This document shows, in pieces, positions 1 through 64,000 of a stretch of 64,000 nt of DNA. The position numbers and the translations under genes were made by a program. The notes below the pieces were generated by a model, which saw only the letters and a list, made by a program, of their open reading frames with translations, made no database searches and was not told the DNA's origin. The DNA lies in NCBI GenBank assembly GCA_902618695.1, contig CACNCB010000001.1, positions 1 to 64,000 on the forward strand, read 5' to 3'. Every line of letters starts with the position of its first letter. Position 1 is the first letter of the stretch. This stretch comes from an uncultured Pelagibacteraceae bacterium. Its GTDB lineage: Bacteria > Pseudomonadota > Alphaproteobacteria > Pelagibacterales > Pelagibacteraceae.

Positions 1-1017
1 GAAATAGTTAAAATTAAAAACTCTTTAAAAAAAAAAACGAATCTAAATAAGTTAAATACAAAGCAAATAATAGAATTTAGTTTAGATAAAACAAATAACA
101 AGATTGATGAGTTTTCATTTCAAATATCAAATACACAAAAAATTAATTTAAAAAGAAATTTTAAAAACGATAAATTCAAAGAAGAATTATTGTTAATTAA
201 ATTAAATAAAAAAATTGTATATAAAGAAAATATAATATTGCAAAGTTTATACAAATCAGCAACTAGTGAAGATCTACCAGCAAATATTATAATTGAATTT
301 GCGAGAATTTATGGTTTTCAAGTTGATTTTCAAAGAGATATTAAAAAACGAGACAAATTTCAAATAATGTATGAATTATATTCTAATGAAAAAAATGAAA
401 CAATAGAAACGGGAGAAATACTCTTTGCAAATTTAAAGCTAAGTGGTCAAGATAATAGTTTGTATTATTTTGATAAACCTGGAAGCGAAGGCCATTATGA
501 TAAGAGTGGAAAAAGCATAAAAAAGGCTTTAATGAAAACCCCAATTAACGGAGCAAGGTTATCTTCACCATTTGGAATGAGAAAACACCCTATAGATGGT
601 TTTAATAAGATGCATAGAGGTACAGATTTTGCAGCACCAATGGGGACTCCAATAATGGCATCCGGTGATGGTGTTGTTAAAAAAGCTGGATGGTGTGGAG
701 GTGGAGGAAATTGTGTAAAAATTCGTCACAACTCTTCTTATGAGACTGTCTATGCTCATATGTCAAAATTTGCTCGAGGAATTAAAGTTGGAGTTAGAGT
801 AAAACAAGGTCAAACAATTGGATATGTTGGCTCAACAGGAAAATCAACAGGTCCTCATTTGCATTATGAGGTAATAGTTAATGGAAAAAAAATTAATTCA
901 CAAAAATTAAAACTACCATCAGGCAAGATCTTAAAAGGTAATGATAGAAAATTATTTGAAACAAATAAAATCAAACTAGATGTTCTTAAATCTGAAAAAA
1001 TAATAGGATTAAATTAA
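1..1017 (+). CDS. M23-family (LytM-type) metallopeptidase, 5'-truncated by window edge
   Basis: Frame is open from base 1; C-terminal part has GMRKHPIDG...MHRGTDFAAPMGTPI...GTSTGPHLHYEV-like M23 motifs (HRGTDF, GKSTGPHLHYE). Confidence 0.9.
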   Translation, partial: EIVKIKNSLKKKTNLNKLNTKQIIEFSLDKTNNKIDEFSFQISNTQKINLKRNFKNDKFKEELLLIKLNKKIVYKENIILQSLYKSATSEDLPANIIIEFARIYGFQVDFQRDIKKRDKFQIMYELYSNEKNETIETGEILFANLKLSGQDNSLYYFDKPGSEGHYDKSGKSIKKALMKTPINGARLSSPFGMRKHPIDGFNKMHRGTDFAAPMGTPIMASGDGVVKKAGWCGGGGNCVKIRHNSSYETVYAHMSKFARGIKVGVRVKQGQTIGYVGSTGKSTGPHLHYEVIVNGKKINSQKLKLPSGKILKGNDRKLFETNKIKLDVLKSEKIIGLN

Positions 1018-1448
1018 TTTGCTTCTACTTGGGGTTTTGTAATATTTTTTTCTTCAGTTTCATCATTTGTACTTTCAACTACAGTATTTTCAGACAAATC
1101 ATCTGGCTCACTCAAATTTTTATCAAAGCTTTTTTCTGAAACATCTTGCAATTTATCTCTTTTGTAATTTTCTCTTTCGTTTAATATTCTTGTAAAATGG
1201 TCAGCATGCTGCAAGTAATTTTCTGATAAAATTTTATCTCCATTAGAAGAAGCTTCTCTAGCTAAATCGTTATATTTCTCAATTAATTTAGGTGCATTAT
1301 GATTATTTCGGCCTGGTGATTTTCTTTTAAAATTTTCATTACTTGAAAAATTCGTGTTATATTTTTGCCTTTCACCACTCTGTTTAAAATTTCTATCATT
1401 TCTTCTAAAATTAGCCCGTCTATTGTTATTATTTCTAAATGTTACCAT
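1014..1448 (-). CDS. DUF4167-type protein
   Basis: Arg/Asn-rich N-terminus then KLIEKYNDLAREASSNGDKILSENYLQHADHFTRIL, typical of alphaproteobacterial DUF4167; next to prmC. Confidence 0.8.
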   Translation of the reverse strand: MVTFRNNNNRRANFRRNDRNFKQSGERQKYNTNFSSNENFKRKSPGRNNHNAPKLIEKYNDLAREASSNGDKILSENYLQHADHFTRILNERENYKRDKLQDVSEKSFDKNLSEPDDLSENTVVESTNDETEEKNITKPQVEAN

Positions 1449-1458
1449 GTTTTAATAT

Positions 1459-2301
1459 TTATATTTTTGTACTGACAATGCATCTATCATTTTTTGCGAG
1501 ATCTTTTTCAATACTGTTTATATAAAAACTTTCTTTTTCTAATAGTTTAGTTACTTTATTTTTTTGATCATAACCAATCTCTAAAATAAATTTCCCCTTC
1601 TTTTTAATCAGTTCAGATGATTTTTTAACTACTTTTCTGATTTCTGATAAACCGTCTAATCCACCATTCAGAGCTGTATTTGGCTCAAATTTAGCTACAT
1701 CATCTTCCAAATATTTAATACGATAATTACTAATATAAGGAGGATTAGATACAATTAAATCATATTTGCCAAAATTGAATTTGTCAACATTTGTTTTAAA
1801 CAACTTTAGCCTATTAGTTAAATTTAGCTTAACCGCATTTATTTTTGTTATATTAATGCATTCTTTGCTTATATCTATACCGGTTCCAAAAAAATTTTTT
1901 TTTTCTTTCAAAATGGTTAATAAAATACATCCTGATCCAATTCCAATATCTAAAAGATTTAATTTATTTTTATATTTTGTTAAGTTCAATACTTTTTCAA
2001 TAATTAACTCCGTATCTGGACGGGGTATTAAAGTTTCTTTTGATAGTTTAAATTCATTATTCCAAAAAAACTTTTTATTTGTTATATAGGCTATTGGTTT
2101 TCCTTTAGATCTCTTGTAAATTAAATCTTTAAACTTCTTTAAGTCTAATTCATTTAGAATTTTATTCGAATTCAGTAAAATATACTTCCTATCCCTTTTA
2201 ATAATTTTCGACATCAAAATTTCTGAGTCTAAACTTGCAGAGGGAATAAATTTATTTTTTAAAATTTTTGTACCTTGAATTATTGCTTCTTGAATATTCA
2301 T
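1459..2301 (-). CDS. prmC: Peptide chain release factor N5-glutamine methyltransferase
   Basis: SAM motif DIGIGSGCILL and NPPY motif (VSNPPYIS); adjacent to prfA. Confidence 0.93.
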   Translation of the reverse strand: MNIQEAIIQGTKILKNKFIPSASLDSEILMSKIIKRDRKYILLNSNKILNELDLKKFKDLIYKRSKGKPIAYITNKKFFWNNEFKLSKETLIPRPDTELIIEKVLNLTKYKNKLNLLDIGIGSGCILLTILKEKKNFFGTGIDISKECINITKINAVKLNLTNRLKLFKTNVDKFNFGKYDLIVSNPPYISNYRIKYLEDDVAKFEPNTALNGGLDGLSEIRKVVKKSSELIKKKGKFILEIGYDQKNKVTKLLEKESFYINSIEKDLAKNDRCIVSTKI

Positions 2302-3375
2302 TTATTTCAAATTATTTAAACTTTGTTCCTGGGCTTGTAATGTAAGAGACTCGATCATTTCGTCAAATGCCTCTCCTTCTAGAAATTCATCCAACTTATG
2401 AAGTGTCATGTTTATTCTATGATCTGTAACTCTTCCTTGTGGAAAATTATATGTTCTAATCCTTTCGGATCTATCTCCAGTACCAATTTTTGTTTTACGA
2501 TCTTGTGATCTCTCTTGATCAATTCTAGATCTTTCTAATTCATAAAGACGAGCTCTTAAAATTTTCATTCCTTTAGCTTTGTTTTTATGCTGAGATTTTT
2601 CATCTTGCTGCGAAACCGATAAACCTGTAGGGATATGAGTAATTCTAACTGCACTATCTGTTGTGTTAACAGATTGTCCGCCTGGACCTCCTGCCCTAAA
2701 TACATCAATTCTTAAATCAGCATCATTTATTTTCAAATCTATCTCCTCTGCTTCAGGTAAAACAGCTACTGTAGCTGCTGAAGTATGAACTCTGCCTTGG
2801 GTTTCTGTATCTGGTACTCTTTGAACTCTGTGAACTCCACTCTCATATTTAAGAGTAGAATATATGTTGCTTCCTCTAATTGAAGCTATAACTTCTTTTA
2901 AGCCACCTGCATCACTTCTTGAGATAGAAATCAACTCTAATATCCATTTTTTTTTGTGACTAACTTTTTCATACATTTTAAATAAATCTGATGCAAATAA
3001 GCTTGCCTCTAAACCACCTGTTCCAGCTCTAATTTCAATAATTGCATTTTTTTTATCAGCTTCATCTTTTGGCAATAAAAATAACTTTAATTTTTTTTCA
3101 CTAAATTCGTGTTGAGATTTTAAGTCTATCAATTCTGTCTCAGCCATTTTTTTTAGTTCATCATCTGAAGATTGATCCTCTAAAATTTTCTCTAATTCTT
3201 TTTTATCATTTTCAAAAGATATATACTTTTTAGCAATATTTATGATTTCATTTATATCCGAATACTCCTTGGATTTTTCTGCAAATAATTTTTTATCTAA
3301 CTCTCCAGAGGAAAGTTCTCTTTCTAAAGTTGAATGCTTAAAAATTAATTCTTCGATTGTATTTTTTGGTATCAT
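2302..3375 (-). CDS. prfA: Peptide chain release factor 1
   Basis: GGQ motif ([21 protein letters not shown]) and RF1-type sequence. Confidence 0.97.
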
Positions 3376-3379
3376 TAAC

Positions 3380-4477
3380 TTATTTTTTTTCTATCTCTGC
3401 AGCTTTTTTTTCAACCTCTAAAACAACTTTATTTATGATTTCACTTGTTAAAACTTTTTCGCTTTGAACGCCTGATAGATAAAGCATATTACTTCCTTTT
3501 CCACCGCCTGTTATGCCGATGTCAGTCATTGCTGCTTCGCCTGGACCATTAACAACACAACCGATAATAGAGAGTGTAATTGGTGTTTTTATATGGGATA
3601 ATTTGTCCTCTAATATTTTTACAGTGTCAATAACTTGGAAAGCTTGTCTTGCACATGAAGGGCAAGATATTATTTTGACACCTCTGTTTCTTAATCCTAA
3701 AGATTTTAATATTTCATTTGCAATTTGCACTTCTTTCACAGGGTCATCTGATAGAGATACCCTGATAGTATCACCTATACCTTCCAAAAGAAGTGATCCA
3801 AGTCCAATCGCAGACTTAATGCTACCAGAAACAAAACTTCCTGCTTCAGTAATTCCTAAATGCAATGGGTAATCTATTGCTTTAGAAAGTTGTCTATAGG
3901 CAGCAATAGATAAAAAAACATCTGAGGATTTAACACTAACTTTAAAATTAAAAAAATTTTGATCCTCTAAAATATTTATATTTCGTAAAGCACTATCTAC
4001 TAATGCTTCTGGGCATGGTTCTTTAAACTTTTCTAATATATCTTTTTCTAAGGATCCAGCGTTTACACCTATTCTAATAGAACAATCATTATCTTTAGCA
4101 GCTTTTAAAACATCATGTATTTTATTTTTATCACCAATATTGCCTGGATTTATTCTTAAACACTTAGCGCCGTTTTCTGCAGCCTCAATAGCTCTTTTAT
4201 AATGAAAGTGAATATCAGCGATTATAGGAATCTGAACGTTTTTAGCAATTTCTTTTAATGATTTTGTAGAGTCTTCATCTGGACAAGATACTCTTACAAT
4301 ATCTGCACCTTCCCTATGAATATCTTCAATTTGCTTTATTGTTGCTGACACATCAGTTGTTAATGTATTAGTCATGGATTGAACTGAAATTGGATTATCC
4401 CCTCCAATCTTAACATCACCTACATTAATTACTTTAGTTTTTTTTCTATTTATATTTCTAAAAGGCCTCAAGCTCAT
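3380..4477 (-). CDS. ispG: 4-hydroxy-3-methylbut-2-enyl diphosphate synthase
   Basis: GcpE family: [29 protein letters not shown]. Confidence 0.96.
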
Positions 4478-4481
4478 AAAA

Positions 4482-5693
4482 TTAGTCTATTTTAAATTCT
4501 TTGTGTAAGACTGCTATAGCTTTTTTAACATTCTTAGAGGAAATGAGCACTGAAATTTTTATTTCAGAAGTAGAAATAACAAGTATATTTATTTTTTTTG
4601 AGGCTAATGCTTGAAACATCCTATAGGTTATTCCAGGTGTAGTAATCATTCCAACCCCAATAATAGAAACTTTTGATAAATCTTTATCAAAAGATAATTT
4701 TTTATATGATATAGACTTATTTTTTTTTATTAATCTTTCAGTTTTTTTCAAATCATCAGACTTAATTGTAAATGTTAAATCTGTTTCTTTGCCATTTTGA
4801 GAAATATTCTGAACAACCATGTCAACATTTATTAAATTCTTTGATAGTGGTCTAAAAATTGATGCAGCTACTCCAGGTCTATCCTTAACTCCTACAATAG
4901 TAATTTTTGCATCATTTTTTGTTGATGAAATTCCAGTTATAATCTGATTGCTAAAAATCTTTTTAGAACCAGTTATTAAAGTTCCACTTTTAGAAACAAA
5001 AGAAGATTTAACTTTAATATCAATTTTATTTAGCTTAGCATCCTGAACAGATGTAGGCTGCATTACTTTTGAACCAAGGGATGCCATTTCTAACATCTCA
5101 TCATAAAAAATTTTTTTAATTTTTTTTGCTTTTTTGTACTGTCTTGGATCTGTAGTATAAACTCCATCTACATCAGTATAAATTATACATTCATCAGCTT
5201 TAATAAATTTCGCAAGCATAATTGCTGTTGCATCAGATCCACTTCTTCCAATTGTCGTGATTCTAAAATAAGTGCTCACACCTTGAAAACCTGTGATTAC
5301 AGGTATTCCACCTGAATTTATATATTTATTTAGTTCGATAATACCTACTGAACTAATTCTCGCACTTGAGTGAGGACCATCTGTTAAAATAGGCAATTGC
5401 CATGATGTCCAAGATCTTGATTTGAACCCACTATGTTTTAGTCTACCAGCAATAAGTGCACATGATGCTTGTTCTCCAGTAGAAACTAATGCGTCATATT
5501 CTGCTCTATCAAAATTACTACTAATTTGTTTAGATTTATTTACTAATTCATTTGTCACACCACTCATTGCTGATGAGACAACTACTACTTTATTTTTTTT
5601 CTTTTTGTAAAAAGCAATAATTTTGCATACCTTTTTAATTCTATCTATAGTTCCTACAGATGTTCCACCAAATTTTAATACGATAGTTTTCAT
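4482..5693 (-). CDS. lysC: Aspartate kinase
   Basis: KFGGTSVG N-terminus, GRSGSDATA, two C-terminal ACT repeats. Confidence 0.96.
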
Positions 5694-5768
5694 GCTAGCT
5701 TTAATTATTAATTTTTAATAAATAATGGATAAAATACATCTAAATTATTATGTCAACTATTTATCACA

Positions 5769-6491
5769 ATGACTAGCGTAAATAAAAAAGAAATAGATAA
5801 ATTTTCTAAAATGGCCGATGAATGGTGGGATCCAGAAGGTAAATTCAAACCACTTCATAAATTTAATCCAACAAGAATAAAATACATCAAAGAAAGTATT
5901 GTTAATAATTTCAAATTAAAAAATAAAATTAAACCTTTATCAGGATTAAATATTTTAGATATTGGATGTGGTGGAGGATTATTATCCGAACCAATGTCAA
6001 GAATGGGAGCAAATGTAACAGGTATTGATGCATCCAATAAAAATATAAAAATTGCAAAACTTCATTCCAAAAAAAATAGACTAAAAATTAATTATTCATG
6101 TTCGTCACCTGAAAAACTTAAAATTACAAAAAAATTCGATGTAATTTTAAATATGGAAATTGTTGAACATGTAGAGGATATAGATTTTTTTTTAAAGTCT
6201 TGCTCAAAACTTTTAAAAAAAAATGGACTGATGTTTGTTGCAACAATTAATAAAACATTAAAATCTTATATTTTTGCAATTATTGGAGCAGAGTACGTTT
6301 TGAGATGGCTCCCAATTGGAACACACGAATGGGAAAAATTTGTTAAACCTGAGGATCTCAAAAAAATTTTGATTAAATATGATTTGTCTCTCAGTAAATT
6401 AGATGGTATGAATTTTAATATACTTAAGGATGAATGGGATATTTCTAAAGACTTATCTGTAAACTATATTGCAAAGTTTATTAAAAACTAA
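5769..6491 (+). CDS. ubiG: Ubiquinone biosynthesis O-methyltransferase
   Basis: WWDPEGKFKPLHKFNPTR and DIGCGGGLLSEPMSRMGA motifs. Confidence 0.95.
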   Translation: MTSVNKKEIDKFSKMADEWWDPEGKFKPLHKFNPTRIKYIKESIVNNFKLKNKIKPLSGLNILDIGCGGGLLSEPMSRMGANVTGIDASNKNIKIAKLHSKKNRLKINYSCSSPEKLKITKKFDVILNMEIVEHVEDIDFFLKSCSKLLKKNGLMFVATINKTLKSYIFAIIGAEYVLRWLPIGTHEWEKFVKPEDLKKILIKYDLSLSKLDGMNFNILKDEWDISKDLSVNYIAKFIKN

Positions 6492-6916
6492 TTTTCTTTT
6501 TCATCTATCCAAGGGATCATTTGAGCATCTATACCTTCTTCTTTTAATTCTTTTAAATCCTCCTTTGACGCACTTCCATAAATACCCTTTGATTTTTTTT
6601 TTCCATTATAATGAATTGATCTTGCCTCATAAGCAAAATTATCACCAACATAATTAAAATTATCTTTAATAAATTTTTGATAATTTTTTATAGTTTTTTT
6701 AACTTTATTATATTTTTCTAAGTCTATTTTTTCAAAAGTTTTTGATTTATGACTTATTAACTGAGGTGCCATAACTGTTTTTTCAACTTTTACTGAATTG
6801 CAATTATGGCAACTCAGAAGTTTTTTCTTTTTTAATCTTTCATACTCGTTTGAAGATGCGAACCAACTATCAAACTTTAAATTACATTCTTTACAAAAAA
6901 GTTTATATTTAATCAT
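6488..6916 (-). CDS. DUF1178-type protein
   Basis: MIKYKLFCKECNLKFDSWFASS...CHNC; C-terminal EARSIHYN. Confidence 0.8.
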   Translation of the reverse strand: MIKYKLFCKECNLKFDSWFASSNEYERLKKKKLLSCHNCNSVKVEKTVMAPQLISHKSKTFEKIDLEKYNKVKKTIKNYQKFIKDNFNYVGDNFAYEARSIHYNGKKKSKGIYGSASKEDLKELKEEGIDAQMIPWIDEKEN

Positions 6917-6954
6917 GATTATAAATTAAGCATACAATTTAGATTTTCAATAAG

Positions 6955-8256
6955 TTAACTTCTGTAATCTGCGTTAATTTCAATATATTTTTTCGTTAAA
7001 TCCATTGTATAAGCAGTGAAGTGTTTGTTTCCTGTAAAGATTTCTATATTTATCTCTATATTTTCAGATTTCATGTAGTTTGCTGTTTGCTTTTCATCGT
7101 AACTTTGATTTAATTTTCCGCCCTCTACAATTGGTATACTTCCAAACTTGATTAATAATTTTTTTAGATTAATTTTAGGCCCTGCTTTGCCAATTGCCAT
7201 TATAACTCGTCCCCAATTTGGATCTTCTCCAGCAATCGCAGTTTTTACTAATGGAGAGTTTGCTACTGAAAAAGCAATTTTTTTTGCATCTATCTCATTT
7301 TTACACTTAGTAACATTTATTGTTATAAATTTTGATGCTCCTTCACCATCTGAAACAACTCTTTTAGCAAGATTTAAAAGAACATTATTTAGAGCTTTAT
7401 CAAAATTTTTAATTTTATTTTCATTTATACTTTTCACTTGGTAATTTTTTACTTCATTAGTTGCAAAAATAATTGCCATATCATTTGTGCTGGTATCCCC
7501 GTCACAAGAAATAGCGTTAAATGTATTAGTTATATTTTTTTTTAATAACTTTCCTAAAATATCATTAGATAAAGTTGCATCTGTAAATATATATGCAAGT
7601 GTAGTAGCCATATTTGGATGTATCATTCCTGATCCTTTGGCTATTCCATATATTTTTACTTTTTCACTTCCTATGTGACATTCCTCCATAGCTAATTTTG
7701 GCTTCGTATCTGTAGTCATGATCGCAAGTGCTGCCTTCATCCAAATAAATTTATTTTGGGTATAACGAATTTTTTTTATTAAATTTGAAATATTATTAGA
7801 AATTTTTTCATATGGAAAAATTTCTCCAATAGTACCAGTACAACCAAAAATTATATTTTTTGGTGAAATTTTTTTAGGTATTTCTTCATCTTCTTTTTGT
7901 TTTTGACTAAGCTTATTTGAAGTTAATTCAGCGATTTTTTTTAAGCTCTCATAACCTTGTTTTCCAGTAAAAGCGTTAGCATTTCTAGTATTTATAATTA
8001 ATGAAAATATTTTTTTTGGCTTTTGATTTAAGTTCCATTTTATATTTTCAGATACTATTTTTGATTGGGTATAAGCAGAGGCATAATTTGCACCCTCTCT
8101 AAAATAAAACATTGTTAAATCATCTCTTATATTTTTATATAAATTCGCTGAAACAACTGAAATTGAGAGACCATCAAGGTGATCCAGGTCTTGAAAGTCA
8201 ATCATTTTGGTATTTTTTGATTTTGATGTTAAAAAGTTTGTTAAATTAATTCCCAT
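6955..8256 (-). CDS. argJ: Glutamate N-acetyltransferase / amino-acid N-acetyltransferase
   Basis: GCTGTIGE, GMIHPNMATTLAYIFTDA, CDGDTSTND, AGEDPNWGR. Confidence 0.95.
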   Translation of the reverse strand: MGINLTNFLTSKSKNTKMIDFQDLDHLDGLSISVVSANLYKNIRDDLTMFYFREGANYASAYTQSKIVSENIKWNLNQKPKKIFSLIINTRNANAFTGKQGYESLKKIAELTSNKLSQKQKEDEEIPKKISPKNIIFGCTGTIGEIFPYEKISNNISNLIKKIRYTQNKFIWMKAALAIMTTDTKPKLAMEECHIGSEKVKIYGIAKGSGMIHPNMATTLAYIFTDATLSNDILGKLLKKNITNTFNAISCDGDTSTNDMAIIFATNEVKNYQVKSINENKIKNFDKALNNVLLNLAKRVVSDGEGASKFITINVTKCKNEIDAKKIAFSVANSPLVKTAIAGEDPNWGRVIMAIGKAGPKINLKKLLIKFGSIPIVEGGKLNQSYDEKQTANYMKSENIEINIEIFTGNKHFTAYTMDLTKKYIEINADYRS

Positions 8257-8321
8257 ATTGTTTAAATATTTTATTTAATACATATATAAAACATTATAAT
8301 TAAAGAATAAATTAAATACAC

Positions 8322-10886
8322 ATGTTTAATCCTCTAAATCTAATCTCAAAATTAATAAAATCTAGTAATCAAAAGGAACTAGATAGAATGGGAAAAATTG
8401 TAAAAAAAATTAATTCTTTTGAAAATGAATTCGTAAGTTTATCTGATAATGATTTTCCCAAAAAAACTGAAGAATTTAAAAAGAGAATTAAAGATGGAAC
8501 AAAATTAGATCACATTTTACCAGAGTCATTTGCGCTACTGAGAGAAGCATCTAAAAGAATAAGAAAAGAAAGGCACTACGACGTACAATTAATTGGCGGT
8601 ATAGCCTTACACGAAGGCAAAATAGCTGAGATGAAAACTGGTGAAGGAAAAACATTAACTATAGCACTAGCTGCATACCTAAATGCTCTTTCTGAAAAAG
8701 GAGTCCATGTGGTCACTGTAAACGACTATCTTGCAAAAAGAGATGCTATTGAAATGGGAGAAATTTATAAATTCTTAGGAATTAAGTCAGGATATATAAA
8801 TAATTATCAAGACGATATTGAAAGAAAATTAAACTATAACTGTGATATTACATATGCCACTAACAGTGAATTAGGCTTTGATTATTTGAGAGATAATATG
8901 AAGCTCTCTAGCAGTCAACTTGTTCAAAGAAAACCCTTTTATTCTATTGTTGATGAAATTGACTCTTGTCTTATTGATGAAGCTAGAACTCCATTAATAA
9001 TTTCTGGTCAAGCAGAAGATAAAACTGCACAATATGTTGCGGTAAATAAATTAATAAAACAATTAATTTCCCAAGATTACGAGTTAGATGAAAAAGATAA
9101 AAATATTCTGCTAACAAACGATGGAATAAATAAAATTGAGAAAATTTTTTCCCAAGCTGGAATACTTAAAAATAATAATTTTTACGATCCTGAAAATTTA
9201 AATCTTGTTCACCTTGTTAATCAAGCACTAAGGGCAAATCACTTATTTGAAAAAGGAAAAGACTATATTGTTAAAGATGAAACTGTTAAGATTATTGATG
9301 AACTAACTGGTAGAATACTTGAAGGTAGAAGATTTGGAGATGGTCTGCATCAAGCAATAGAAGCTAAAGAAAAATTAGAAATACAGGTAGAAAATCAGAC
9401 CTTAGCTTCAATCACCTATCAAAATTATTTTAAACTTTATAAAAAATTAGCAGGTTGTACAGGAACAGCCGCGACCGAGTCTGAAGAATTTTTTGAAATA
9501 TATGGATTGCAGGTATTAGTTATTCCAACAAATAAATTAATGATAAGAAAAGATCTTAACGACCAGATTTTTAGGTCTGAAAAAGAAAAAAATGAAGCAA
9601 TAATTAATAAAATTAAAGAAATTAATAAAAAGGGACAACCAATTCTTGTTTTTACTTCAAGTATAAATAAATCTGAAATTTTTTCGAAACTTTTAAATAA
9701 TGAGAATATTAATCATATAGTTTTGAATGCAAAGAATCATGAGAACGAGGCTGAAATAATTGCAAACGCAGGAAAGCAAGGTTCAGTAATAATTACGACA
9801 AGCATCTCTGGAAGAGGTGTTGATATACAATTAGGTGGAAAAAAAGGGTCTATAGATCCAGACAAACTAAAGAATAACAAAGAAAAAATTAAATCATTAG
9901 GAGGTTTATTTGTTTTAGGCACTGAAAGAATGGAGTCGAGAAGGGTTGATAATCAAGCAAGAGGAAGATCTGGAAGACAAGGTGATGAAGGTTGTTCTGT
10001 TTTTTATGTTAGTTTAGAAGATGATTTAATGCGAATCTTTGGTTCTGAATCTATGAACAACATGCTGGAAAAGCTTGGATTAAAAGATGGAGAAAGCATA
10101 GATCATCCATGGATTAATAAAGCACTTGAGAGAGCTCAACAAAAAGTAGAATCAAGAAACTTCGATATAAGAAAAACATTAATTAAATTTGATAACGTCT
10201 TAAATGATCAAAGACACGTGATATTTTCACAAAGAAAAAAAGTTATGAATAGTAGTGATATTTTTAGTTATTGTGATGAATTTTTGGATGAAATCATTGA
10301 GGATATAATTAATCTAAAAATTAAAAAGAATTCAAATCCTACCAATACAGAATTTGAAACTAATCTAAAAAAAATTGTTGGTAAAAGCTTCAGTGAAATG
10401 GAATTTAATGAGTTGATTTCTGCAAACAACATTAAATTAAAAGAGTTTATTAAAACAAAATTTAGTGAAGTTAGAGAGGAAAGGATAAAAATTTTAGGTA
10501 ATGAAAACGCAAAAGAGATTGAAAAAAGGATATTTTTACAATCAATAGATCTAAACTGGAAATCACATATTCAATATTTAGAGCAGCTTAGACAAGTAAT
10601 TGGACTAAGATCATATGGTCAAAGAGATCCATTAATTGAATATAAAAAAGAGGCGTTTAATTTATTTTCAAATCTTTTAGAAAAGTTAAAAAAAGATTAT
10701 TTAACAATTTTATTAAATCTGCAAGTAGTAGATCAGTCAGATAGCTCGAATGTAGAAGAAACAAGAATTCAACCTCAAAATAATCCTAAATGCATACTAC
10801 TAGTAAAACAGAATAAAAAAATTTCAAGAAATGAAAGATGTGAGGCAACTGGAAAAAAATTTAAAAATTGTTGTGGAGCTTTATAG
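8322..10886 (+). CDS. secA: Preprotein translocase ATPase SecA
   Basis: MKTGEGKTL Walker A, DEIDS, NQARGRSGRQGDEG; degenerate C-terminal SEC-C motif. Confidence 0.98.
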   Translation: MFNPLNLISKLIKSSNQKELDRMGKIVKKINSFENEFVSLSDNDFPKKTEEFKKRIKDGTKLDHILPESFALLREASKRIRKERHYDVQLIGGIALHEGKIAEMKTGEGKTLTIALAAYLNALSEKGVHVVTVNDYLAKRDAIEMGEIYKFLGIKSGYINNYQDDIERKLNYNCDITYATNSELGFDYLRDNMKLSSSQLVQRKPFYSIVDEIDSCLIDEARTPLIISGQAEDKTAQYVAVNKLIKQLISQDYELDEKDKNILLTNDGINKIEKIFSQAGILKNNNFYDPENLNLVHLVNQALRANHLFEKGKDYIVKDETVKIIDELTGRILEGRRFGDGLHQAIEAKEKLEIQVENQTLASITYQNYFKLYKKLAGCTGTAATESEEFFEIYGLQVLVIPTNKLMIRKDLNDQIFRSEKEKNEAIINKIKEINKKGQPILVFTSSINKSEIFSKLLNNENINHIVLNAKNHENEAEIIANAGKQGSVIITTSISGRGVDIQLGGKKGSIDPDKLKNNKEKIKSLGGLFVLGTERMESRRVDNQARGRSGRQGDEGCSVFYVSLEDDLMRIFGSESMNNMLEKLGLKDGESIDHPWINKALERAQQKVESRNFDIRKTLIKFDNVLNDQRHVIFSQRKKVMNSSDIFSYCDEFLDEIIEDIINLKIKKNSNPTNTEFETNLKKIVGKSFSEMEFNELISANNIKLKEFIKTKFSEVREERIKILGNENAKEIEKRIFLQSIDLNWKSHIQYLEQLRQVIGLRSYGQRDPLIEYKKEAFNLFSNLLEKLKKDYLTILLNLQVVDQSDSSNVEETRIQPQNNPKCILLVKQNKKISRNERCEATGKKFKNCCGAL

Positions 10887-10889
10887 AAA

Positions 10890-11984
10890 TTAAATTAAAA
10901 AAAAAATTGAAGCAATTAAAATTAATCCTCCAACAATAGCTATTATTATTTTTTTTGAACTCAAAAATTTATCAAAATTATTTCTCTTAATAGATAAATT
11001 ACTTAGATCCTCGGTACTACTCACAAATCCATCATTTCTTCCTATTTTAAGAAATTTATTTTTTCTTTCATTCATTATTTCTTCAGAAGATAATTCATCA
11101 AAATAATTTAAATTTTTTGTTAAATTTTCTCTCACGTTATTTAATATAATATCTCTATCTCTATGGGCTCCACCTACAGGTTCTTCAATAATTTCATCAA
11201 TAACTTTTAATTTTAATAAATCTTTAGCTGAAAGTTTCATAGCTTTTGCAGCATCAAGCATTTTTTTTGGATCTCTCCAAAGAATAGTTGCACATCCCTC
11301 AGGGGATATTACTGAATAGATTGCATTTTCTAGCATAAGGACTTTATTCGATGAAGCTAATGCTATTGCTCCGCCAGAACCACCCTCGCCTATAATTATT
11401 GCAATTGTAGGGACTTTAAGTTCCATGCAGCACTCAATAGATTTTGCAATCGCCTCTGCCTGTCCTCTTTCTTCAGCCCCCACGCCAGGGTATGCTCCTG
11501 GAGTGTCAATAAAAGAGATTATTGGAATATTAAATTTGTTTGCTAAGTTCATTAATCTAATAGTTTTTCTATAACCCTCTGGCCTCATCATTCCAAAATT
11601 TCTCTCAATCCGACTATCTAAATCTTCTCCTTTTTCTTGCCCTATCACTAAAACTGATTTTCCATTAAATTTTGCAAATCCAGTTAAAACTGATTTATCT
11701 TCTCCATAATACCTGTCTCCAGATAGTGAGATGAAATCATCAAACAAATTATCAATAAAAAATTTTGCTTTAGGCCTATCTTCGTGACGAGCAACCATAG
11801 TCGTCTGCCAAGGATCTAGATTGGAATAAATATTTTTTAATTTTTCATCTATTTCAATTTGAGTGCTTGAAATTTTTTGTGTGTCCACTTCCGACAAACC
11901 CTCTTGATTATAGGGATCTTTTAATTTTTCTAGTTCATTTTCTAGATCTTTAATTTCGGTTTCAAAATTTAGATAATTTTTCAT
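10890..11984 (-). CDS. accA: Acetyl-CoA carboxylase carboxyltransferase subunit alpha
   Basis: MMRPEGYRKTIRLM, DTPGAYPGVGAEERGQAEAIA; C-terminal hydrophobic tail. Confidence 0.96.
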   Translation of the reverse strand: MKNYLNFETEIKDLENELEKLKDPYNQEGLSEVDTQKISSTQIEIDEKLKNIYSNLDPWQTTMVARHEDRPKAKFFIDNLFDDFISLSGDRYYGEDKSVLTGFAKFNGKSVLVIGQEKGEDLDSRIERNFGMMRPEGYRKTIRLMNLANKFNIPIISFIDTPGAYPGVGAEERGQAEAIAKSIECCMELKVPTIAIIIGEGGSGGAIALASSNKVLMLENAIYSVISPEGCATILWRDPKKMLDAAKAMKLSAKDLLKLKVIDEIIEEPVGGAHRDRDIILNNVRENLTKNLNYFDELSSEEIMNERKNKFLKIGRNDGFVSSTEDLSNLSIKRNNFDKFLSSKKIIIAIVGGLILIASIFFLI

Positions 11985-12092
11985 ATTTTATTTGTAGAGC
12001 ATAGTTAAAATACAAAAAAGGCAATAAAATGATATTAAATAAGGTGTAATTCTTATTAATTGACTTAAATCATTTAACAGATACAAATCCAT

Positions 12093-12236
12093 TATCGGGA
12101 GAGACTATTTATAGCGCCGAAGGAGCAACCACCCCGGAAACTCTCAGGCAAAAGGACCGATAAAAGCATAACACTCTGGAAAGAGATTGATTTCCGCCGA
12201 AGGAGTAAAGCTCTCAGGCAAAAATACAGATGGGGT
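12093..12236 (+). promoter_or_regulatory. Tandem glycine riboswitch (two aptamers) upstream of glcB
   Basis: Two copies of the glycine aptamer core, 'atcgggagag...gcgccgaaggagcaa...aaactctcaggcaaaaggaccgat' and 'ctggaaagagatt...ccgccgaaggagtaaagctctcaggcaaaaatacag', directly before the malate synthase start. Confidence 0.95.
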
Positions 12237-12251
12237 ACGAAGTTAAGTGCT

Positions 12252-14426
12252 ATGCAAGAAAAATACATTAAAATTAATAATCTTCAAGTATCTGAGAAGC
12301 TATCAAACTTTGTAAATGATGAATTATTAAAGAATACAAAAGTATCTTCAGAAAACTTTTGGTCAGGTCTAGAAAAAACCCTCGATGAGCTATCACCAAA
12401 AAATAAAGAACTAATTAAATTACGTGAAGATTTACAAAAGAAAATAGATGATTGGCATATCAAAAATAAAGGTAAAGAATTTAATTTAAATGAATATAAA
12501 AAATTTTTATTTGAAATAGGTTATTTAAAAAAAGAAGGACCTGATTTTAAAATAGAAACCAAAAATGTTGATGAGGAAATTGCAAATATAGCTGGACCTC
12601 AGTTAGTTGTACCTGTTATGAATGCGAGGTATGCATTAAACGCTGCGAATGCAAGATGGATGAGTTTATATGATAGTCTTTATGGTACTGATGTAATTGA
12701 ACAGTCGGAAGATAGCGTATCTGAAAGATATGATCCTTTAAGAGGTGAAATGGTTATAAAATATGGAAGAGATTTTTTAGATAAATACTTTCCACTAGCG
12801 GGGTTAAGCTGGAATAAAATTACAAGTTTTGCTGTAAAATTTGGAAAATTAAAAGTTTTGAAAGGTGCTGATATTTTTGATTTAGAGGATGAAAATAAAT
12901 TTATTGGACACAGAGGTGAAAGTGATAATCCATCTGCAATTATTTTAAAAAATAATAATTTACATATTGAAATTCTAAAAGACTCAAGGGCTTTTGCTGC
13001 ACAACAAGATCATGCTGGTATTAGCGATATAATACTAGAATCTGCTGTGTCAACAATATGTGATAATGAAGATAGTGTGGCAGCAGTTGACTCCGAAGAT
13101 AAAATTATTTGTTATCGAAATTGGCTAGGTCTAATGAAAGGAGATCTTAAGTCAAAATTTGAAAAAGAAGGTAAATTATTTGAAAGAAAATTAAATCCAC
13201 ATAGAAGTTATATCTCAAAAGATGGCAAGGGTTTAAAGTTGCATGGTAGAAGTCTATTACTTGTAAGAAACGTTGGTCATTTAATGACAAACCCTTCAAT
13301 TTTATTACAAGATGGAAGCGAAATACCAGAGGGTATAATGGATGCATTTATAACAACAGCAGCAGCGCTTCATGATATTAAAAACAAAAATAATTCAAGA
13401 ACTGGATCAGTTTATATTGTAAAACCAAAAATGCATGGGCCAGACGAAACGGCATTTACAGATTTAATTTTTTCTAAAGTTGAAGAGGTTCTAAATTTAC
13501 CCAAATACACTTGTAAGATTGGTATTATGGATGAAGAAAGACGAACATCAGCAAATTTAAAAGAGTGTATTAGAAGTCTTAAAAATAGAGTTTTTTTTAT
13601 TAACACTGGCTTCCTGGATAGAACTGGTGACGAGATGCACACATCAATGGAGGCTGGTCCTATGATTAAAAAAGGAGATATGAAATCATCAAAATGGATC
13701 AATGCTTATGAAAACAACAATGTTGATATTGGTTTAAGTTGTGGGTTTTCTGGCAAAGCTCAAATTGGAAAAGGAATGTGGGCGATGCCAGACAAAATGA
13801 AAGATATGATGGAGCAAAAAACAGGTCATTTAAAAGCAGGAGCAAACTGCGCATGGGTTCCTTCTCCAACAGCAGCTGCATTACATGCTTTACATTATCA
13901 TGAAATAAATATTTTTAATGAACAAAAAAAAATAATTGATAGAGAACCAGCTAAGCTCGATGATCTCTTAACTATCCCAATAGCAGATAGAACCAATTGG
14001 TCTGTAGAAAATATAAACAAAGAAATTTCTAATTCTGCACAAACCCTATTAGGTTATGTGGTAAGATGGGTCGATCAGGGTGTAGGTTGTTCTAAAGTGC
14101 CCGATATTAACAATATAGGCTTGATGGAAGATAGGGCAACACTAAGAATCTCTTCGCAACATATAGCCAACTGGATTCATCATGGAATTACAACAAAAAT
14201 ACAAGTAACTGAAATAATGAAAGAGATGGCCAAAATAGTAGATGATCAGAATAAAGATGATCCACTATATGTTAAAATGAGTAGTGATTTTGAAAACTCT
14301 ATAGCATTTCAAACTGCGTGTGACTTAGTGTTTAAAGGTAAAGAGCAACCATCAGGTTATACTGAGCCATTACTTCATTTGAATAGGTTAAAAAAAAAAT
14401 CTAATCTGAGTTCGAAACCAAATTAG
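12252..14426 (+). CDS. glcB: Malate synthase G
   Basis: Long malate synthase: ARWMSLYDSLYGTD, HGPDE, GIMDEERRTSANL, GFLDRTGDEMHTSMEAGPM. Confidence 0.97.
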   Translation: MQEKYIKINNLQVSEKLSNFVNDELLKNTKVSSENFWSGLEKTLDELSPKNKELIKLREDLQKKIDDWHIKNKGKEFNLNEYKKFLFEIGYLKKEGPDFKIETKNVDEEIANIAGPQLVVPVMNARYALNAANARWMSLYDSLYGTDVIEQSEDSVSERYDPLRGEMVIKYGRDFLDKYFPLAGLSWNKITSFAVKFGKLKVLKGADIFDLEDENKFIGHRGESDNPSAIILKNNNLHIEILKDSRAFAAQQDHAGISDIILESAVSTICDNEDSVAAVDSEDKIICYRNWLGLMKGDLKSKFEKEGKLFERKLNPHRSYISKDGKGLKLHGRSLLLVRNVGHLMTNPSILLQDGSEIPEGIMDAFITTAAALHDIKNKNNSRTGSVYIVKPKMHGPDETAFTDLIFSKVEEVLNLPKYTCKIGIMDEERRTSANLKECIRSLKNRVFFINTGFLDRTGDEMHTSMEAGPMIKKGDMKSSKWINAYENNNVDIGLSCGFSGKAQIGKGMWAMPDKMKDMMEQKTGHLKAGANCAWVPSPTAAALHALHYHEINIFNEQKKIIDREPAKLDDLLTIPIADRTNWSVENINKEISNSAQTLLGYVVRWVDQGVGCSKVPDINNIGLMEDRATLRISSQHIANWIHHGITTKIQVTEIMKEMAKIVDDQNKDDPLYVKMSSDFENSIAFQTACDLVFKGKEQPSGYTEPLLHLNRLKKKSNLSSKPN

Positions 14427-15012
14427 ATCGATTTTTAAAAGCAGAAAATAAAGTCCCGTCATCTAGACTTTCAATTTCTCCTCCTACTGGTAAACCTTGT
14501 GCTAATTTAGTAATTTTAACATCTAAATTTTTTAGACTATCTTGAATATAATATGCAGTTGTTTGACCTTCAACAGTTGCACTAGTTGCAAGTATCACTT
14601 CCTCAATTTTATCTCTATTAACTCTTTCAATTAATGAGTTAATTAATAAATCTTCTTTTCTTTGACCAACTGAAGAAATTGTTCCTCCTAAAATGTGAAA
14701 ATAACCCTGAAAGATATTTGAATTTTCAATCGACCATTGATCTGCAATATCCTCTACTACACAAATTTTATTATATTTTTCTTTTGTGTTCTCACAATTC
14801 AGGCAACCATCTGAATTTGACTTTAATGCACCACATGAATTGCATCTAACTACGTTTTTATATACTTGTGCCAATGTATTTGCCATAGGTTTTACAAGTT
14901 CGTCACGATTATTTATTAATTTTAAAACAATTCTTTTTGCTGATTTAGGACCTAGACCAGGAAGTTTTGAAATTAATTTAATTAATTCTTCTATCTCGCT
15001 GATGTTTTGCAT
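14401..15012 (-). CDS. recR: Recombination protein RecR
   Basis: LPGLGPKSAKRI, C4 zinc motif, Toprim segment. Confidence 0.95.
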   Translation of the reverse strand: MQNISEIEELIKLISKLPGLGPKSAKRIVLKLINNRDELVKPMANTLAQVYKNVVRCNSCGALKSNSDGCLNCENTKEKYNKICVVEDIADQWSIENSNIFQGYFHILGGTISSVGQRKEDLLINSLIERVNRDKIEEVILATSATVEGQTTAYYIQDSLKNLDVKITKLAQGLPVGGEIESLDDGTLFSAFKNRSNLVSNSD

Positions 15013-15015
15013 CTA

Positions 15016-15333
15016 TTATAAAGGCCATTTAAAACCAGGAATTCCAAAGCCCCCGGTTGCTTTTGAAATTTCCTCAGTTGTTTTTGATTTAAGTTGAGAT
15101 TTAGCGCTATTGTGTGCTGCAACAATTAAATCTTCGATTATGGTTTTGTCCTCTTTCATAATTTCATCAGATAACTTTATTGTTTGCATTTCTCCGTCTC
15201 CATCCAAAGTTATCTTTACAGAATTTGAGCCCGAAACTCCCTCAACTCTAATTTCCTTAATCTTTTGTTGGCTTTCTTTCATTTTTGCCTCAAGTTCTTT
15301 TGCTTTATCTAAAATTTTACTAAAATCAGTCAT
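15016..15333 (-). CDS. YbaB/EbfC-family nucleoid-associated protein
   Basis: MTDFSKILDKAKELEAKMKESQQKI...GGFGIPGFKWP; ORF-track start (15345) probably 4 codons too long. Confidence 0.92.
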   Translation of the reverse strand: MTDFSKILDKAKELEAKMKESQQKIKEIRVEGVSGSNSVKITLDGDGEMQTIKLSDEIMKEDKTIIEDLIVAAHNSAKSQLKSKTTEEISKATGGFGIPGFKWPL

Positions 15334-16978
15334 TATCAACTCCATCTTTGTTTGAATTTACATCTATTAATTCTGCGTCAGGAAATCTATCCATAACACT
15401 TTTAAATATTTCTGAATTTTTCATTTCATCAATCAATTGTTTTTTAACATTTTTTTCTTTATCTTTTACTGATATTTGCCCCTTTAATTTACTAAATGTA
15501 ATAATCCATCTTTCACCAGTCCAATCAAAAAGTTTTGATGATAAATCTTTTACAAAATCTTTGTCTAAACTTTCATTAAAGGATATTTCAATTCTATTTT
15601 TTTCAAATTTTACGAGATTAACATTTTTTTCTAATTCGTATTTTAGTTTTATCTCCTTTTTTTTTGAACAAATTTCAATTAGATCCTCAAATGCATTTAT
15701 ATTAATTTTCTTTTCTACTTTGATTTCTGTTTGCACTTCTGGTTTAGATTTTTCTTCTTGCGCAACATTCTTAATTTGATTGATTGTTTTAGAAGTTAAT
15801 TCAATTTCTTTATTATTAACTAAAGTTTCACTCTTCAAATCGATCTCAACTTTTTCAACTTTTTTTTTAGATTTTACAGAACTTAAATGCATTAGTCTTA
15901 TTAAGAACATTTCAATTGAAAGGTGTTGATTAGAAACTATGTCTATCTCTTGGAGAGAAGAAATGGCAAATTGCCAAAATAATATCAATACCTCTGAGTC
16001 TATTTGATTTGATAAATTTTTAATTTTAGAAAATTCTTCATCATTTAATGAAAAGTTTGTGCTTTCTAAAGTTAAAGAATTAATATTTTTAAAATAATAA
16101 AGTAACTCTAAGAAGTCATTAATAAAAACTTTTGGTTCAACACCTTGGTCATAAATTTTTCTATAAATATTTATTACTTTTGTTTCTTCACCTTTTAAAA
16201 TCAGCTCAAATAAATCAATTAATTGAGATTTATCGAAATATCCAAAAATTTTCTGAGCTGAACTTAAGTCCAATTCCTTTCCATCACCCAAACTTAATAA
16301 TGCTCTATCTAATAATGATAAAGCATCTCTAACAGAACCTTCCGAAATTTTTACTATAAGCTTTAATGCATCTTCTGTTATTTTTCCATTTTCCTTATCT
16401 TTAATTAATTTTATATATTCTAATAATTCTGATGATTTAATTCTAGACAAATCAAATCTTTGACATCTAGAAACAACAGTAATAGGAATTTTTTTTATTT
16501 CTGTTGTTGCAAAAATAAATTTTAAATATTCTGGTGGCTCTTCTAAAGTTTTTAATAATGCATTAAATGCTTGCTTGCTAAGCATATGAACTTCATCAAT
16601 TATGAAAATTTTATATTTTGCAGATGTTGGCCCATATCTAGAAAATTCAATCAAATCTCTTACGTCATCTACGCCTGTTTTACTTGCAGCATCCATCTCA
16701 AGAACATCGATATGATTTGAGTTTGTAATCGCATCACAATTATCACATTTAATTTTACATTTATTTTCTATTCCATTTGAGCAATTAAGTGCTTTTGCAA
16801 CAATTCTTGCAGTAGTAGTTTTTCCTATTCCCCTTATTCCAGTGAACAAATATGCATTAGGTATTTTGTCAGCTTTAATAGAATTAGTAATAGTTTCCGC
16901 AACAACCTCTTGACCTATAAGATCATCAAAAGTTTGTGGTCTATATTTTAATGCTAATACTTTTAAGTTATTATTCAT
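15326..16978 (-). CDS. dnaX: DNA polymerase III subunits gamma/tau
   Basis: ALKYRPQTFDDLIGQE, GIRGIGKTTTARI, C4 zinc motif, DEVHMLSKQAFNALLKTLEEPP. Confidence 0.97.
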   Translation of the reverse strand: MNNNLKVLALKYRPQTFDDLIGQEVVAETITNSIKADKIPNAYLFTGIRGIGKTTTARIVAKALNCSNGIENKCKIKCDNCDAITNSNHIDVLEMDAASKTGVDDVRDLIEFSRYGPTSAKYKIFIIDEVHMLSKQAFNALLKTLEEPPEYLKFIFATTEIKKIPITVVSRCQRFDLSRIKSSELLEYIKLIKDKENGKITEDALKLIVKISEGSVRDALSLLDRALLSLGDGKELDLSSAQKIFGYFDKSQLIDLFELILKGEETKVINIYRKIYDQGVEPKVFINDFLELLYYFKNINSLTLESTNFSLNDEEFSKIKNLSNQIDSEVLILFWQFAISSLQEIDIVSNQHLSIEMFLIRLMHLSSVKSKKKVEKVEIDLKSETLVNNKEIELTSKTINQIKNVAQEEKSKPEVQTEIKVEKKININAFEDLIEICSKKKEIKLKYELEKNVNLVKFEKNRIEISFNESLDKDFVKDLSSKLFDWTGERWIITFSKLKGQISVKDKEKNVKKQLIDEMKNSEIFKSVMDRFPDAELIDVNSNKDGVDND

Positions 16979-16984
16979 ATATAT

Positions 16985-17070
16985 AAGGAGACTAGAACCT
17001 GAATAACTGTCTCTACGACTGCTTCCGTTAAGATCTGGTCGGGTTCAAGCAGCATCCACCTCTAGCCTCC
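16985..17070 (-). ncRNA. ffs: Small bacterial signal recognition particle RNA (4.5S)
   Basis: Minus strand reads GGAGGCTAGAGGTGGATGCTGCTTGAACCCGACCAGATCTTAACGGAAGCAGTCGTAGAGACAG...TCTAGTCTCC; domain IV GACCAG...GGAAGCAG core, closing stem GGAGGCTAGA/TCTAGTCTCC. Confidence 0.88.
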
Positions 17071-17076
17071 AGATCT

Positions 17077-17082
17077 ATTATA
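17077..17082 (-). promoter_or_regulatory. Putative -10 box of the SRP RNA gene
   Basis: TATAAT on minus strand 7 nt upstream of the predicted SRP RNA 5' end. Confidence 0.55.
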
Positions 17083-17116
17083 GCAGTTAAAATTTCTAAT
17101 CTACAAGAAAAGATTC

Positions 17117-17953
17117 TTATTTATTTTGTCTTAAACTATCAGCTTCAAAAACACCTAGAACGTGAAAATCCTCACAATGTAGGCCTAGCTCTTCAAGAGA
17201 TTTTTGAACTTTTGAGTCTTCAATATGTCCATCTAAATCACATAAGAAAAAATAAGAATCAAAACTATTTTTTTCTGGATAACTTTGTAGTTTTGTTAAA
17301 TTTACACCATTAATAGCAAAACCTCCTAGTGATTGATAGAGAGCAGCTGGCTTACTTTTCAGTTTAAATAAAAAAGAGGTTATATAAGTTTTGTCTTTAA
17401 ATTCTGGTTGTGAAATATTTTTCCCCATAACTAAAAACCTTGTCAAATTTCCACTTTCGTTTTCTATATTTTTTTTAATTACTTCCAAGCCATAAATTTC
17501 AGCACTTAAGGAAGATGCTATCGCAGATTGTTTGATATCTTTTGATTTAGAAATCATTTCAGCAGATCCGGCAGTGTCTGCTCTAATATGTTCTGCTAAA
17601 TTATTTTCTTTTATAAATTTTGAACACTGAGACAATCCTTGAGCATGTGAGTATACTTCTTTGATATCTTTTAATTTTGCACCAGTTTGTCCTAACAAGT
17701 TGTGTTCAATTTTTTGAAAATGCTCTTTATAAATATTTAGCCTATGTTTAAATATTAAATATTCAATTCCAATATTACCAGTAATCCTATTTGACTCTGG
17801 AATTATAATTCTGCTATCCGGCTCTTCAGATGCTTTGTTAAAACACTCATCGAAAGTTTTACAGGGCAATATTTCTGCTTTAGGATCAATAGAAAGCGCT
17901 GCTAAATGAGAATATGCACCAAAGGTTCCTTGAAAATAAATTTTACTCATCAA
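17117..17953 (-). CDS. pheA: Prephenate dehydratase
   Basis: FQGTFGAYSHLAA, ESNRITGNIG, ACT domain with ESxPx-like segment; adjacent kdsB. Confidence 0.92.
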   Translation of the reverse strand: MMSKIYFQGTFGAYSHLAALSIDPKAEILPCKTFDECFNKASEEPDSRIIIPESNRITGNIGIEYLIFKHRLNIYKEHFQKIEHNLLGQTGAKLKDIKEVYSHAQGLSQCSKFIKENNLAEHIRADTAGSAEMISKSKDIKQSAIASSLSAEIYGLEVIKKNIENESGNLTRFLVMGKNISQPEFKDKTYITSFLFKLKSKPAALYQSLGGFAINGVNLTKLQSYPEKNSFDSYFFLCDLDGHIEDSKVQKSLEELGLHCEDFHVLGVFEADSLRQNK

Positions 17954-18681
17954 TTCTTATATTCCATTATTTTTTTTAAGGCTAGATAATCTTCTTCTGT
18001 ATCCACTCCTATTGGAGATGACATAGCAAGTGAAACATTGATATCAATATTATTATCTAATGCTCTTAACTGCTCTAGTCGATTTTCTATTTCATTTTTG
18101 GATTGATCCAAGTGAACAAATTTTTCTAGACAATCTCTTGAATAACAATAAATTCCAATATGGTGATAGATATTTTCTACATGCTCAGATTTTCTTGAAA
18201 AGGATACAGCCTTTGGAAAATGATCACTTTCTAGGCTATTTTCAGTAATGACCTTAACAATATTTTCATTCTTAAGGTTTTTATTATCTTTTATTTTTGC
18301 GGCAAGAGTTCCTAAATTAGAATTATTTTTTACCATTTTGTCATTCAAACTTTTGATATCATCAATATCGATTGCTGGTTCATCACCTTGCAAATTCATA
18401 ATAAAATCAACATCTCTAACATTTGATTTTTTAAGTGCTTCGTAAATTCTATCTGTTCCTGTTTTATGTTTATTGCTGGTTAAAATAGCATTGAAACCAT
18501 TACTTTTAACATCATCAATAATTTCTTGATCCTCTGTAGCTACAATCACGTCTCCAATATTGGCTTCTCCAGCTTTTTTAGACACATGTGATATAATTGA
18601 TAAACCATTTATTTTTAATAACGGTTTACCTGGAAGCCTAGTCGCAGACATTCTAGAGGGTATAATTACTAAAGTTTTCAT
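17950..18681 (-). CDS. kdsB: 3-deoxy-manno-octulosonate cytidylyltransferase
   Basis: IIPSRMSATRLPGKPL, NLQGDEPAID, HHIGIYCYSRDCLEKFV. Confidence 0.95.
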   Translation of the reverse strand: MKTLVIIPSRMSATRLPGKPLLKINGLSIISHVSKKAGEANIGDVIVATEDQEIIDDVKSNGFNAILTSNKHKTGTDRIYEALKKSNVRDVDFIMNLQGDEPAIDIDDIKSLNDKMVKNNSNLGTLAAKIKDNKNLKNENIVKVITENSLESDHFPKAVSFSRKSEHVENIYHHIGIYCYSRDCLEKFVHLDQSKNEIENRLEQLRALDNNIDINVSLAMSSPIGVDTEEDYLALKKIMEYKN

Positions 18682-18794
18682 TATATTTTCAAATTATTAT
18701 ACTCGTTAAACAACTATAGAGGCAAATTTATACATTAAATTTTAGCTTTTTTTTAATTTATCGTGTTATACGTTCACTACAAACTTTAGAAAAA

Positions 18795-19334
18795 ATGGAT
18801 TCTTTCGAAATAAATAAAATAGTTGCTGCAGTTTTAATGGTTGCCCTGCTTGTTATCGGTATTGGAAAATTATCTGATATTATATTCCATGTAGAGAAAC
18901 CTGAGACGCCTGGTTATTCAGTTGAAGTAGAAGCTGCCACTACTGTATCCACAACCAGCGCAAGCACGACGTCAGACAAAATTGATATATCAGCATTGAT
19001 GGCAATGGGAGATATTGCTCATGGTGAAAAAGTTTTTAAAAAATGCGCAGCTTGTCATTCAATTGTTAAAGGAGGAAAGAATGCTATAGGTCCAGCGCTA
19101 TATAATGTTGTGGGAAGAAAAGTTGGAGCGGTTGAAGAATATAAATATTCTAAAGCATTAGCAGCGTATGATAAAGAATGGACTTTTGAAGAACTAAATG
19201 GATTTTTAATTAAACCTGCAAAATGGATTAAGGGAACAAAGATGGCATATGCAGGTCTTAGAAAAGAAAAAGATAGAGCCTCTGTAATAAAATATCTAAA
19301 TGAGAATTCAGACAGCCCTTTGCCGCTACCTTAA
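18795..19334 (+). CDS. Membrane-anchored cytochrome c (CycM/c552 type)
   Basis: N-terminal TM helix; heme motif KKCAACHS; distal Met in GTKMAYAGL. Confidence 0.9.
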   Translation: MDSFEINKIVAAVLMVALLVIGIGKLSDIIFHVEKPETPGYSVEVEAATTVSTTSASTTSDKIDISALMAMGDIAHGEKVFKKCAACHSIVKGGKNAIGPALYNVVGRKVGAVEEYKYSKALAAYDKEWTFEELNGFLIKPAKWIKGTKMAYAGLRKEKDRASVIKYLNENSDSPLPLP

Positions 19335-20255
19335 TTTTCCAAAACAATATAATAAAATACTTTTTTGTACGTGAACTCTATTGAGTGCTTGTTGCCATAC
19401 GTGAGATTTTTTTCCCAAGAAAACATCATCACTCACTTCGTCTCCTCTTGGTAAACAATGTAAAAAAATGCAATTTTTTTTTGCATAACTCATTAATTTT
19501 TGATCGATTTTAAAATTTTTAAAAGCTTGTATTTTTTTCTTCTTATTAACTTTATCATTCAAAGAAATAACTTTATCAGAAAAAATCACATCTGCACCTG
19601 AAACTGCTTTTTTTGCATCATTATAAATATAAATTTTTTTATTATTTTTTTTGACCCAAGCTCTAACTTTTTTTCCTGGTTCAAATTTTTTTGGGCAACC
19701 AATAGTTAGCTTGAAAGAAAATTTTACTGATGCAGCTATTAAACTATCTAAAACATTGTTGGAGTCACCTATCCAGCAAATATTCAAATTAGAAATAGGT
19801 TTCTTCGTTATTTCCTCAACTGTGAAAACATCTGATAAAACCTGTGTTGGGTGAGATGAGGGACTTAAGCCATTGATGACGGGTATTGATAAGTATCTTT
19901 CAAAATTTTCAACCTTTTTATCACTGTCAGTTCTTAGCATAAATCCGTCACCATAGGTCGAAAGAATTTTAGCCGTATCTGCAATACTCTCTCCGCCTTC
20001 ACCCAAATGAAGCTCATTAGATCTCAAAGTCAAAGTACCACCACCTAATTGTTTGATAGATAAATAAAAGCTTAATCTTGTTCGCAAGCTAGATTTTTCA
20101 AACATTTGAATTAATAATTTTCCTTTTAATGGTGCGCCCTTATCAACCTCTAATGTACTCAGTTTTTTTCTTGAACTTTTTCTTTTCTTTGCATCAATAA
20201 TAATTTTTCTAAGATCTTTTGCGGGTATATCTTTTAAATTAATAAAATGTTTCAT
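19326..20255 (-). CDS. argF: Ornithine carbamoyltransferase
   Basis: EKSSLRTRLSF, HPTQVLSDVFT, HCLPRGDEV. Confidence 0.95.
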   Translation of the reverse strand: MKHFINLKDIPAKDLRKIIIDAKKRKSSRKKLSTLEVDKGAPLKGKLLIQMFEKSSLRTRLSFYLSIKQLGGGTLTLRSNELHLGEGGESIADTAKILSTYGDGFMLRTDSDKKVENFERYLSIPVINGLSPSSHPTQVLSDVFTVEEITKKPISNLNICWIGDSNNVLDSLIAASVKFSFKLTIGCPKKFEPGKKVRAWVKKNNKKIYIYNDAKKAVSGADVIFSDKVISLNDKVNKKKKIQAFKNFKIDQKLMSYAKKNCIFLHCLPRGDEVSDDVFLGKKSHVWQQALNRVHVQKSILLYCFGKLR

Positions 20256-20256
20256 A

Positions 20257-21423
20257 TTATTTTATCTGCGAGCAGACTTTTTCAATAATTTTTAATGCTA
20301 AATCAATTTCATTTTTTTTTACATTCAATGGAGGTAAAATACGAACAACATTTTCAGCTGCTCGAATAGTCAACAGCTGATTATCCATCAATTTTTTAAT
20401 GAAATTAGTTTGATCTTTATATAACTGTATCCCAATCAAAAAACCTTTTCCTCTTATTTTCTTAATTACATTCGGATATTTTTCCTGAACTTTATTTAAT
20501 TTAAATAAAAAATATTTTGATAATTTTTTTACATTATTTAAAAATTTCTTATTTGATATAATATCCATTACAGTATTTCCAACTGACATAGCCAAAGGGT
20601 TTCCTCCAAATGTTGACCCATGAGTTCCTGGCGTCATGCCTGAGGCAACTTTTTTATTCATTAAAACTGCACCGATAGGAAATCCTCCTCCTATCCCTTT
20701 TGCAATTGGCACAATATCAGGTTTTACTTTAGATTTTTCAAATGCAAAGAAATCACCTGATCTTCCTATCCCACACTGGACTTCGTCAAGGATTAATAAT
20801 ATTTTTTTCTCATTACATAATGCTCTTAATTCTTTTAAGCACCAATCAGGAATAACTTTAATGCCTCCTTCACCCATAATAGTTTCAACCATAATAGCAG
20901 CTGTATTCTTATTAATTTTCTTTGTAAGAGAATTGTGATCTCCAAAATTAAAATGATCGAAACCTGTAACTTTTGGACCAAATCCTTCAGTCATTTTTTT
21001 TGATCCGCTAGCAAAAATTGTTGCTAAAGTTCTTCCATGGAAGGAGTTTTTAATGCATAAAATTCTATTTTTATTCGGTTTACCAATTGAGTAAAAATAT
21101 CTTCTGGCAACTTTAATTGCTGCTTCTGTAGCTTCTGCTCCACTATTTTGAAACATCACAAAATCAGCAAAAGTCTTGGTACACAATTTTTTAGCAAGTT
21201 TTTCACCTTCTGGAATTTGGAAAGCATTGGAAACGTGCCAAAGTTTTTTTGATTGATCTCTTATAGTTTTAACTAATTTTGTATGGGCATGACCTAAAGA
21301 ATTTACAGCTATTCCTTGAACAAAATCTAAGTATTTTTTATTATCAGTAGAGTATAAAAAACTCCCCTTTCCGTATTTAAAGGAAATTTTTTTTCTATTA
21401 TAGTTTTTTACTAAATAACTCAT
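20257..21423 (-). CDS. argD: Acetylornithine aminotransferase
   Basis: Class III aminotransferase: NSGAEATEAAIKVAR, LDEVQCGIGRSG, AKGIGGGFPIGA. Confidence 0.95.
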   Translation of the reverse strand: MSYLVKNYNRKKISFKYGKGSFLYSTDNKKYLDFVQGIAVNSLGHAHTKLVKTIRDQSKKLWHVSNAFQIPEGEKLAKKLCTKTFADFVMFQNSGAEATEAAIKVARRYFYSIGKPNKNRILCIKNSFHGRTLATIFASGSKKMTEGFGPKVTGFDHFNFGDHNSLTKKINKNTAAIMVETIMGEGGIKVIPDWCLKELRALCNEKKILLILDEVQCGIGRSGDFFAFEKSKVKPDIVPIAKGIGGGFPIGAVLMNKKVASGMTPGTHGSTFGGNPLAMSVGNTVMDIISNKKFLNNVKKLSKYFLFKLNKVQEKYPNVIKKIRGKGFLIGIQLYKDQTNFIKKLMDNQLLTIRAAENVVRILPPLNVKKNEIDLALKIIEKVCSQIK

Positions 21424-21593
21424 AAATCTAATTTGTTTTTATAAAGTTTAATTATTTATACAAGTAAGGATTGAAAACATATATGTTTTGTTAATTGAGC
21501 ATTAATGTTGATAACTCTTATTTTTTGATTGTTTAATTTAATTTTATATCAGTATATTGTTGTTCTATATAAATTATATACAACATATTGATT

Positions 21594-22088
21594 ATGAGTT
21601 GGACTGAAGAAAAAGTTGCAAAATTAAAGGAGCTTTGGGGCAAAGGTAATACTGCAAGTCAAATTGCTGAGATAATCGGAGGCATAAGTAGGAATGCAGT
21701 AATAGGTAAAGCTCATAGACTAAACTTATCAGCAAAAATAAAAACTAGAACAACTACTTCAAATCAAAATTTTGACAGCGCAACAAATGAAAAAAATACC
21801 CAAATAAAAAGAGGGCGTAAAAGTAAATTTAAATCTTTAATAATTGAGAAAGATTTTGAGCCAGAAAATCCAAAACAACTTGAAGAATTAGATGAAAATT
21901 CTTGTAAATGGCCTATTGGTCATCCTGACGAAAAAAAGTTTTATTTTTGTGGAAGATCATCTTTAAAGGACTTTTCTTATTGTAAATTACATCTTTTATA
22001 TGCTTACCAACCTAAAGGCAAAAAAGATGACGTCACAGAAAAAGAAGAGGTTCCTGAATTTATCGAAAAAAAAATTCAGTCAGCCTAA
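21594..22088 (+). CDS. gcrA: GcrA-family cell cycle regulator
   Basis: MSWTEEKVAKLKELWGKGNTASQIAEIIGGISRNAVIGKAHRLNL; C-terminal CKWPIGHP...FCG...YCKLH. ATG at 21594 preferred over ORF-track 21588. Confidence 0.93.
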   Translation: MSWTEEKVAKLKELWGKGNTASQIAEIIGGISRNAVIGKAHRLNLSAKIKTRTTTSNQNFDSATNEKNTQIKRGRKSKFKSLIIEKDFEPENPKQLEELDENSCKWPIGHPDEKKFYFCGRSSLKDFSYCKLHLLYAYQPKGKKDDVTEKEEVPEFIEKKIQSA

Positions 22089-22089
22089 T

Positions 22090-23076
22090 TTAATTCGACT
22101 TACTGTCTAAATCATTTTTTGATGCATATTTTTCTGTAGAAAATTGACCACCTTCTCTCCACATATATGAGTATTTTTTAACTTCTTCATCAAAATATCT
22201 TAAGCTGGGGGTGCCGATATCAAAATTATTTTTGTACTTTCCTGATGCAATATTGTCATATTTTAGGAGTCTTAATTGATCCCTTGTGAGTAAAGGATTG
22301 GGCATTATTTCAAATAAGCTTGCTGAAATTTCTGCTATTTTTAGTGGAAAAGGTATAGTAAATCTTTTTTTTCCAATTAATTTTAATAATTTTTGAATTA
22401 TTTCTTTAAATGATATAGTTTCTGGTCCTACACATTCAATTATTTTTGAGTAAATTTTTTTTGAAATTACGTCATAAATAATATCAGTCAAATCTGAGCA
22501 ATGTATTGGAGAAAATTTTGTTTCTCCATTATAGTAAAGTGGAAAAAAAGGTAATCTATTTAATAAGGTCATAAAGTTTGTAGTAAAATTATCATCAGAG
22601 GAATAAACTACTGAAGGTCTAAGAACAGTAGCAAGTGGAAAATTTTTGAAAATTTTACTTTCACCTTCAAGTTTACTTTTAGCATAATTTGAGTCTACTG
22701 CTTCATTTATACCTAGAGCTGATAAATGTATAAAATGTTTGAGATTATATTCTTTACAGAGCTTTGCCAGAATTGAAGGAAATATAGAATGAATATTTTT
22801 AAAAGTGCTTCCTCTTTTTTTTTCAAATAAAATTCCGATTAAATTTATACATATGTCTGATCGTTTAAAAAGATCTCTTATTTTTTTTTCATCAAAAATA
22901 TTTGCCTCAACAATGTCTATATAACCAGCATTTGCTTGGGTTTTAATTATATAGCTTTTTTGGTGGAAATTTCTGGTAACTACGGTAACTTTATAATTAT
23001 TTTTAGTAAGCTTTCTTATTAAGTTTCTACCAATTTGACCACTCCCACCAAAAATTAGACAATTTTTTGCTTTCAT
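22090..23076 (-). CDS. Complex I NDUFA9-like NAD(P)-binding protein
   Basis: FGGSGQIGRNLIRKL Rossmann motif; atypical SDR / NDUFA9-like sequence. Confidence 0.8.
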   Translation of the reverse strand: MKAKNCLIFGGSGQIGRNLIRKLTKNNYKVTVVTRNFHQKSYIIKTQANAGYIDIVEANIFDEKKIRDLFKRSDICINLIGILFEKKRGSTFKNIHSIFPSILAKLCKEYNLKHFIHLSALGINEAVDSNYAKSKLEGESKIFKNFPLATVLRPSVVYSSDDNFTTNFMTLLNRLPFFPLYYNGETKFSPIHCSDLTDIIYDVISKKIYSKIIECVGPETISFKEIIQKLLKLIGKKRFTIPFPLKIAEISASLFEIMPNPLLTRDQLRLLKYDNIASGKYKNNFDIGTPSLRYFDEEVKKYSYMWREGGQFSTEKYASKNDLDSKSN

Positions 23077-23092
23077 ATATATATGTTTAAAA

Positions 23093-23701
23093 ATGAGTAA
23101 TATTCAATTACACAAAAATGATCTACCAGATGATTTAGAATTAGGCAATATAATAGCTGTAGATGGAGAATTTATGGGTTTAGATGTAAGAAGAGACCCT
23201 CTTTGTTTAATTCAAATTTCTTCGGGCAAATCAGATGCACATATCATTCAATTTGATAGAAAAAATTATAGAGCACCGAATTTAGTTAAAATCCTTAAAG
23301 ATGAAGAAATAGTAAAAATCTTTCATTATGGAAGAGCTGATATGGCACATATAAAATATTATCTAAATACAGACACTAATAACATTCTTGATACAAAAAT
23401 TGCCTCAAAATTAGCTAGATCATATTCTGATAATCACTCTTTAAAAACATTAATTAAAGAATTTAGAAATATAGACGTTAGTAAACAATTTCAAAATTCT
23501 GATTTTGGGGGTGAGCTGACTGCTGCACAATTAAAGTATTGTGCAAATGATGTTATACATTTGCATAAAATTCATGAAGAACTAACTAAAATTCTTGAGA
23601 GAGAAAATAGAATTGAATTATATAAAGATTGTCTAAAATTTTTAAAAACTAGAGTTGATCTTGATTTAGCTCTATTTAAGGATGATATTTGGTCACACTG
23701 A
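23093..23701 (+). CDS. rnd: Ribonuclease D-type 3'-5' exonuclease
   Basis: DEDD motifs: VDGEFMGLD, HYGRADMAHI, YCANDVIHLHKIH. Confidence 0.9.
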   Translation: MSNIQLHKNDLPDDLELGNIIAVDGEFMGLDVRRDPLCLIQISSGKSDAHIIQFDRKNYRAPNLVKILKDEEIVKIFHYGRADMAHIKYYLNTDTNNILDTKIASKLARSYSDNHSLKTLIKEFRNIDVSKQFQNSDFGGELTAAQLKYCANDVIHLHKIHEELTKILERENRIELYKDCLKFLKTRVDLDLALFKDDIWSH

Positions 23702-24669
23702 TGAATAAAAATAAATTTATATCTTCAGCAAGAGATGTAATTAATCTCGAAATTAGAGCATTACAACAATTAAAAAAAAATATTAGCAAGTCATTTTACG
23801 AGGCTGTACTTAAGATTGTAAAATGTCAGTCAAAAATTATTTTGTGTGGCGTTGGTAAAAGTGGATTAATTGCATCAAAAATTTCTTCAACCCTTGCATC
23901 TGTAGGAACCCCTTCTTTTTATCTTTCAGCTAGTGAAGCTAGTCACGGTGATCTTGGAATGATATCTAAAAAAGATATTCTAATTTTAATCAGTAACTCT
24001 GGTGAAACAGATGAGCTTAAAAATATAATCCAGTTTGCAAATAGAAATAAAATATTATTAATTGGAATTGTATCCAGAAAAAATTCTGTACTTTATAAAG
24101 CCTCAGACATAAAACTGCTTTTACCTCAAGTAATTGAGGCAGGAGGAATTGTTCCAACATCAAGTACAACAGCACAACTTGCCTTAGGTGATGCCATCGC
24201 AATAACATCTATGCAAATGAAAAAGTTTGGTAAATTGGATTTTAAAAAGTTACATCCTTCAGGAAGTCTATCAAATCAATTAAAAACTGTAGAGGATCTA
24301 ATGTTAGTAAAAAACAAAGTACCTTTTGTAAATGAAAACCTTACTTTAGATAAAGGAATTAAAATTATAAATAATAAAAAACTTGGAGTTGTAATTACTA
24401 GAAATAATAAAAATATAACGACAGGAATAGTAACGGATGGGGATATAAAAAGAATTATTCAAAAACATAGTAATATTAAAGAAATAAAGCTAAAAAAAAT
24501 AATCAAAAATAAACCATTGAGTGTTGATAAGAACCTGCTTGCAGCAAAAGCTCTAAAAATAATGAATGAAAATAAAATTACTTCTCTTTGTGTACATTCA
24601 AAAGTTAATAAAAATAAAACGATAGGATTGTTACATATTCACAATATTCTTGAAGCAAATATAAATTAA
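23701..24669 (+). CDS. kdsD: Arabinose-5-phosphate isomerase
   Basis: SIS domain (GVGKSGLIASKISSTLASVGTPSFYLSASEASHGDLG) plus two CBS domains. Confidence 0.94.
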   Translation: MNKNKFISSARDVINLEIRALQQLKKNISKSFYEAVLKIVKCQSKIILCGVGKSGLIASKISSTLASVGTPSFYLSASEASHGDLGMISKKDILILISNSGETDELKNIIQFANRNKILLIGIVSRKNSVLYKASDIKLLLPQVIEAGGIVPTSSTTAQLALGDAIAITSMQMKKFGKLDFKKLHPSGSLSNQLKTVEDLMLVKNKVPFVNENLTLDKGIKIINNKKLGVVITRNNKNITTGIVTDGDIKRIIQKHSNIKEIKLKKIIKNKPLSVDKNLLAAKALKIMNENKITSLCVHSKVNKNKTIGLLHIHNILEANIN

Positions 24670-24672
24670 ATA

Positions 24673-25263
24673 ATGTTTAAAACATTAATACAACTATTTT
24701 TAGTTTTGACTTTATTTTTAATTTTATCAATAGTTTTTTATAAATATTTTTATGATCAGTCTGAAAATAAAATAATTAAAGAAATTGAAACTGAAAAAAT
24801 TGTTAAAGATACAGTTATAAGTGAAGATAAAAAAGATAGTGTCATCTATAATTTATCATATAAAAAGTTTGATATTCTTAATAATGCTTACATTATTGAA
24901 GCCGATGAGGGCACACTCAAAGAAAACTCAGATGAAATTTTTATGAAAGTAGTTAGGGCTACTATAGATTATAATGATAAAGAAAAATTATTCATTTATT
25001 CAAGTAATGCAATATTTAATAAAAAAACATTCGAAACTAATTTCTTTAAAGGAGTTAAAGTTGTATACAAAAATCAAATTTTAGAGAGCAATACTCTTGA
25101 TTTTTTATTTGATAAAAATATTGCAATATTTAAAGATAACGTTAGATATGAACAGTTAGATACAAAAATGTTTAGTGATGAGATTATAATAAATTTATTA
25201 ACAAAAGAGATAATAATTAAATCCAAAAATAATTCTAATAAAGTAATTATTAAAAAAAACTAA
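24673..25263 (+). CDS. lptC: LPS export periplasmic protein LptC
   Basis: N-terminal TM then LptC-like beta-jellyroll; between kdsD and lptB. Confidence 0.8.
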   Translation: MFKTLIQLFLVLTLFLILSIVFYKYFYDQSENKIIKEIETEKIVKDTVISEDKKDSVIYNLSYKKFDILNNAYIIEADEGTLKENSDEIFMKVVRATIDYNDKEKLFIYSSNAIFNKKTFETNFFKGVKVVYKNQILESNTLDFLFDKNIAIFKDNVRYEQLDTKMFSDEIIINLLTKEIIIKSKNNSNKVIIKKN

Positions 25264-25266
25264 CAT

Positions 25267-26046
25267 ATGGCTATAGTAAAAAAATTTAGAATAATTTCTT
25301 ACAAAAAGAGAGATACGCTTTTATCGCTAGAAAATATATCATTTTCATTCAATAAAAATCATCAAATCTTAGATAATATTTCATTGGATATTCCTAAGGG
25401 ACAGATATTAGGCTTATTAGGATCTAATGGAACTGGAAAGTCAACCTTAATGAATATTATTTCTGGAATAATAAAACCGAATTATGGAAAAATAAAAATA
25501 AAAGGTACTGATGTAACTAAATTGCCTGTTTATTTAAGGACTAGAAAATTTAATATATCTATTATTCCACAATTTGGTGGACTTTTTTCTTCAATGACAG
25601 CTGAACAAAATTTAAGGGCTGTAGCAGAAATTTTAATTGAAGATAAATCATTCATAACTACGAAAATAAATGAACTTATTTCTAAATTTGAACTAGACTC
25701 GGTAAAAAAAATTGAGGCAAAATATCTTTCAGGGGGACAAAAACGAAGATTAGTAATTGCTATGGGATTAATTTCAAAACCTGAGATAATATTAATGGAT
25801 GAACCTTTGGCTGCTCTAGATCCACAAACAATTCAGATGCTACAGAATACAATTGTAAAACTACAGACAGATCTAAACTTAACAATAATAATTACAGACC
25901 ATCAAGCTCGGGACCTTCTAGCAATATGTGACAAGGCAATAATTCTTTCAAATAGTAAAATAGTTGCATCTGGAACACCCAATGAATTAATGAATGATTC
26001 AAATGCTAACAAGTTTTATTTTGGTAAAAATTTCCAATTTAAATAA
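25267..26046 (+). CDS. lptB: LPS export ABC transporter ATPase LptB
   Basis: GSNGTGKSTLMNII Walker A, YLSGGQKRR signature, ILMDEPLAALDP; ITDHQARDLL characteristic of LptB. Confidence 0.93.
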   Translation: MAIVKKFRIISYKKRDTLLSLENISFSFNKNHQILDNISLDIPKGQILGLLGSNGTGKSTLMNIISGIIKPNYGKIKIKGTDVTKLPVYLRTRKFNISIIPQFGGLFSSMTAEQNLRAVAEILIEDKSFITTKINELISKFELDSVKKIEAKYLSGGQKRRLVIAMGLISKPEIILMDEPLAALDPQTIQMLQNTIVKLQTDLNLTIIITDHQARDLLAICDKAIILSNSKIVASGTPNELMNDSNANKFYFGKNFQFK

Positions 26047-26054
26047 AAAATACA

Positions 26055-27383
26055 GTGAAAAATTACATTAGTATTTCAAAAAAAATTAAAAATTTTAAAA
26101 GAATAATTAAAATAGATGGAGATAAATCAATAAGTATTAGATCATTAATTTTTGCTTCTTTAGCTACAGGAAAGTCTAAAATACAAAATCTATTAGAGTC
26201 GGAAGATGTAATAAACACAATAAAATGTTTAAAAAAATTAGGAGTAAATATTAAAAAAAAAGAGAGAACTTACTTAGTTAATGGTGTGGGTATAAATAAA
26301 TATAAATTTCGAGAAAATTTAACTCTGGATGCAGGGAATAGTGGAACTTTGGCTCGACTCCTTTTTTCAACACTCGTAAGTTCTCCATATAAAATTAAAT
26401 TAATTGGTGATCAAAGTCTTTCAAAAAGAGACTTTGCAAGAATCATAAATCCATTATCTGATTTAGGTGCAAAATTTTTTCCAAAAAACAGAAAAAAATT
26501 ACCATTAATGATACAAAATTGTAGAAAGAATAAAAAAAATAAATTTTATGAATTAAAAGGTTCCGCTCAGGTAAAAAGTGCAATTATGATTGCAGGCTTA
26601 CAATTTAAAACAATAACTGAAATTATTGCAAAAAAATCAAGAAATCATACTGAAAACTTTTTTAAGTTTTTAAAAATTCCTATCAAAATAAAAAAAACAA
26701 AATCATTTGATAAAATAAAAATTAAAGGGATAGATAAATTCAATTCATTTAATTATACAATTCCCTCAGATATAAGCAGTAGTTTGTTTTTTCTTGCTTT
26801 AACAATTTTAACCAAAAAATCTGAGATTACTATAAAAAATGTAAACATAAACTCTACTAGAACTGGGGCTATTAAAATTTTAAGTAAAATGGGAATTAAG
26901 TTTAGATTTAAAAATATTAAAAATTACAAAGGAGAAAAAATTTCAGATATCTTTGTAAAATCTCCTAAGGAAATAAATTCAATTAATTGCCCAAAAACAT
27001 TTAATAGTAGTGCGATAGATGAATTTTTAATTATTTTTTTAATTGCTGCCAAAGCAAAAGGAACATCTTATTTTAAAGATCTTGGAGAACTAAATCATAA
27101 AGAAAGCCCTAGGTTAACAATTGGATCAAAGTTTTTAACAATGATCGGAGTTAAAAACTATTGTTTTAACAATAATATTAAAATAATAGGCAATCCGAAA
27201 CTCAAATTAAATGGAAACTTTGTAATGAAGGATTTTATGAAAGATCATAGGGTTTTTATGATGTCAACAATTGCTGCTTTAACTCTAGGTGGAAATTGGA
27301 AAATATACGATCCTCAGTCAGCAAAAACGTCTTTTCCTGCTTTCTTAAAATTGGTAAAAAAATTAGGTGGAAAATTTGTTTAA
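26055..27383 (+). CDS. aroA: 3-phosphoshikimate 1-carboxyvinyltransferase
   Basis: GDKSISIRSLIFASLATG, LDAGNSGTLARLL, GDQSLSKRDFARI. Confidence 0.95.
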   Translation: MKNYISISKKIKNFKRIIKIDGDKSISIRSLIFASLATGKSKIQNLLESEDVINTIKCLKKLGVNIKKKERTYLVNGVGINKYKFRENLTLDAGNSGTLARLLFSTLVSSPYKIKLIGDQSLSKRDFARIINPLSDLGAKFFPKNRKKLPLMIQNCRKNKKNKFYELKGSAQVKSAIMIAGLQFKTITEIIAKKSRNHTENFFKFLKIPIKIKKTKSFDKIKIKGIDKFNSFNYTIPSDISSSLFFLALTILTKKSEITIKNVNINSTRTGAIKILSKMGIKFRFKNIKNYKGEKISDIFVKSPKEINSINCPKTFNSSAIDEFLIIFLIAAKAKGTSYFKDLGELNHKESPRLTIGSKFLTMIGVKNYCFNNNIKIIGNPKLKLNGNFVMKDFMKDHRVFMMSTIAALTLGGNWKIYDPQSAKTSFPAFLKLVKKLGGKFV

Positions 27384-27519
27384 TTTATTAAGCAAATACT
27401 TAAGATGTGAAAAAACTAGATAATATTGATTAATATTAATTAAAAATCAAATTTCCAACTTGATTAATTTTAAAAAGGCCATTAAAAGTTCCATGATTTT
27501 AAAAAATTATTAATACTTA

Positions 27520-29247
27520 ATGGAAATATATCAAGATCTTAAAAATCCTAAATCTCAAGAGTTTGAGCAATTACTTAATAACGAATTATCAAAGCAGATA
27601 ATTGAAGAAGGTAAAGTTATTGATGGTACTGTCAATAAGATAACTGAGAAATTTGTTTTTTTACTTATTGAGGGTTTAAAAAGTGAGCCAGTATTGGATA
27701 TAAATGAGCTTAAATCATTAGGAATATTAGATGGACTAAAAATTGGTAAAAAAATACCAGTGCTGTTAGAAAAAATTGAGGACAAAAATGGTGAAGTTAT
27801 AGTATCTGCTTCTAAAGCTAAAAAAATAAAGGGCTGGGATAAATTAGTTGAAGCTTATGAAAAAAATGAACCAATTATGGGAAAAATAACTTCTAAATGT
27901 AAGGGCGGTTGCATAGTGGAACATATAGATACGGGCTCATTAATGTTTTTACCGGGATCACAAATAAGCGACAAACCTCTAAAAGATATCAGTCATCTTA
28001 TGAATGAACCTCAAAAATTTGCATTAATTAAATTGGATAAAATTAGAGGAAATGCATGTGTATCTAGGAGAGAAATTATATCATCATTTAAAAAAGAGGA
28101 TAAAGCTAAAATAATCGAAAAATATAAAGTTGGAGATGTTATTAAAGGAGCAGAAGTAAAAGGTTATAGTACCTTTGGATGTTTCTTTAATGTAAATAAC
28201 GAATTAGACGTGCTGGTTCATTTGCAGGAGATTTCATATTCTAGAGTTAATCACCCTGATGAGGTATTTAATATTGGCGAAAAACATAACCTAAAAGTTA
28301 TAAGTGTAGATAAAGAAAAATTACAAGTAGGTTGCTCTGTTAAGCAACTTTCACCAGACCCTTTTGAACATATAGAAAATTATGAATTAAATAAAACATA
28401 TAAAGCTAAAGTAGTTAAAATAATGGACTTTGGTGCATTTTGCGAATTAGAACCTGGTTTAACAACACTACTTCATTCTAGCGAATTAAGTTGGACAAAA
28501 AAAAATTTATCAGCAAAAAAACTTTTTAAAATTGGTGATGAAATTGACTGTGTGATTACAGAAATCGACAAAGATAAAAGACGCGTAGCAATATCACATA
28601 GACTTACCAAAGAAAATCCATACGAAACTTTTGAAAAGAAATATCCTCTTGAAAGCATCGTTAATGGTGAAATAGTAAATAAAAATGATTATTCATTATT
28701 TGTGAAAATCGAAGACACAGAAATAGATGCATTTCTGCATTGTAATGATTTAACTTACTTCAACAATGGAGAAGAGGAATTAGCAAAATATAAAAAAGGT
28801 GAAAAAATTAAGGTCAAAGTTTTAGAAATTAAAACTTCTGAACAAAAAATTAGGGTAGGATTAAAACAAACTTATTCCGATCCATTTGACTGGTTTAAAG
28901 GTAAGTCAATAAACCAAACTATAACTGTCAAAGTTATATCCACAGATAGCAAGGGCTTGATAGTAAGACCTGAAGGGTGTGAAATGGACTTTCAAATTAA
29001 AAAATCAGCAATTGCTATTAACGCTGCAGACTCTCGACCCAGTAGATGGACGGGAGGAGAATTGCTTGATTGTGCAATTGCAGATCTAGATTTAAATAAA
29101 CGTAAAGTCGTATTAAGTATAAAATTATTAGAAGAAATTGATAAAAAAGAAGCTCTGGAAAAATATGGAACAGAAGGCTCTGGTAAAAACCTTCCTTTTT
29201 CATCTTTATCTGAGGATTTGAAAAAAAAAGAAGAAGAAAAAGAATAA
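27520..29247 (+). CDS. rpsA: 30S ribosomal protein S1
   Basis: Multiple S1/OB repeats (MDFGAFCELEPGLTTLLHSSELSWTKK). Confidence 0.96.
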   Translation: MEIYQDLKNPKSQEFEQLLNNELSKQIIEEGKVIDGTVNKITEKFVFLLIEGLKSEPVLDINELKSLGILDGLKIGKKIPVLLEKIEDKNGEVIVSASKAKKIKGWDKLVEAYEKNEPIMGKITSKCKGGCIVEHIDTGSLMFLPGSQISDKPLKDISHLMNEPQKFALIKLDKIRGNACVSRREIISSFKKEDKAKIIEKYKVGDVIKGAEVKGYSTFGCFFNVNNELDVLVHLQEISYSRVNHPDEVFNIGEKHNLKVISVDKEKLQVGCSVKQLSPDPFEHIENYELNKTYKAKVVKIMDFGAFCELEPGLTTLLHSSELSWTKKNLSAKKLFKIGDEIDCVITEIDKDKRRVAISHRLTKENPYETFEKKYPLESIVNGEIVNKNDYSLFVKIEDTEIDAFLHCNDLTYFNNGEEELAKYKKGEKIKVKVLEIKTSEQKIRVGLKQTYSDPFDWFKGKSINQTITVKVISTDSKGLIVRPEGCEMDFQIKKSAIAINAADSRPSRWTGGELLDCAIADLDLNKRKVVLSIKLLEEIDKKEALEKYGTEGSGKNLPFSSLSEDLKKKEEEKE

Positions 29248-29263
29248 TTGAAGAAGATTTAAA

Positions 29264-29554
29264 TTGGCTATTGTAAAATCAAAGCTTCTACAACAATTAA
29301 AAAAATCATACCCCAATTTTAGCAATAAGGATCTAGATCGACTCGTTTTAATCATTTTAAATGAGATAAAGAGAGCTTTAAGGCGAGGTGATGGTGTAGA
29401 ATTAAGAAACTTTGGAACATTCAGGACAAAAACTCAAAAATCCTCTATTAGAAGAAACCCTAAAACTGGAGAGAAAGTTGCTGTCCCAGAAAAAAAAGTG
29501 ATATCTTGGAGAATGAGTAAAGATATGTTTAAAAAGATAAACAATGAAGAGTAA
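29264..29554 (+). CDS. ihfB: Integration host factor subunit beta-like (HU/IHF family)
   Basis: TTG start; VELRNFGTFRTKTQKSSIRRNPKTGEKVAVPEKKVISWRMSKDM; downstream of rpsA. Confidence 0.92.
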   Translation: MAIVKSKLLQQLKKSYPNFSNKDLDRLVLIILNEIKRALRRGDGVELRNFGTFRTKTQKSSIRRNPKTGEKVAVPEKKVISWRMSKDMFKKINNEE

Positions 29555-30212
29555 GATATTTATAGCTTGTGACACAACTAGCATTTCAAAAGTAAAAAAA
29601 ATAATAAAAAATACTCAAACATCAAAATTGAAAATTGGTTATAAATTTGGACTAGAATTTTTAAACTCAAAAAATGGAAGAAAGTTTGTGTCTAAACTAA
29701 ATAATCAAATTATATTTGGAGATTTTAAATTCTCAGATATTCCTAACACTTGTGTATCAGCAATAAAAGCTATTAAAGATCTTAAATTTAATTATTGCAC
29801 TATACACATAAGCTCAGGCTTAGAAGCATTAAAAGCAGCTAAAAAGGTTTCTGGAAAAACCAAAATAATCGGTGTTTCAATTCTAACTTCTTTAGACAAC
29901 AAGGCTTTAAAAGAAATAGGTTACAATAAAGATATAAAAAAATTAGTAGTCCATCAGGCGAAACTTGCACAAAAAGCAAAGTTGGATGCTATTGTTTGTA
30001 GTGCTCAAGAAGTAAAAATTGTAAGAAAATTTTTTAAAAAAGAAATTATTACGCCTGGGATAAGGTTTAATTCAAATAGAGGAGATCAAAAAAGAGTTCT
30101 CTCCCCAAAAGCAGCATTTAGAAATGGGAGTGATTGGCTTGTAATTGGAAGACCTATCACTAAAGGAAATATTAAAAATAATATTAAAAAATTAATTGAT
30201 CATTTAAACTGA
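29544..30212 (+). CDS. pyrF: Orotidine 5'-phosphate decarboxylase
   Basis: ACDT...KIGYKFG, FGDFKFSDIPNT (D-K-x-x-D motif), TPGIR. Confidence 0.92.
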   Translation: MKSKIFIACDTTSISKVKKIIKNTQTSKLKIGYKFGLEFLNSKNGRKFVSKLNNQIIFGDFKFSDIPNTCVSAIKAIKDLKFNYCTIHISSGLEALKAAKKVSGKTKIIGVSILTSLDNKALKEIGYNKDIKKLVVHQAKLAQKAKLDAIVCSAQEVKIVRKFFKKEIITPGIRFNSNRGDQKRVLSPKAAFRNGSDWLVIGRPITKGNIKNNIKKLIDHLN

Positions 30213-30841
30213 TGATCAAGGGGTGCAAAATCTGTGGGATTTCAGATCCCAATACTTTAAATTTTTTAATTAATCACCCTCACCCACCAAGGTTTATAGG
30301 ATTTATATGTAACTATCCAAAAAGTTCTAGATATGTTGAATATGAAAATTTAAAAAAACTTTTAAACATAAATCCAAAAAAAAGTTACTATGTTGCTGTT
30401 CTTGTTAAACCAAATAGCGAAATTTTAGAGAAAATTCAAAAGTTGCCTTTTGATTACTATCAATTATACGATTGCTCACCAGAGGAAATAAAAGAGATAA
30501 AACAAAAATATCAAAAGAAAATTATTACAGCTTTTACTATAAAATCGGAATCTGATTTGACCAATTATAAATTATATTCTGATGTTACTGACATTTACCT
30601 ATTTGATAGTAAGGGATATGAGAAAAGCCAGTCTTTTGATCATGAACTGATTAAAAATATTAAGTTAAATAAGGAATTAATGATTGCTGGGAACATTCAA
30701 TACAATGATGATCTTGAAAATTACAAAAATTTAGCAAATTTTATAGATTTATCTGGTGGCGTAGAAACATCTGGATTAAAAGACTTATCCAAAATAGAAT
30801 TTTTTTTAAAAAAAGTTAACGAAATTAAAAATGAAGCTTAA
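30212..30841 (+). CDS. trpF: Phosphoribosylanthranilate isomerase (divergent)
   Basis: KGCKICGISDPNTL N-terminus; C-terminal FIDLSGGVETSGLKD; directly before trpB. Confidence 0.88.
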   Translation: MIKGCKICGISDPNTLNFLINHPHPPRFIGFICNYPKSSRYVEYENLKKLLNINPKKSYYVAVLVKPNSEILEKIQKLPFDYYQLYDCSPEEIKEIKQKYQKKIITAFTIKSESDLTNYKLYSDVTDIYLFDSKGYEKSQSFDHELIKNIKLNKELMIAGNIQYNDDLENYKNLANFIDLSGGVETSGLKDLSKIEFFLKKVNEIKNEA

Positions 30842-32060
30842 AAAAAGTATTCCATTAATTGATCAACACAATCAACAAGGCTTTTGGGGAGGAAAGTTTG
30901 GTGGCAGTTTTATACCTGAAACTTTAAAAAAACCTGTAGAAGATTTAACAAAAGAATTTAAAAAACTTAGAAATGATAAAAGATTTTTAAAGAAGAGAGA
31001 TTATTATTTTAAAAATTACATTGGCTCTCCGACATCTTTTGTAAAATTAGAAAATTTATCTAATCATTTAGGTGGTGCTCAAATATGGGCCAAAGTTGTA
31101 TCAGAGGCTAATGGTGGTGCACACAAAATATACAATGCAACTGTTCATGCCTTAATTTGTAAGGCTATGGGAAAAAAATACATTGTTGGTGACACTGGCG
31201 CTGGTTATGCAGGTAAAATGTTAAGTATGGCTGCAAAAAAATTTGGTCTAAAATGTAAAATTTTCATGGGCGCAAAAGACATCAAAAGACAAAAACCAAA
31301 TTGTGATGCTATGAGAAAAAATGGTGCTGAAATAGTTCCTGTATATTCAGGCAGTCAAACCTTGGTCGATGCAGTCAGTGAGTGTATGAGATATTGGGTA
31401 TCAAATTGTGACACTACACATATGTGTGTTGGAAGTACAGTTGGTCCAAATATATTTGTAAAAATTTGTGGATGGAGTACAGCACAAATTTCAAGAGAAT
31501 TAAAAATACAAATTAAACAAGAATTCAAAAAAATTCCAAAAAAAATTAAATTAATTAACTGTGTGGGTGGTGGGAGTTCAGCATACGGTTTTTGGAGTGA
31601 ATTTATAGATTTTAATAAATCGCAAATAGAGTTAGTTGGTGTAGAGGCTGGAGGACCAAAAAAATCTAAACTTCATGCCGCTCCTTTAAGCAGAAATGCT
31701 AAAATTGGAATTTTACACGGCGCAGCATCTTATGTTTGTCAAAACAATGAAGGTCAAATAAATGACACAGAATCAATTAGTGCTGGATTGGATTACCCAG
31801 GTGTAAGTCCTATACATTGTTTTTTAAAAGATACAAAAAGAGCTAGATACACTTACGCAACTGATGAAGAAGCACTAAAAGCGCATGTGATGGTAACTAA
31901 ATTTGAAAAACTTAATCCAAGTTTAGAACCTAGTCATGCATTTGCTGAGGCGATAAAAATTGCGCCAAAATTAAGTAAAAACACAATCATAATTGTTAAC
32001 TCTTGTGGTGATGCTAAAAAAGATAGAGATATTTTAAAAGAGAGGTTGGGTAAAAATTAA
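30831..32060 (+). CDS. trpB: Tryptophan synthase beta chain
   Basis: GKFGGSFIPETL, NGGAHKIYNA (lysine site), VGGGSSAYGFW, SAGLDYPGVSP. Confidence 0.97.
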   Translation: MKLKKSIPLIDQHNQQGFWGGKFGGSFIPETLKKPVEDLTKEFKKLRNDKRFLKKRDYYFKNYIGSPTSFVKLENLSNHLGGAQIWAKVVSEANGGAHKIYNATVHALICKAMGKKYIVGDTGAGYAGKMLSMAAKKFGLKCKIFMGAKDIKRQKPNCDAMRKNGAEIVPVYSGSQTLVDAVSECMRYWVSNCDTTHMCVGSTVGPNIFVKICGWSTAQISRELKIQIKQEFKKIPKKIKLINCVGGGSSAYGFWSEFIDFNKSQIELVGVEAGGPKKSKLHAAPLSRNAKIGILHGAASYVCQNNEGQINDTESISAGLDYPGVSPIHCFLKDTKRARYTYATDEEALKAHVMVTKFEKLNPSLEPSHAFAEAIKIAPKLSKNTIIIVNSCGDAKKDRDILKERLGKN

Positions 32061-32860
32061 TGAATTCATTAATTAACAAAGCTTTCTCAGCTGCAAGAAA
32101 AGAGAACAGACCAGCTTTACTGACATATACAGTTGCTGGAGATAATACTAAAAAAAAATCCTTAGAAATATTAAAATCAATTTCTAATTTCGCAGATATT
32201 TGTGAATTAGGTTTTCCACATAACACTCCTATAGCTGATGGAGGACAAATACAAACAAGTGCTTACCGGGCAATTAAAAATGGTATCAAAATTAATGATG
32301 TATTTTCAATTGTAAAAAATTTTAAAAAATTAAAAAAAAATAAACCAATTATACTGATGGGCTATTACAACATGATCTATCAATATAATGAAAATAAATT
32401 TTTAGAAAAATGTAAAAAATCAAAAGTTGATGGTTTAATAGTTGTTGATTTACCTTATCCTGAAAATAAAAATTTTGCTTTAAAATGCAAAAAAAAAGGA
32501 ATTAATTTTATTCAATTAGTTTCGCCAACAACCTCTAAGATAAGATTAAAAAAAATCATAAAAGACTCACACGATATGATTTATTATATAAGCATGTTAT
32601 CTACAACAGGTGGAAAGCTTAAAGTATCCCCAAAGAAAATATTAGAAAAATACAACAAAATAAAAAAACAAAATAAATCAAAAAATGTTGTTATTGGTTT
32701 TGGAATTACAGAAAAAACCATCCAATCTCTTAAAAAAGCTGATGGTTTGGTGGTTGGAAGTACAATTTGCAAAGAAATTTCTAAATCAATTGAAAAGAGA
32801 CAAAATGCTGTCACAAATGTTACTAATATAGTAAAGAGACTAAAAAATAAAATTTTATGA
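32060..32860 (+). CDS. trpA: Tryptophan synthase alpha chain
   Basis: CELGFPHNTPIADGGQIQ, LMGYYNMIYQYN, GFGITE. Confidence 0.96.
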   Translation: MNSLINKAFSAARKENRPALLTYTVAGDNTKKKSLEILKSISNFADICELGFPHNTPIADGGQIQTSAYRAIKNGIKINDVFSIVKNFKKLKKNKPIILMGYYNMIYQYNENKFLEKCKKSKVDGLIVVDLPYPENKNFALKCKKKGINFIQLVSPTTSKIRLKKIIKDSHDMIYYISMLSTTGGKLKVSPKKILEKYNKIKKQNKSKNVVIGFGITEKTIQSLKKADGLVVGSTICKEISKSIEKRQNAVTNVTNIVKRLKNKIL

Positions 32861-33786
32861 ACTGGATAACAAAAATTATTAAAGCTGGTGAAAAAATTAA
32901 AACTGCTATACGAGAAAGAGCCTCAAAAGAAGATATTGCAAAAAGTGATTGGACATCATGTTGCAAAGGTCCAATTTTAAAAAAAGATTTAGAGGAAAAC
33001 TTATGGGTATGTCCAGATTGTAAACGTCATCATAGAATAAAACCTCATCAAAGATTTGATATTTTGTTTGGAAAAAACAATTACGAAATTTTTAAAACTC
33101 CAATACCAAAAGATGATCCACTAAATTGGACAGATTCTAAACCTTACAAAGATAGACTAAAAAGTGCTCGAAAGAAAACAGGATTAGAATGTGGAATGAT
33201 GGTTGCCTCTGGAACTATAAATAATATAAAAATTACAGCTGTAGCTTCTGATTTTGATTTTTTAGGAGCTTCAATGGCAGCTGCAGAAGGTGAGGCTTTT
33301 TTATATGGAATACAACATGCCATAGAAAATCGAACACCTTTTTTATGTATTAGTGCAGGTGGAGGAATGAGAATGATGGAAAGTTTAATTTCATTATCTC
33401 AAATGACAAGAACAACTCTTGCAATAAATGAATTAAAGAAAAATGGACTTCCATATTTAGTTTGTATCACTGATCCAACAGCAGGGGGTATCACTGCATC
33501 ATACGCTATGTTAGGTGATATTCATATTGCAGAACCAGGAGCTTTAATTGCATTTGCAGGTGCAAGAGTAATTCAAGGAACTGTTAAAGAAGAACTACCT
33601 GAAGGTTTCCAAAAAAGTGAATATGTTGAAAAAACTGGTTTTGTTGATTTAATTGTTGAACGTAAAGATCTCGCTTCTAAAATTGGAACTTTATTATCAA
33701 TATTGTTAAAGAAAAACTCTGATATAAGTGCTGAACAAAATGAAACTTCAGAAGATAGTCAGTCGCTTACAAGAGCTGCATCCTAA
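32857..33786 (+). CDS. accD: Acetyl-CoA carboxylase carboxyltransferase subunit beta
   Basis: Zinc-ribbon-like N-terminus, SAGGGMRMMESLISLSQM, DPTAGGITASYAMLGD. Confidence 0.96.
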   Translation: MNWITKIIKAGEKIKTAIRERASKEDIAKSDWTSCCKGPILKKDLEENLWVCPDCKRHHRIKPHQRFDILFGKNNYEIFKTPIPKDDPLNWTDSKPYKDRLKSARKKTGLECGMMVASGTINNIKITAVASDFDFLGASMAAAEGEAFLYGIQHAIENRTPFLCISAGGGMRMMESLISLSQMTRTTLAINELKKNGLPYLVCITDPTAGGITASYAMLGDIHIAEPGALIAFAGARVIQGTVKEELPEGFQKSEYVEKTGFVDLIVERKDLASKIGTLLSILLKKNSDISAEQNETSEDSQSLTRAAS

Positions 33787-35008
33787 AGAAATAGATTTAA
33801 GTCTAGATCGTATTCAAAGTCTCTGCAAAAAATTAGGAAATCCTCAAGATAAAATCAAAGCAATTTCAATTGTTGGTACTAATGGAAAGTACTCAACTAT
33901 CCAAGCGATGTTTTCTATTTTAAAGGAAGCAAATTTCAATTGTAATATCTACACTAGTCCTCATATCAAAAGTATCAATGAAAGGTTTGTTTTTAATAAT
34001 GAAGAATTGAATGATGAAGATTTGGCAAATTTACTTGAAGAAGTTGAGGAAGCTAACAATGGTGAACCAATTACTTTTTTTGAAATACTGACTGCAGCCT
34101 ATTTTTTAAAAGCATCTCAATACCCAGATAATATCAATTTAATTGAAAGTGGATTATTCTTTAGATTTGACGCTACTAATATCTTAAAAAATAACCTTGC
34201 TAGCGTTGTAACATGTATTGGCCTTGATCATTTAGATTGGCTACCTGAAAATGAACAAACTGTTGAAAAAATTATTTTTGAGAAAACATCAAGCTTATTA
34301 AACTCAAATATTATAGTTGCAAAACAAAGTACCAATAAAATTAAAGAAAATATTAAAAAAACAATTTCAAATAATAGATCAAGTAAGTTTTTCCATAATG
34401 AAAATTATAGTTTTACAATGCAAGAAACTGACTTCTTTTATTATGAAGATCAATTTGGGGGAATAAAATTACCTATGCCAAATGTTAAAGGTCAATTTCA
34501 ATTAGAAAATGTCTCAACAGCAATTGCGACCCTAAGAATTTTGAAAGACTTAAAAATTAAAGATGACCACATTAAAAAAGGTATTTTAAAAATAAATTGT
34601 ATTGCAAGATTACAAGAAATTAAATCTGGAAAACTTAAAGAGCTTGTAAAAGATCACAAACTTTATGTTGATGGATCTCACAACCCATTGGGAGCGAAAG
34701 TTTTGAATGAATACTTGGAAAGTTTAGATTGCAATAAACACATCATTCTTGGAATGATGGCTAATAAAGATCATAATGAATATATGAGTTTCTTTAAGGA
34801 TATCTCTTCATTGACTACAATAGATATACCTAATCAACCTAATTCAATTAAAGGAGGAGAGCTTAAAGATAAGCTAAACGGCTTTTCAAATATAAATTAT
34901 AAGGAAAGTATAGAAGATGCTATAAAGTCAATCCCGGTAAAAGAAAACGATATAATCCTGATTACTGGATCGTTATATCTTGCCGGTGAAGTTTTAAATT
35001 TAAATTAG
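33740..35008 (+). CDS. folC: Folylpolyglutamate synthase / dihydrofolate synthase
   Basis: VGTNGKYST, YTSPHIKSINERF, GLDHLDWL, DGSHNPLGA; ATG at 33740 preferred; overlaps accD 3' end. Confidence 0.93.
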   Translation: MKLQKIVSRLQELHPKEIDLSLDRIQSLCKKLGNPQDKIKAISIVGTNGKYSTIQAMFSILKEANFNCNIYTSPHIKSINERFVFNNEELNDEDLANLLEEVEEANNGEPITFFEILTAAYFLKASQYPDNINLIESGLFFRFDATNILKNNLASVVTCIGLDHLDWLPENEQTVEKIIFEKTSSLLNSNIIVAKQSTNKIKENIKKTISNNRSSKFFHNENYSFTMQETDFFYYEDQFGGIKLPMPNVKGQFQLENVSTAIATLRILKDLKIKDDHIKKGILKINCIARLQEIKSGKLKELVKDHKLYVDGSHNPLGAKVLNEYLESLDCNKHIILGMMANKDHNEYMSFFKDISSLTTIDIPNQPNSIKGGELKDKLNGFSNINYKESIEDAIKSIPVKENDIILITGSLYLAGEVLNLN

Positions 35009-35322
35009 ATATTTTTATCTAAAAATTCCTTCATGTGACTTTCGGGAACTCCACCAACTTTTCTATCTACTTCAACGCCTTTTTTATAGATAATAACTGT
35101 TGGAACACCTCTGATACCTGCTGCACTTCCGGTATTTATTCCACCATCTTCAACATCAGCATAATAGAAACCAGCCTTATCTTTATATTCATCAGATAAC
35201 TTATCCATTACTGGTTTTAGTGCCTTACATGGACCACACCACTCAGCTGAAAACTGGATGACTGAAACATCTTCATTTTTAATTTTAGTATCAAAATCTT
35301 CGTCTTTAAAATTTGTAAGCAT
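35005..35322 (-). CDS. trxA: Thioredoxin
   Basis: FSAEWCGPCKALKPVMD active site. Confidence 0.96.
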   Translation of the reverse strand: MLTNFKDEDFDTKIKNEDVSVIQFSAEWCGPCKALKPVMDKLSDEYKDKAGFYYADVEDGGINTGSAAGIRGVPTVIIYKKGVEVDRKVGGVPESHMKEFLDKNI

Positions 35323-35356
35323 ATTTCATTTCTATTAATTAGAGCCTTAAAGTCAA

Positions 35357-36793
35357 CTAGGCAATTTCATATTTTTTTTCTATTGACATAATAAATTCAT
35401 TTATTTCATCTAATTTTTTTAGTTCCTCTTCATCATCTCGATTTGATGCTTGATCTCTTAAGGTATCAATTTCTTGATAGGCCATTCCTATAGTTTGCCA
35501 CTTTTCTCTATTTTTGCTTAAAATTCGTCTAGCAATTTCACTTTTTATATTTTTATATAAATCTGGTGGCAAAATATGCGGTGCTTCTTGATAAATAATT
35601 TTTTGCCCAAACCAACTACATCTTTTATCTTGAAACTTATCCAACATTCTTAATTTATCTTCCCAAGAAGAACTATGCCAAGTTTTAAATAATTGGGTGT
35701 CTTTATTGGGAACGAATTTTTCATATAAAGTTTCTTCAGGTAACAGATCTTCCTGGGTTTGAGTTTGAGCTTTTTCTTCAGCGGCCTCTCTATTAATGAT
35801 TTGAATATTTTTACAAAAATTTTCACTATTTCTAACCATTTTTGCTCTTTTCTGGATTGTTTCTAAATCTAAGTCAGCATATGCCTTCTCTTTTAATGCA
35901 AACATTTTATCTAAAACTACAGGAGCTTTGTTGGTTTTAATTACTCTAAGTGCTTTTGGACTAAATTTTTTTAAATAAACTTTAAGATCATTTATTGATA
36001 AATTTAACAAAGGTTCAGGATCTCTTCTTAAATCAAATAAATATCCCCAAGATGCATATGATGGATGAAAACAATGATCTGGATGTAATGTAGAGACAAG
36101 ATACATCATATTTTTTCCCTTAACATTTTCGAAAATTGAATAAATCCCCTCACTTTTTAAGATAGTTTCAACGCTATTTTTTGTAGATGTGCTTAAAAAA
36201 TTTTCCCAATTGTATTTATGTTTGTCTTTTATAATTCTTAGAATTTTTAAGCTTGTAAATGCATCATGATAAGCAGTGTGTTGTTGAGATGTATCAAATC
36301 CTTGTTGTCTAGCTAAACCTTCTAAAGCTAGACTTTCATTTCCAGCTTCTGTTAATTCAGTCTTTAATGTTTCAGGATTCAAGGTTTGTGCTACTCTTGC
36401 AACATGTAAACCGTCATGTTCTTTATTGGGTGATGAATGTGTAATGTAAGGATATCTATTCCCTTTAAAAAAATTAAAATGAAGCATTCGTCTATCAAAA
36501 TTTAAGTTACTCCAACCCATAAACAATGCTGGACCAGCTTTAGAGAAAAAATTTTCTACCGCACCTAAAAAATCGTAATGTGAGTAATTGCCTTTAGTAA
36601 GTAAATCAATACTTGTTGAATTAACTAATAAGGCCTTTGCACTTGGAACCTCGCCCTCGGGCATTCTGCCACGAATATTTAGCTTACCAATTTCTTTTAA
36701 ATTTTTGTCAACAACTACAGCACCTACTTCAATTATTGAGCCCCAAATTGTACTATTTGTTGTTTCTGTGTCGTAAATTACTATTTTATCCAT
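35357..36793 (-). CDS. sbcB: Exonuclease I-like DEDDh 3'-5' exonuclease
   Basis: YDTETT motif, SNLNFDRRM, HTAYHDAFTSLKI; ExoI-like C-terminal regions. Confidence 0.82.
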   Translation of the reverse strand: MDKIVIYDTETTNSTIWGSIIEVGAVVVDKNLKEIGKLNIRGRMPEGEVPSAKALLVNSTSIDLLTKGNYSHYDFLGAVENFFSKAGPALFMGWSNLNFDRRMLHFNFFKGNRYPYITHSSPNKEHDGLHVARVAQTLNPETLKTELTEAGNESLALEGLARQQGFDTSQQHTAYHDAFTSLKILRIIKDKHKYNWENFLSTSTKNSVETILKSEGIYSIFENVKGKNMMYLVSTLHPDHCFHPSYASWGYLFDLRRDPEPLLNLSINDLKVYLKKFSPKALRVIKTNKAPVVLDKMFALKEKAYADLDLETIQKRAKMVRNSENFCKNIQIINREAAEEKAQTQTQEDLLPEETLYEKFVPNKDTQLFKTWHSSSWEDKLRMLDKFQDKRCSWFGQKIIYQEAPHILPPDLYKNIKSEIARRILSKNREKWQTIGMAYQEIDTLRDQASNRDDEEELKKLDEINEFIMSIEKKYEIA

Positions 36794-36799
36794 AAAATC

Positions 36800-37486
36800 C
36801 TAAGTTAAATCTGATATCTCATTAAATTTTTTTAATCTTCCCAAAAACAAATTTTGATAAACAATTAAATCATGCCCTTGAATTTTAAACTCTTGGAATA
36901 ATTTATCTACTGTGCAAACCAAAATTACACAAGAAGTGATATTGGAGTTATACACAATGTTATGTGCTAATGAATATGCACTTGTTTGAAGAAGCCATGA
37001 GTCTATATATTCAGCCTTTTTAGGTTTATTACTTTGTTTAAAATCTATTATTGTTTCTTTTCCTTCATAAACTCCGACACAATCAGCAGTACCTGCATAC
37101 TTCTCTGGGTAATAAAGAGTGCATTCAACACCCCAAATTTCATCCAATCTATTTTTCAAACCTTTTTCTATAATTTCTTTAGCCATTAATTTGTATTGTT
37201 CGTTATCTTCAAAAAAACTTAAATTTTCTCTTCCAAGTAAATAGGACTCTAAATAGTTGTGCATTTGAGAACCTCTACTACTTGCTGCTTTTGTAATTGC
37301 CTCAGCCTCTTTTTGCCCAGTTCTTTCTCTCCAATTTGCTAATGCTGCTTTATCTTCTTCAGATCGAGTTGCATCTAAAATTGAAGTGACACTTGGTAAT
37401 TTTGTTTCCCCTAATAAGTATCTTCTAATGCCATCAACTGTTGCTCTTGATGATTTTGGATAATCATATTTTTGATTCCACTGCAT
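36800..37486 (-). CDS. PD-(D/E)XK exonuclease, MGME1/RecB-like
   Basis: LPSVTSILDAT...ALANWRERTG...SSRGSQMHNYLES...YAGTADCVGVYEGKETIIDFKQSNKPKK...LQTSAYSLAHN. Start chosen at internal Met (MQWNQ) because ORF-track start overlaps rmuC. Confidence 0.82.
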   Translation of the reverse strand: MQWNQKYDYPKSSRATVDGIRRYLLGETKLPSVTSILDATRSEEDKAALANWRERTGQKEAEAITKAASSRGSQMHNYLESYLLGRENLSFFEDNEQYKLMAKEIIEKGLKNRLDEIWGVECTLYYPEKYAGTADCVGVYEGKETIIDFKQSNKPKKAEYIDSWLLQTSAYSLAHNIVYNSNITSCVILVCTVDKLFQEFKIQGHDLIVYQNLFLGRLKKFNEISDLT

Positions 37487-37523
37487 GAGATTTCTTATAG
37501 ACGTTATTAAGGAAAAAAAGAAA

Positions 37524-38621
37524 TTAATTTTTAAGCTGCCTATTTCGTTCAACAAATTTTTCCACGTTTTCAGTTTGTACAGCTTTCTCAACCTGCTCGG
37601 GATCTTTAATATTTTCTAAGGTTCTTGAAATTGATCTTGCATCCGTTCCAAATTTATCAACAACTCCCATAGCATCTTCTAATTTTTTTCTAAGAACTAT
37701 AATGTTGTCAAAATGTTTAGAAAATCTTGTACTGATTGTTTTTAAATGATTATAAATTTCCGTTGCACCTTTTTGTACCTTCAATGATTGGAATCCCATA
37801 TGTAAAGACTGTAAGTAAGCAGAAAGAGTATTAGGTCCACATATTACAACTTTATATTTTTTCATTAACTCTTGAGTTAATAATTCTTTTGTACTTGGAT
37901 CTTGGTATTCAGTTAACTCTTTGTATAAACTTTCTGTAGGAGCATATACGATTGCAAAATCAGTAGTTTTTGGTGCCACGATATATTTTTCATTAACACT
38001 TTTAGCTTTTGCTTTAAACGCTGAGGCTAATTTTGCTCTAGCATCTGCTACAGCCCTTTTGTCTTCCGCGTCATGACCATCGGTAATTGCTTTGAATTTT
38101 TCTACTGGAAAATGACTATCAACAGGAACTAAAACATCTCCTTGAAGCTTTATTGCAAATTCAACATTTTCACTGGTGTCCTCTTTCATTTTAACATTCG
38201 TCATGAATTGAGAGGCTGGTAGCAAATCTTTAATTAGAGCATCTAAGCTAAATTCTGCAAGAGTTCCATATTTCTTAACTCCAGCTAAAATTTTAGTTAT
38301 CCCCTCTTGGCTTTGATTTAATAGTTGAACTTGTTGATTAAAATTACCAACCTTTTCCTCTACCTTGGTTAAAGTTTCAGTCATATCTTTAGTAACCCCA
38401 GTTGATAGATTATTAAATGAAGTCGACATTGCACCAAGTGAGCTATTGATTGTAGTGTTTAAGGTATCTTTTAAACTTGATATTTCTGATTTTAAATTAG
38501 CTATTTCCTCAACTTCTTTGTTTTCATTTTCATCTTTTGGCTTAGTTTTTAAATTTAGATAAAGAATAGCTAAAACGCCGCCTAATAACAAAACTAGTAA
38601 AATTAACAATATATTATCCAT
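37524..38621 (-). CDS. rmuC: DNA recombination protein RmuC
   Basis: N-terminal TM + coiled coil; DALIKDLLPASQFMTNVKM, VPVDSHFPVEKF, VIYAPTESLYKE. Confidence 0.93.
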   Translation of the reverse strand: MDNILLILLVLLLGGVLAILYLNLKTKPKDENENKEVEEIANLKSEISSLKDTLNTTINSSLGAMSTSFNNLSTGVTKDMTETLTKVEEKVGNFNQQVQLLNQSQEGITKILAGVKKYGTLAEFSLDALIKDLLPASQFMTNVKMKEDTSENVEFAIKLQGDVLVPVDSHFPVEKFKAITDGHDAEDKRAVADARAKLASAFKAKAKSVNEKYIVAPKTTDFAIVYAPTESLYKELTEYQDPSTKELLTQELMKKYKVVICGPNTLSAYLQSLHMGFQSLKVQKGATEIYNHLKTISTRFSKHFDNIIVLRKKLEDAMGVVDKFGTDARSISRTLENIKDPEQVEKAVQTENVEKFVERNRQLKN

Positions 38622-38685
38622 GATTCTAATTTTTTATTTTATCGTAAATATTTGATTAATGTATTTAAATATTTAAAAATACTTT

Positions 38686-38817
38686 ATGGAACTAATTTTA
38701 GTATTAAAAATATTCTTTATTATTTGTGTTATTGTTGCACTTTATGCAATTATTAGAAATCTAGATATTATCAAAATTATATTAATTTATTGGAAAGACT
38801 TAATTTTTAGAAAGTAA
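38686..38817 (+). CDS. Putative 43-aa single-TM protein (below ORF-track length cutoff)
   Basis: ATG...TAA: MELILVLKIFFIICVIVALYAIIRNLDIIKIILIYWKDLIFRK; fills the gap between divergent rmuC and convergent hisG. Confidence 0.45.
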   Translation: MELILVLKIFFIICVIVALYAIIRNLDIIKIILIYWKDLIFRK

Positions 38818-39492
38818 TTTTACTATTTTTTTAAGACCCATTTTATTGTTGGATGACTTAGAAATCATCATGCAGGCCTCTGATCTTAATATTTCTCCAT
38901 CCTTTAAAATACGTAGATTGTTTGCTTTTAACGTTTCTCCAGTAGAAGTGATATCTGTAATTATTTCTGATGAGCCTGTAAAAGGATAAGCTTCAGTTGC
39001 ACCCAAACTATCAATTAATTTGAATTGGGTAACGCCTTTTGAAAACAAAAATTCCCTTGTTAAGTTTGGATATTTTGTTGCTACTCTTAATCTTTTCTTT
39101 TTCTTATCTTTAAATTCAAATGCAATTTCTTCTAAATCTGCAACTGTTTGTACATCTATCCATGGATCAGGAATTGCGACTACTAATGTAGCCTTACCAA
39201 AATCATATCTGTTTAAAACATAAATTTTCTTTTGAGTGTTAATTTCACTTTCCTTTAATAAATCAAAGCCAGAAAAACCTATGTCCAAAGATCCGTCTCC
39301 AAGTCTTTCGATGATCTCTCTTGCATGAAGATATAAAATCTTAATATTTTTAAATTGTTTTATAGATCCCAAAAGATCTCTTTCTCCTCTTTCAGAAATG
39401 AGATTTAATTTATTTTTTTTAAAAATATTTAAAACATCTTTTCTAAGTCTGCCTTTACTTGGGATACCAATATTTAAAATATTTTTTGTCAT
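38800..39492 (-). CDS. hisG: ATP phosphoribosyltransferase, HisZ-dependent short form
   Basis: IGIPSKGRLRKDVLNIF, GFSGFDLL, DITSTGETLKAN; followed by hisZ. Confidence 0.94.
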   Translation of the reverse strand: MTKNILNIGIPSKGRLRKDVLNIFKKNKLNLISERGERDLLGSIKQFKNIKILYLHAREIIERLGDGSLDIGFSGFDLLKESEINTQKKIYVLNRYDFGKATLVVAIPDPWIDVQTVADLEEIAFEFKDKKKKRLRVATKYPNLTREFLFSKGVTQFKLIDSLGATEAYPFTGSSEIITDITSTGETLKANNLRILKDGEILRSEACMMISKSSNNKMGLKKIVKLLSKN

Positions 39493-40547
39493 TAGTAATT
39501 TAAATTTAAAGCAGCACCTACTGCTGGAGTTTGTTTTTTTGATCCTAAGTCTGAAATTAGACCATCATAACGACCACCATTAACAATATTTTTTAATGAG
39601 TTTTTAGATTTAATATCAATTTTAAAAACCATCCCAGTGTAATATTCTAATTGCCTTCCAAAGGATGCAGAAAAAACTACATTTAATTTTGAAACCTTGT
39701 TATTAGAAATTGGAAAATATTTTTGATCTACAGCTAAATTTATTCTGTTTTTTTTAAAAAATTTATTTAACTCAATTGCTGCTTTATTTATGGGACATTT
39801 AATTTTTAAAAAATCTTTTATTACTTTTGAAACATTTTTTCCTTTGCTAGCTCTTCGAGGATCTTTTATTTTCTGATCAAATCTTTTTAATATTTCATTA
39901 ATTGTTCTTCCCGCTACAATATTTGATAAATCTTCTTTAAGCATTTTCACGTAACGCTTCTTATCTATTTCTACAATTGTTGGATCAACATCTGAATTAG
40001 TTTCTAATCTTTTTAATAAATCATTAAAATATTCTTCTCTCCAGAAGTGTCTGGATAATCTTAGCTTCCATCTCTTTGGAATATCCAATTTTGAAATTAA
40101 CAAATTAAATATTTCAACATTTCCAATAGTAAGTGTTCCTGAAGAATATTTGATATTTTGAAGCGATTTAAGAGATGTATTTATAATTTCTTTATCGTCA
40201 TTTTTCTCATCCCTAGATCCTAAAATTTCAAATCCAATTTGATTTCTAATGATTGAGTCTTTTTTATTTTGTGATTTTCGATAAGCCTGACCACTGTAAA
40301 AAATTTTTTCTTTACCTTTTAAATTATTTTCTAGGTATCTTAAACAAGATGCAATCGTTAAATCTGGTCTTAAGCATAACTCACTTCCATTCTGATCCGT
40401 AAAAGAAAAGATAAATTTTCTAAAATTTTCTCCTGATCTTTGGACAATGTGATTAGCCTCAATTACTGAAGGTAAATCAATATATTTAAAACCCTTAGAT
40501 TTCACAGATCTAAGGATATTTTCAGATAAGTTTTTTGACTTCATCAA
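39492..40547 (-). CDS. hisZ: ATP phosphoribosyltransferase regulatory subunit
   Basis: HisRS-paralogue sequence (LCLRPDLTIASCLRYL, GGRYDGLISDLGS) next to short hisG. Confidence 0.9.
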   Translation of the reverse strand: MMKSKNLSENILRSVKSKGFKYIDLPSVIEANHIVQRSGENFRKFIFSFTDQNGSELCLRPDLTIASCLRYLENNLKGKEKIFYSGQAYRKSQNKKDSIIRNQIGFEILGSRDEKNDDKEIINTSLKSLQNIKYSSGTLTIGNVEIFNLLISKLDIPKRWKLRLSRHFWREEYFNDLLKRLETNSDVDPTIVEIDKKRYVKMLKEDLSNIVAGRTINEILKRFDQKIKDPRRASKGKNVSKVIKDFLKIKCPINKAAIELNKFFKKNRINLAVDQKYFPISNNKVSKLNVVFSASFGRQLEYYTGMVFKIDIKSKNSLKNIVNGGRYDGLISDLGSKKQTPAVGAALNLNY

Positions 40548-41916
40548 TTAAATTTTCTTTCGGAAACGTTTTATTGTTTTCACCCTTAACACCTTTAAGG
40601 CTTTTTATCGTGACTGTATTTTCATTAAATTCATTTTCACCACAAATAATTGCAACATCTAATTCACGTTTATTTGCTAAGGTTAATTGCTTACCTAAAT
40701 TTTTATTTATATCTAAAAAAATTTCAGCATTGATATTATTATCTCTTAATAAATCTAAAATTTCATAGTAAATTTTAAGATATTTTTCATCCATTACACA
40801 AACTAAAACTGGTTTTTGACTTTCTACTTTTATTTGATCTAATTGCATCAAAGCAAACAACAATCGATCTACTCCAAAACTAATTCCTGTACCTGGAATA
40901 TCCACACCTTTAAATCTTGAAATTAACTTTGCATAAGCTCCTCCAGAACAAATACTGCCTATATCGACCTCTTTACCTTTATTATTTGTAACTTTAAAAT
41001 TTAGATTTGTTTCAACAATGAAATCTGAATAATAAGCTAATCCTCTAACAATTGTAAAATTTGTTTTGACCTGGTTTAAATTTGAACTGTAGCCCAATAT
41101 TTCGAATACTTGTTCTAATTCTTTTATACCTTCTTGAGACAATGGATTTTTTAATGTTTCTTTTAATTCTTTTAAATCTTGAATTTTTAAAAAATTAAGT
41201 ATTTCAGACGCTTGTTCATCGTTTAAATCTGCACCCTTAGTGATTGCGCCACTTATATCTTTTCTCTCTTTTTTAAGTAGATCTTCAACACCTTTTAAAC
41301 CAAAACCTGGTTTATCTAATTTATCAATTGCCCTAATTACTTTTGCTTGCTTTTCTCCTGATATTTTTAAATCATCAATTAATCCTTGGACTATTTTTCG
41401 ATTACTGATGTTAATTGTAAATTGATCTTTTTTCAGACCACAATCCAACAAAGTACTTGATATTAAATTGCAAAGCTCAGCATTTGCTTGAGCAGGATTA
41501 ACATTTCCCACAATGTCAAAATCTGCTTGCATAAATTCTCTGTACCTTCCATTACCAGCCTTTTCGTTCCTAAAAACATTTTGAATAGCATATCTTTTAA
41601 AGATTGATGGAAGCTGTTGATTATTTTGTGCAACAAATCTAGCTAGTGGACTTGAAAGATCATACCTAAGAGTAATGTTTTTTTCTCCATCCTGAAATGA
41701 GAATACATCAGACATAGGATTAGCATCATCTTCTGCCAAAAAAGATCCTATATTTTCACTTATCTCAAACGAAGGGGTTTCCAGAGCTTCTGCTCCAAAT
41801 TTAATAAAATTATTCTCAATAGCTTTTAAAAGCCTTTTTTTGAGAAGAAGTTTTTTATCCCAACGATCTTCAAATCCTGACGGTAATCCAGGAATTAATT
41901 TTTTTTCTTTATTCAT
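40522..41916 (-). CDS. hisS: Histidyl-tRNA synthetase (divergent alphaproteobacterial type)
   Basis: GLPSGFEDRW, LRYDLSSPLARFVAQN, VFRNEKAGNGRYREFMQADFDIVG, GISFGVDRLL. Start set at MNKEKK; ORF-track extension runs into the tRNA. Confidence 0.94.
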   Translation of the reverse strand: MNKEKKLIPGLPSGFEDRWDKKLLLKKRLLKAIENNFIKFGAEALETPSFEISENIGSFLAEDDANPMSDVFSFQDGEKNITLRYDLSSPLARFVAQNNQQLPSIFKRYAIQNVFRNEKAGNGRYREFMQADFDIVGNVNPAQANAELCNLISSTLLDCGLKKDQFTINISNRKIVQGLIDDLKISGEKQAKVIRAIDKLDKPGFGLKGVEDLLKKERKDISGAITKGADLNDEQASEILNFLKIQDLKELKETLKNPLSQEGIKELEQVFEILGYSSNLNQVKTNFTIVRGLAYYSDFIVETNLNFKVTNNKGKEVDIGSICSGGAYAKLISRFKGVDIPGTGISFGVDRLLFALMQLDQIKVESQKPVLVCVMDEKYLKIYYEILDLLRDNNINAEIFLDINKNLGKQLTLANKRELDVAIICGENEFNENTVTIKSLKGVKGENNKTFPKENLIDEVKKLI

Positions 41917-41920
41917 TTTT

Positions 41921-41995
41921 TGGTACCCGGGCTGAGAGTCGAACTCAAACTTAAAGTTCCACAAACTTCCGTGCTAACCATTACACCACCCGGGC
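41921..41995 (-). tRNA. tRNA-His (GTG)
   Basis: Minus strand GCCCGGGTGGTGTAATGGTTAGCACGGAAGTTTGTGGAACTTTAAGTTTGAGTTCGACTCTCAGCCCGGGTACCA folds as cloverleaf; anticodon loop TTGTGGA; encoded CCA. Confidence 0.95.
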
Positions 41996-42172
41996 TTATC
42001 CTCTTTGTTTTTATCTTATTTTATGTGGATTTAAAATTATAATATAAATAAATAGCCTACTGGCTATGTAAACAGTTTCTGTGAGTGCTTCTAAAAGCTT
42101 TTCTGTATGTAATATTTATATTCATGGACAGTCTTTTAGACAAAAAAAATTAATATTCAAGGTCTAAATAGA

Positions 42173-42214
42173 AAAAGGACGTTTATCTATTTAATAGATA
42201 AAACGCCCTTTTTA
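42173..42214 (-). terminator. Strong hairpin terminator downstream of the cold-shock gene (possibly bidirectional)
   Basis: aaaaaggacgtttatctatttaatagataaaacgccctttt, long near-perfect stem with T-rich 3' side on minus strand. Confidence 0.8.
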
Positions 42215-42227
42215 AATAATTTCTAGA

Positions 42228-42440
42228 TTAGTCTATTTTTTTTAAATTAACTGCAGAAGGACCTTTGGGACCATCCTCTAATGTGAATTCAAGTTTATCA
42301 CCTTCATTGAGATATCTCATACCAGCAGCTTTTACTGCTGAAGCGTGAACAAAGGCATCTTTTTCTTTATCATCTCTTTCAATGAAGCCATATCCCTTTT
42401 TACCATTATACCATTTAATTTTTCCTTGTAGTGTACTCAT
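42228..42440 (-). CDS. Cold-shock domain protein
   Basis: GKIKWYNGKKGYGFIERDDKEKDAFVH RNP motifs. Confidence 0.97.
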   Translation of the reverse strand: MSTLQGKIKWYNGKKGYGFIERDDKEKDAFVHASAVKAAGMRYLNEGDKLEFTLEDGPKGPSAVNLKKID

Positions 42441-42520
42441 CTTATTTCTTAGTCCTTTTGTTATTTATTATCTATTTAAGGTAATTTCTTTTAAAATTAT
42501 TTCAAGATGAAACTTCGTGG

Positions 42521-42595
42521 TGGTGGCTGAGGAAGGATTCGCACCTCCGACACAAGCCTTTTCAGGGCTCTGCTCTACTCCTGAGCTACTCAGCC
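42521..42595 (-). tRNA. tRNA-Phe (GAA)
   Basis: Minus strand GGCTGAGTAGCTCAGGAGTAGAGCAGAGCCCTGAAAAGGCTTGTGTCGGAGGTGCGAATCCTTCCTCAGCCACCA; anticodon loop CTGAAAA. Confidence 0.95.
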
Positions 42596-42599
42596 TTAT

Positions 42600-42815
42600 T
42601 TATCCCCTAAAGATAATTCTACCTTTAGTAAGATCGTAAGGTGTCATTTCAACTGTCACATTATCACCTTGGAGAACTCTTATTCTATTTTTTCTTAACT
42701 TACCAGCTGTATGGGCAGTAACGGTATGTCCATTTTCTAATTTTACTCTAAACATAGCGTTAGGAAGTAGGTCTATTACTGTACCTTTAAATTCCAATAA
42801 GTCTTGTTTTGACAA
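42600..42815 (-). CDS. infA: Translation initiation factor IF-1
   Basis: [59 protein letters not shown]. Confidence 0.97.
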
Positions 42816-42817
42816 AT

Positions 42818-44101
42818 TTATTTTCTCCTTATTCGTTTTACTACAGATTGAGCGTGTCCAACCAACCCTTCGTAATTTGCAAGTGTTATAACTGATGGTC
42901 CAAGACTTTCAATACCCTTTTTTGATAAGTTTATATATGAAATTCTTTTATAAAATTCATTTACACTTAAACCACTTGAGTATTTTGCAGAGCCATTAGT
43001 TGGCAACACATGGTTTGATCCAACATTATAATCAGTCATTGCCATAACTGCATATTTCCCTAAACATACTGATCCTGAATTTTTTATTTTTGGAACTAAC
43101 TGTTTATAATTTTTAATATTTAATTCTAAGTGTTCTGGTGCAATTTTATTTACAACACTTATTATTTTAGTGTCTGAAGAAATATACATAAGAATTCCAT
43201 TGTGAATTAAACTTCTTCTTGCAACAGAAGCTCTTGGGATTTCTTTTAGTTGTTTAGCAATTTCAATTTTTACTTTATCTAGCAAATATTTATCTTTTGA
43301 AATCAAAATACATTGTGCGAGAATATCATGTTCAGCTTGTCCAATTAAATCACTTGCAACCCACTCAGGATTTGAGAATTTGTCACAAACGACAGTCACT
43401 TCTGAAGGTCCTGCAGTCATGCCTTCGATTCCAACATTACCAAAAACTTCTTTTTTGGCTGCTGCAACATATAAGTTTCCTGGACCAACTATTTTATGAA
43501 CTTTTTTAATTTTTTTAGTCCCATAGGATACTGCTGCAATAGCGGAAGGACCCCCGATAGAATAAATTTCTTTTATTTTGCATTTTTTTGCAGCGTATAA
43601 TACGGCTGGATTCTGCTTACCTTTAATGCCTGGATTAATCATAATTATTCTCTTAACACCTGCAACAATTGCTGGGATAGCATTCATCAACACACTCGAT
43701 GGGTATGAGGCAGTAGAACCAGGAACGTAAATTGCAACTGACTCTAAAGGTACGTATTTATATTCGAGTTTATTGTTTAATTTATCTGTATAAGAAATAT
43801 TTTTAAATTTTTGAAGTGAATGAAATTTATAAATTCTATTATAAGCCGTATCGATTGCTTTCTTTACTTTTTTATCAAGTGAATTTATAGATTTTTTTAT
43901 TTGTTTTGAGCTTGGAATAATTGTGTTGTTTTGATTAAATCTTTTCTCATATTTTAATAATGCTTTATCTCCATTTTTTTTAACATCTTTTATTATATTT
44001 GTTACTGAAACAGAGTCTGATTGAATTTTTTTTTTTCTATGTAAAAGCAAATTCTCCAGAGATTTGTCAAAATTTTTACTTTTACTATTTAATATCTTCA
44101 T
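42818..44101 (-). CDS. hisD: Histidinol dehydrogenase
   Basis: [48 protein letters not shown]. Confidence 0.96.
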
Positions 44102-44103
44102 AA

Positions 44104-44496
44104 CTATTTAATTTCACTTTGATCCTCTAATCTTGCTTCAATAGTTTCTGTAGTTAAAGCAATATGAGAATTGTTTTTAAAAATAAGATTTATTTCATAA
44201 ACATCATTATTTTTCAAATAATCTATGCCTATTAGTTCTAAAACTGTTTCTTGATTTGATTGATCAATGTTCTTTGATCTTACTTTATCAACAAAATCAA
44301 ACCTACAAATGCTATTTATTTTTTTATCTTCCTGATCACTTTCAACCTTAGTTCTTTCGATCGATAATAAAAAAACCTTATTGGTTGCGAGATATTTTAT
44401 ATCTGCAATTTTAACTTTTGCCCCTGAACTACAAGCTGAAATCATTTGTAAACCTTCTTGGTCGTTTGCTATTATTTTTGCTAAATATTTGTTCAC
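44104..44496 (-). CDS. DUF2948-type protein
   Basis: Small protein between murA and hisD, position and sequence typical of alphaproteobacterial DUF2948. Confidence 0.72.
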   Translation of the reverse strand: MNKYLAKIIANDQEGLQMISACSSGAKVKIADIKYLATNKVFLLSIERTKVESDQEDKKINSICRFDFVDKVRSKNIDQSNQETVLELIGIDYLKNNDVYEINLIFKNNSHIALTTETIEARLEDQSEIK

Positions 44497-45755
44497 TATT
44501 TTAATCTTTTGATTTTAACACCTATTTTTTTTAATTTACTTTCTATTTTTTCATAACCTCTATCTAAGTGATAAATTCTGTTAATATATGATTTACCAGT
44601 GGAAACTATAGCTGCTAGAACTAAAGCAACAGAAGCTCTTAAATCACTAGACATTAATTCAGCGCCAATGAATTTAGTATTTCCTTCTATTGTAGCAGTA
44701 TTATTTTTAATATTTATTTTTGCTCCTAACCTCTGCAATTCTGCAACATGCATAAATCTATTTTCAAAAATATTTTCAGTTATTGAACTTTTACCAACTG
44801 CTTTGCACATCAAAACCATTAATTGTGCTTGAAGGTCTGTAGGAATACCTGGAAACTCTCTAGTTTTTATACTTTTTATTGATTTTATTTTTTCAGGTCC
44901 TTTAATTAAGATTTTATTTTCACTAGTTTTAATTTTTGCACCAATTTTTTTAAGTAATTTTATTTCTATACCAATTATTTTAGGATTTAAATTATTTATT
45001 TGTAAATTACCTTTTGCAAGTGTTGCAGCTACACAAAATGTGCCTGCTTCTATTCTATCAGCCATTACAGAATATTCAGTTTCATTTAAAGAATTAACAC
45101 CTATGATTTTACAAACTCTTCCTGTCCATTTTATTTTCGCTCCAGCCTTATTTAAAAAATTTGTAAGATCTTTTATCTCGGGTTCTATTGCACAATTTTT
45201 TAAAACTGTTTTTCCTTTTGCTAAACATGCTGCTATTATAGAATTTTCAGTTGCCCCAACACTAATCTTTGGAAAATTTATAGTTGTTCCGCTAAGTTTT
45301 CCTTTTGATTTTGCTAAAATATATCCATCTTTTAATTCATACTTCATTCCAAGTTTTTTTAATGCTGCCAGATGATAATTAATTGGTCTTGCACCAATTA
45401 AACATCCTCCAGGTAATGAGATTTTTGATTTATGGTATTTTGAAATAAGTGGACCTAAAACTAAAATAGAACCTCGCATTGTTTTGACTAAAGAATAACT
45501 TGCAAAAGTTTTCATATTTTTTGTATTTATAATTTTTGCTATCTTTTTATCTCTTGATAAAATTATTTTAGAACCAAGAGACTTTAATAAATTTAACATT
45601 GTATTAATGTCTTTAACCCTTGGTAAATTTTTTATAACTACAGGTTTATCAAATAAAAGTGTTGCAGCTAATATCGGTAAGGATGCGTTCTTCGAACCTG
45701 AAATTGAAACATTGCCCTTGATTTTACAAGGGCCATTAATCAAAAATTTATCCAT
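44496..45755 (-). CDS. murA: UDP-N-acetylglucosamine 1-carboxyvinyltransferase
   Basis: ISGSKNASLPILAATLL, GGCLIGARPINYH (catalytic Cys), EFPGIPTDLQAQLM. Confidence 0.95.
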   Translation of the reverse strand: MDKFLINGPCKIKGNVSISGSKNASLPILAATLLFDKPVVIKNLPRVKDINTMLNLLKSLGSKIILSRDKKIAKIINTKNMKTFASYSLVKTMRGSILVLGPLISKYHKSKISLPGGCLIGARPINYHLAALKKLGMKYELKDGYILAKSKGKLSGTTINFPKISVGATENSIIAACLAKGKTVLKNCAIEPEIKDLTNFLNKAGAKIKWTGRVCKIIGVNSLNETEYSVMADRIEAGTFCVAATLAKGNLQINNLNPKIIGIEIKLLKKIGAKIKTSENKILIKGPEKIKSIKSIKTREFPGIPTDLQAQLMVLMCKAVGKSSITENIFENRFMHVAELQRLGAKINIKNNTATIEGNTKFIGAELMSSDLRASVALVLAAIVSTGKSYINRIYHLDRGYEKIESKLKKIGVKIKRLK

Positions 45756-45758
45756 AAA

Positions 45759-46319
45759 TTACTTTTTAATCTTAGCAACTTGAATTGTGGTTTGACCCTG
45801 ATATTTACCGTTCTTTGATTTATAAGTTGTTTCTGGCTGAGTATCTGATTTGAAAAATAAAAATTGTGCTATTCCCTCGTTTGAATAAATTTTTGCAGGG
45901 TTAGGTGTTGTATTACTCAGCTCAATTACAATGTTGCCCTCAAATTCATTTTCAATTGGTGTAACGTTACAAATAATTCCTGTCCTTGCATAAGTACTTT
46001 TTCCAACGCAAATACATAGAACGTCTCTTGGTATTCTAAAATATTCTACTGTTTTAGCTAAAACGAATGAATTTGGTGGGATAATACAGTGTGGTCCTTT
46101 TCGTTCTATAAAGTTATCATCAGAAAAATTCTTTGGATCAACCAAAGTGCTATTAACATTAGTAAAAATTCTATATTCATCAGATATTCTTACATCATAT
46201 CCCATACTACTTAATCCATAAGAAATCTTTCCATCAGAAACTTGATGATCCAAAAATGGCTCTATCATATTATGCTCTTTGCACATTTTTTTAATCCATG
46301 AATCAGGTTGAATTGACAT
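45759..46319 (-). CDS. dcd: dCTP deaminase
   Basis: [43 protein letters not shown]. Confidence 0.94.
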
Positions 46320-46420
46320 TACTTATTTTTCTTTTTATTTTTTTTTTGGAAAATTTTTCTTTTCTTCAGATTTTTTTTAAGCGCCAAGCTTAAACGCTCA
46401 TTTTTTTCTTTTGAACTCAT
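46319..46420 (-). CDS. Putative 33-aa Lys-rich basic protein (not in ORF track)
   Basis: [33 protein letters not shown]; start overlaps upstream ORF stop (ATGA) and stop overlaps dcd start (TAATG). Confidence 0.7.
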
Positions 46421-46617
46421 TCTTTGTTTGGGTTAGTCAGGAAATCTAAAGAAATTGGTTTATTGGGATCTAGTGTAGATGCTTTTTCCTCTTCTTTTTT
46501 TGGGCCTTCTTTAGCTAAACGTTTAGCTTTTTTTTCAGCAAGCTTTCTCTCTCTTTTAGCTTGCTTTTCCATAAGCTTATTACCTTTAGTAGATTTGTAG
46601 TCGTAATGAATTCCCAT
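46417..46617 (-). CDS. Hypothetical 66-aa Lys/Glu-rich protein
   Basis: MGIHYDYKSTKGNKLMEKQAKRERKLAEKKAKRLAKEG...; in tight series with dcd. Confidence 0.7.
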   Translation of the reverse strand: MGIHYDYKSTKGNKLMEKQAKRERKLAEKKAKRLAKEGPKKEEEKASTLDPNKPISLDFLTNPNKE

Positions 46618-46717
46618 AACATTTTCCTAAAATAGATATAAATCAAATTCATCAAAAAATTAAGGCAATAATTTGAAAAAAATGCTTTATTATCAATAAA
46701 ATACAATTTGTCTCTAA

Positions 46718-46791
46718 GCTCCTGTAGTTAAATGGTATAACAAGTCATTGGTAATGACTAGTTCCCTGGTCAGTACAGGGTGGGAGCACCA
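46718..46791 (+). tRNA. tRNA-Thr (GGT), atypical T-arm
   Basis: GCTCCTGTAGTTAAATGGTATAACAAGTCATTGGTAATGACTAGTTCCCTGGTCAGTACAGGGTGGGAGCACCA; anticodon loop TTGGTAA; CCA encoded. Confidence 0.88.
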
Positions 46792-47514
46792 TTAATTTTT
46801 ATAAAAAAACTTTCTTAAAAAAATCGTAATCAGAATTAATATAAAGAAAGCTGAAATAGGAACATATATATCGGGTGAAAATATTATATCAGTTATTCCT
46901 GGTGCTTCAGCATTTTGATCTATAATTTTTTCTAATCCACTACCAATAGAAACTGCTAAAAAAATTTGAGGAATTATTCCAATCAATGTAGCAAAGAAAA
47001 AATTTACAACCTTTACATTAAATAAGGTTGGTAAGAGACAGCTCAGCTGCCAAGGTATACCACCTATAAAACGGTAAATTAATAAATAAATAAATTCAGA
47101 TTTTTTAAATCTTATTTCTAAGTTTTGAAACTTATTTAAAAACTTTTCTCTAATTAGTTGCTTTAAAAAATAATTACCAAAAATATACAAAAAAGTAGCA
47201 CCAACACTCAAGCCTAAAACAACAACAAGTGTACCTATCCATTTTCCAAATATGAAACCACCCATTAAAGCAACTGGAGATCCAAATCCTAAAAAAGGGA
47301 AAACCCAAAGAATAGTTAATGCTAAAAAAATAATAGAAATTAAAAATAAGTTAGATTTTTTAAGTTCAAAAAAATAAGATTGGTTATCTCTTAGAAAATC
47401 ATAGGATGTAATTTCTGAGAGACTAAATTTTGCAAAAAAGAAATACAAAAACAGGCAAATAATTAATAAATAAGATAAACCAATAAATAATTTAATTTTT
47501 TTTGTATTTTCCAT
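46792..47514 (-). CDS. TVP38/TMEM64 (VTT domain) membrane protein
   Basis: Multi-TM with FPFLGFGSPVALMGGFIFGKWIGTLVVVLGLSVGATFLYIFGNY and RFIGGIPWQL. Confidence 0.87.
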   Translation of the reverse strand: MENTKKIKLFIGLSYLLIICLFLYFFFAKFSLSEITSYDFLRDNQSYFFELKKSNLFLISIIFLALTILWVFPFLGFGSPVALMGGFIFGKWIGTLVVVLGLSVGATFLYIFGNYFLKQLIREKFLNKFQNLEIRFKKSEFIYLLIYRFIGGIPWQLSCLLPTLFNVKVVNFFFATLIGIIPQIFLAVSIGSGLEKIIDQNAEAPGITDIIFSPDIYVPISAFFILILITIFLRKFFYKN

Positions 47515-47611
47515 GATTCTTCTTATTTTAATACTTAATCTTCTATTTGCTATTTTAATTATTACTAATATAAAGAGGCAAAATTTATAAAAAATTATAC
47601 CAAATCTAATT

Positions 47612-47752
47612 ATGAAAAGAACTTATCAACCCTCAAATAAAAAAAGAGCTCGAAAACACGGTTTTCGTTCAAAAATGAAAACTAAAGGTGGTAAAAAGCT
47701 TTTGGCCAGAAGAAGAGCAAGAGGAAGAAAATCACTAACTGTTTCCGTATAG
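47612..47752 (+). CDS. rpmH: 50S ribosomal protein L34 (below ORF-track cutoff)
   Basis: [46 protein letters not shown]. Confidence 0.98.
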
Positions 47753-47756
47753 AATA

Positions 47757-48098
47757 ATGAAAAGCAAAATACTTGCTCTTTCAAAAAACGAAGAATTTAA
47801 AAATTTACTTAAACAAAAAAAGATTACCAATAAATACGTAAGTATTTTTTTTGGAAAATTATTAAATAAGGATAAAAAAAGACTAAATATTAGTTTTGTG
47901 ACTAAAAAAAAAATTGGTAATGCAGTAAATAGAAATAAAATTAAAAGAAGATTAAGAAACATCATGAATGAAGCTGTTAAAAAAGTAGAGATAAACTTTG
48001 ATTATTCATTTCTTGTTATAGCCAAGTCTTCTATGCTAAATAATGAATACAAAATTATAAAAGAAACTCTTTTTCAGGATTTTGCAAAAATAAAATAA
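47757..48098 (+). CDS. rnpA: Ribonuclease P protein component
   Basis: RNR-type motif [16 protein letters not shown]; between rpmH and yidD. Confidence 0.93.
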
Positions 48099-48349
48099 TG
48101 AATATATTTACTTTAATTTTAATTAAATTTATCAAAGCTTATAAGTATTTGATTAGTCCATTATTGGGTCATTCTTGTAGATATTTGCCAACATGTTCTG
48201 AATACAGCATAGATGCTTTAAAAGAATACGGTTTTTTTAAAGGTTTATTAATTAGTATAAAAAGAATTTTATCCTGCCATCCAATAAAATTTTTAGGCGG
48301 TGGCGAAGGGTTTGATCCAGTTAAAAAAGATATAAAGGATAATAAATAA
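48098..48349 (+). CDS. yidD: Membrane protein insertion efficiency factor YidD
   Basis: [31 protein letters not shown]. Confidence 0.95.
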
Positions 48350-50028
48350 TGGAAACTAGAAATATAATTGCTGCCATAAGTTTATCAGCTGCTGTAATTA
48401 TATTATACTCATTATTTTTCGCACCACCTCCTGTAACGAAAGAAAAATTAACTGAAAAAACTAAGACAGAGCAGAATTCAGATGCACCTAGTCTTGATAA
48501 AAAAGAAAACGTAACTGAAATTTCACGAGAAGAAGCGTTACAACAAAGTGAAAGAATTCAATTTGAGAACCAAAGTATTGTTGGATCTATTTCATTAAAA
48601 GGTGCTGCAATAGATGATCTAACTTTCAAAGAATATAATGTGAGTTTAGAAAGCGATGAAAAAGTAAAATTTCTCGCACCACGAAGCTCTATAGAAGGCT
48701 ATATAATAGAAAGTGGTTTTATCACTACTGATAAAAATATCGATATTCCAAATGCAGATTCAATTTGGTTAGTTTCTGGAAATAATAAATTAACTGATCA
48801 ATCTCCTATAAAACTAAGTTGGACTAATGATCAAGGCATCACTTTTGAAAAAGAAATTGCATTAGATGATAAATTTCTATTCACAATAAAACAAAGAGTT
48901 ATAAATTCTACTGATAAAAACTATGACTTCTATTCTTATGGACAAATTATAAGAAATCAAATCCCAGAAGGTTTAACCGATTTTTACATTCTTCATGAAG
49001 GCCCTATCGCTACATTAGATGAAGAATTAATTGAGGAAGATTACGACGATATCGAAGAGAAAAAATTTTCAAGAACTGCCCAAAAAGGATGGTTAGGTCT
49101 AGGAGATAAATATTACATATCAACTCTAATTCCACCAAGAGAAAAAGAATTTAAAACTACGATGGATTACAAAAACAAATACAGAATAAACTTTGTTACA
49201 ACAGAACCATTAGAGTTAACTGGAAACTCCTCTATAGAAGAAAACTTGCAAGTAATAGTAGCCGCAAAAAGAGTTGATGTAATTGATGGTTACGCAGAAT
49301 CATTAAAAATTGATAAATTTGATCTTACAATAGATTGGGGTTTCTTATACTTTTTAACACGTCCTCTATTCACTGCTTTAGAATATTTTTTTAAAATATT
49401 TGGTAATTATGGATTGGCAATTATTGCTGTTACTGTTTGTATTCGTGTAGCATTTTTTCCACTTGCTAATTTTTCATTTAGAAGCATGGCTAAAATGAAA
49501 GCTCTACAGCCTGAGATGGCAAGACTTAAGGAAATACACAAAGATGACAAGATGAAATTACAACAAGCAATGATGGCTCTTTATAAAAAAGAAAAAGTAA
49601 ATCCCATGTCTGGATGTTTGCCAATTCTAATTCAAATACCTGTATTCTTTGCCTTGTACAAAGTTTTATTTGTAACGATAGAAATGCGTCATATGCCTTT
49701 TTATGGATGGATCCAAGATTTAAGTGCTAAGGATCCTACTTCTATATTTAATTTGTTCGGATTATTTCCATATGATGTACCTTCTTTCCTTGTTATTGGA
49801 GCATGGCCTGTTGCTATGGGGGTATCAATGTGGGTGCAACAAAAGTTAAATCCGGCTCCAACAGATCCTATGCAAGCAAAAATATTTATGTTCTTCCCTT
49901 TGTTTTTAACAGTGATTCTTGCACCATTCCCAAGCGGGCTAGTAATTTATTGGACAGTTAATAACATTTTAACAATGGCTCAGCAGGTTGTAATAATGAA
50001 ACGTACAACGATTAAAACTGCAACCTAG
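48349..50028 (+). CDS. yidC: Membrane protein insertase YidC
   Basis: Large periplasmic domain then KMKALQPEMARLKEIHKDDK, NPMSGCLPILIQIPVFFALY. Confidence 0.97.
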   Translation: METRNIIAAISLSAAVIILYSLFFAPPPVTKEKLTEKTKTEQNSDAPSLDKKENVTEISREEALQQSERIQFENQSIVGSISLKGAAIDDLTFKEYNVSLESDEKVKFLAPRSSIEGYIIESGFITTDKNIDIPNADSIWLVSGNNKLTDQSPIKLSWTNDQGITFEKEIALDDKFLFTIKQRVINSTDKNYDFYSYGQIIRNQIPEGLTDFYILHEGPIATLDEELIEEDYDDIEEKKFSRTAQKGWLGLGDKYYISTLIPPREKEFKTTMDYKNKYRINFVTTEPLELTGNSSIEENLQVIVAAKRVDVIDGYAESLKIDKFDLTIDWGFLYFLTRPLFTALEYFFKIFGNYGLAIIAVTVCIRVAFFPLANFSFRSMAKMKALQPEMARLKEIHKDDKMKLQQAMMALYKKEKVNPMSGCLPILIQIPVFFALYKVLFVTIEMRHMPFYGWIQDLSAKDPTSIFNLFGLFPYDVPSFLVIGAWPVAMGVSMWVQQKLNPAPTDPMQAKIFMFFPLFLTVILAPFPSGLVIYWTVNNILTMAQQVVIMKRTTIKTAT

Positions 50029-50044
50029 TAATTAAAAATAATAA

Positions 50045-50893
50045 ATGGACCTTGAAAAGATACTACCTAAAAATGGGCCACCATTAAATGAAGTAACTAA
50101 ATACATTGAAAAATACAAAAATGATTTGATAGTAATTAAATATGGTGGAAACGTTTTAATTGATAGAAACGTATTTAATAACTTTATAACTGATCTTAGT
50201 GTTTTAAATAAATTGGGCCTTGCAACAGTTGTTATTCATGGTGGCGGACCTAGAATTAAAAGAGAGCTAGAAAAATCAAATATTGAATCAAAATTTATAA
50301 GAGGACTAAGAGTTACTGATAAAAATATAATTGATATTGTTGAAACTGTTTTAATTGATTTTAATGATGACATTGTTAATTCTTTAAAAGACAAAGGAAC
50401 TGAAGCAATCTCTATTCATTCAAAAAATAATAATATTATAAAAACTGTACCAGAAGCAGAGGAGCTAGGATTTGTAGGAATACCAAACGAAATTAATAAT
50501 GAACAAATATTAAATATAATTAATCAAAAAAAAATTCCTATAATTTCACCATTAGGATTAGGTAAAGAAAATCAAACATATAATATTAATGGAGATACTG
50601 CTGCAATGGCTATAGCAAAATCTTTAAAATCAAGAAGACTTTTATTGATGACAAATGTAGATGGGGTTCTAGATAAAAGTAAAAAATTAATAGAAGAAAT
50701 TTCTTCATCTGAGATTATGGAAATGATTAAAGATCAAACTATCACAGAGGGCATGATACCTAAAATAAATGCTTGTTTAGATGCAGTGAATAATGGTGTA
50801 ACAGCAGTTGGCATAATCAATGGCACAAAACCACATTCATGTTTATGGGAAATATTCTCTGACAAGGGTTCTGGGACCCTAATAAGACAATGA
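50045..50893 (+). CDS. argB: Acetylglutamate kinase
   Basis: IKYGGNVL, VVIHGGGPRI, NINGDTAAMAIA, EGMIPKINACLDAV. Confidence 0.96.
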   Translation: MDLEKILPKNGPPLNEVTKYIEKYKNDLIVIKYGGNVLIDRNVFNNFITDLSVLNKLGLATVVIHGGGPRIKRELEKSNIESKFIRGLRVTDKNIIDIVETVLIDFNDDIVNSLKDKGTEAISIHSKNNNIIKTVPEAEELGFVGIPNEINNEQILNIINQKKIPIISPLGLGKENQTYNINGDTAAMAIAKSLKSRRLLLMTNVDGVLDKSKKLIEEISSSEIMEMIKDQTITEGMIPKINACLDAVNNGVTAVGIINGTKPHSCLWEIFSDKGSGTLIRQ

Positions 50894-51561
50894 AAGAATT
50901 AAAGAATATCAAAAACATATTATTTGATTGTGATGGAGTACTCTACAGTGATCTTGAAGGAGTATTTGGTCAAGTAAGTAAAAAAATGACTCAATACATT
51001 TCAAATAAATTAAATGTAGATTTAAAAGAAGCAAAAAAATTACAAACAAATTATTTTCATAAATATAACACTAGCCTTAATGGTTTAATTATACATCACG
51101 ATATACCTCCAAGAGAATTTTTAGACTACGTGCATGATATTAATTTAGATTTTTTAGAAAAAGATACTGCTTTAAGGAATGAGCTAGAAAATATTAATCT
51201 AAACAAATTTGTGTTTACAAATGGTAGCAAAGAACATGTTAAAAATATCACTACTCACCTAGGAATTGATGATCAATTTGACGGTGTATTTGATATTGTA
51301 GATGCTGAATACAGTCCAAAACCTGAAGCAAAAGCATTTGATCTTATGATCAAAAAATTTCAAATCGATCCAACTGAGACACTTTACATTGAAGATATTG
51401 CAAAAAACTTATCAATTGGAAAAGAAAGAGGAGCAAAAACAGTTTGGTTAATCAATGATGAATACTGGGGGAAAAAAGAATCTGATGAAGAGTATATTGA
51501 TTACAAAATAGAAAATCTTTCTTTATTTTTAAAAGAAATAAGGTTATTAAAAAACTCATAA
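50890..51561 (+). CDS. HAD-family pyrimidine 5'-nucleotidase-like hydrolase
   Basis: FDCDGVLYSD, FTNGSKEH, YIEDIAKNL. Confidence 0.87.
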   Translation: MKELKNIKNILFDCDGVLYSDLEGVFGQVSKKMTQYISNKLNVDLKEAKKLQTNYFHKYNTSLNGLIIHHDIPPREFLDYVHDINLDFLEKDTALRNELENINLNKFVFTNGSKEHVKNITTHLGIDDQFDGVFDIVDAEYSPKPEAKAFDLMIKKFQIDPTETLYIEDIAKNLSIGKERGAKTVWLINDEYWGKKESDEEYIDYKIENLSLFLKEIRLLKNS

Positions 51562-51565
51562 AATT

Positions 51566-52393
51566 ATGAGTATAGAAAAAATTATAAATGAGGCTTGGGA
51601 AAATAAAGACCAAGTAGGCCAAAATTCAGATAAATCTTTAAAGGATGCTATTAATGAAATTATTGATGATTTAGACAGTGGAAAAGCAAGAGTAGCTGAA
51701 AAGATCAATGGTGAATGGGTTACTCATCAGCATCTAAAAAAAGCTATCATGTTAAGCTTTAGAATGTATCCAATGGAAAATTTAAATGGTCCATACAGTA
51801 GCTGGTATGACAAAGCTCATTTACTTAAAGGAAAAACAGCTGGATGGACAAAAGAGGATCATGAAAAAGCTGGTTTTAGAATGGTACCTAATTCACCTGT
51901 AAGAAAAGGATCATTTGTAGGAAAGAATGCGGTTTTGATGCCATGTTATGTAAATATTGGAGCGTATATTGATGAAGGAACAATGATGGATACATTTAGT
52001 CGTGCAGGAAGTTGTTGTCAAATTGGAAAAAATTGTCATATCTCAGCTGGTACTGGAGTTGGAGGTGTATTAGAACCTGCCCAAGCATTACCAACAATTA
52101 TTGAAGATAATGTTTTCTTAGGAGCAATGTCCGAAGTAGTAGAGGGTGTGATAGTTGGAGAAGGCTCTGTTCTAAGTATGGGAATGTATATTGGACAATC
52201 AACAAAAATTGTTAATAGAAAAACTGGTGAAATAACTTACGGAAAAATTCCACCTTATTCAGTAGTAGTTCCAGGATCCTTGCCGGATAAGAACAATCCA
52301 CAAGCACCATCTTTATATTGTGCAGTAATAATTAAACAAGTTGACGAAAAAACAAGATCAAAAACATCAGTTAATGATCTTTTAAGAGAATAA
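51566..52393 (+). CDS. dapD: Tetrahydrodipicolinate N-succinyltransferase
   Basis: Hexapeptide-repeat enzyme; SRAGSCCQIGKNCHISAGTGVGGVLEPAQALPTIIED. Confidence 0.96.
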   Translation: MSIEKIINEAWENKDQVGQNSDKSLKDAINEIIDDLDSGKARVAEKINGEWVTHQHLKKAIMLSFRMYPMENLNGPYSSWYDKAHLLKGKTAGWTKEDHEKAGFRMVPNSPVRKGSFVGKNAVLMPCYVNIGAYIDEGTMMDTFSRAGSCCQIGKNCHISAGTGVGGVLEPAQALPTIIEDNVFLGAMSEVVEGVIVGEGSVLSMGMYIGQSTKIVNRKTGEITYGKIPPYSVVVPGSLPDKNNPQAPSLYCAVIIKQVDEKTRSKTSVNDLLRE

Positions 52394-52395
52394 AA

Positions 52396-53553
52396 ATGCA
52401 AAAAATTAATGAACTTCAATTAGCTAAAGAGCTAATTAGGTTTCCATCTGTTACAAAAACTGATGCTGGTGTTATTAAATTTTTAGAAAAAAAATTAAAA
52501 AAAATTGGCTTTAAAACTAAAATTCTCAATTTTAGAGATAAAAATAGTTATCCTGTAAAAAATCTTTACGCAAGACTTGGTACTTTAAGTCCAAATTTTT
52601 GTTATGCAGGTCATTTGGATGTAGTGCCACCTGGTAATTTGAATGATTGGATTGTTAATCCATTCAAACCTGCTGTTAAGAGAGGATACTTAATTGGCAG
52701 AGGCGCAAATGATATGAAAAGCTCAATAGCTGCATTTGTTACTGCGGTAAGTAATTTTGCTAAAATAAATAAAAAATTCGATGGGTCTATTAGCCTTTTA
52801 ATTACTGGGGACGAAGAAGGAATTGCAATTAATGGAACAAAAAAAGTTGTTGAGTATTTGAGAAAAAGAAAAGAAAAAATAGATTTTTGCTTAGTAGGAG
52901 AACCTACGAATCCAAATAAATTAGGAGAAATGATTAAAATTGGTCGTAGAGGTAGTATGACTGGTAAATTGACTGTCATTGGTATTCAAGGTCATGTGGC
53001 TTACCCTAACAGAGCTAACAATCCATCAACAGCTTTAGTCCAAATACTAAAAGAGTTAAAAGAAATTAAATTTGATAAAGGAACAAAAGATTTTCAACCT
53101 ACAAATTTAGAAATAACAAAAATTAACATTGATAATTCAGCTGATAATGTAATTCCAGGATTGGCTAGTGCTTCCTTTAATATAAGATTTAACAACAAAC
53201 ATACATCTTTCAAATTAAAGAGTAAGATTAACAAAATAATTAAAAAAATTTGTAATAAAAATAAATCAAAATTTAAAATTGAATATAGTGTTTCTGGTGA
53301 GGCCTTTTTAACTAAACCAAATAAAACTACATTTATGATTCAAAATACAATTAAAAAAATTACTAAAATTAAACCGAAATTATCTACGACTGGCGGTACT
53401 TCGGATGCTAGATTTATAAGAAAAATAGCTCCATGTTTAGAATTTGGGTTAGTGGGAAAAACAATGCATAAGGTAGGGGAATGTGTGTCCTTATCTGATT
53501 TAAAAAGATTAACTTTAATTTATAGCAAAATCTTAGATAACTATTTTAAGTGA
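52396..53553 (+). CDS. dapE: Succinyl-diaminopimelate desuccinylase
   Basis: M20 peptidase: YAGHLDVVPPG, GRGANDMKSSIAA, TGDEEG. Confidence 0.94.
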   Translation: MQKINELQLAKELIRFPSVTKTDAGVIKFLEKKLKKIGFKTKILNFRDKNSYPVKNLYARLGTLSPNFCYAGHLDVVPPGNLNDWIVNPFKPAVKRGYLIGRGANDMKSSIAAFVTAVSNFAKINKKFDGSISLLITGDEEGIAINGTKKVVEYLRKRKEKIDFCLVGEPTNPNKLGEMIKIGRRGSMTGKLTVIGIQGHVAYPNRANNPSTALVQILKELKEIKFDKGTKDFQPTNLEITKINIDNSADNVIPGLASASFNIRFNNKHTSFKLKSKINKIIKKICNKNKSKFKIEYSVSGEAFLTKPNKTTFMIQNTIKKITKIKPKLSTTGGTSDARFIRKIAPCLEFGLVGKTMHKVGECVSLSDLKRLTLIYSKILDNYFK

Positions 53554-54479
53554 AAACTGGTTTAATTACATCAGACACATCTCAAAATCATGATACAGGT
53601 CCTGGGCATCCAGAACAAATAGCAAGAGTATCAGTCATAGTAGAAAATTTTAAAAAACTTAATTATAAAAATCTTATATGGAAGAAACCATCAAAAGTTT
53701 CAGATGATATTCTATTAACCACACATGAAACAAATTACTTAAATTTAGTAAAAAGTTCTTTCCCAAAAAAAGGTTTTTCTTCACTTGATGGTGACACAAT
53801 CATTTCACCTGGAAGCAAAGACGCAACTTTCGATGCAGTTGGATCAATAATTTCTGCAATTGATGGTGTGGAAAAAAAAGAATTTAGAAATGCATTCTGT
53901 AGTGTTCGACCTCCTGGACATCATAGTTCACAAAATAAAGCAGCTGGTTTTTGCATTTTAAATTCAGTGAGTATTGGTGCAAATTATTTATTGAAAAAAT
54001 ATAAATATAAGAAAGTTGCAATAATAGATTTTGATGTACATCACGGTAATGGAACACAGGATATTTTTTATGAAAATGAAAATGTTCTTTTTATATCGAC
54101 TCATCAATATCCCTATTACCCAGGGACTGGTTCAGAACAAGAAAGAGGTAAATTTAACAATATCTTTAATATACCTTTGCCAGCTGGCATAAGTTCAGAA
54201 GAATATTTAAACGTATTTGACCGTGTATTAAAAAAATTGGAAGAGTTTAGACCAGAGTTTGTATTGATTAGCGCTGGTTTTGACGCCCATAAAGATGACC
54301 CTCTCGCTCAATTTAATTTAAAAACAGAGGATTATTTTACTATTACCAAAAGAGTATTAGAGACTTCTAAAAAGTTTTGTAATGGAAAAGTTGTTTCAAT
54401 TTTAGAGGGTGGTTATGACCTAAATGCACTTCGAGACAGCACTAAAAGACACGTTGATGCTCTTTTAGAATTTAATTGA
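53550..54479 (+). CDS. Histone deacetylase/AcuC/AphA-family deacetylase
   Basis: RPPGHHS, IIDFDVHHGNGTQDIFYEN, SAGFDAHKDDPLAQ, LEGGYD. Confidence 0.93.
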   Translation: MKTGLITSDTSQNHDTGPGHPEQIARVSVIVENFKKLNYKNLIWKKPSKVSDDILLTTHETNYLNLVKSSFPKKGFSSLDGDTIISPGSKDATFDAVGSIISAIDGVEKKEFRNAFCSVRPPGHHSSQNKAAGFCILNSVSIGANYLLKKYKYKKVAIIDFDVHHGNGTQDIFYENENVLFISTHQYPYYPGTGSEQERGKFNNIFNIPLPAGISSEEYLNVFDRVLKKLEEFRPEFVLISAGFDAHKDDPLAQFNLKTEDYFTITKRVLETSKKFCNGKVVSILEGGYDLNALRDSTKRHVDALLEFN

Positions 54480-54512
54480 TAATTCTTAATAAAACTCTAA
54501 ATAAAAAATTTC

Positions 54513-55004
54513 ATGAAGTTATATAAAATAAAAAAATCAGGCATTGATAATAAAGGGAGAGGACTTTATGCAACTCGCGACATTAAAGAAGGAACTAAAA
54601 TAATTGACTATGTTGGAAAACTTATAACAAAAAAACAAACACAAGACTCTGATAAGTACGATAATAGTAAACCGATATATTTATTTACAATTAATAAAAG
54701 ATACGACCTAGATGGAGATTTTTCATGGAATACCGCGGGTTTAATTAATCATTCTTGTGATAATAATTGTGATTACGATGGAAAGGGATTGAAAGTTTGG
54801 GTCAAAGCAATCAAAGATATTAAAAAAGGCGAGGAGTTTACCTGTGATTATGGATTTGGTTATGATGAAAACTACAAACAATTTCCTTGTAAATGTAAAT
54901 CAAAAAACTGTTGTGGGTATATTGTAAGAGCTGAGTCTAGATGGCGAATAAATAAAAAGTTTGCTATGAGCAATAAAAATCAATTAATAAAGAACTCTAA
55001 ATAA
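54513..55004 (+). CDS. SET-domain protein (putative protein-lysine methyltransferase)
   Basis: GRGLYATRDIKEGTKIIDYVG, NHSCDNNC, GEEFTCDYGF, post-SET-like CKCKSKNC. Confidence 0.9.
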   Translation: MKLYKIKKSGIDNKGRGLYATRDIKEGTKIIDYVGKLITKKQTQDSDKYDNSKPIYLFTINKRYDLDGDFSWNTAGLINHSCDNNCDYDGKGLKVWVKAIKDIKKGEEFTCDYGFGYDENYKQFPCKCKSKNCCGYIVRAESRWRINKKFAMSNKNQLIKNSK

Positions 55005-55724
55005 AAATAAACCACTTGGTGGTGCTGGAGGAGCACAAAGTGTTCTTTTTTTTGACTTAAATCTCTTTTCAAAAGTTTTCAAATCCCATTTAGTTTCTCC
55101 CAAGTATTTTAAACAACCAACCATAGATCTAACCTGATGTTGTAAAAATGATTGAGAACTAAATTGAAATTCAATTTTATTTTTTGAAGATTTAATTTTA
55201 ATTGATTTAATAGTTTTAATTGGACTTTTAGCATGACAGCTTGAAGATCTAAAAGTTGAATAATCATTAGTTCCTAATAACTTTTTTGCACCCTTTTTCA
55301 TTAAGTCTAAATTTAAAGGCCTACGAACATGCCATGCTCTATTTTTTTCAATTATTGGTTGGCTTATTTGATTAAAAATAAAGTATTTATAAATTCTTTG
55401 TTTTGCTGAAAATCTAGCATGAAAATTATTGTTTCTTTTTTTGATATTTTTAATTGCAATATCTTTTAAATTTAAAAAATGATTTATGGATTTTAAAAAT
55501 TTAATTTTATCAGTTATTTTATTTTTGCAATCAAAGTGTGCGGATTGCTCAAACGCATGAACCCCTGCATCTGTTCTTCCTTGACCATGTAAAATAATTT
55601 TTTCTTTTAATAATTTTGATAATTTTTCTTGAATTAATCCTTGAATTGTTGGGCCCTTTTTTTGAATTTGCCATCCTCTAAAATTTGTCCCTACATACTC
55701 AATAAGTATTTGGTATCTATTCAT
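54984..55724 (-). CDS. truA: tRNA pseudouridine(38-40) synthase
   Basis: YVGTNFRGWQIQ, GRTDAGVHAFEQ. Confidence 0.95.
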   Translation of the reverse strand: MNRYQILIEYVGTNFRGWQIQKKGPTIQGLIQEKLSKLLKEKIILHGQGRTDAGVHAFEQSAHFDCKNKITDKIKFLKSINHFLNLKDIAIKNIKKRNNNFHARFSAKQRIYKYFIFNQISQPIIEKNRAWHVRRPLNLDLMKKGAKKLLGTNDYSTFRSSSCHAKSPIKTIKSIKIKSSKNKIEFQFSSQSFLQHQVRSMVGCLKYLGETKWDLKTFEKRFKSKKRTLCAPPAPPSGLFLFRVLY

Positions 55725-56647
55725 TATAAAAATGAACCCTTTTTAATTTGTGTTCCTAAAACAAATTCTCCAATACTTTGAGGTTTTTTTCCTTGTCTTT
55801 GTATTTCTTTAATTTTTATTGATTTTTTATCTCCACATGAAATTTCTAAATGGTCAGATAAAACCTCACCTGGTTTTCCTTGTGCTTGTCCAATTTCTGC
55901 TTTTAATATTTTATATCTCTCACCGTTAAACATGAAATAAGCTCCTGGAACCGGATAAAGTCCATTTATTTTACCAATTATAATTTTAGCATCTTCTTTC
56001 CAATTAATCTGCCCCTCTAATTTTTCAATTTTTGATGCGTATGTAGCTGATGAGTGATTTTGTTCTATAAAGTTTGCTTTATCCTCATATATATCATCAA
56101 TATTATCTAAAATTTTCTCTGCAGCCAAACTTGATAGCTTTTCATTAATATCTTCAGCATTTAAATTATTTTCTATATTAATTTTATAAACATTACATAC
56201 AGGTCCTGTGTCTAGTTCCTCCCCTATTTTCATAATACTAATTCCTGTCTCTTTATCTAAATTCATAATTGATCTTTGAATAGGAGCAGCCCCTCTCCAT
56301 TTTGGAAGAATGGATGCATGTATATTAATAAATCCTTTTTTAGTTAAATTTAAATATGACTTTGGTATAATTTGACCATAAGCAACAACTATTGCCAAAT
56401 CTGCTTCTAAAGATTTAAAATATTCTAATTCCTCTAAATTTTCTTTTAATGAATTTGGTGTTCTAAATTCTATATTTAAAGTCTCTGAAATTAATTGAAT
56501 TGGTGACTTGTTAATTTTTTGACCTCTTTTAGATTTTTGAGGTGGTTGTGTATAAACACAAGAAATAGGATATCCATTTTGATAAAGTGATTTTAAAATT
56601 GGAACAGCGAACATGGGAGTACCCATAAAAACTATTTTTTTTAGCAT
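55724..56647 (-). CDS. fmt: Methionyl-tRNA formyltransferase
   Basis: MGTPMFAVPIL, NIHASILPKWRGAAPIQR. Confidence 0.96.
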   Translation of the reverse strand: MLKKIVFMGTPMFAVPILKSLYQNGYPISCVYTQPPQKSKRGQKINKSPIQLISETLNIEFRTPNSLKENLEELEYFKSLEADLAIVVAYGQIIPKSYLNLTKKGFINIHASILPKWRGAAPIQRSIMNLDKETGISIMKIGEELDTGPVCNVYKINIENNLNAEDINEKLSSLAAEKILDNIDDIYEDKANFIEQNHSSATYASKIEKLEGQINWKEDAKIIIGKINGLYPVPGAYFMFNGERYKILKAEIGQAQGKPGEVLSDHLEISCGDKKSIKIKEIQRQGKKPQSIGEFVLGTQIKKGSFL

Positions 56648-56649
56648 GT

Positions 56650-57168
56650 TTAAAGAACTGCTGCTGTAGATTTTTTCTTAGATAATTTTTTAATTATCAT
56701 TGACCTTTTTAATTTTGAAAGATAATCAATAAATAGAATTCCCTCTAAATGGTCCATTTCATGCTGAATACATGTTGCAAGAAGACCATCGGCTTTTAGC
56801 AATTTCTTTTCTCCATCATAATCAAGATATTCTACTTCACACTTACTAGGTCTATCTATTTCTGCAAACTGATTTGGTACAGAAAGACATCCTTCCTCAT
56901 AGGTTACTTTTTCAGGATCTTTATTTTTAATAACTGGATTTACGAAATATCTTGGCTCTTTTTTATTCTCATCTTTACTTATATCCATAACAATAATTCT
57001 CTTTGGTACACCAACTTGTATCGCTGCTAGACCAATTCCATTTGCGTCATACATTGTTTCAAGCATATCATCCATCAATTTTTGTTCTTCTTTACCAACA
57101 CTATTGACTGGTTTAGATATTTGCCTAAGTAATTTATTAGGTTCTGTTATTATAGTTCTGATAGCCAT
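56650..57168 (-). CDS. def: Peptide deformylase
   Basis: GIGLAAIQVG, EEGCLSVP, CIQHEMDHLEG. Confidence 0.97.
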   Translation of the reverse strand: MAIRTIITEPNKLLRQISKPVNSVGKEEQKLMDDMLETMYDANGIGLAAIQVGVPKRIIVMDISKDENKKEPRYFVNPVIKNKDPEKVTYEEGCLSVPNQFAEIDRPSKCEVEYLDYDGEKKLLKADGLLATCIQHEMDHLEGILFIDYLSKLKRSMIIKKLSKKKSTAAVL

Positions 57169-57189
57169 AACTTGATTTTAGTATAATTT

Positions 57190-58953
57190 TTATACTTTTA
57201 AAGGAAGAACTTTTAATAATAGTTTATTTCTAATTAAATCAACATTTAATTGATTTAAAGTATTGATTATAAAATAAACTGTATCTTCATCAATATTTTC
57301 AATTTTGTCAGGTCCAATTACCTCAATTATTCTCAACAATGCAGCACCAATCTCATTATTGTCTATCATTGTTTGGATATCTGTAGGCATTTCTGATTGC
57401 TTGACCTCGTATAGACCATCATATTTTTTTGAAATTTTAACTCCATCAGATTTAAGCGCCTCTAGAAAAATTATATCTTTTTTTGATAAAAAATATTTTT
57501 TATCTTTTTTAATTTTCTTTAAAAATTTATCTAGATCCTCTTCAATTTTAGATTTTGCGTAATCTCCATTAAAATAATTTATAAGTTTTGATTGATGTAA
57601 AATTTTACTATTATATTTAATCTTTTTATCTGCAGTCTCTTTCTTGTTTAGATTACTATTATAAAATGTTGTAAAATTTGAAGGCACATCTTCAACTTTA
57701 ATTTCACTTAAAAATTTTTTTAATTCCAAATCAAAGGCATCACCTATTTCATCAGATATAAATAGATCCTTCAATATCTTAATAAATTCTAATTTAATTT
57801 TTGGTTCCTCTGTTAAAAGAATTCTTTGATATAAAAGAGCACGTCCCTCGATTGAAGATAGAGATTTATATGCTTCTTTTGCATTTAAAAATTGGTTAAT
57901 ATTAAATTGAAATTTTTTATAAAATTCGAATAACTCTTGCTCAGAATAATTTTTATCATTTACAGCTTTTTCTATTGTAGAAATTTTTTCTACATCAGTG
58001 ATTTCTATATCTTGAATTTTAAATAACAAATTAGCAGCTGAAAGATATTTCCAAATTATTTTAGGTGTATCTTCTCTCGGTTCATAAGAGAATTCAGGAT
58101 TAGTTCTGTGTGCTAAATGAAAATCTAAAATTGATTTTATTGATATTTCTTTATCTGCTTCATCTATATATCCAAATAAATAATTTATTTTATTTTCATA
58201 ATATTTATCTTCAAAACCTAACTCTTTTTTTAAATCCAAGATTAGTTGTGCCTCTTCATTTTTTCCATAATTGATTAAACAATATAAATTAAATTTAGAT
58301 AAATATTCATCTTGGAGAGGTTCTATATTTTTAGAAAAAATCTCACACGATTTTTTTACATTTGATTCTGATAAATAACTATCAACTAAATATCTTGCTA
58401 AATTTGGATGCAAATTTATTATTTGATTTTTAATTAAATATTCTTCAATTAATTCTAAGTTTGAATCTTTTATTAACCAATCAGATTTAAAGCTCATAAA
58501 TTCCTGCTCTGTAATGTTTTGAGTTGGGGAATAAGCATTGGTTAATAAAGATATGTGCATTATATCAGACGCATCTTCTGAAAGATTAAACTTACTAATG
58601 TTCTGAAATAAATTTTTTAATTTGGTTCCATCAGAATTTGACCACATATCCATACTAAGACCGTATTCGCTAGGATCATATAACCCAACAATTTTAATTT
58701 CTTTTGATGGGAATTCTTTATCAAGTTTAATTGTATCTGTTTGTTTATTTGTTTGTAGTTCGTATACACGGTTCTGAATAGTGCCACCAGAATTTTCACT
58801 TGAAATATTTATTTCTGAAATAACTTGATTCTCTTTTTTTTTTATATTCCAAATATCAATAGGTTTTTCTTCTGCAAGCACAGGCGAAAAAAAAATAAGA
58901 CAAACTAATTTAATTGAAAGAATTTTCCTATTTAACAATTTTGAAATTTTCAT
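57190..58953 (-). CDS. Large exported protein of unknown function
   Basis: Signal-peptide-like N-terminus MKISKLLNRKILSIKLVCLIFFSPVLAEE; no family recognised. Start chosen at MKISK. Confidence 0.75.
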   Translation of the reverse strand: MKISKLLNRKILSIKLVCLIFFSPVLAEEKPIDIWNIKKKENQVISEINISSENSGGTIQNRVYELQTNKQTDTIKLDKEFPSKEIKIVGLYDPSEYGLSMDMWSNSDGTKLKNLFQNISKFNLSEDASDIMHISLLTNAYSPTQNITEQEFMSFKSDWLIKDSNLELIEEYLIKNQIINLHPNLARYLVDSYLSESNVKKSCEIFSKNIEPLQDEYLSKFNLYCLINYGKNEEAQLILDLKKELGFEDKYYENKINYLFGYIDEADKEISIKSILDFHLAHRTNPEFSYEPREDTPKIIWKYLSAANLLFKIQDIEITDVEKISTIEKAVNDKNYSEQELFEFYKKFQFNINQFLNAKEAYKSLSSIEGRALLYQRILLTEEPKIKLEFIKILKDLFISDEIGDAFDLELKKFLSEIKVEDVPSNFTTFYNSNLNKKETADKKIKYNSKILHQSKLINYFNGDYAKSKIEEDLDKFLKKIKKDKKYFLSKKDIIFLEALKSDGVKISKKYDGLYEVKQSEMPTDIQTMIDNNEIGAALLRIIEVIGPDKIENIDEDTVYFIINTLNQLNVDLIRNKLLLKVLPLKV

Positions 58954-59110
58954 TTGGAATAATTTTCTCAATTTCTTTTTTAGGTGCAGGAAAATCAATT
59001 GTACTTAGAAAAAAAATAATACCTAAAATAACCCCTAATCCAATTATAGATTTAATTACAAGTCCTATGATACTTGCTTTGCCTGAACTTGTATTTTTAA
59101 TGAATTGCAT
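58928..59110 (-). CDS. Putative 60-aa single-TM protein
   Basis: MQFIKNTSSGKASIIGLVIKSIIGLGVILGIIFFLSTIDFPAPKKEIEKIIPNENFKIVK; overlaps the start of the 588-aa exported protein. Confidence 0.65.
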   Translation of the reverse strand: MQFIKNTSSGKASIIGLVIKSIIGLGVILGIIFFLSTIDFPAPKKEIEKIIPNENFKIVK

Positions 59111-59167
59111 ATACTTTTAGATAATTTCAAATTAAGACATATTTATGTTTTTTCAATAAAGAAACTT

Positions 59168-59680
59168 ATGAAATCAAAAGAAAATCTAGTTTTTTTGGGG
59201 ATGATGGGTTCTGGTAAGAGCTCTATTGGAACCTTGGTAGCTAAGAAATTAAAATTAAATTTTGTAGATATCGATATAGAAATTGAAAAAAATTTAAACC
59301 TTACAATAAAAAAAATCTTTGAAGTTAAGGGTGAGAATTATTTTAGAAAAATTGAGGAACAGACAAGTTTAAAAAAACTTAAATTAAACTCTACTGTGAT
59401 TTCACTTGGTGGGGGAGCTTTTACAAATAATAATATTAGGAAAGAAATTTTAAAAAATCATTTATCTTTTTGGCTAAATTGGGATGAAAAAACATTGTTA
59501 AATAGAATTAAAAACAGTAAAAAAAGACCTTTAGCATTCAATGCAACAGATGCTCAGTTAATTGATTTGATTAAGAAACGGTCTAACATTTATTCTAAAG
59601 CTTTATATGAGATAAAGTGTGATAATCTTACTAAAAGTGAAATAGTAAATAAAATTGTAAAAATTTATGAAACAAGCTAA
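59168..59680 (+). CDS. aroK: Shikimate kinase
   Basis: FLGMMGSGKSSIGTLVAKKL, GGGAF, KRPL; start ATG at 59168. Confidence 0.94.
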   Translation: MKSKENLVFLGMMGSGKSSIGTLVAKKLKLNFVDIDIEIEKNLNLTIKKIFEVKGENYFRKIEEQTSLKKLKLNSTVISLGGGAFTNNNIRKEILKNHLSFWLNWDEKTLLNRIKNSKKRPLAFNATDAQLIDLIKKRSNIYSKALYEIKCDNLTKSEIVNKIVKIYETS

Positions 59681-60773
59681 ATTGAACATAGTAACTAAAA
59701 CTGAAAAATATCCAATAATTATTGGATCAAATTTAACCTCGAGTGTATCAAAAATTTTTAAATCAAATTTAATTGATTTTGATAAATGTTTAATTGTCGT
59801 TGATAAAAATGTTCCAAAAAAGTTCATCTCAAACATTAAAAGGTCTTTAAAAAATAAAAATATTTATATGTTATTTTTTAATGCCAGTGAAAAAAATAAA
59901 AATATTAATAGCGTTAATAAAATTCTAGAAATTTTGTTAAATAAAAACTTTACAAGAAATGATGTTTTGATTTCTTTAGGAGGAGGAATTACAGGTGATG
60001 TAAGTGGTTTTGCAGCTAATCTTTTCAAAAGAGGTCTTAAGTTTGCAAATATTCCAACAACTCTTTTAGCCCAAGTTGATTCGTCAATAGGTGGAAAAAC
60101 TGGAGTTAATTCTAAGTATGGTAAAAATTTAATAGGAAGTTTTTATCAACCATCATTGGTTCTCTCGGATATTCAATTCCTTAAATCTTTATCAAAAAGA
60201 GAGATCATTTGTGGATATGGAGAAATATTGAAGCATTCATTAATTGACAATAAAAATTTTTTTAATTTCTTAAATAAAAATCTTAAAAAAATATTAAATC
60301 TTTCATCTCCATTTATTGAAAAAGCAATTTATGAAAGTTGTAAAATTAAAAAAAAAATAGTTGAAAAAGATGAAAGAGAAATAGCATTAAGAAAAGTATT
60401 AAATTTTGGTCATACATTTGCCCATGCTTATGAGGCAGGCTTAGGTTACAGTCATAAACTAAATCATGGTGAAGCAGTGATACTTGGAATGAAAACAGCA
60501 CTGAGTTTTAGTTTTAAGGAAAACATGCTTAATAAAAGTGAATATAATTTAATTATAAATCATATTGATAATTCTGGTCTACCTTCTTCTATAAAAAAAT
60601 ATTTTTCTATCAGAGATTTAAATAAGATTTTATCTTTTATGATCAAAGATAAAAAAAATAATTCTGAAAAAATTAACTTAGTTTTGTTAAAAAAAATTGG
60701 TAAGCCAATTTTCAATAAACAATACTCCAAAAAAAAGTTAAGTTTATTTCTGAAAAAATTTTTAACTGATTAA
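59667..60773 (+). CDS. aroB: 3-dehydroquinate synthase
   Basis: LGGGITGDVSGFAAN, TTLLAQVDSSIGGKTGVN, NFGHTFAHAYE. Confidence 0.96.
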   Translation: MKQAKLNIVTKTEKYPIIIGSNLTSSVSKIFKSNLIDFDKCLIVVDKNVPKKFISNIKRSLKNKNIYMLFFNASEKNKNINSVNKILEILLNKNFTRNDVLISLGGGITGDVSGFAANLFKRGLKFANIPTTLLAQVDSSIGGKTGVNSKYGKNLIGSFYQPSLVLSDIQFLKSLSKREIICGYGEILKHSLIDNKNFFNFLNKNLKKILNLSSPFIEKAIYESCKIKKKIVEKDEREIALRKVLNFGHTFAHAYEAGLGYSHKLNHGEAVILGMKTALSFSFKENMLNKSEYNLIINHIDNSGLPSSIKKYFSIRDLNKILSFMIKDKKNNSEKINLVLLKKIGKPIFNKQYSKKKLSLFLKKFLTD

Positions 60774-61022
60774 AATTTGGATTGAGTGAATAAATTCTTT
60801 TAATTCTTGATCTAAAATCTTATAAATTTTTTTATTGCTTTCAATTTTATTCATTTTTTTTAGTTCTTTAGAAACGATAATTAATTTTAAATGATATTTT
60901 CCGTCTTGATTTCCTTTATGATTTTTATGAAGAAAAGATTTGTCTTCAATATTTATACTTTCAATATTTATTTGATTTAATAATTTATTTTTTACAATTG
61001 TAATTAACTCATTTATATCCAT
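60762..61022 (-). CDS. BolA-family protein
   Basis: BolA-like: SINIEDKSFLHKNHKGNQDGKYHLKLIIVSKELKKMNKIESNKKIYKIL. Confidence 0.85.
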   Translation of the reverse strand: MDINELITIVKNKLLNQINIESINIEDKSFLHKNHKGNQDGKYHLKLIIVSKELKKMNKIESNKKIYKILDQELKEFIHSIQILIS

Positions 61023-61039
61023 ATATGTTATTATATATC

Positions 61040-61573
61040 ATGAAAAATATTTGTGACTGGAATAATTGTAATGAAATAGGTGAATATAAGGCACCAGTTG
61101 AAAAAGATAATAGCAGAAAATTTAGAATGCTTTGTCTTGAGCATGTAAAAGAATTTAATAAAAATTGGAACTATTTTTCAGGAATGAATGATGACCAAGT
61201 AATGGATTTTTTAAAATCTGACATGACTTGGCACAAACCTACGCAAAGCTTTAGCTCTTCAGATAATTTTTTCAAAGTGTTATGGAATACAACTTTGAGA
61301 GATGAGCTAGATAAAGAAAAAATAAATGGAGATTATAATCATATGCGTCAATTTAAATTTGATCATAAAGATATAAAAGCTTTTGGAATATTGGGGGTTT
61401 CTGTGGGTTTAAAGTGGAAGAAAATACAAGATAAATTCAAATTACTTGTGAAAAAATTTCACCCTGATATGAATTCTGGAAATAAAAAATACGAGGAAAA
61501 ACTTAAACTTATAACGTTGGCTTACACTCAATTAAAAAATACCTATAGAGAAAAAATTGACACCAAATCTTAA
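61040..61573 (+). CDS. J-domain (DnaJ-like) protein
   Basis: C-terminal J domain with [33 protein letters not shown]; precedes cobS. Confidence 0.87.
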
Positions 61574-62531
61574 CACAGAACCAGATATCAAAGTTTCATT
61601 GAAACAGACTTTTGGAATTGACTCAGAAATGGAAGTAGAAGCATTTTCAAAAAAGAATGAATATGTTCCTGAAATTGATAAAAACTACAAGTTCGATAGA
61701 GATACTACTTTAGCCATTATTTCAGGATTTGCTTATAATAAGAGAGTTTTAGTTCAAGGATATCATGGCACTGGTAAATCTACTCACATTGAACAAATTG
61801 CTGCGAGATTAAATTGGCCTTGCATACGTGTAAATTTAGATAGTCATGTAAGTAGAATTGATTTGATTGGAAAAGATGCGATTGTTCTTAAAGATGGTAA
61901 ACAAGTAACTCAATTTAACGAGGGAATTTTACCATGGTCTATACAAAATCCAGTTGCACTTGTTTTTGACGAATATGACGCTGGTAGACCTGATGTAATG
62001 TTTGTAATTCAAAGAGTTTTAGAAGCTGAGGGAAATTTTACATTACTAGATAAAAACAAAGTAATTAAACAAAATAAATTTTTTAGATTATTTGCTACTT
62101 CAAATACTGTTGGACTTGGTGATACGACAGGTCTTTACCATGGTACTCAGCAAATTAACCAAGGTCAAATGGATAGATGGAATATCGTTACAACATTAAA
62201 CTATCTTAGCCTAGATAGAGAAATGGACATTGTTTTATCTAAAAATAAAAACTTAAATAACGCAAAGGGAAAAGAAAAGGTTGCTAACATGATAAAAGTA
62301 GCGTCTTTAACCCGTAAAGGATTTATTGCAGGAGATATTTCAACAGTGATGAGCCCAAGAACGGTGCTACATTGGGCAGAAAATGCAGAGATATTTAAAG
62401 ACACTGGTTACGCTTTTAGAGTAACTTTTCTTAATAAATGTGATGATATTGAAAAAAATACTATCGCAGAATATTATCAAAGGTGTTTTGGTGAAGAGTT
62501 GCCAGAATCTTTGATTAATATTCAAATCTAA
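61557..62531 (+). CDS. cobS: CobS-like AAA+ ATPase
   Basis: [69 protein letters not shown]. Confidence 0.92.
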
Positions 62532-64000
62532 TGAGCACTAAAGAAAATAATTTAAAAGAAAAATTCAAAATTGCTTTAACTTCTACGGCAAAAGTAATTG
62601 CTGATGATTTTGATGTAAAAAAAAAAAATTCTGAAGAAAAAAAAATAAAAGAATTTAATTTTCTAGAGATTGATAATTTAACTAGTCCCGCTGATTTTAT
62701 AAGATTGCGTGCAGAAACAGATTCCTCTGCTTTGAAAAAAAAATTTTGTAATGAAATAATTTACAAAAAAAACCTTCCTTCAAATACTTCTTCTAGATCT
62801 CTTTATAATATCGCTGAAAAAATACGTTATGAGACTCTAGGAGGAAAAATGTTAAAAGGAATTGAGAAAAATCTTCAAGAGAATTATCATCAAATAATAA
62901 ATCGTAAACGCAAAGATCAATTAAAAACTAAAGAAGATGTATCTGTATCAGAGGCATTCGAGCTATATATGCTTAAGAATTTTCATAAAATTAAGCTAAA
63001 TCCTCTAACAACAAAAATGCTTAATTTTTGGGAGAAAGACTTTGAGGACGCTATAGAAAAACATAAAGAATTTTTATTTAAAAATCTTGAAGATCAAAAC
63101 ATTTACAGTTCAAAATTTTCAGAAATATTTGGAGAAATGGACATTTTTCAAAGTGAAGATGAGGATGAAAGAAAAGAAGAAAATCAAGATCAAGGACAAG
63201 ATAATCCATCAAATGAAGATGAAAATAATGACAAAGAAGATAATAAAGATGAAAAAGATGAAAATGTATCTGAGGCTTCATTAGATGCTGATTTTAGTGT
63301 TGACGAATTTAACTTTGACGAACAGTTATCAGACACAGAGTCAGATGAACAAAGTTCAGAACAAGTAGCTCAAAAAAAAATAGATAATATAAATTTAGAT
63401 TATAAAATATTTACAACTCAGTTTGATGAAGTTGTAAAAGCTGAAAATCTAGAAAATGCAGATGAAGCAACAAAACTAAGAAAAAATTTAGATCAACAAT
63501 TAATAGGCTTTCAAGATATTATAACAAAACTTGCTAATAAACTACAAAGACAATTGCTTGCAAAACAAAATAGAGCATGGGAATTTGATTTAGAGGAGGG
63601 ACTATTAGATAGTTCAAAACTTCCAAGAATTATTATGGATCCATATAATTCTTTGTCATTCAAAAAAGAAAAAGATTTAGATTTTAAAGATACAGTAGTG
63701 ACTCTACTCATTGATAATTCTGGATCCATGAGAGGAAGACCAATTACCATTGCAGCTATTTGTGCAGATATTTTATCTAGGACGTTAGAAAGGTGCTCTG
63801 TTAAAGTTGAAATTTTAGGTTTCACAACTAAAAATTGGAAAGGTGGACAGAGTAGAGAATTATGGACCAAAAATTCCAAACCTAAAAAACCAGGAAGATT
63901 AAACGACCTAAGGCATATAATTTACAAAGGAGCAGATACCCATTGGAGACAGGCCAAAAATAATTTAGGGCTAATGCTTAAAGAAGGATTACTCAAAGAG
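62531..64000 (+). CDS. cobT: CobT-like VWA-domain protein, 3'-truncated by window edge (absent from ORF track)
   Basis: ATG overlaps cobS stop (TAATG); acidic linker; MIDAS motif [11 protein letters not shown]; open to end of window. Confidence 0.9.

Follow-up and report, generated by a model that had tools for sequence, protein, structure and literature searches.

Histidine identity is a textbook, nearly universal tRNA rule, and it is broken in one bacterial lineage. Canonical bacterial tRNA-His carries G−1:C73 and is paired with a Gln-type histidyl-tRNA synthetase (HisRS). In Caulobacter, histidine identity resides in A73, U72, and the anticodon (PMC9976931), and the Caulobacter-type tRNA-His/HisRS pair is orthogonal to the E. 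coli pair (PMC3875453). Seven of eight SAR11 genomes share A73, the lack of a templated G−1, and a Gly in the HisRS motif-2 loop with the RRCH clade, to which Caulobacter crescentus belongs (PMC3937112). The histidine systems of trypanosomes, Acanthamoeba, and C. elegans mitochondria also use G−1-less tRNA-His, but these are separate lineages, the protist HisRS is described as non-canonical, and exchange of tRNA bodies is not reported there (PMC9976931).

The window (the whole 64,000-nucleotide stretch of Pelagibacteraceae DNA analysed here) contains a tRNA-His gene that is the first gene of a tRNA-His-hisS-hisZ-hisG unit, with the following features:

41921..41995, minus strand: tRNA-His(GUG), 75 nt, predicted by ARAGORN (gtg), matched by Rfam RF00005 (59.5 bits), and read from the sequence
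41995, minus strand: G1, which pairs with U72 (41925); the base 5′ of G1 is A (41996), so no G−1 is templated
41924..41925, minus strand: U72 (41925) and discriminator A73 (41924), read from the sequence
41960..41962, minus strand: anticodon GUG (ARAGORN), invariant in relatives
41975..41982, minus strand: D-loop AATGGTTA, with G18 at 41979 and G19 at 41978; covaries with the T-loop in relatives
41937..41943, minus strand: T-loop TTCGACT, with canonical U54 U55 C56 ... A58 in the window; replaced in relatives
41917..41920, minus strand: 4-nt spacer AAAA between the tRNA CCA and the hisS ATG, read from the sequence
40522..41916, minus strand: hisS, HisRS, 464 aa; ATG at 41916, kept in most relatives
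41533..41574, minus strand: HisRS motif-2 loop FRNEKAGNGRYREF, Gly-type, like those of G−1-less systems
39492..40547, minus strand: hisZ-like HisRS paralogue (ATP phosphoribosyltransferase regulatory subunit), named from its PF13393 match and its position before hisG
38800..39492, minus strand: hisG-like ORF, named from sequence reading and gene order

Elsewhere in the window, a glycine riboswitch aptamer is present at 12086–12169 on the plus strand (RF00504, 68.6 bits).

The tRNA-His gene, read 5′ to 3′ on the minus strand (41995 to 41921), has the form GCCCGGG...CCCGGGT-A-CCA, with a genome-encoded CCA and with a canonical elbow (G18–U55, G19–C56, and U54–A58). ARAGORN, Rfam, and the letters themselves bear out the original prediction of G1:U72 and A73 with no encoded G−1. 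The comparison of positions 1, 72, and 73 that it proposed, performed on 40 distinct sequences from the family Pelagibacteraceae, reveals G1:U72 in all 40, A73 in 37, and G73 in 3; chance is excluded for G1:U72 because the pair is kept in every one of these distinct sequences. The base at position −1 is unconstrained (T in 40, A in 19, G in 16, and C in 4 of 79 relatives). In 34 sequences aligned in detail, C2:G71 is present in 33, and T8, G10, A14, C25, U33, G34-U35-G36, and G37 are invariant. The window gene is the only tRNA-His found among 31 tRNA hits in its own genome (89% complete). The same 75-nt gene is present letter for letter in G078, a relative with a complete, single-contig genome; 30 of the 32 tRNA hits of G078 were read and include no further tRNA-His. 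The second, canonical tRNA-His that had been named as counter-evidence was found in neither genome. A search for a Thg1-like enzyme, also proposed beforehand, found no Thg1 (PF04446) in the window's own genome.

The neighbouring hisS contains the motif-2 text that had been quoted as divergent, and the loop is of the Gly type. PF13393 matches two proteins, HisRS itself and the HisRS-like paralogue adjoining hisG, which we take as HisZ. The closest HisRS relatives in named genomes are from Pelagibacteraceae, at 97% identity, which places the window genome in this family, the SAR11 group. Among relatives of solved structure, the best match is human HARS (6e-46), against 2e-12 for the E. coli enzyme. 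Several alphaproteobacterial HisRS that are more distant from that of the window read RGERxQxGR.

The absence of a constrained G−1, the presence of U72 and A73, the Gly motif-2 loop, the absence of Thg1, and the finding of a single tRNA-His all agree with the Caulobacter-like identity originally claimed. These marks, which are the ones that sequence can reveal, support assignment of the window gene to the known G−1-less, Caulobacter/RRCH type. The prediction of a G−1-less gene is right, but the trait was known: an earlier study had described it in SAR11 (PMC3937112). By extension from Caulobacter, where such reading is established, the Gly-type HisRS would read G1:U72, base 73, and the GUG anticodon, rather than G−1:C73. 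The amino acid, anticodon, and fold class are those of canonical bacterial tRNA-His, but neither G−1 nor C73 is present and the synthetase loop is Gly-type rather than Gln-type. The SAR11 pair differs from the described RRCH pair in three respects: the tRNA gene lies a few nucleotides before hisS; the tRNA body appears to be exchanged among strains; and one subclade combines G73 with a longer motif-2 loop. The papers searched describe none of these three features.

The gap between tRNA-His and hisS is 3–7 nt, and usually AAAA, in 71 of 79 family genomes, and is 23–29 nt in the other eight. The longer gap often resembles a short hairpin (L176, L182, L185, and L194; e.g. ACGTCTTGGAGGACGT). In 30 other alphaproteobacterial families, tRNA-His was never found within 1.5 kb of hisS. 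A gap of four nucleotides, as in the window, could hardly accommodate a promoter or Shine-Dalgarno site for hisS alone; hisS is therefore probably expressed from the transcript of the tRNA, and probably translated from an almost leaderless message after tRNA 3′ processing. A promoter and terminator scan upstream of tRNA-His yielded too few sites above chance to be informative.

The slot before hisS contains about ten classes of tRNA body across 80 family genomes, under similar HisRS, and the bodies are well conserved within each class. ARAGORN missed tRNA-His in six of 80 close relatives from named genomes; reading of the sequence reveals, at the same position in these genomes, a very different tRNA-His (e.g. 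GCCTTGG-TGGTGAAATAGTATCACG...AGGAGCGTAACCT...CCAAGG-T-A-CCA). Infernal detects the D class and misses the E and H classes. The D-class gene is the only tRNA-His found in the complete genomes G003 and G063, and checks of G174, G268, and G384 turned up no further tRNA-His. Many of the genomes compared are single-cell or metagenome assemblies, and the body classes appear in complete, single-contig genomes too. A source for the D body beyond SAR11 was sought in 385 alphaproteobacterial genomes; the search returned SAR11 matches and one match in G773, at which ARAGORN identifies no tRNA. Two tRNA-His genes, L186 (G300) and L397 (G827), have no complete encoded CCA (...GTA-CGCCC and ...GCTG-CAATT, respectively), unlike the rest of the family.

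The distribution of the classes points to exchange. The tRNA-His of the window is 65% identical to that of G003 or G063; of the 26 other tRNAs comparable with both genomes, 18 reach 96% identity or more in each. Mapped onto a HisRS tree of 66 rows, the body classes require no fewer than 25 changes, where the minimum possible is 10; recombination inside hisS may inflate the count of 25. G137, which carries the window allele, and G184, which carries a D-class body, are sisters on this tree with 100/100 support; their flanks are 96–99% identical, dropping to 88–92% in the roughly 300 bases nearest the gene, and their tRNAs are 58% identical. Similarly, the window and L052 have flanks that are 90–100% identical and tRNAs that are 78% identical. 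Conversely, the 75-nt allele of the window recurs in G078 and G137, the HisRS of which are 81% and 77% identical to that of the window, and identical 75-nt alleles in general recur over HisRS that are 77–97% alike. HisRS does not change in step with body class, with the exception of the G73 group described below. In the sequences compared, body classes are thus seen to replace one another over similar HisRS in the slot, some 4 nt before hisS.

The possibility that this is an ordinary RRCH-type tRNA-His, and that the diversity among relatives reflects nothing more than the drift to be expected of a tRNA freed from G−1, is consistent with the canonical D- and T-loops of the window gene and with the earlier report of the identity trait for SAR11. 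It is unlikely, since drift does not yield classes that are interleaved yet internally conserved; identical 75-nt alleles in divergent HisRS backgrounds and 58%-alike tRNAs between near-identical flanks under sister HisRS argue further against it. Sorting of ancient tandem tRNA-His copies by differential loss, without recombination between strains, would account for classes that are old and well conserved internally. It would, however, require a long-lived multi-copy ancestor to yield at least 25 changes on the tree, two tRNA-His bodies were found together in no genome examined, and in the aligned set the gene is always at one position, 3–29 nt before hisS; we consider differential loss very improbable. 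Short-tract recombination between strains is the simplest and most likely reading of the diversity of the slot. The conserved upstream DNA and the start of hisS could provide the homology for such exchange. Recognition by HisRS appears to be confined to the two ends of the tRNA, the tip and the anticodon, which would leave the rest of the molecule free to change.

Replacement of the body is not specific to tRNA-His, given that the window genome also differs strongly from G003, G063, or both in Arg-ACG, Leu-CAA, Thr-GGT, and Ser-GGA. In particular, tRNA-Arg(ACG) (L106) and tRNA-Leu(CAA) (L110) of the window's own genome are about 68–69% identical to their G003 counterparts, a possible sign of replacement. 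The tRNA-Thr(GGT) gene at window positions 46718–46791 on the plus strand, 5 kb from tRNA-His, has T-loop GTCAGTA (G54...G58) and is 66% identical to its G003 counterpart, and may be another exchanged tRNA. The turnover of a few other tRNAs, together with the high turnover of bodies at constant function, would also fit a scenario in which selection on the tRNA body drives exchange, for example because bodies escape phage or toxin nucleases that cleave tRNA-His, or because the gene serves as an integration site. We regard such selection as doubtful. With hisS beginning only about 4 nt beyond it, the tRNA gene would be a poor integration site, and phage carriage of the bodies, searched in IMG/VR viral contigs with patterns from five body groups (D, A/B, C, F/G, and E/H), returned no match.

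The bodies differ from one another at the elbow, in the contacts between the D-loop and the T-loop. Of the 40 distinct sequences, 22 have G-U and 18 have A-G at positions 18 and 55, and positions 54 and 58 are U-A, A-U, or G-G; neither pair is ever mixed, and the sequences are related, such that the pair counts are not counts of independent events. G039 provides an independent double change: its gene departs from the rest of class L at 18 and 55 together, as well as at further positions. G-type bodies are F-like bodies in which both 18 and 55 are changed. G1091 and G174/G1067, all in the G73 clade, differ by G19–C56 versus U19–A56. The pattern well supports retention of the D-/T-loop contacts by alternative pairs, with a geometry that we infer: the elbow would survive through paired changes from G18–U55 to A18–G55, from U54–A58 to A54–U58 or G54–G58, and, once, from G19–C56 to U19–A56.

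A second tRNA gene of the window carries the alternative elbow:

42521..42595, minus strand: tRNA-Phe, with an A18/G55 elbow, D-loop AGGAGTA, and T-loop TGCGAAT

The tRNA-Phe acceptor stem has two forms among relatives (GGCTGAG and GCCTCGG). In the window's own genome, tRNA-Val(GAC) (L107, G000:C3:46445-46516) also has A18/G55; its unusual T-loop (AGCGTAA) and D-loop (AATAGTA) match those of D-class tRNA-His, and the similar T-arms of the two tRNAs may reflect a common origin. A strict pattern found no A18/G55 tRNA-Phe outside SAR11 in 385 genomes; the pattern is narrow, and A18/G55 may occur elsewhere. Combinatorial suppressor-tRNA work on D-/T-loop contacts may already describe functional alternatives to G18–Ψ55. 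A literature search found no report of A18–G55, although subscription papers were outside its scope and novelty is therefore not proven. In eukaryotic tRNA-Ala, as in SAR11, the conserved 54–58 pair of the T-loop is naturally replaced (A54/A58, with R15/A48; PMC7566577). The SAR11 pairs are instead A54–U58 and G54–G58, together with A18–G55, and the pairs of tRNA-Ala were not observed in bacteria in that study.

Four genomes (G174, G1067, G1091, and G827) carry a tRNA-His with G1:U72, G2:C71, and G73. The HisRS motif-2 loop in all four reads FRNE-TS-KTGRGRYRSF, versus FRNE-KAGNGRYREF elsewhere, a clean two-residue insertion in a loop that is expected to contact base 73. Because the new base 73 and the new HisRS loop coincide in the same genomes, we argue for coadaptation, and the combination probably represents a third histidine identity, in a group that comprises four draft genomes of one clade. 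Assembly error or contamination could be suspected of a trait carried by only four drafts. This explanation is hardly credible: the four assemblies are separate, have HisRS 73–88% identical to that of G174, and all share the loop; on a 222-kb contig, G174 retains the SAR11 order of tRNA-Phe, tRNA-His, and hisS; and the tRNA-Val(GAC) of G174 is identical to that of the window genome. The literature search also found no report of a G73 tRNA-His, with subscription papers again outside its scope and novelty thus not proven.

Taken as a whole, the locus is best explained as a known G−1-less tRNA-His, the bodies of which are exchanged over similar HisRS, with paired elbow changes and with a probable third, G73 identity in one subclade, a reading to which we assign a probability of roughly 0.8. 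A more specific formulation, which we hold with somewhat less assurance though still consider probable, is of an allelic cassette of about ten circulating bodies served by a HisRS that reads the tip and anticodon, with A18–G55 and A54–U58 or G54–G58 as equivalent elbows, and with G1:U72, G2:C71, and G73 as a coevolved identity. As far as our literature search reaches, neither the exchange of bodies, nor the paired changes at the elbow, nor the G73 subclade appears to have been reported.

Several of the bodies escape detection by ARAGORN or the Rfam model, and SAR11 annotations may therefore give the impression that tRNA-His is absent. The SAR11 tRNA-His/HisRS pairs are possible orthogonal parts for genetic code engineering. 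The paired elbow changes suggest working natural alternatives to the G18–Ψ55 and T54–A58 contacts in free-living bacteria, and the G73 clade offers a second, testable case of enzyme-tRNA coadaptation. The SAR11 locus, with one type of enzyme and many tRNA bodies, constitutes a natural experiment that would show what HisRS must read.
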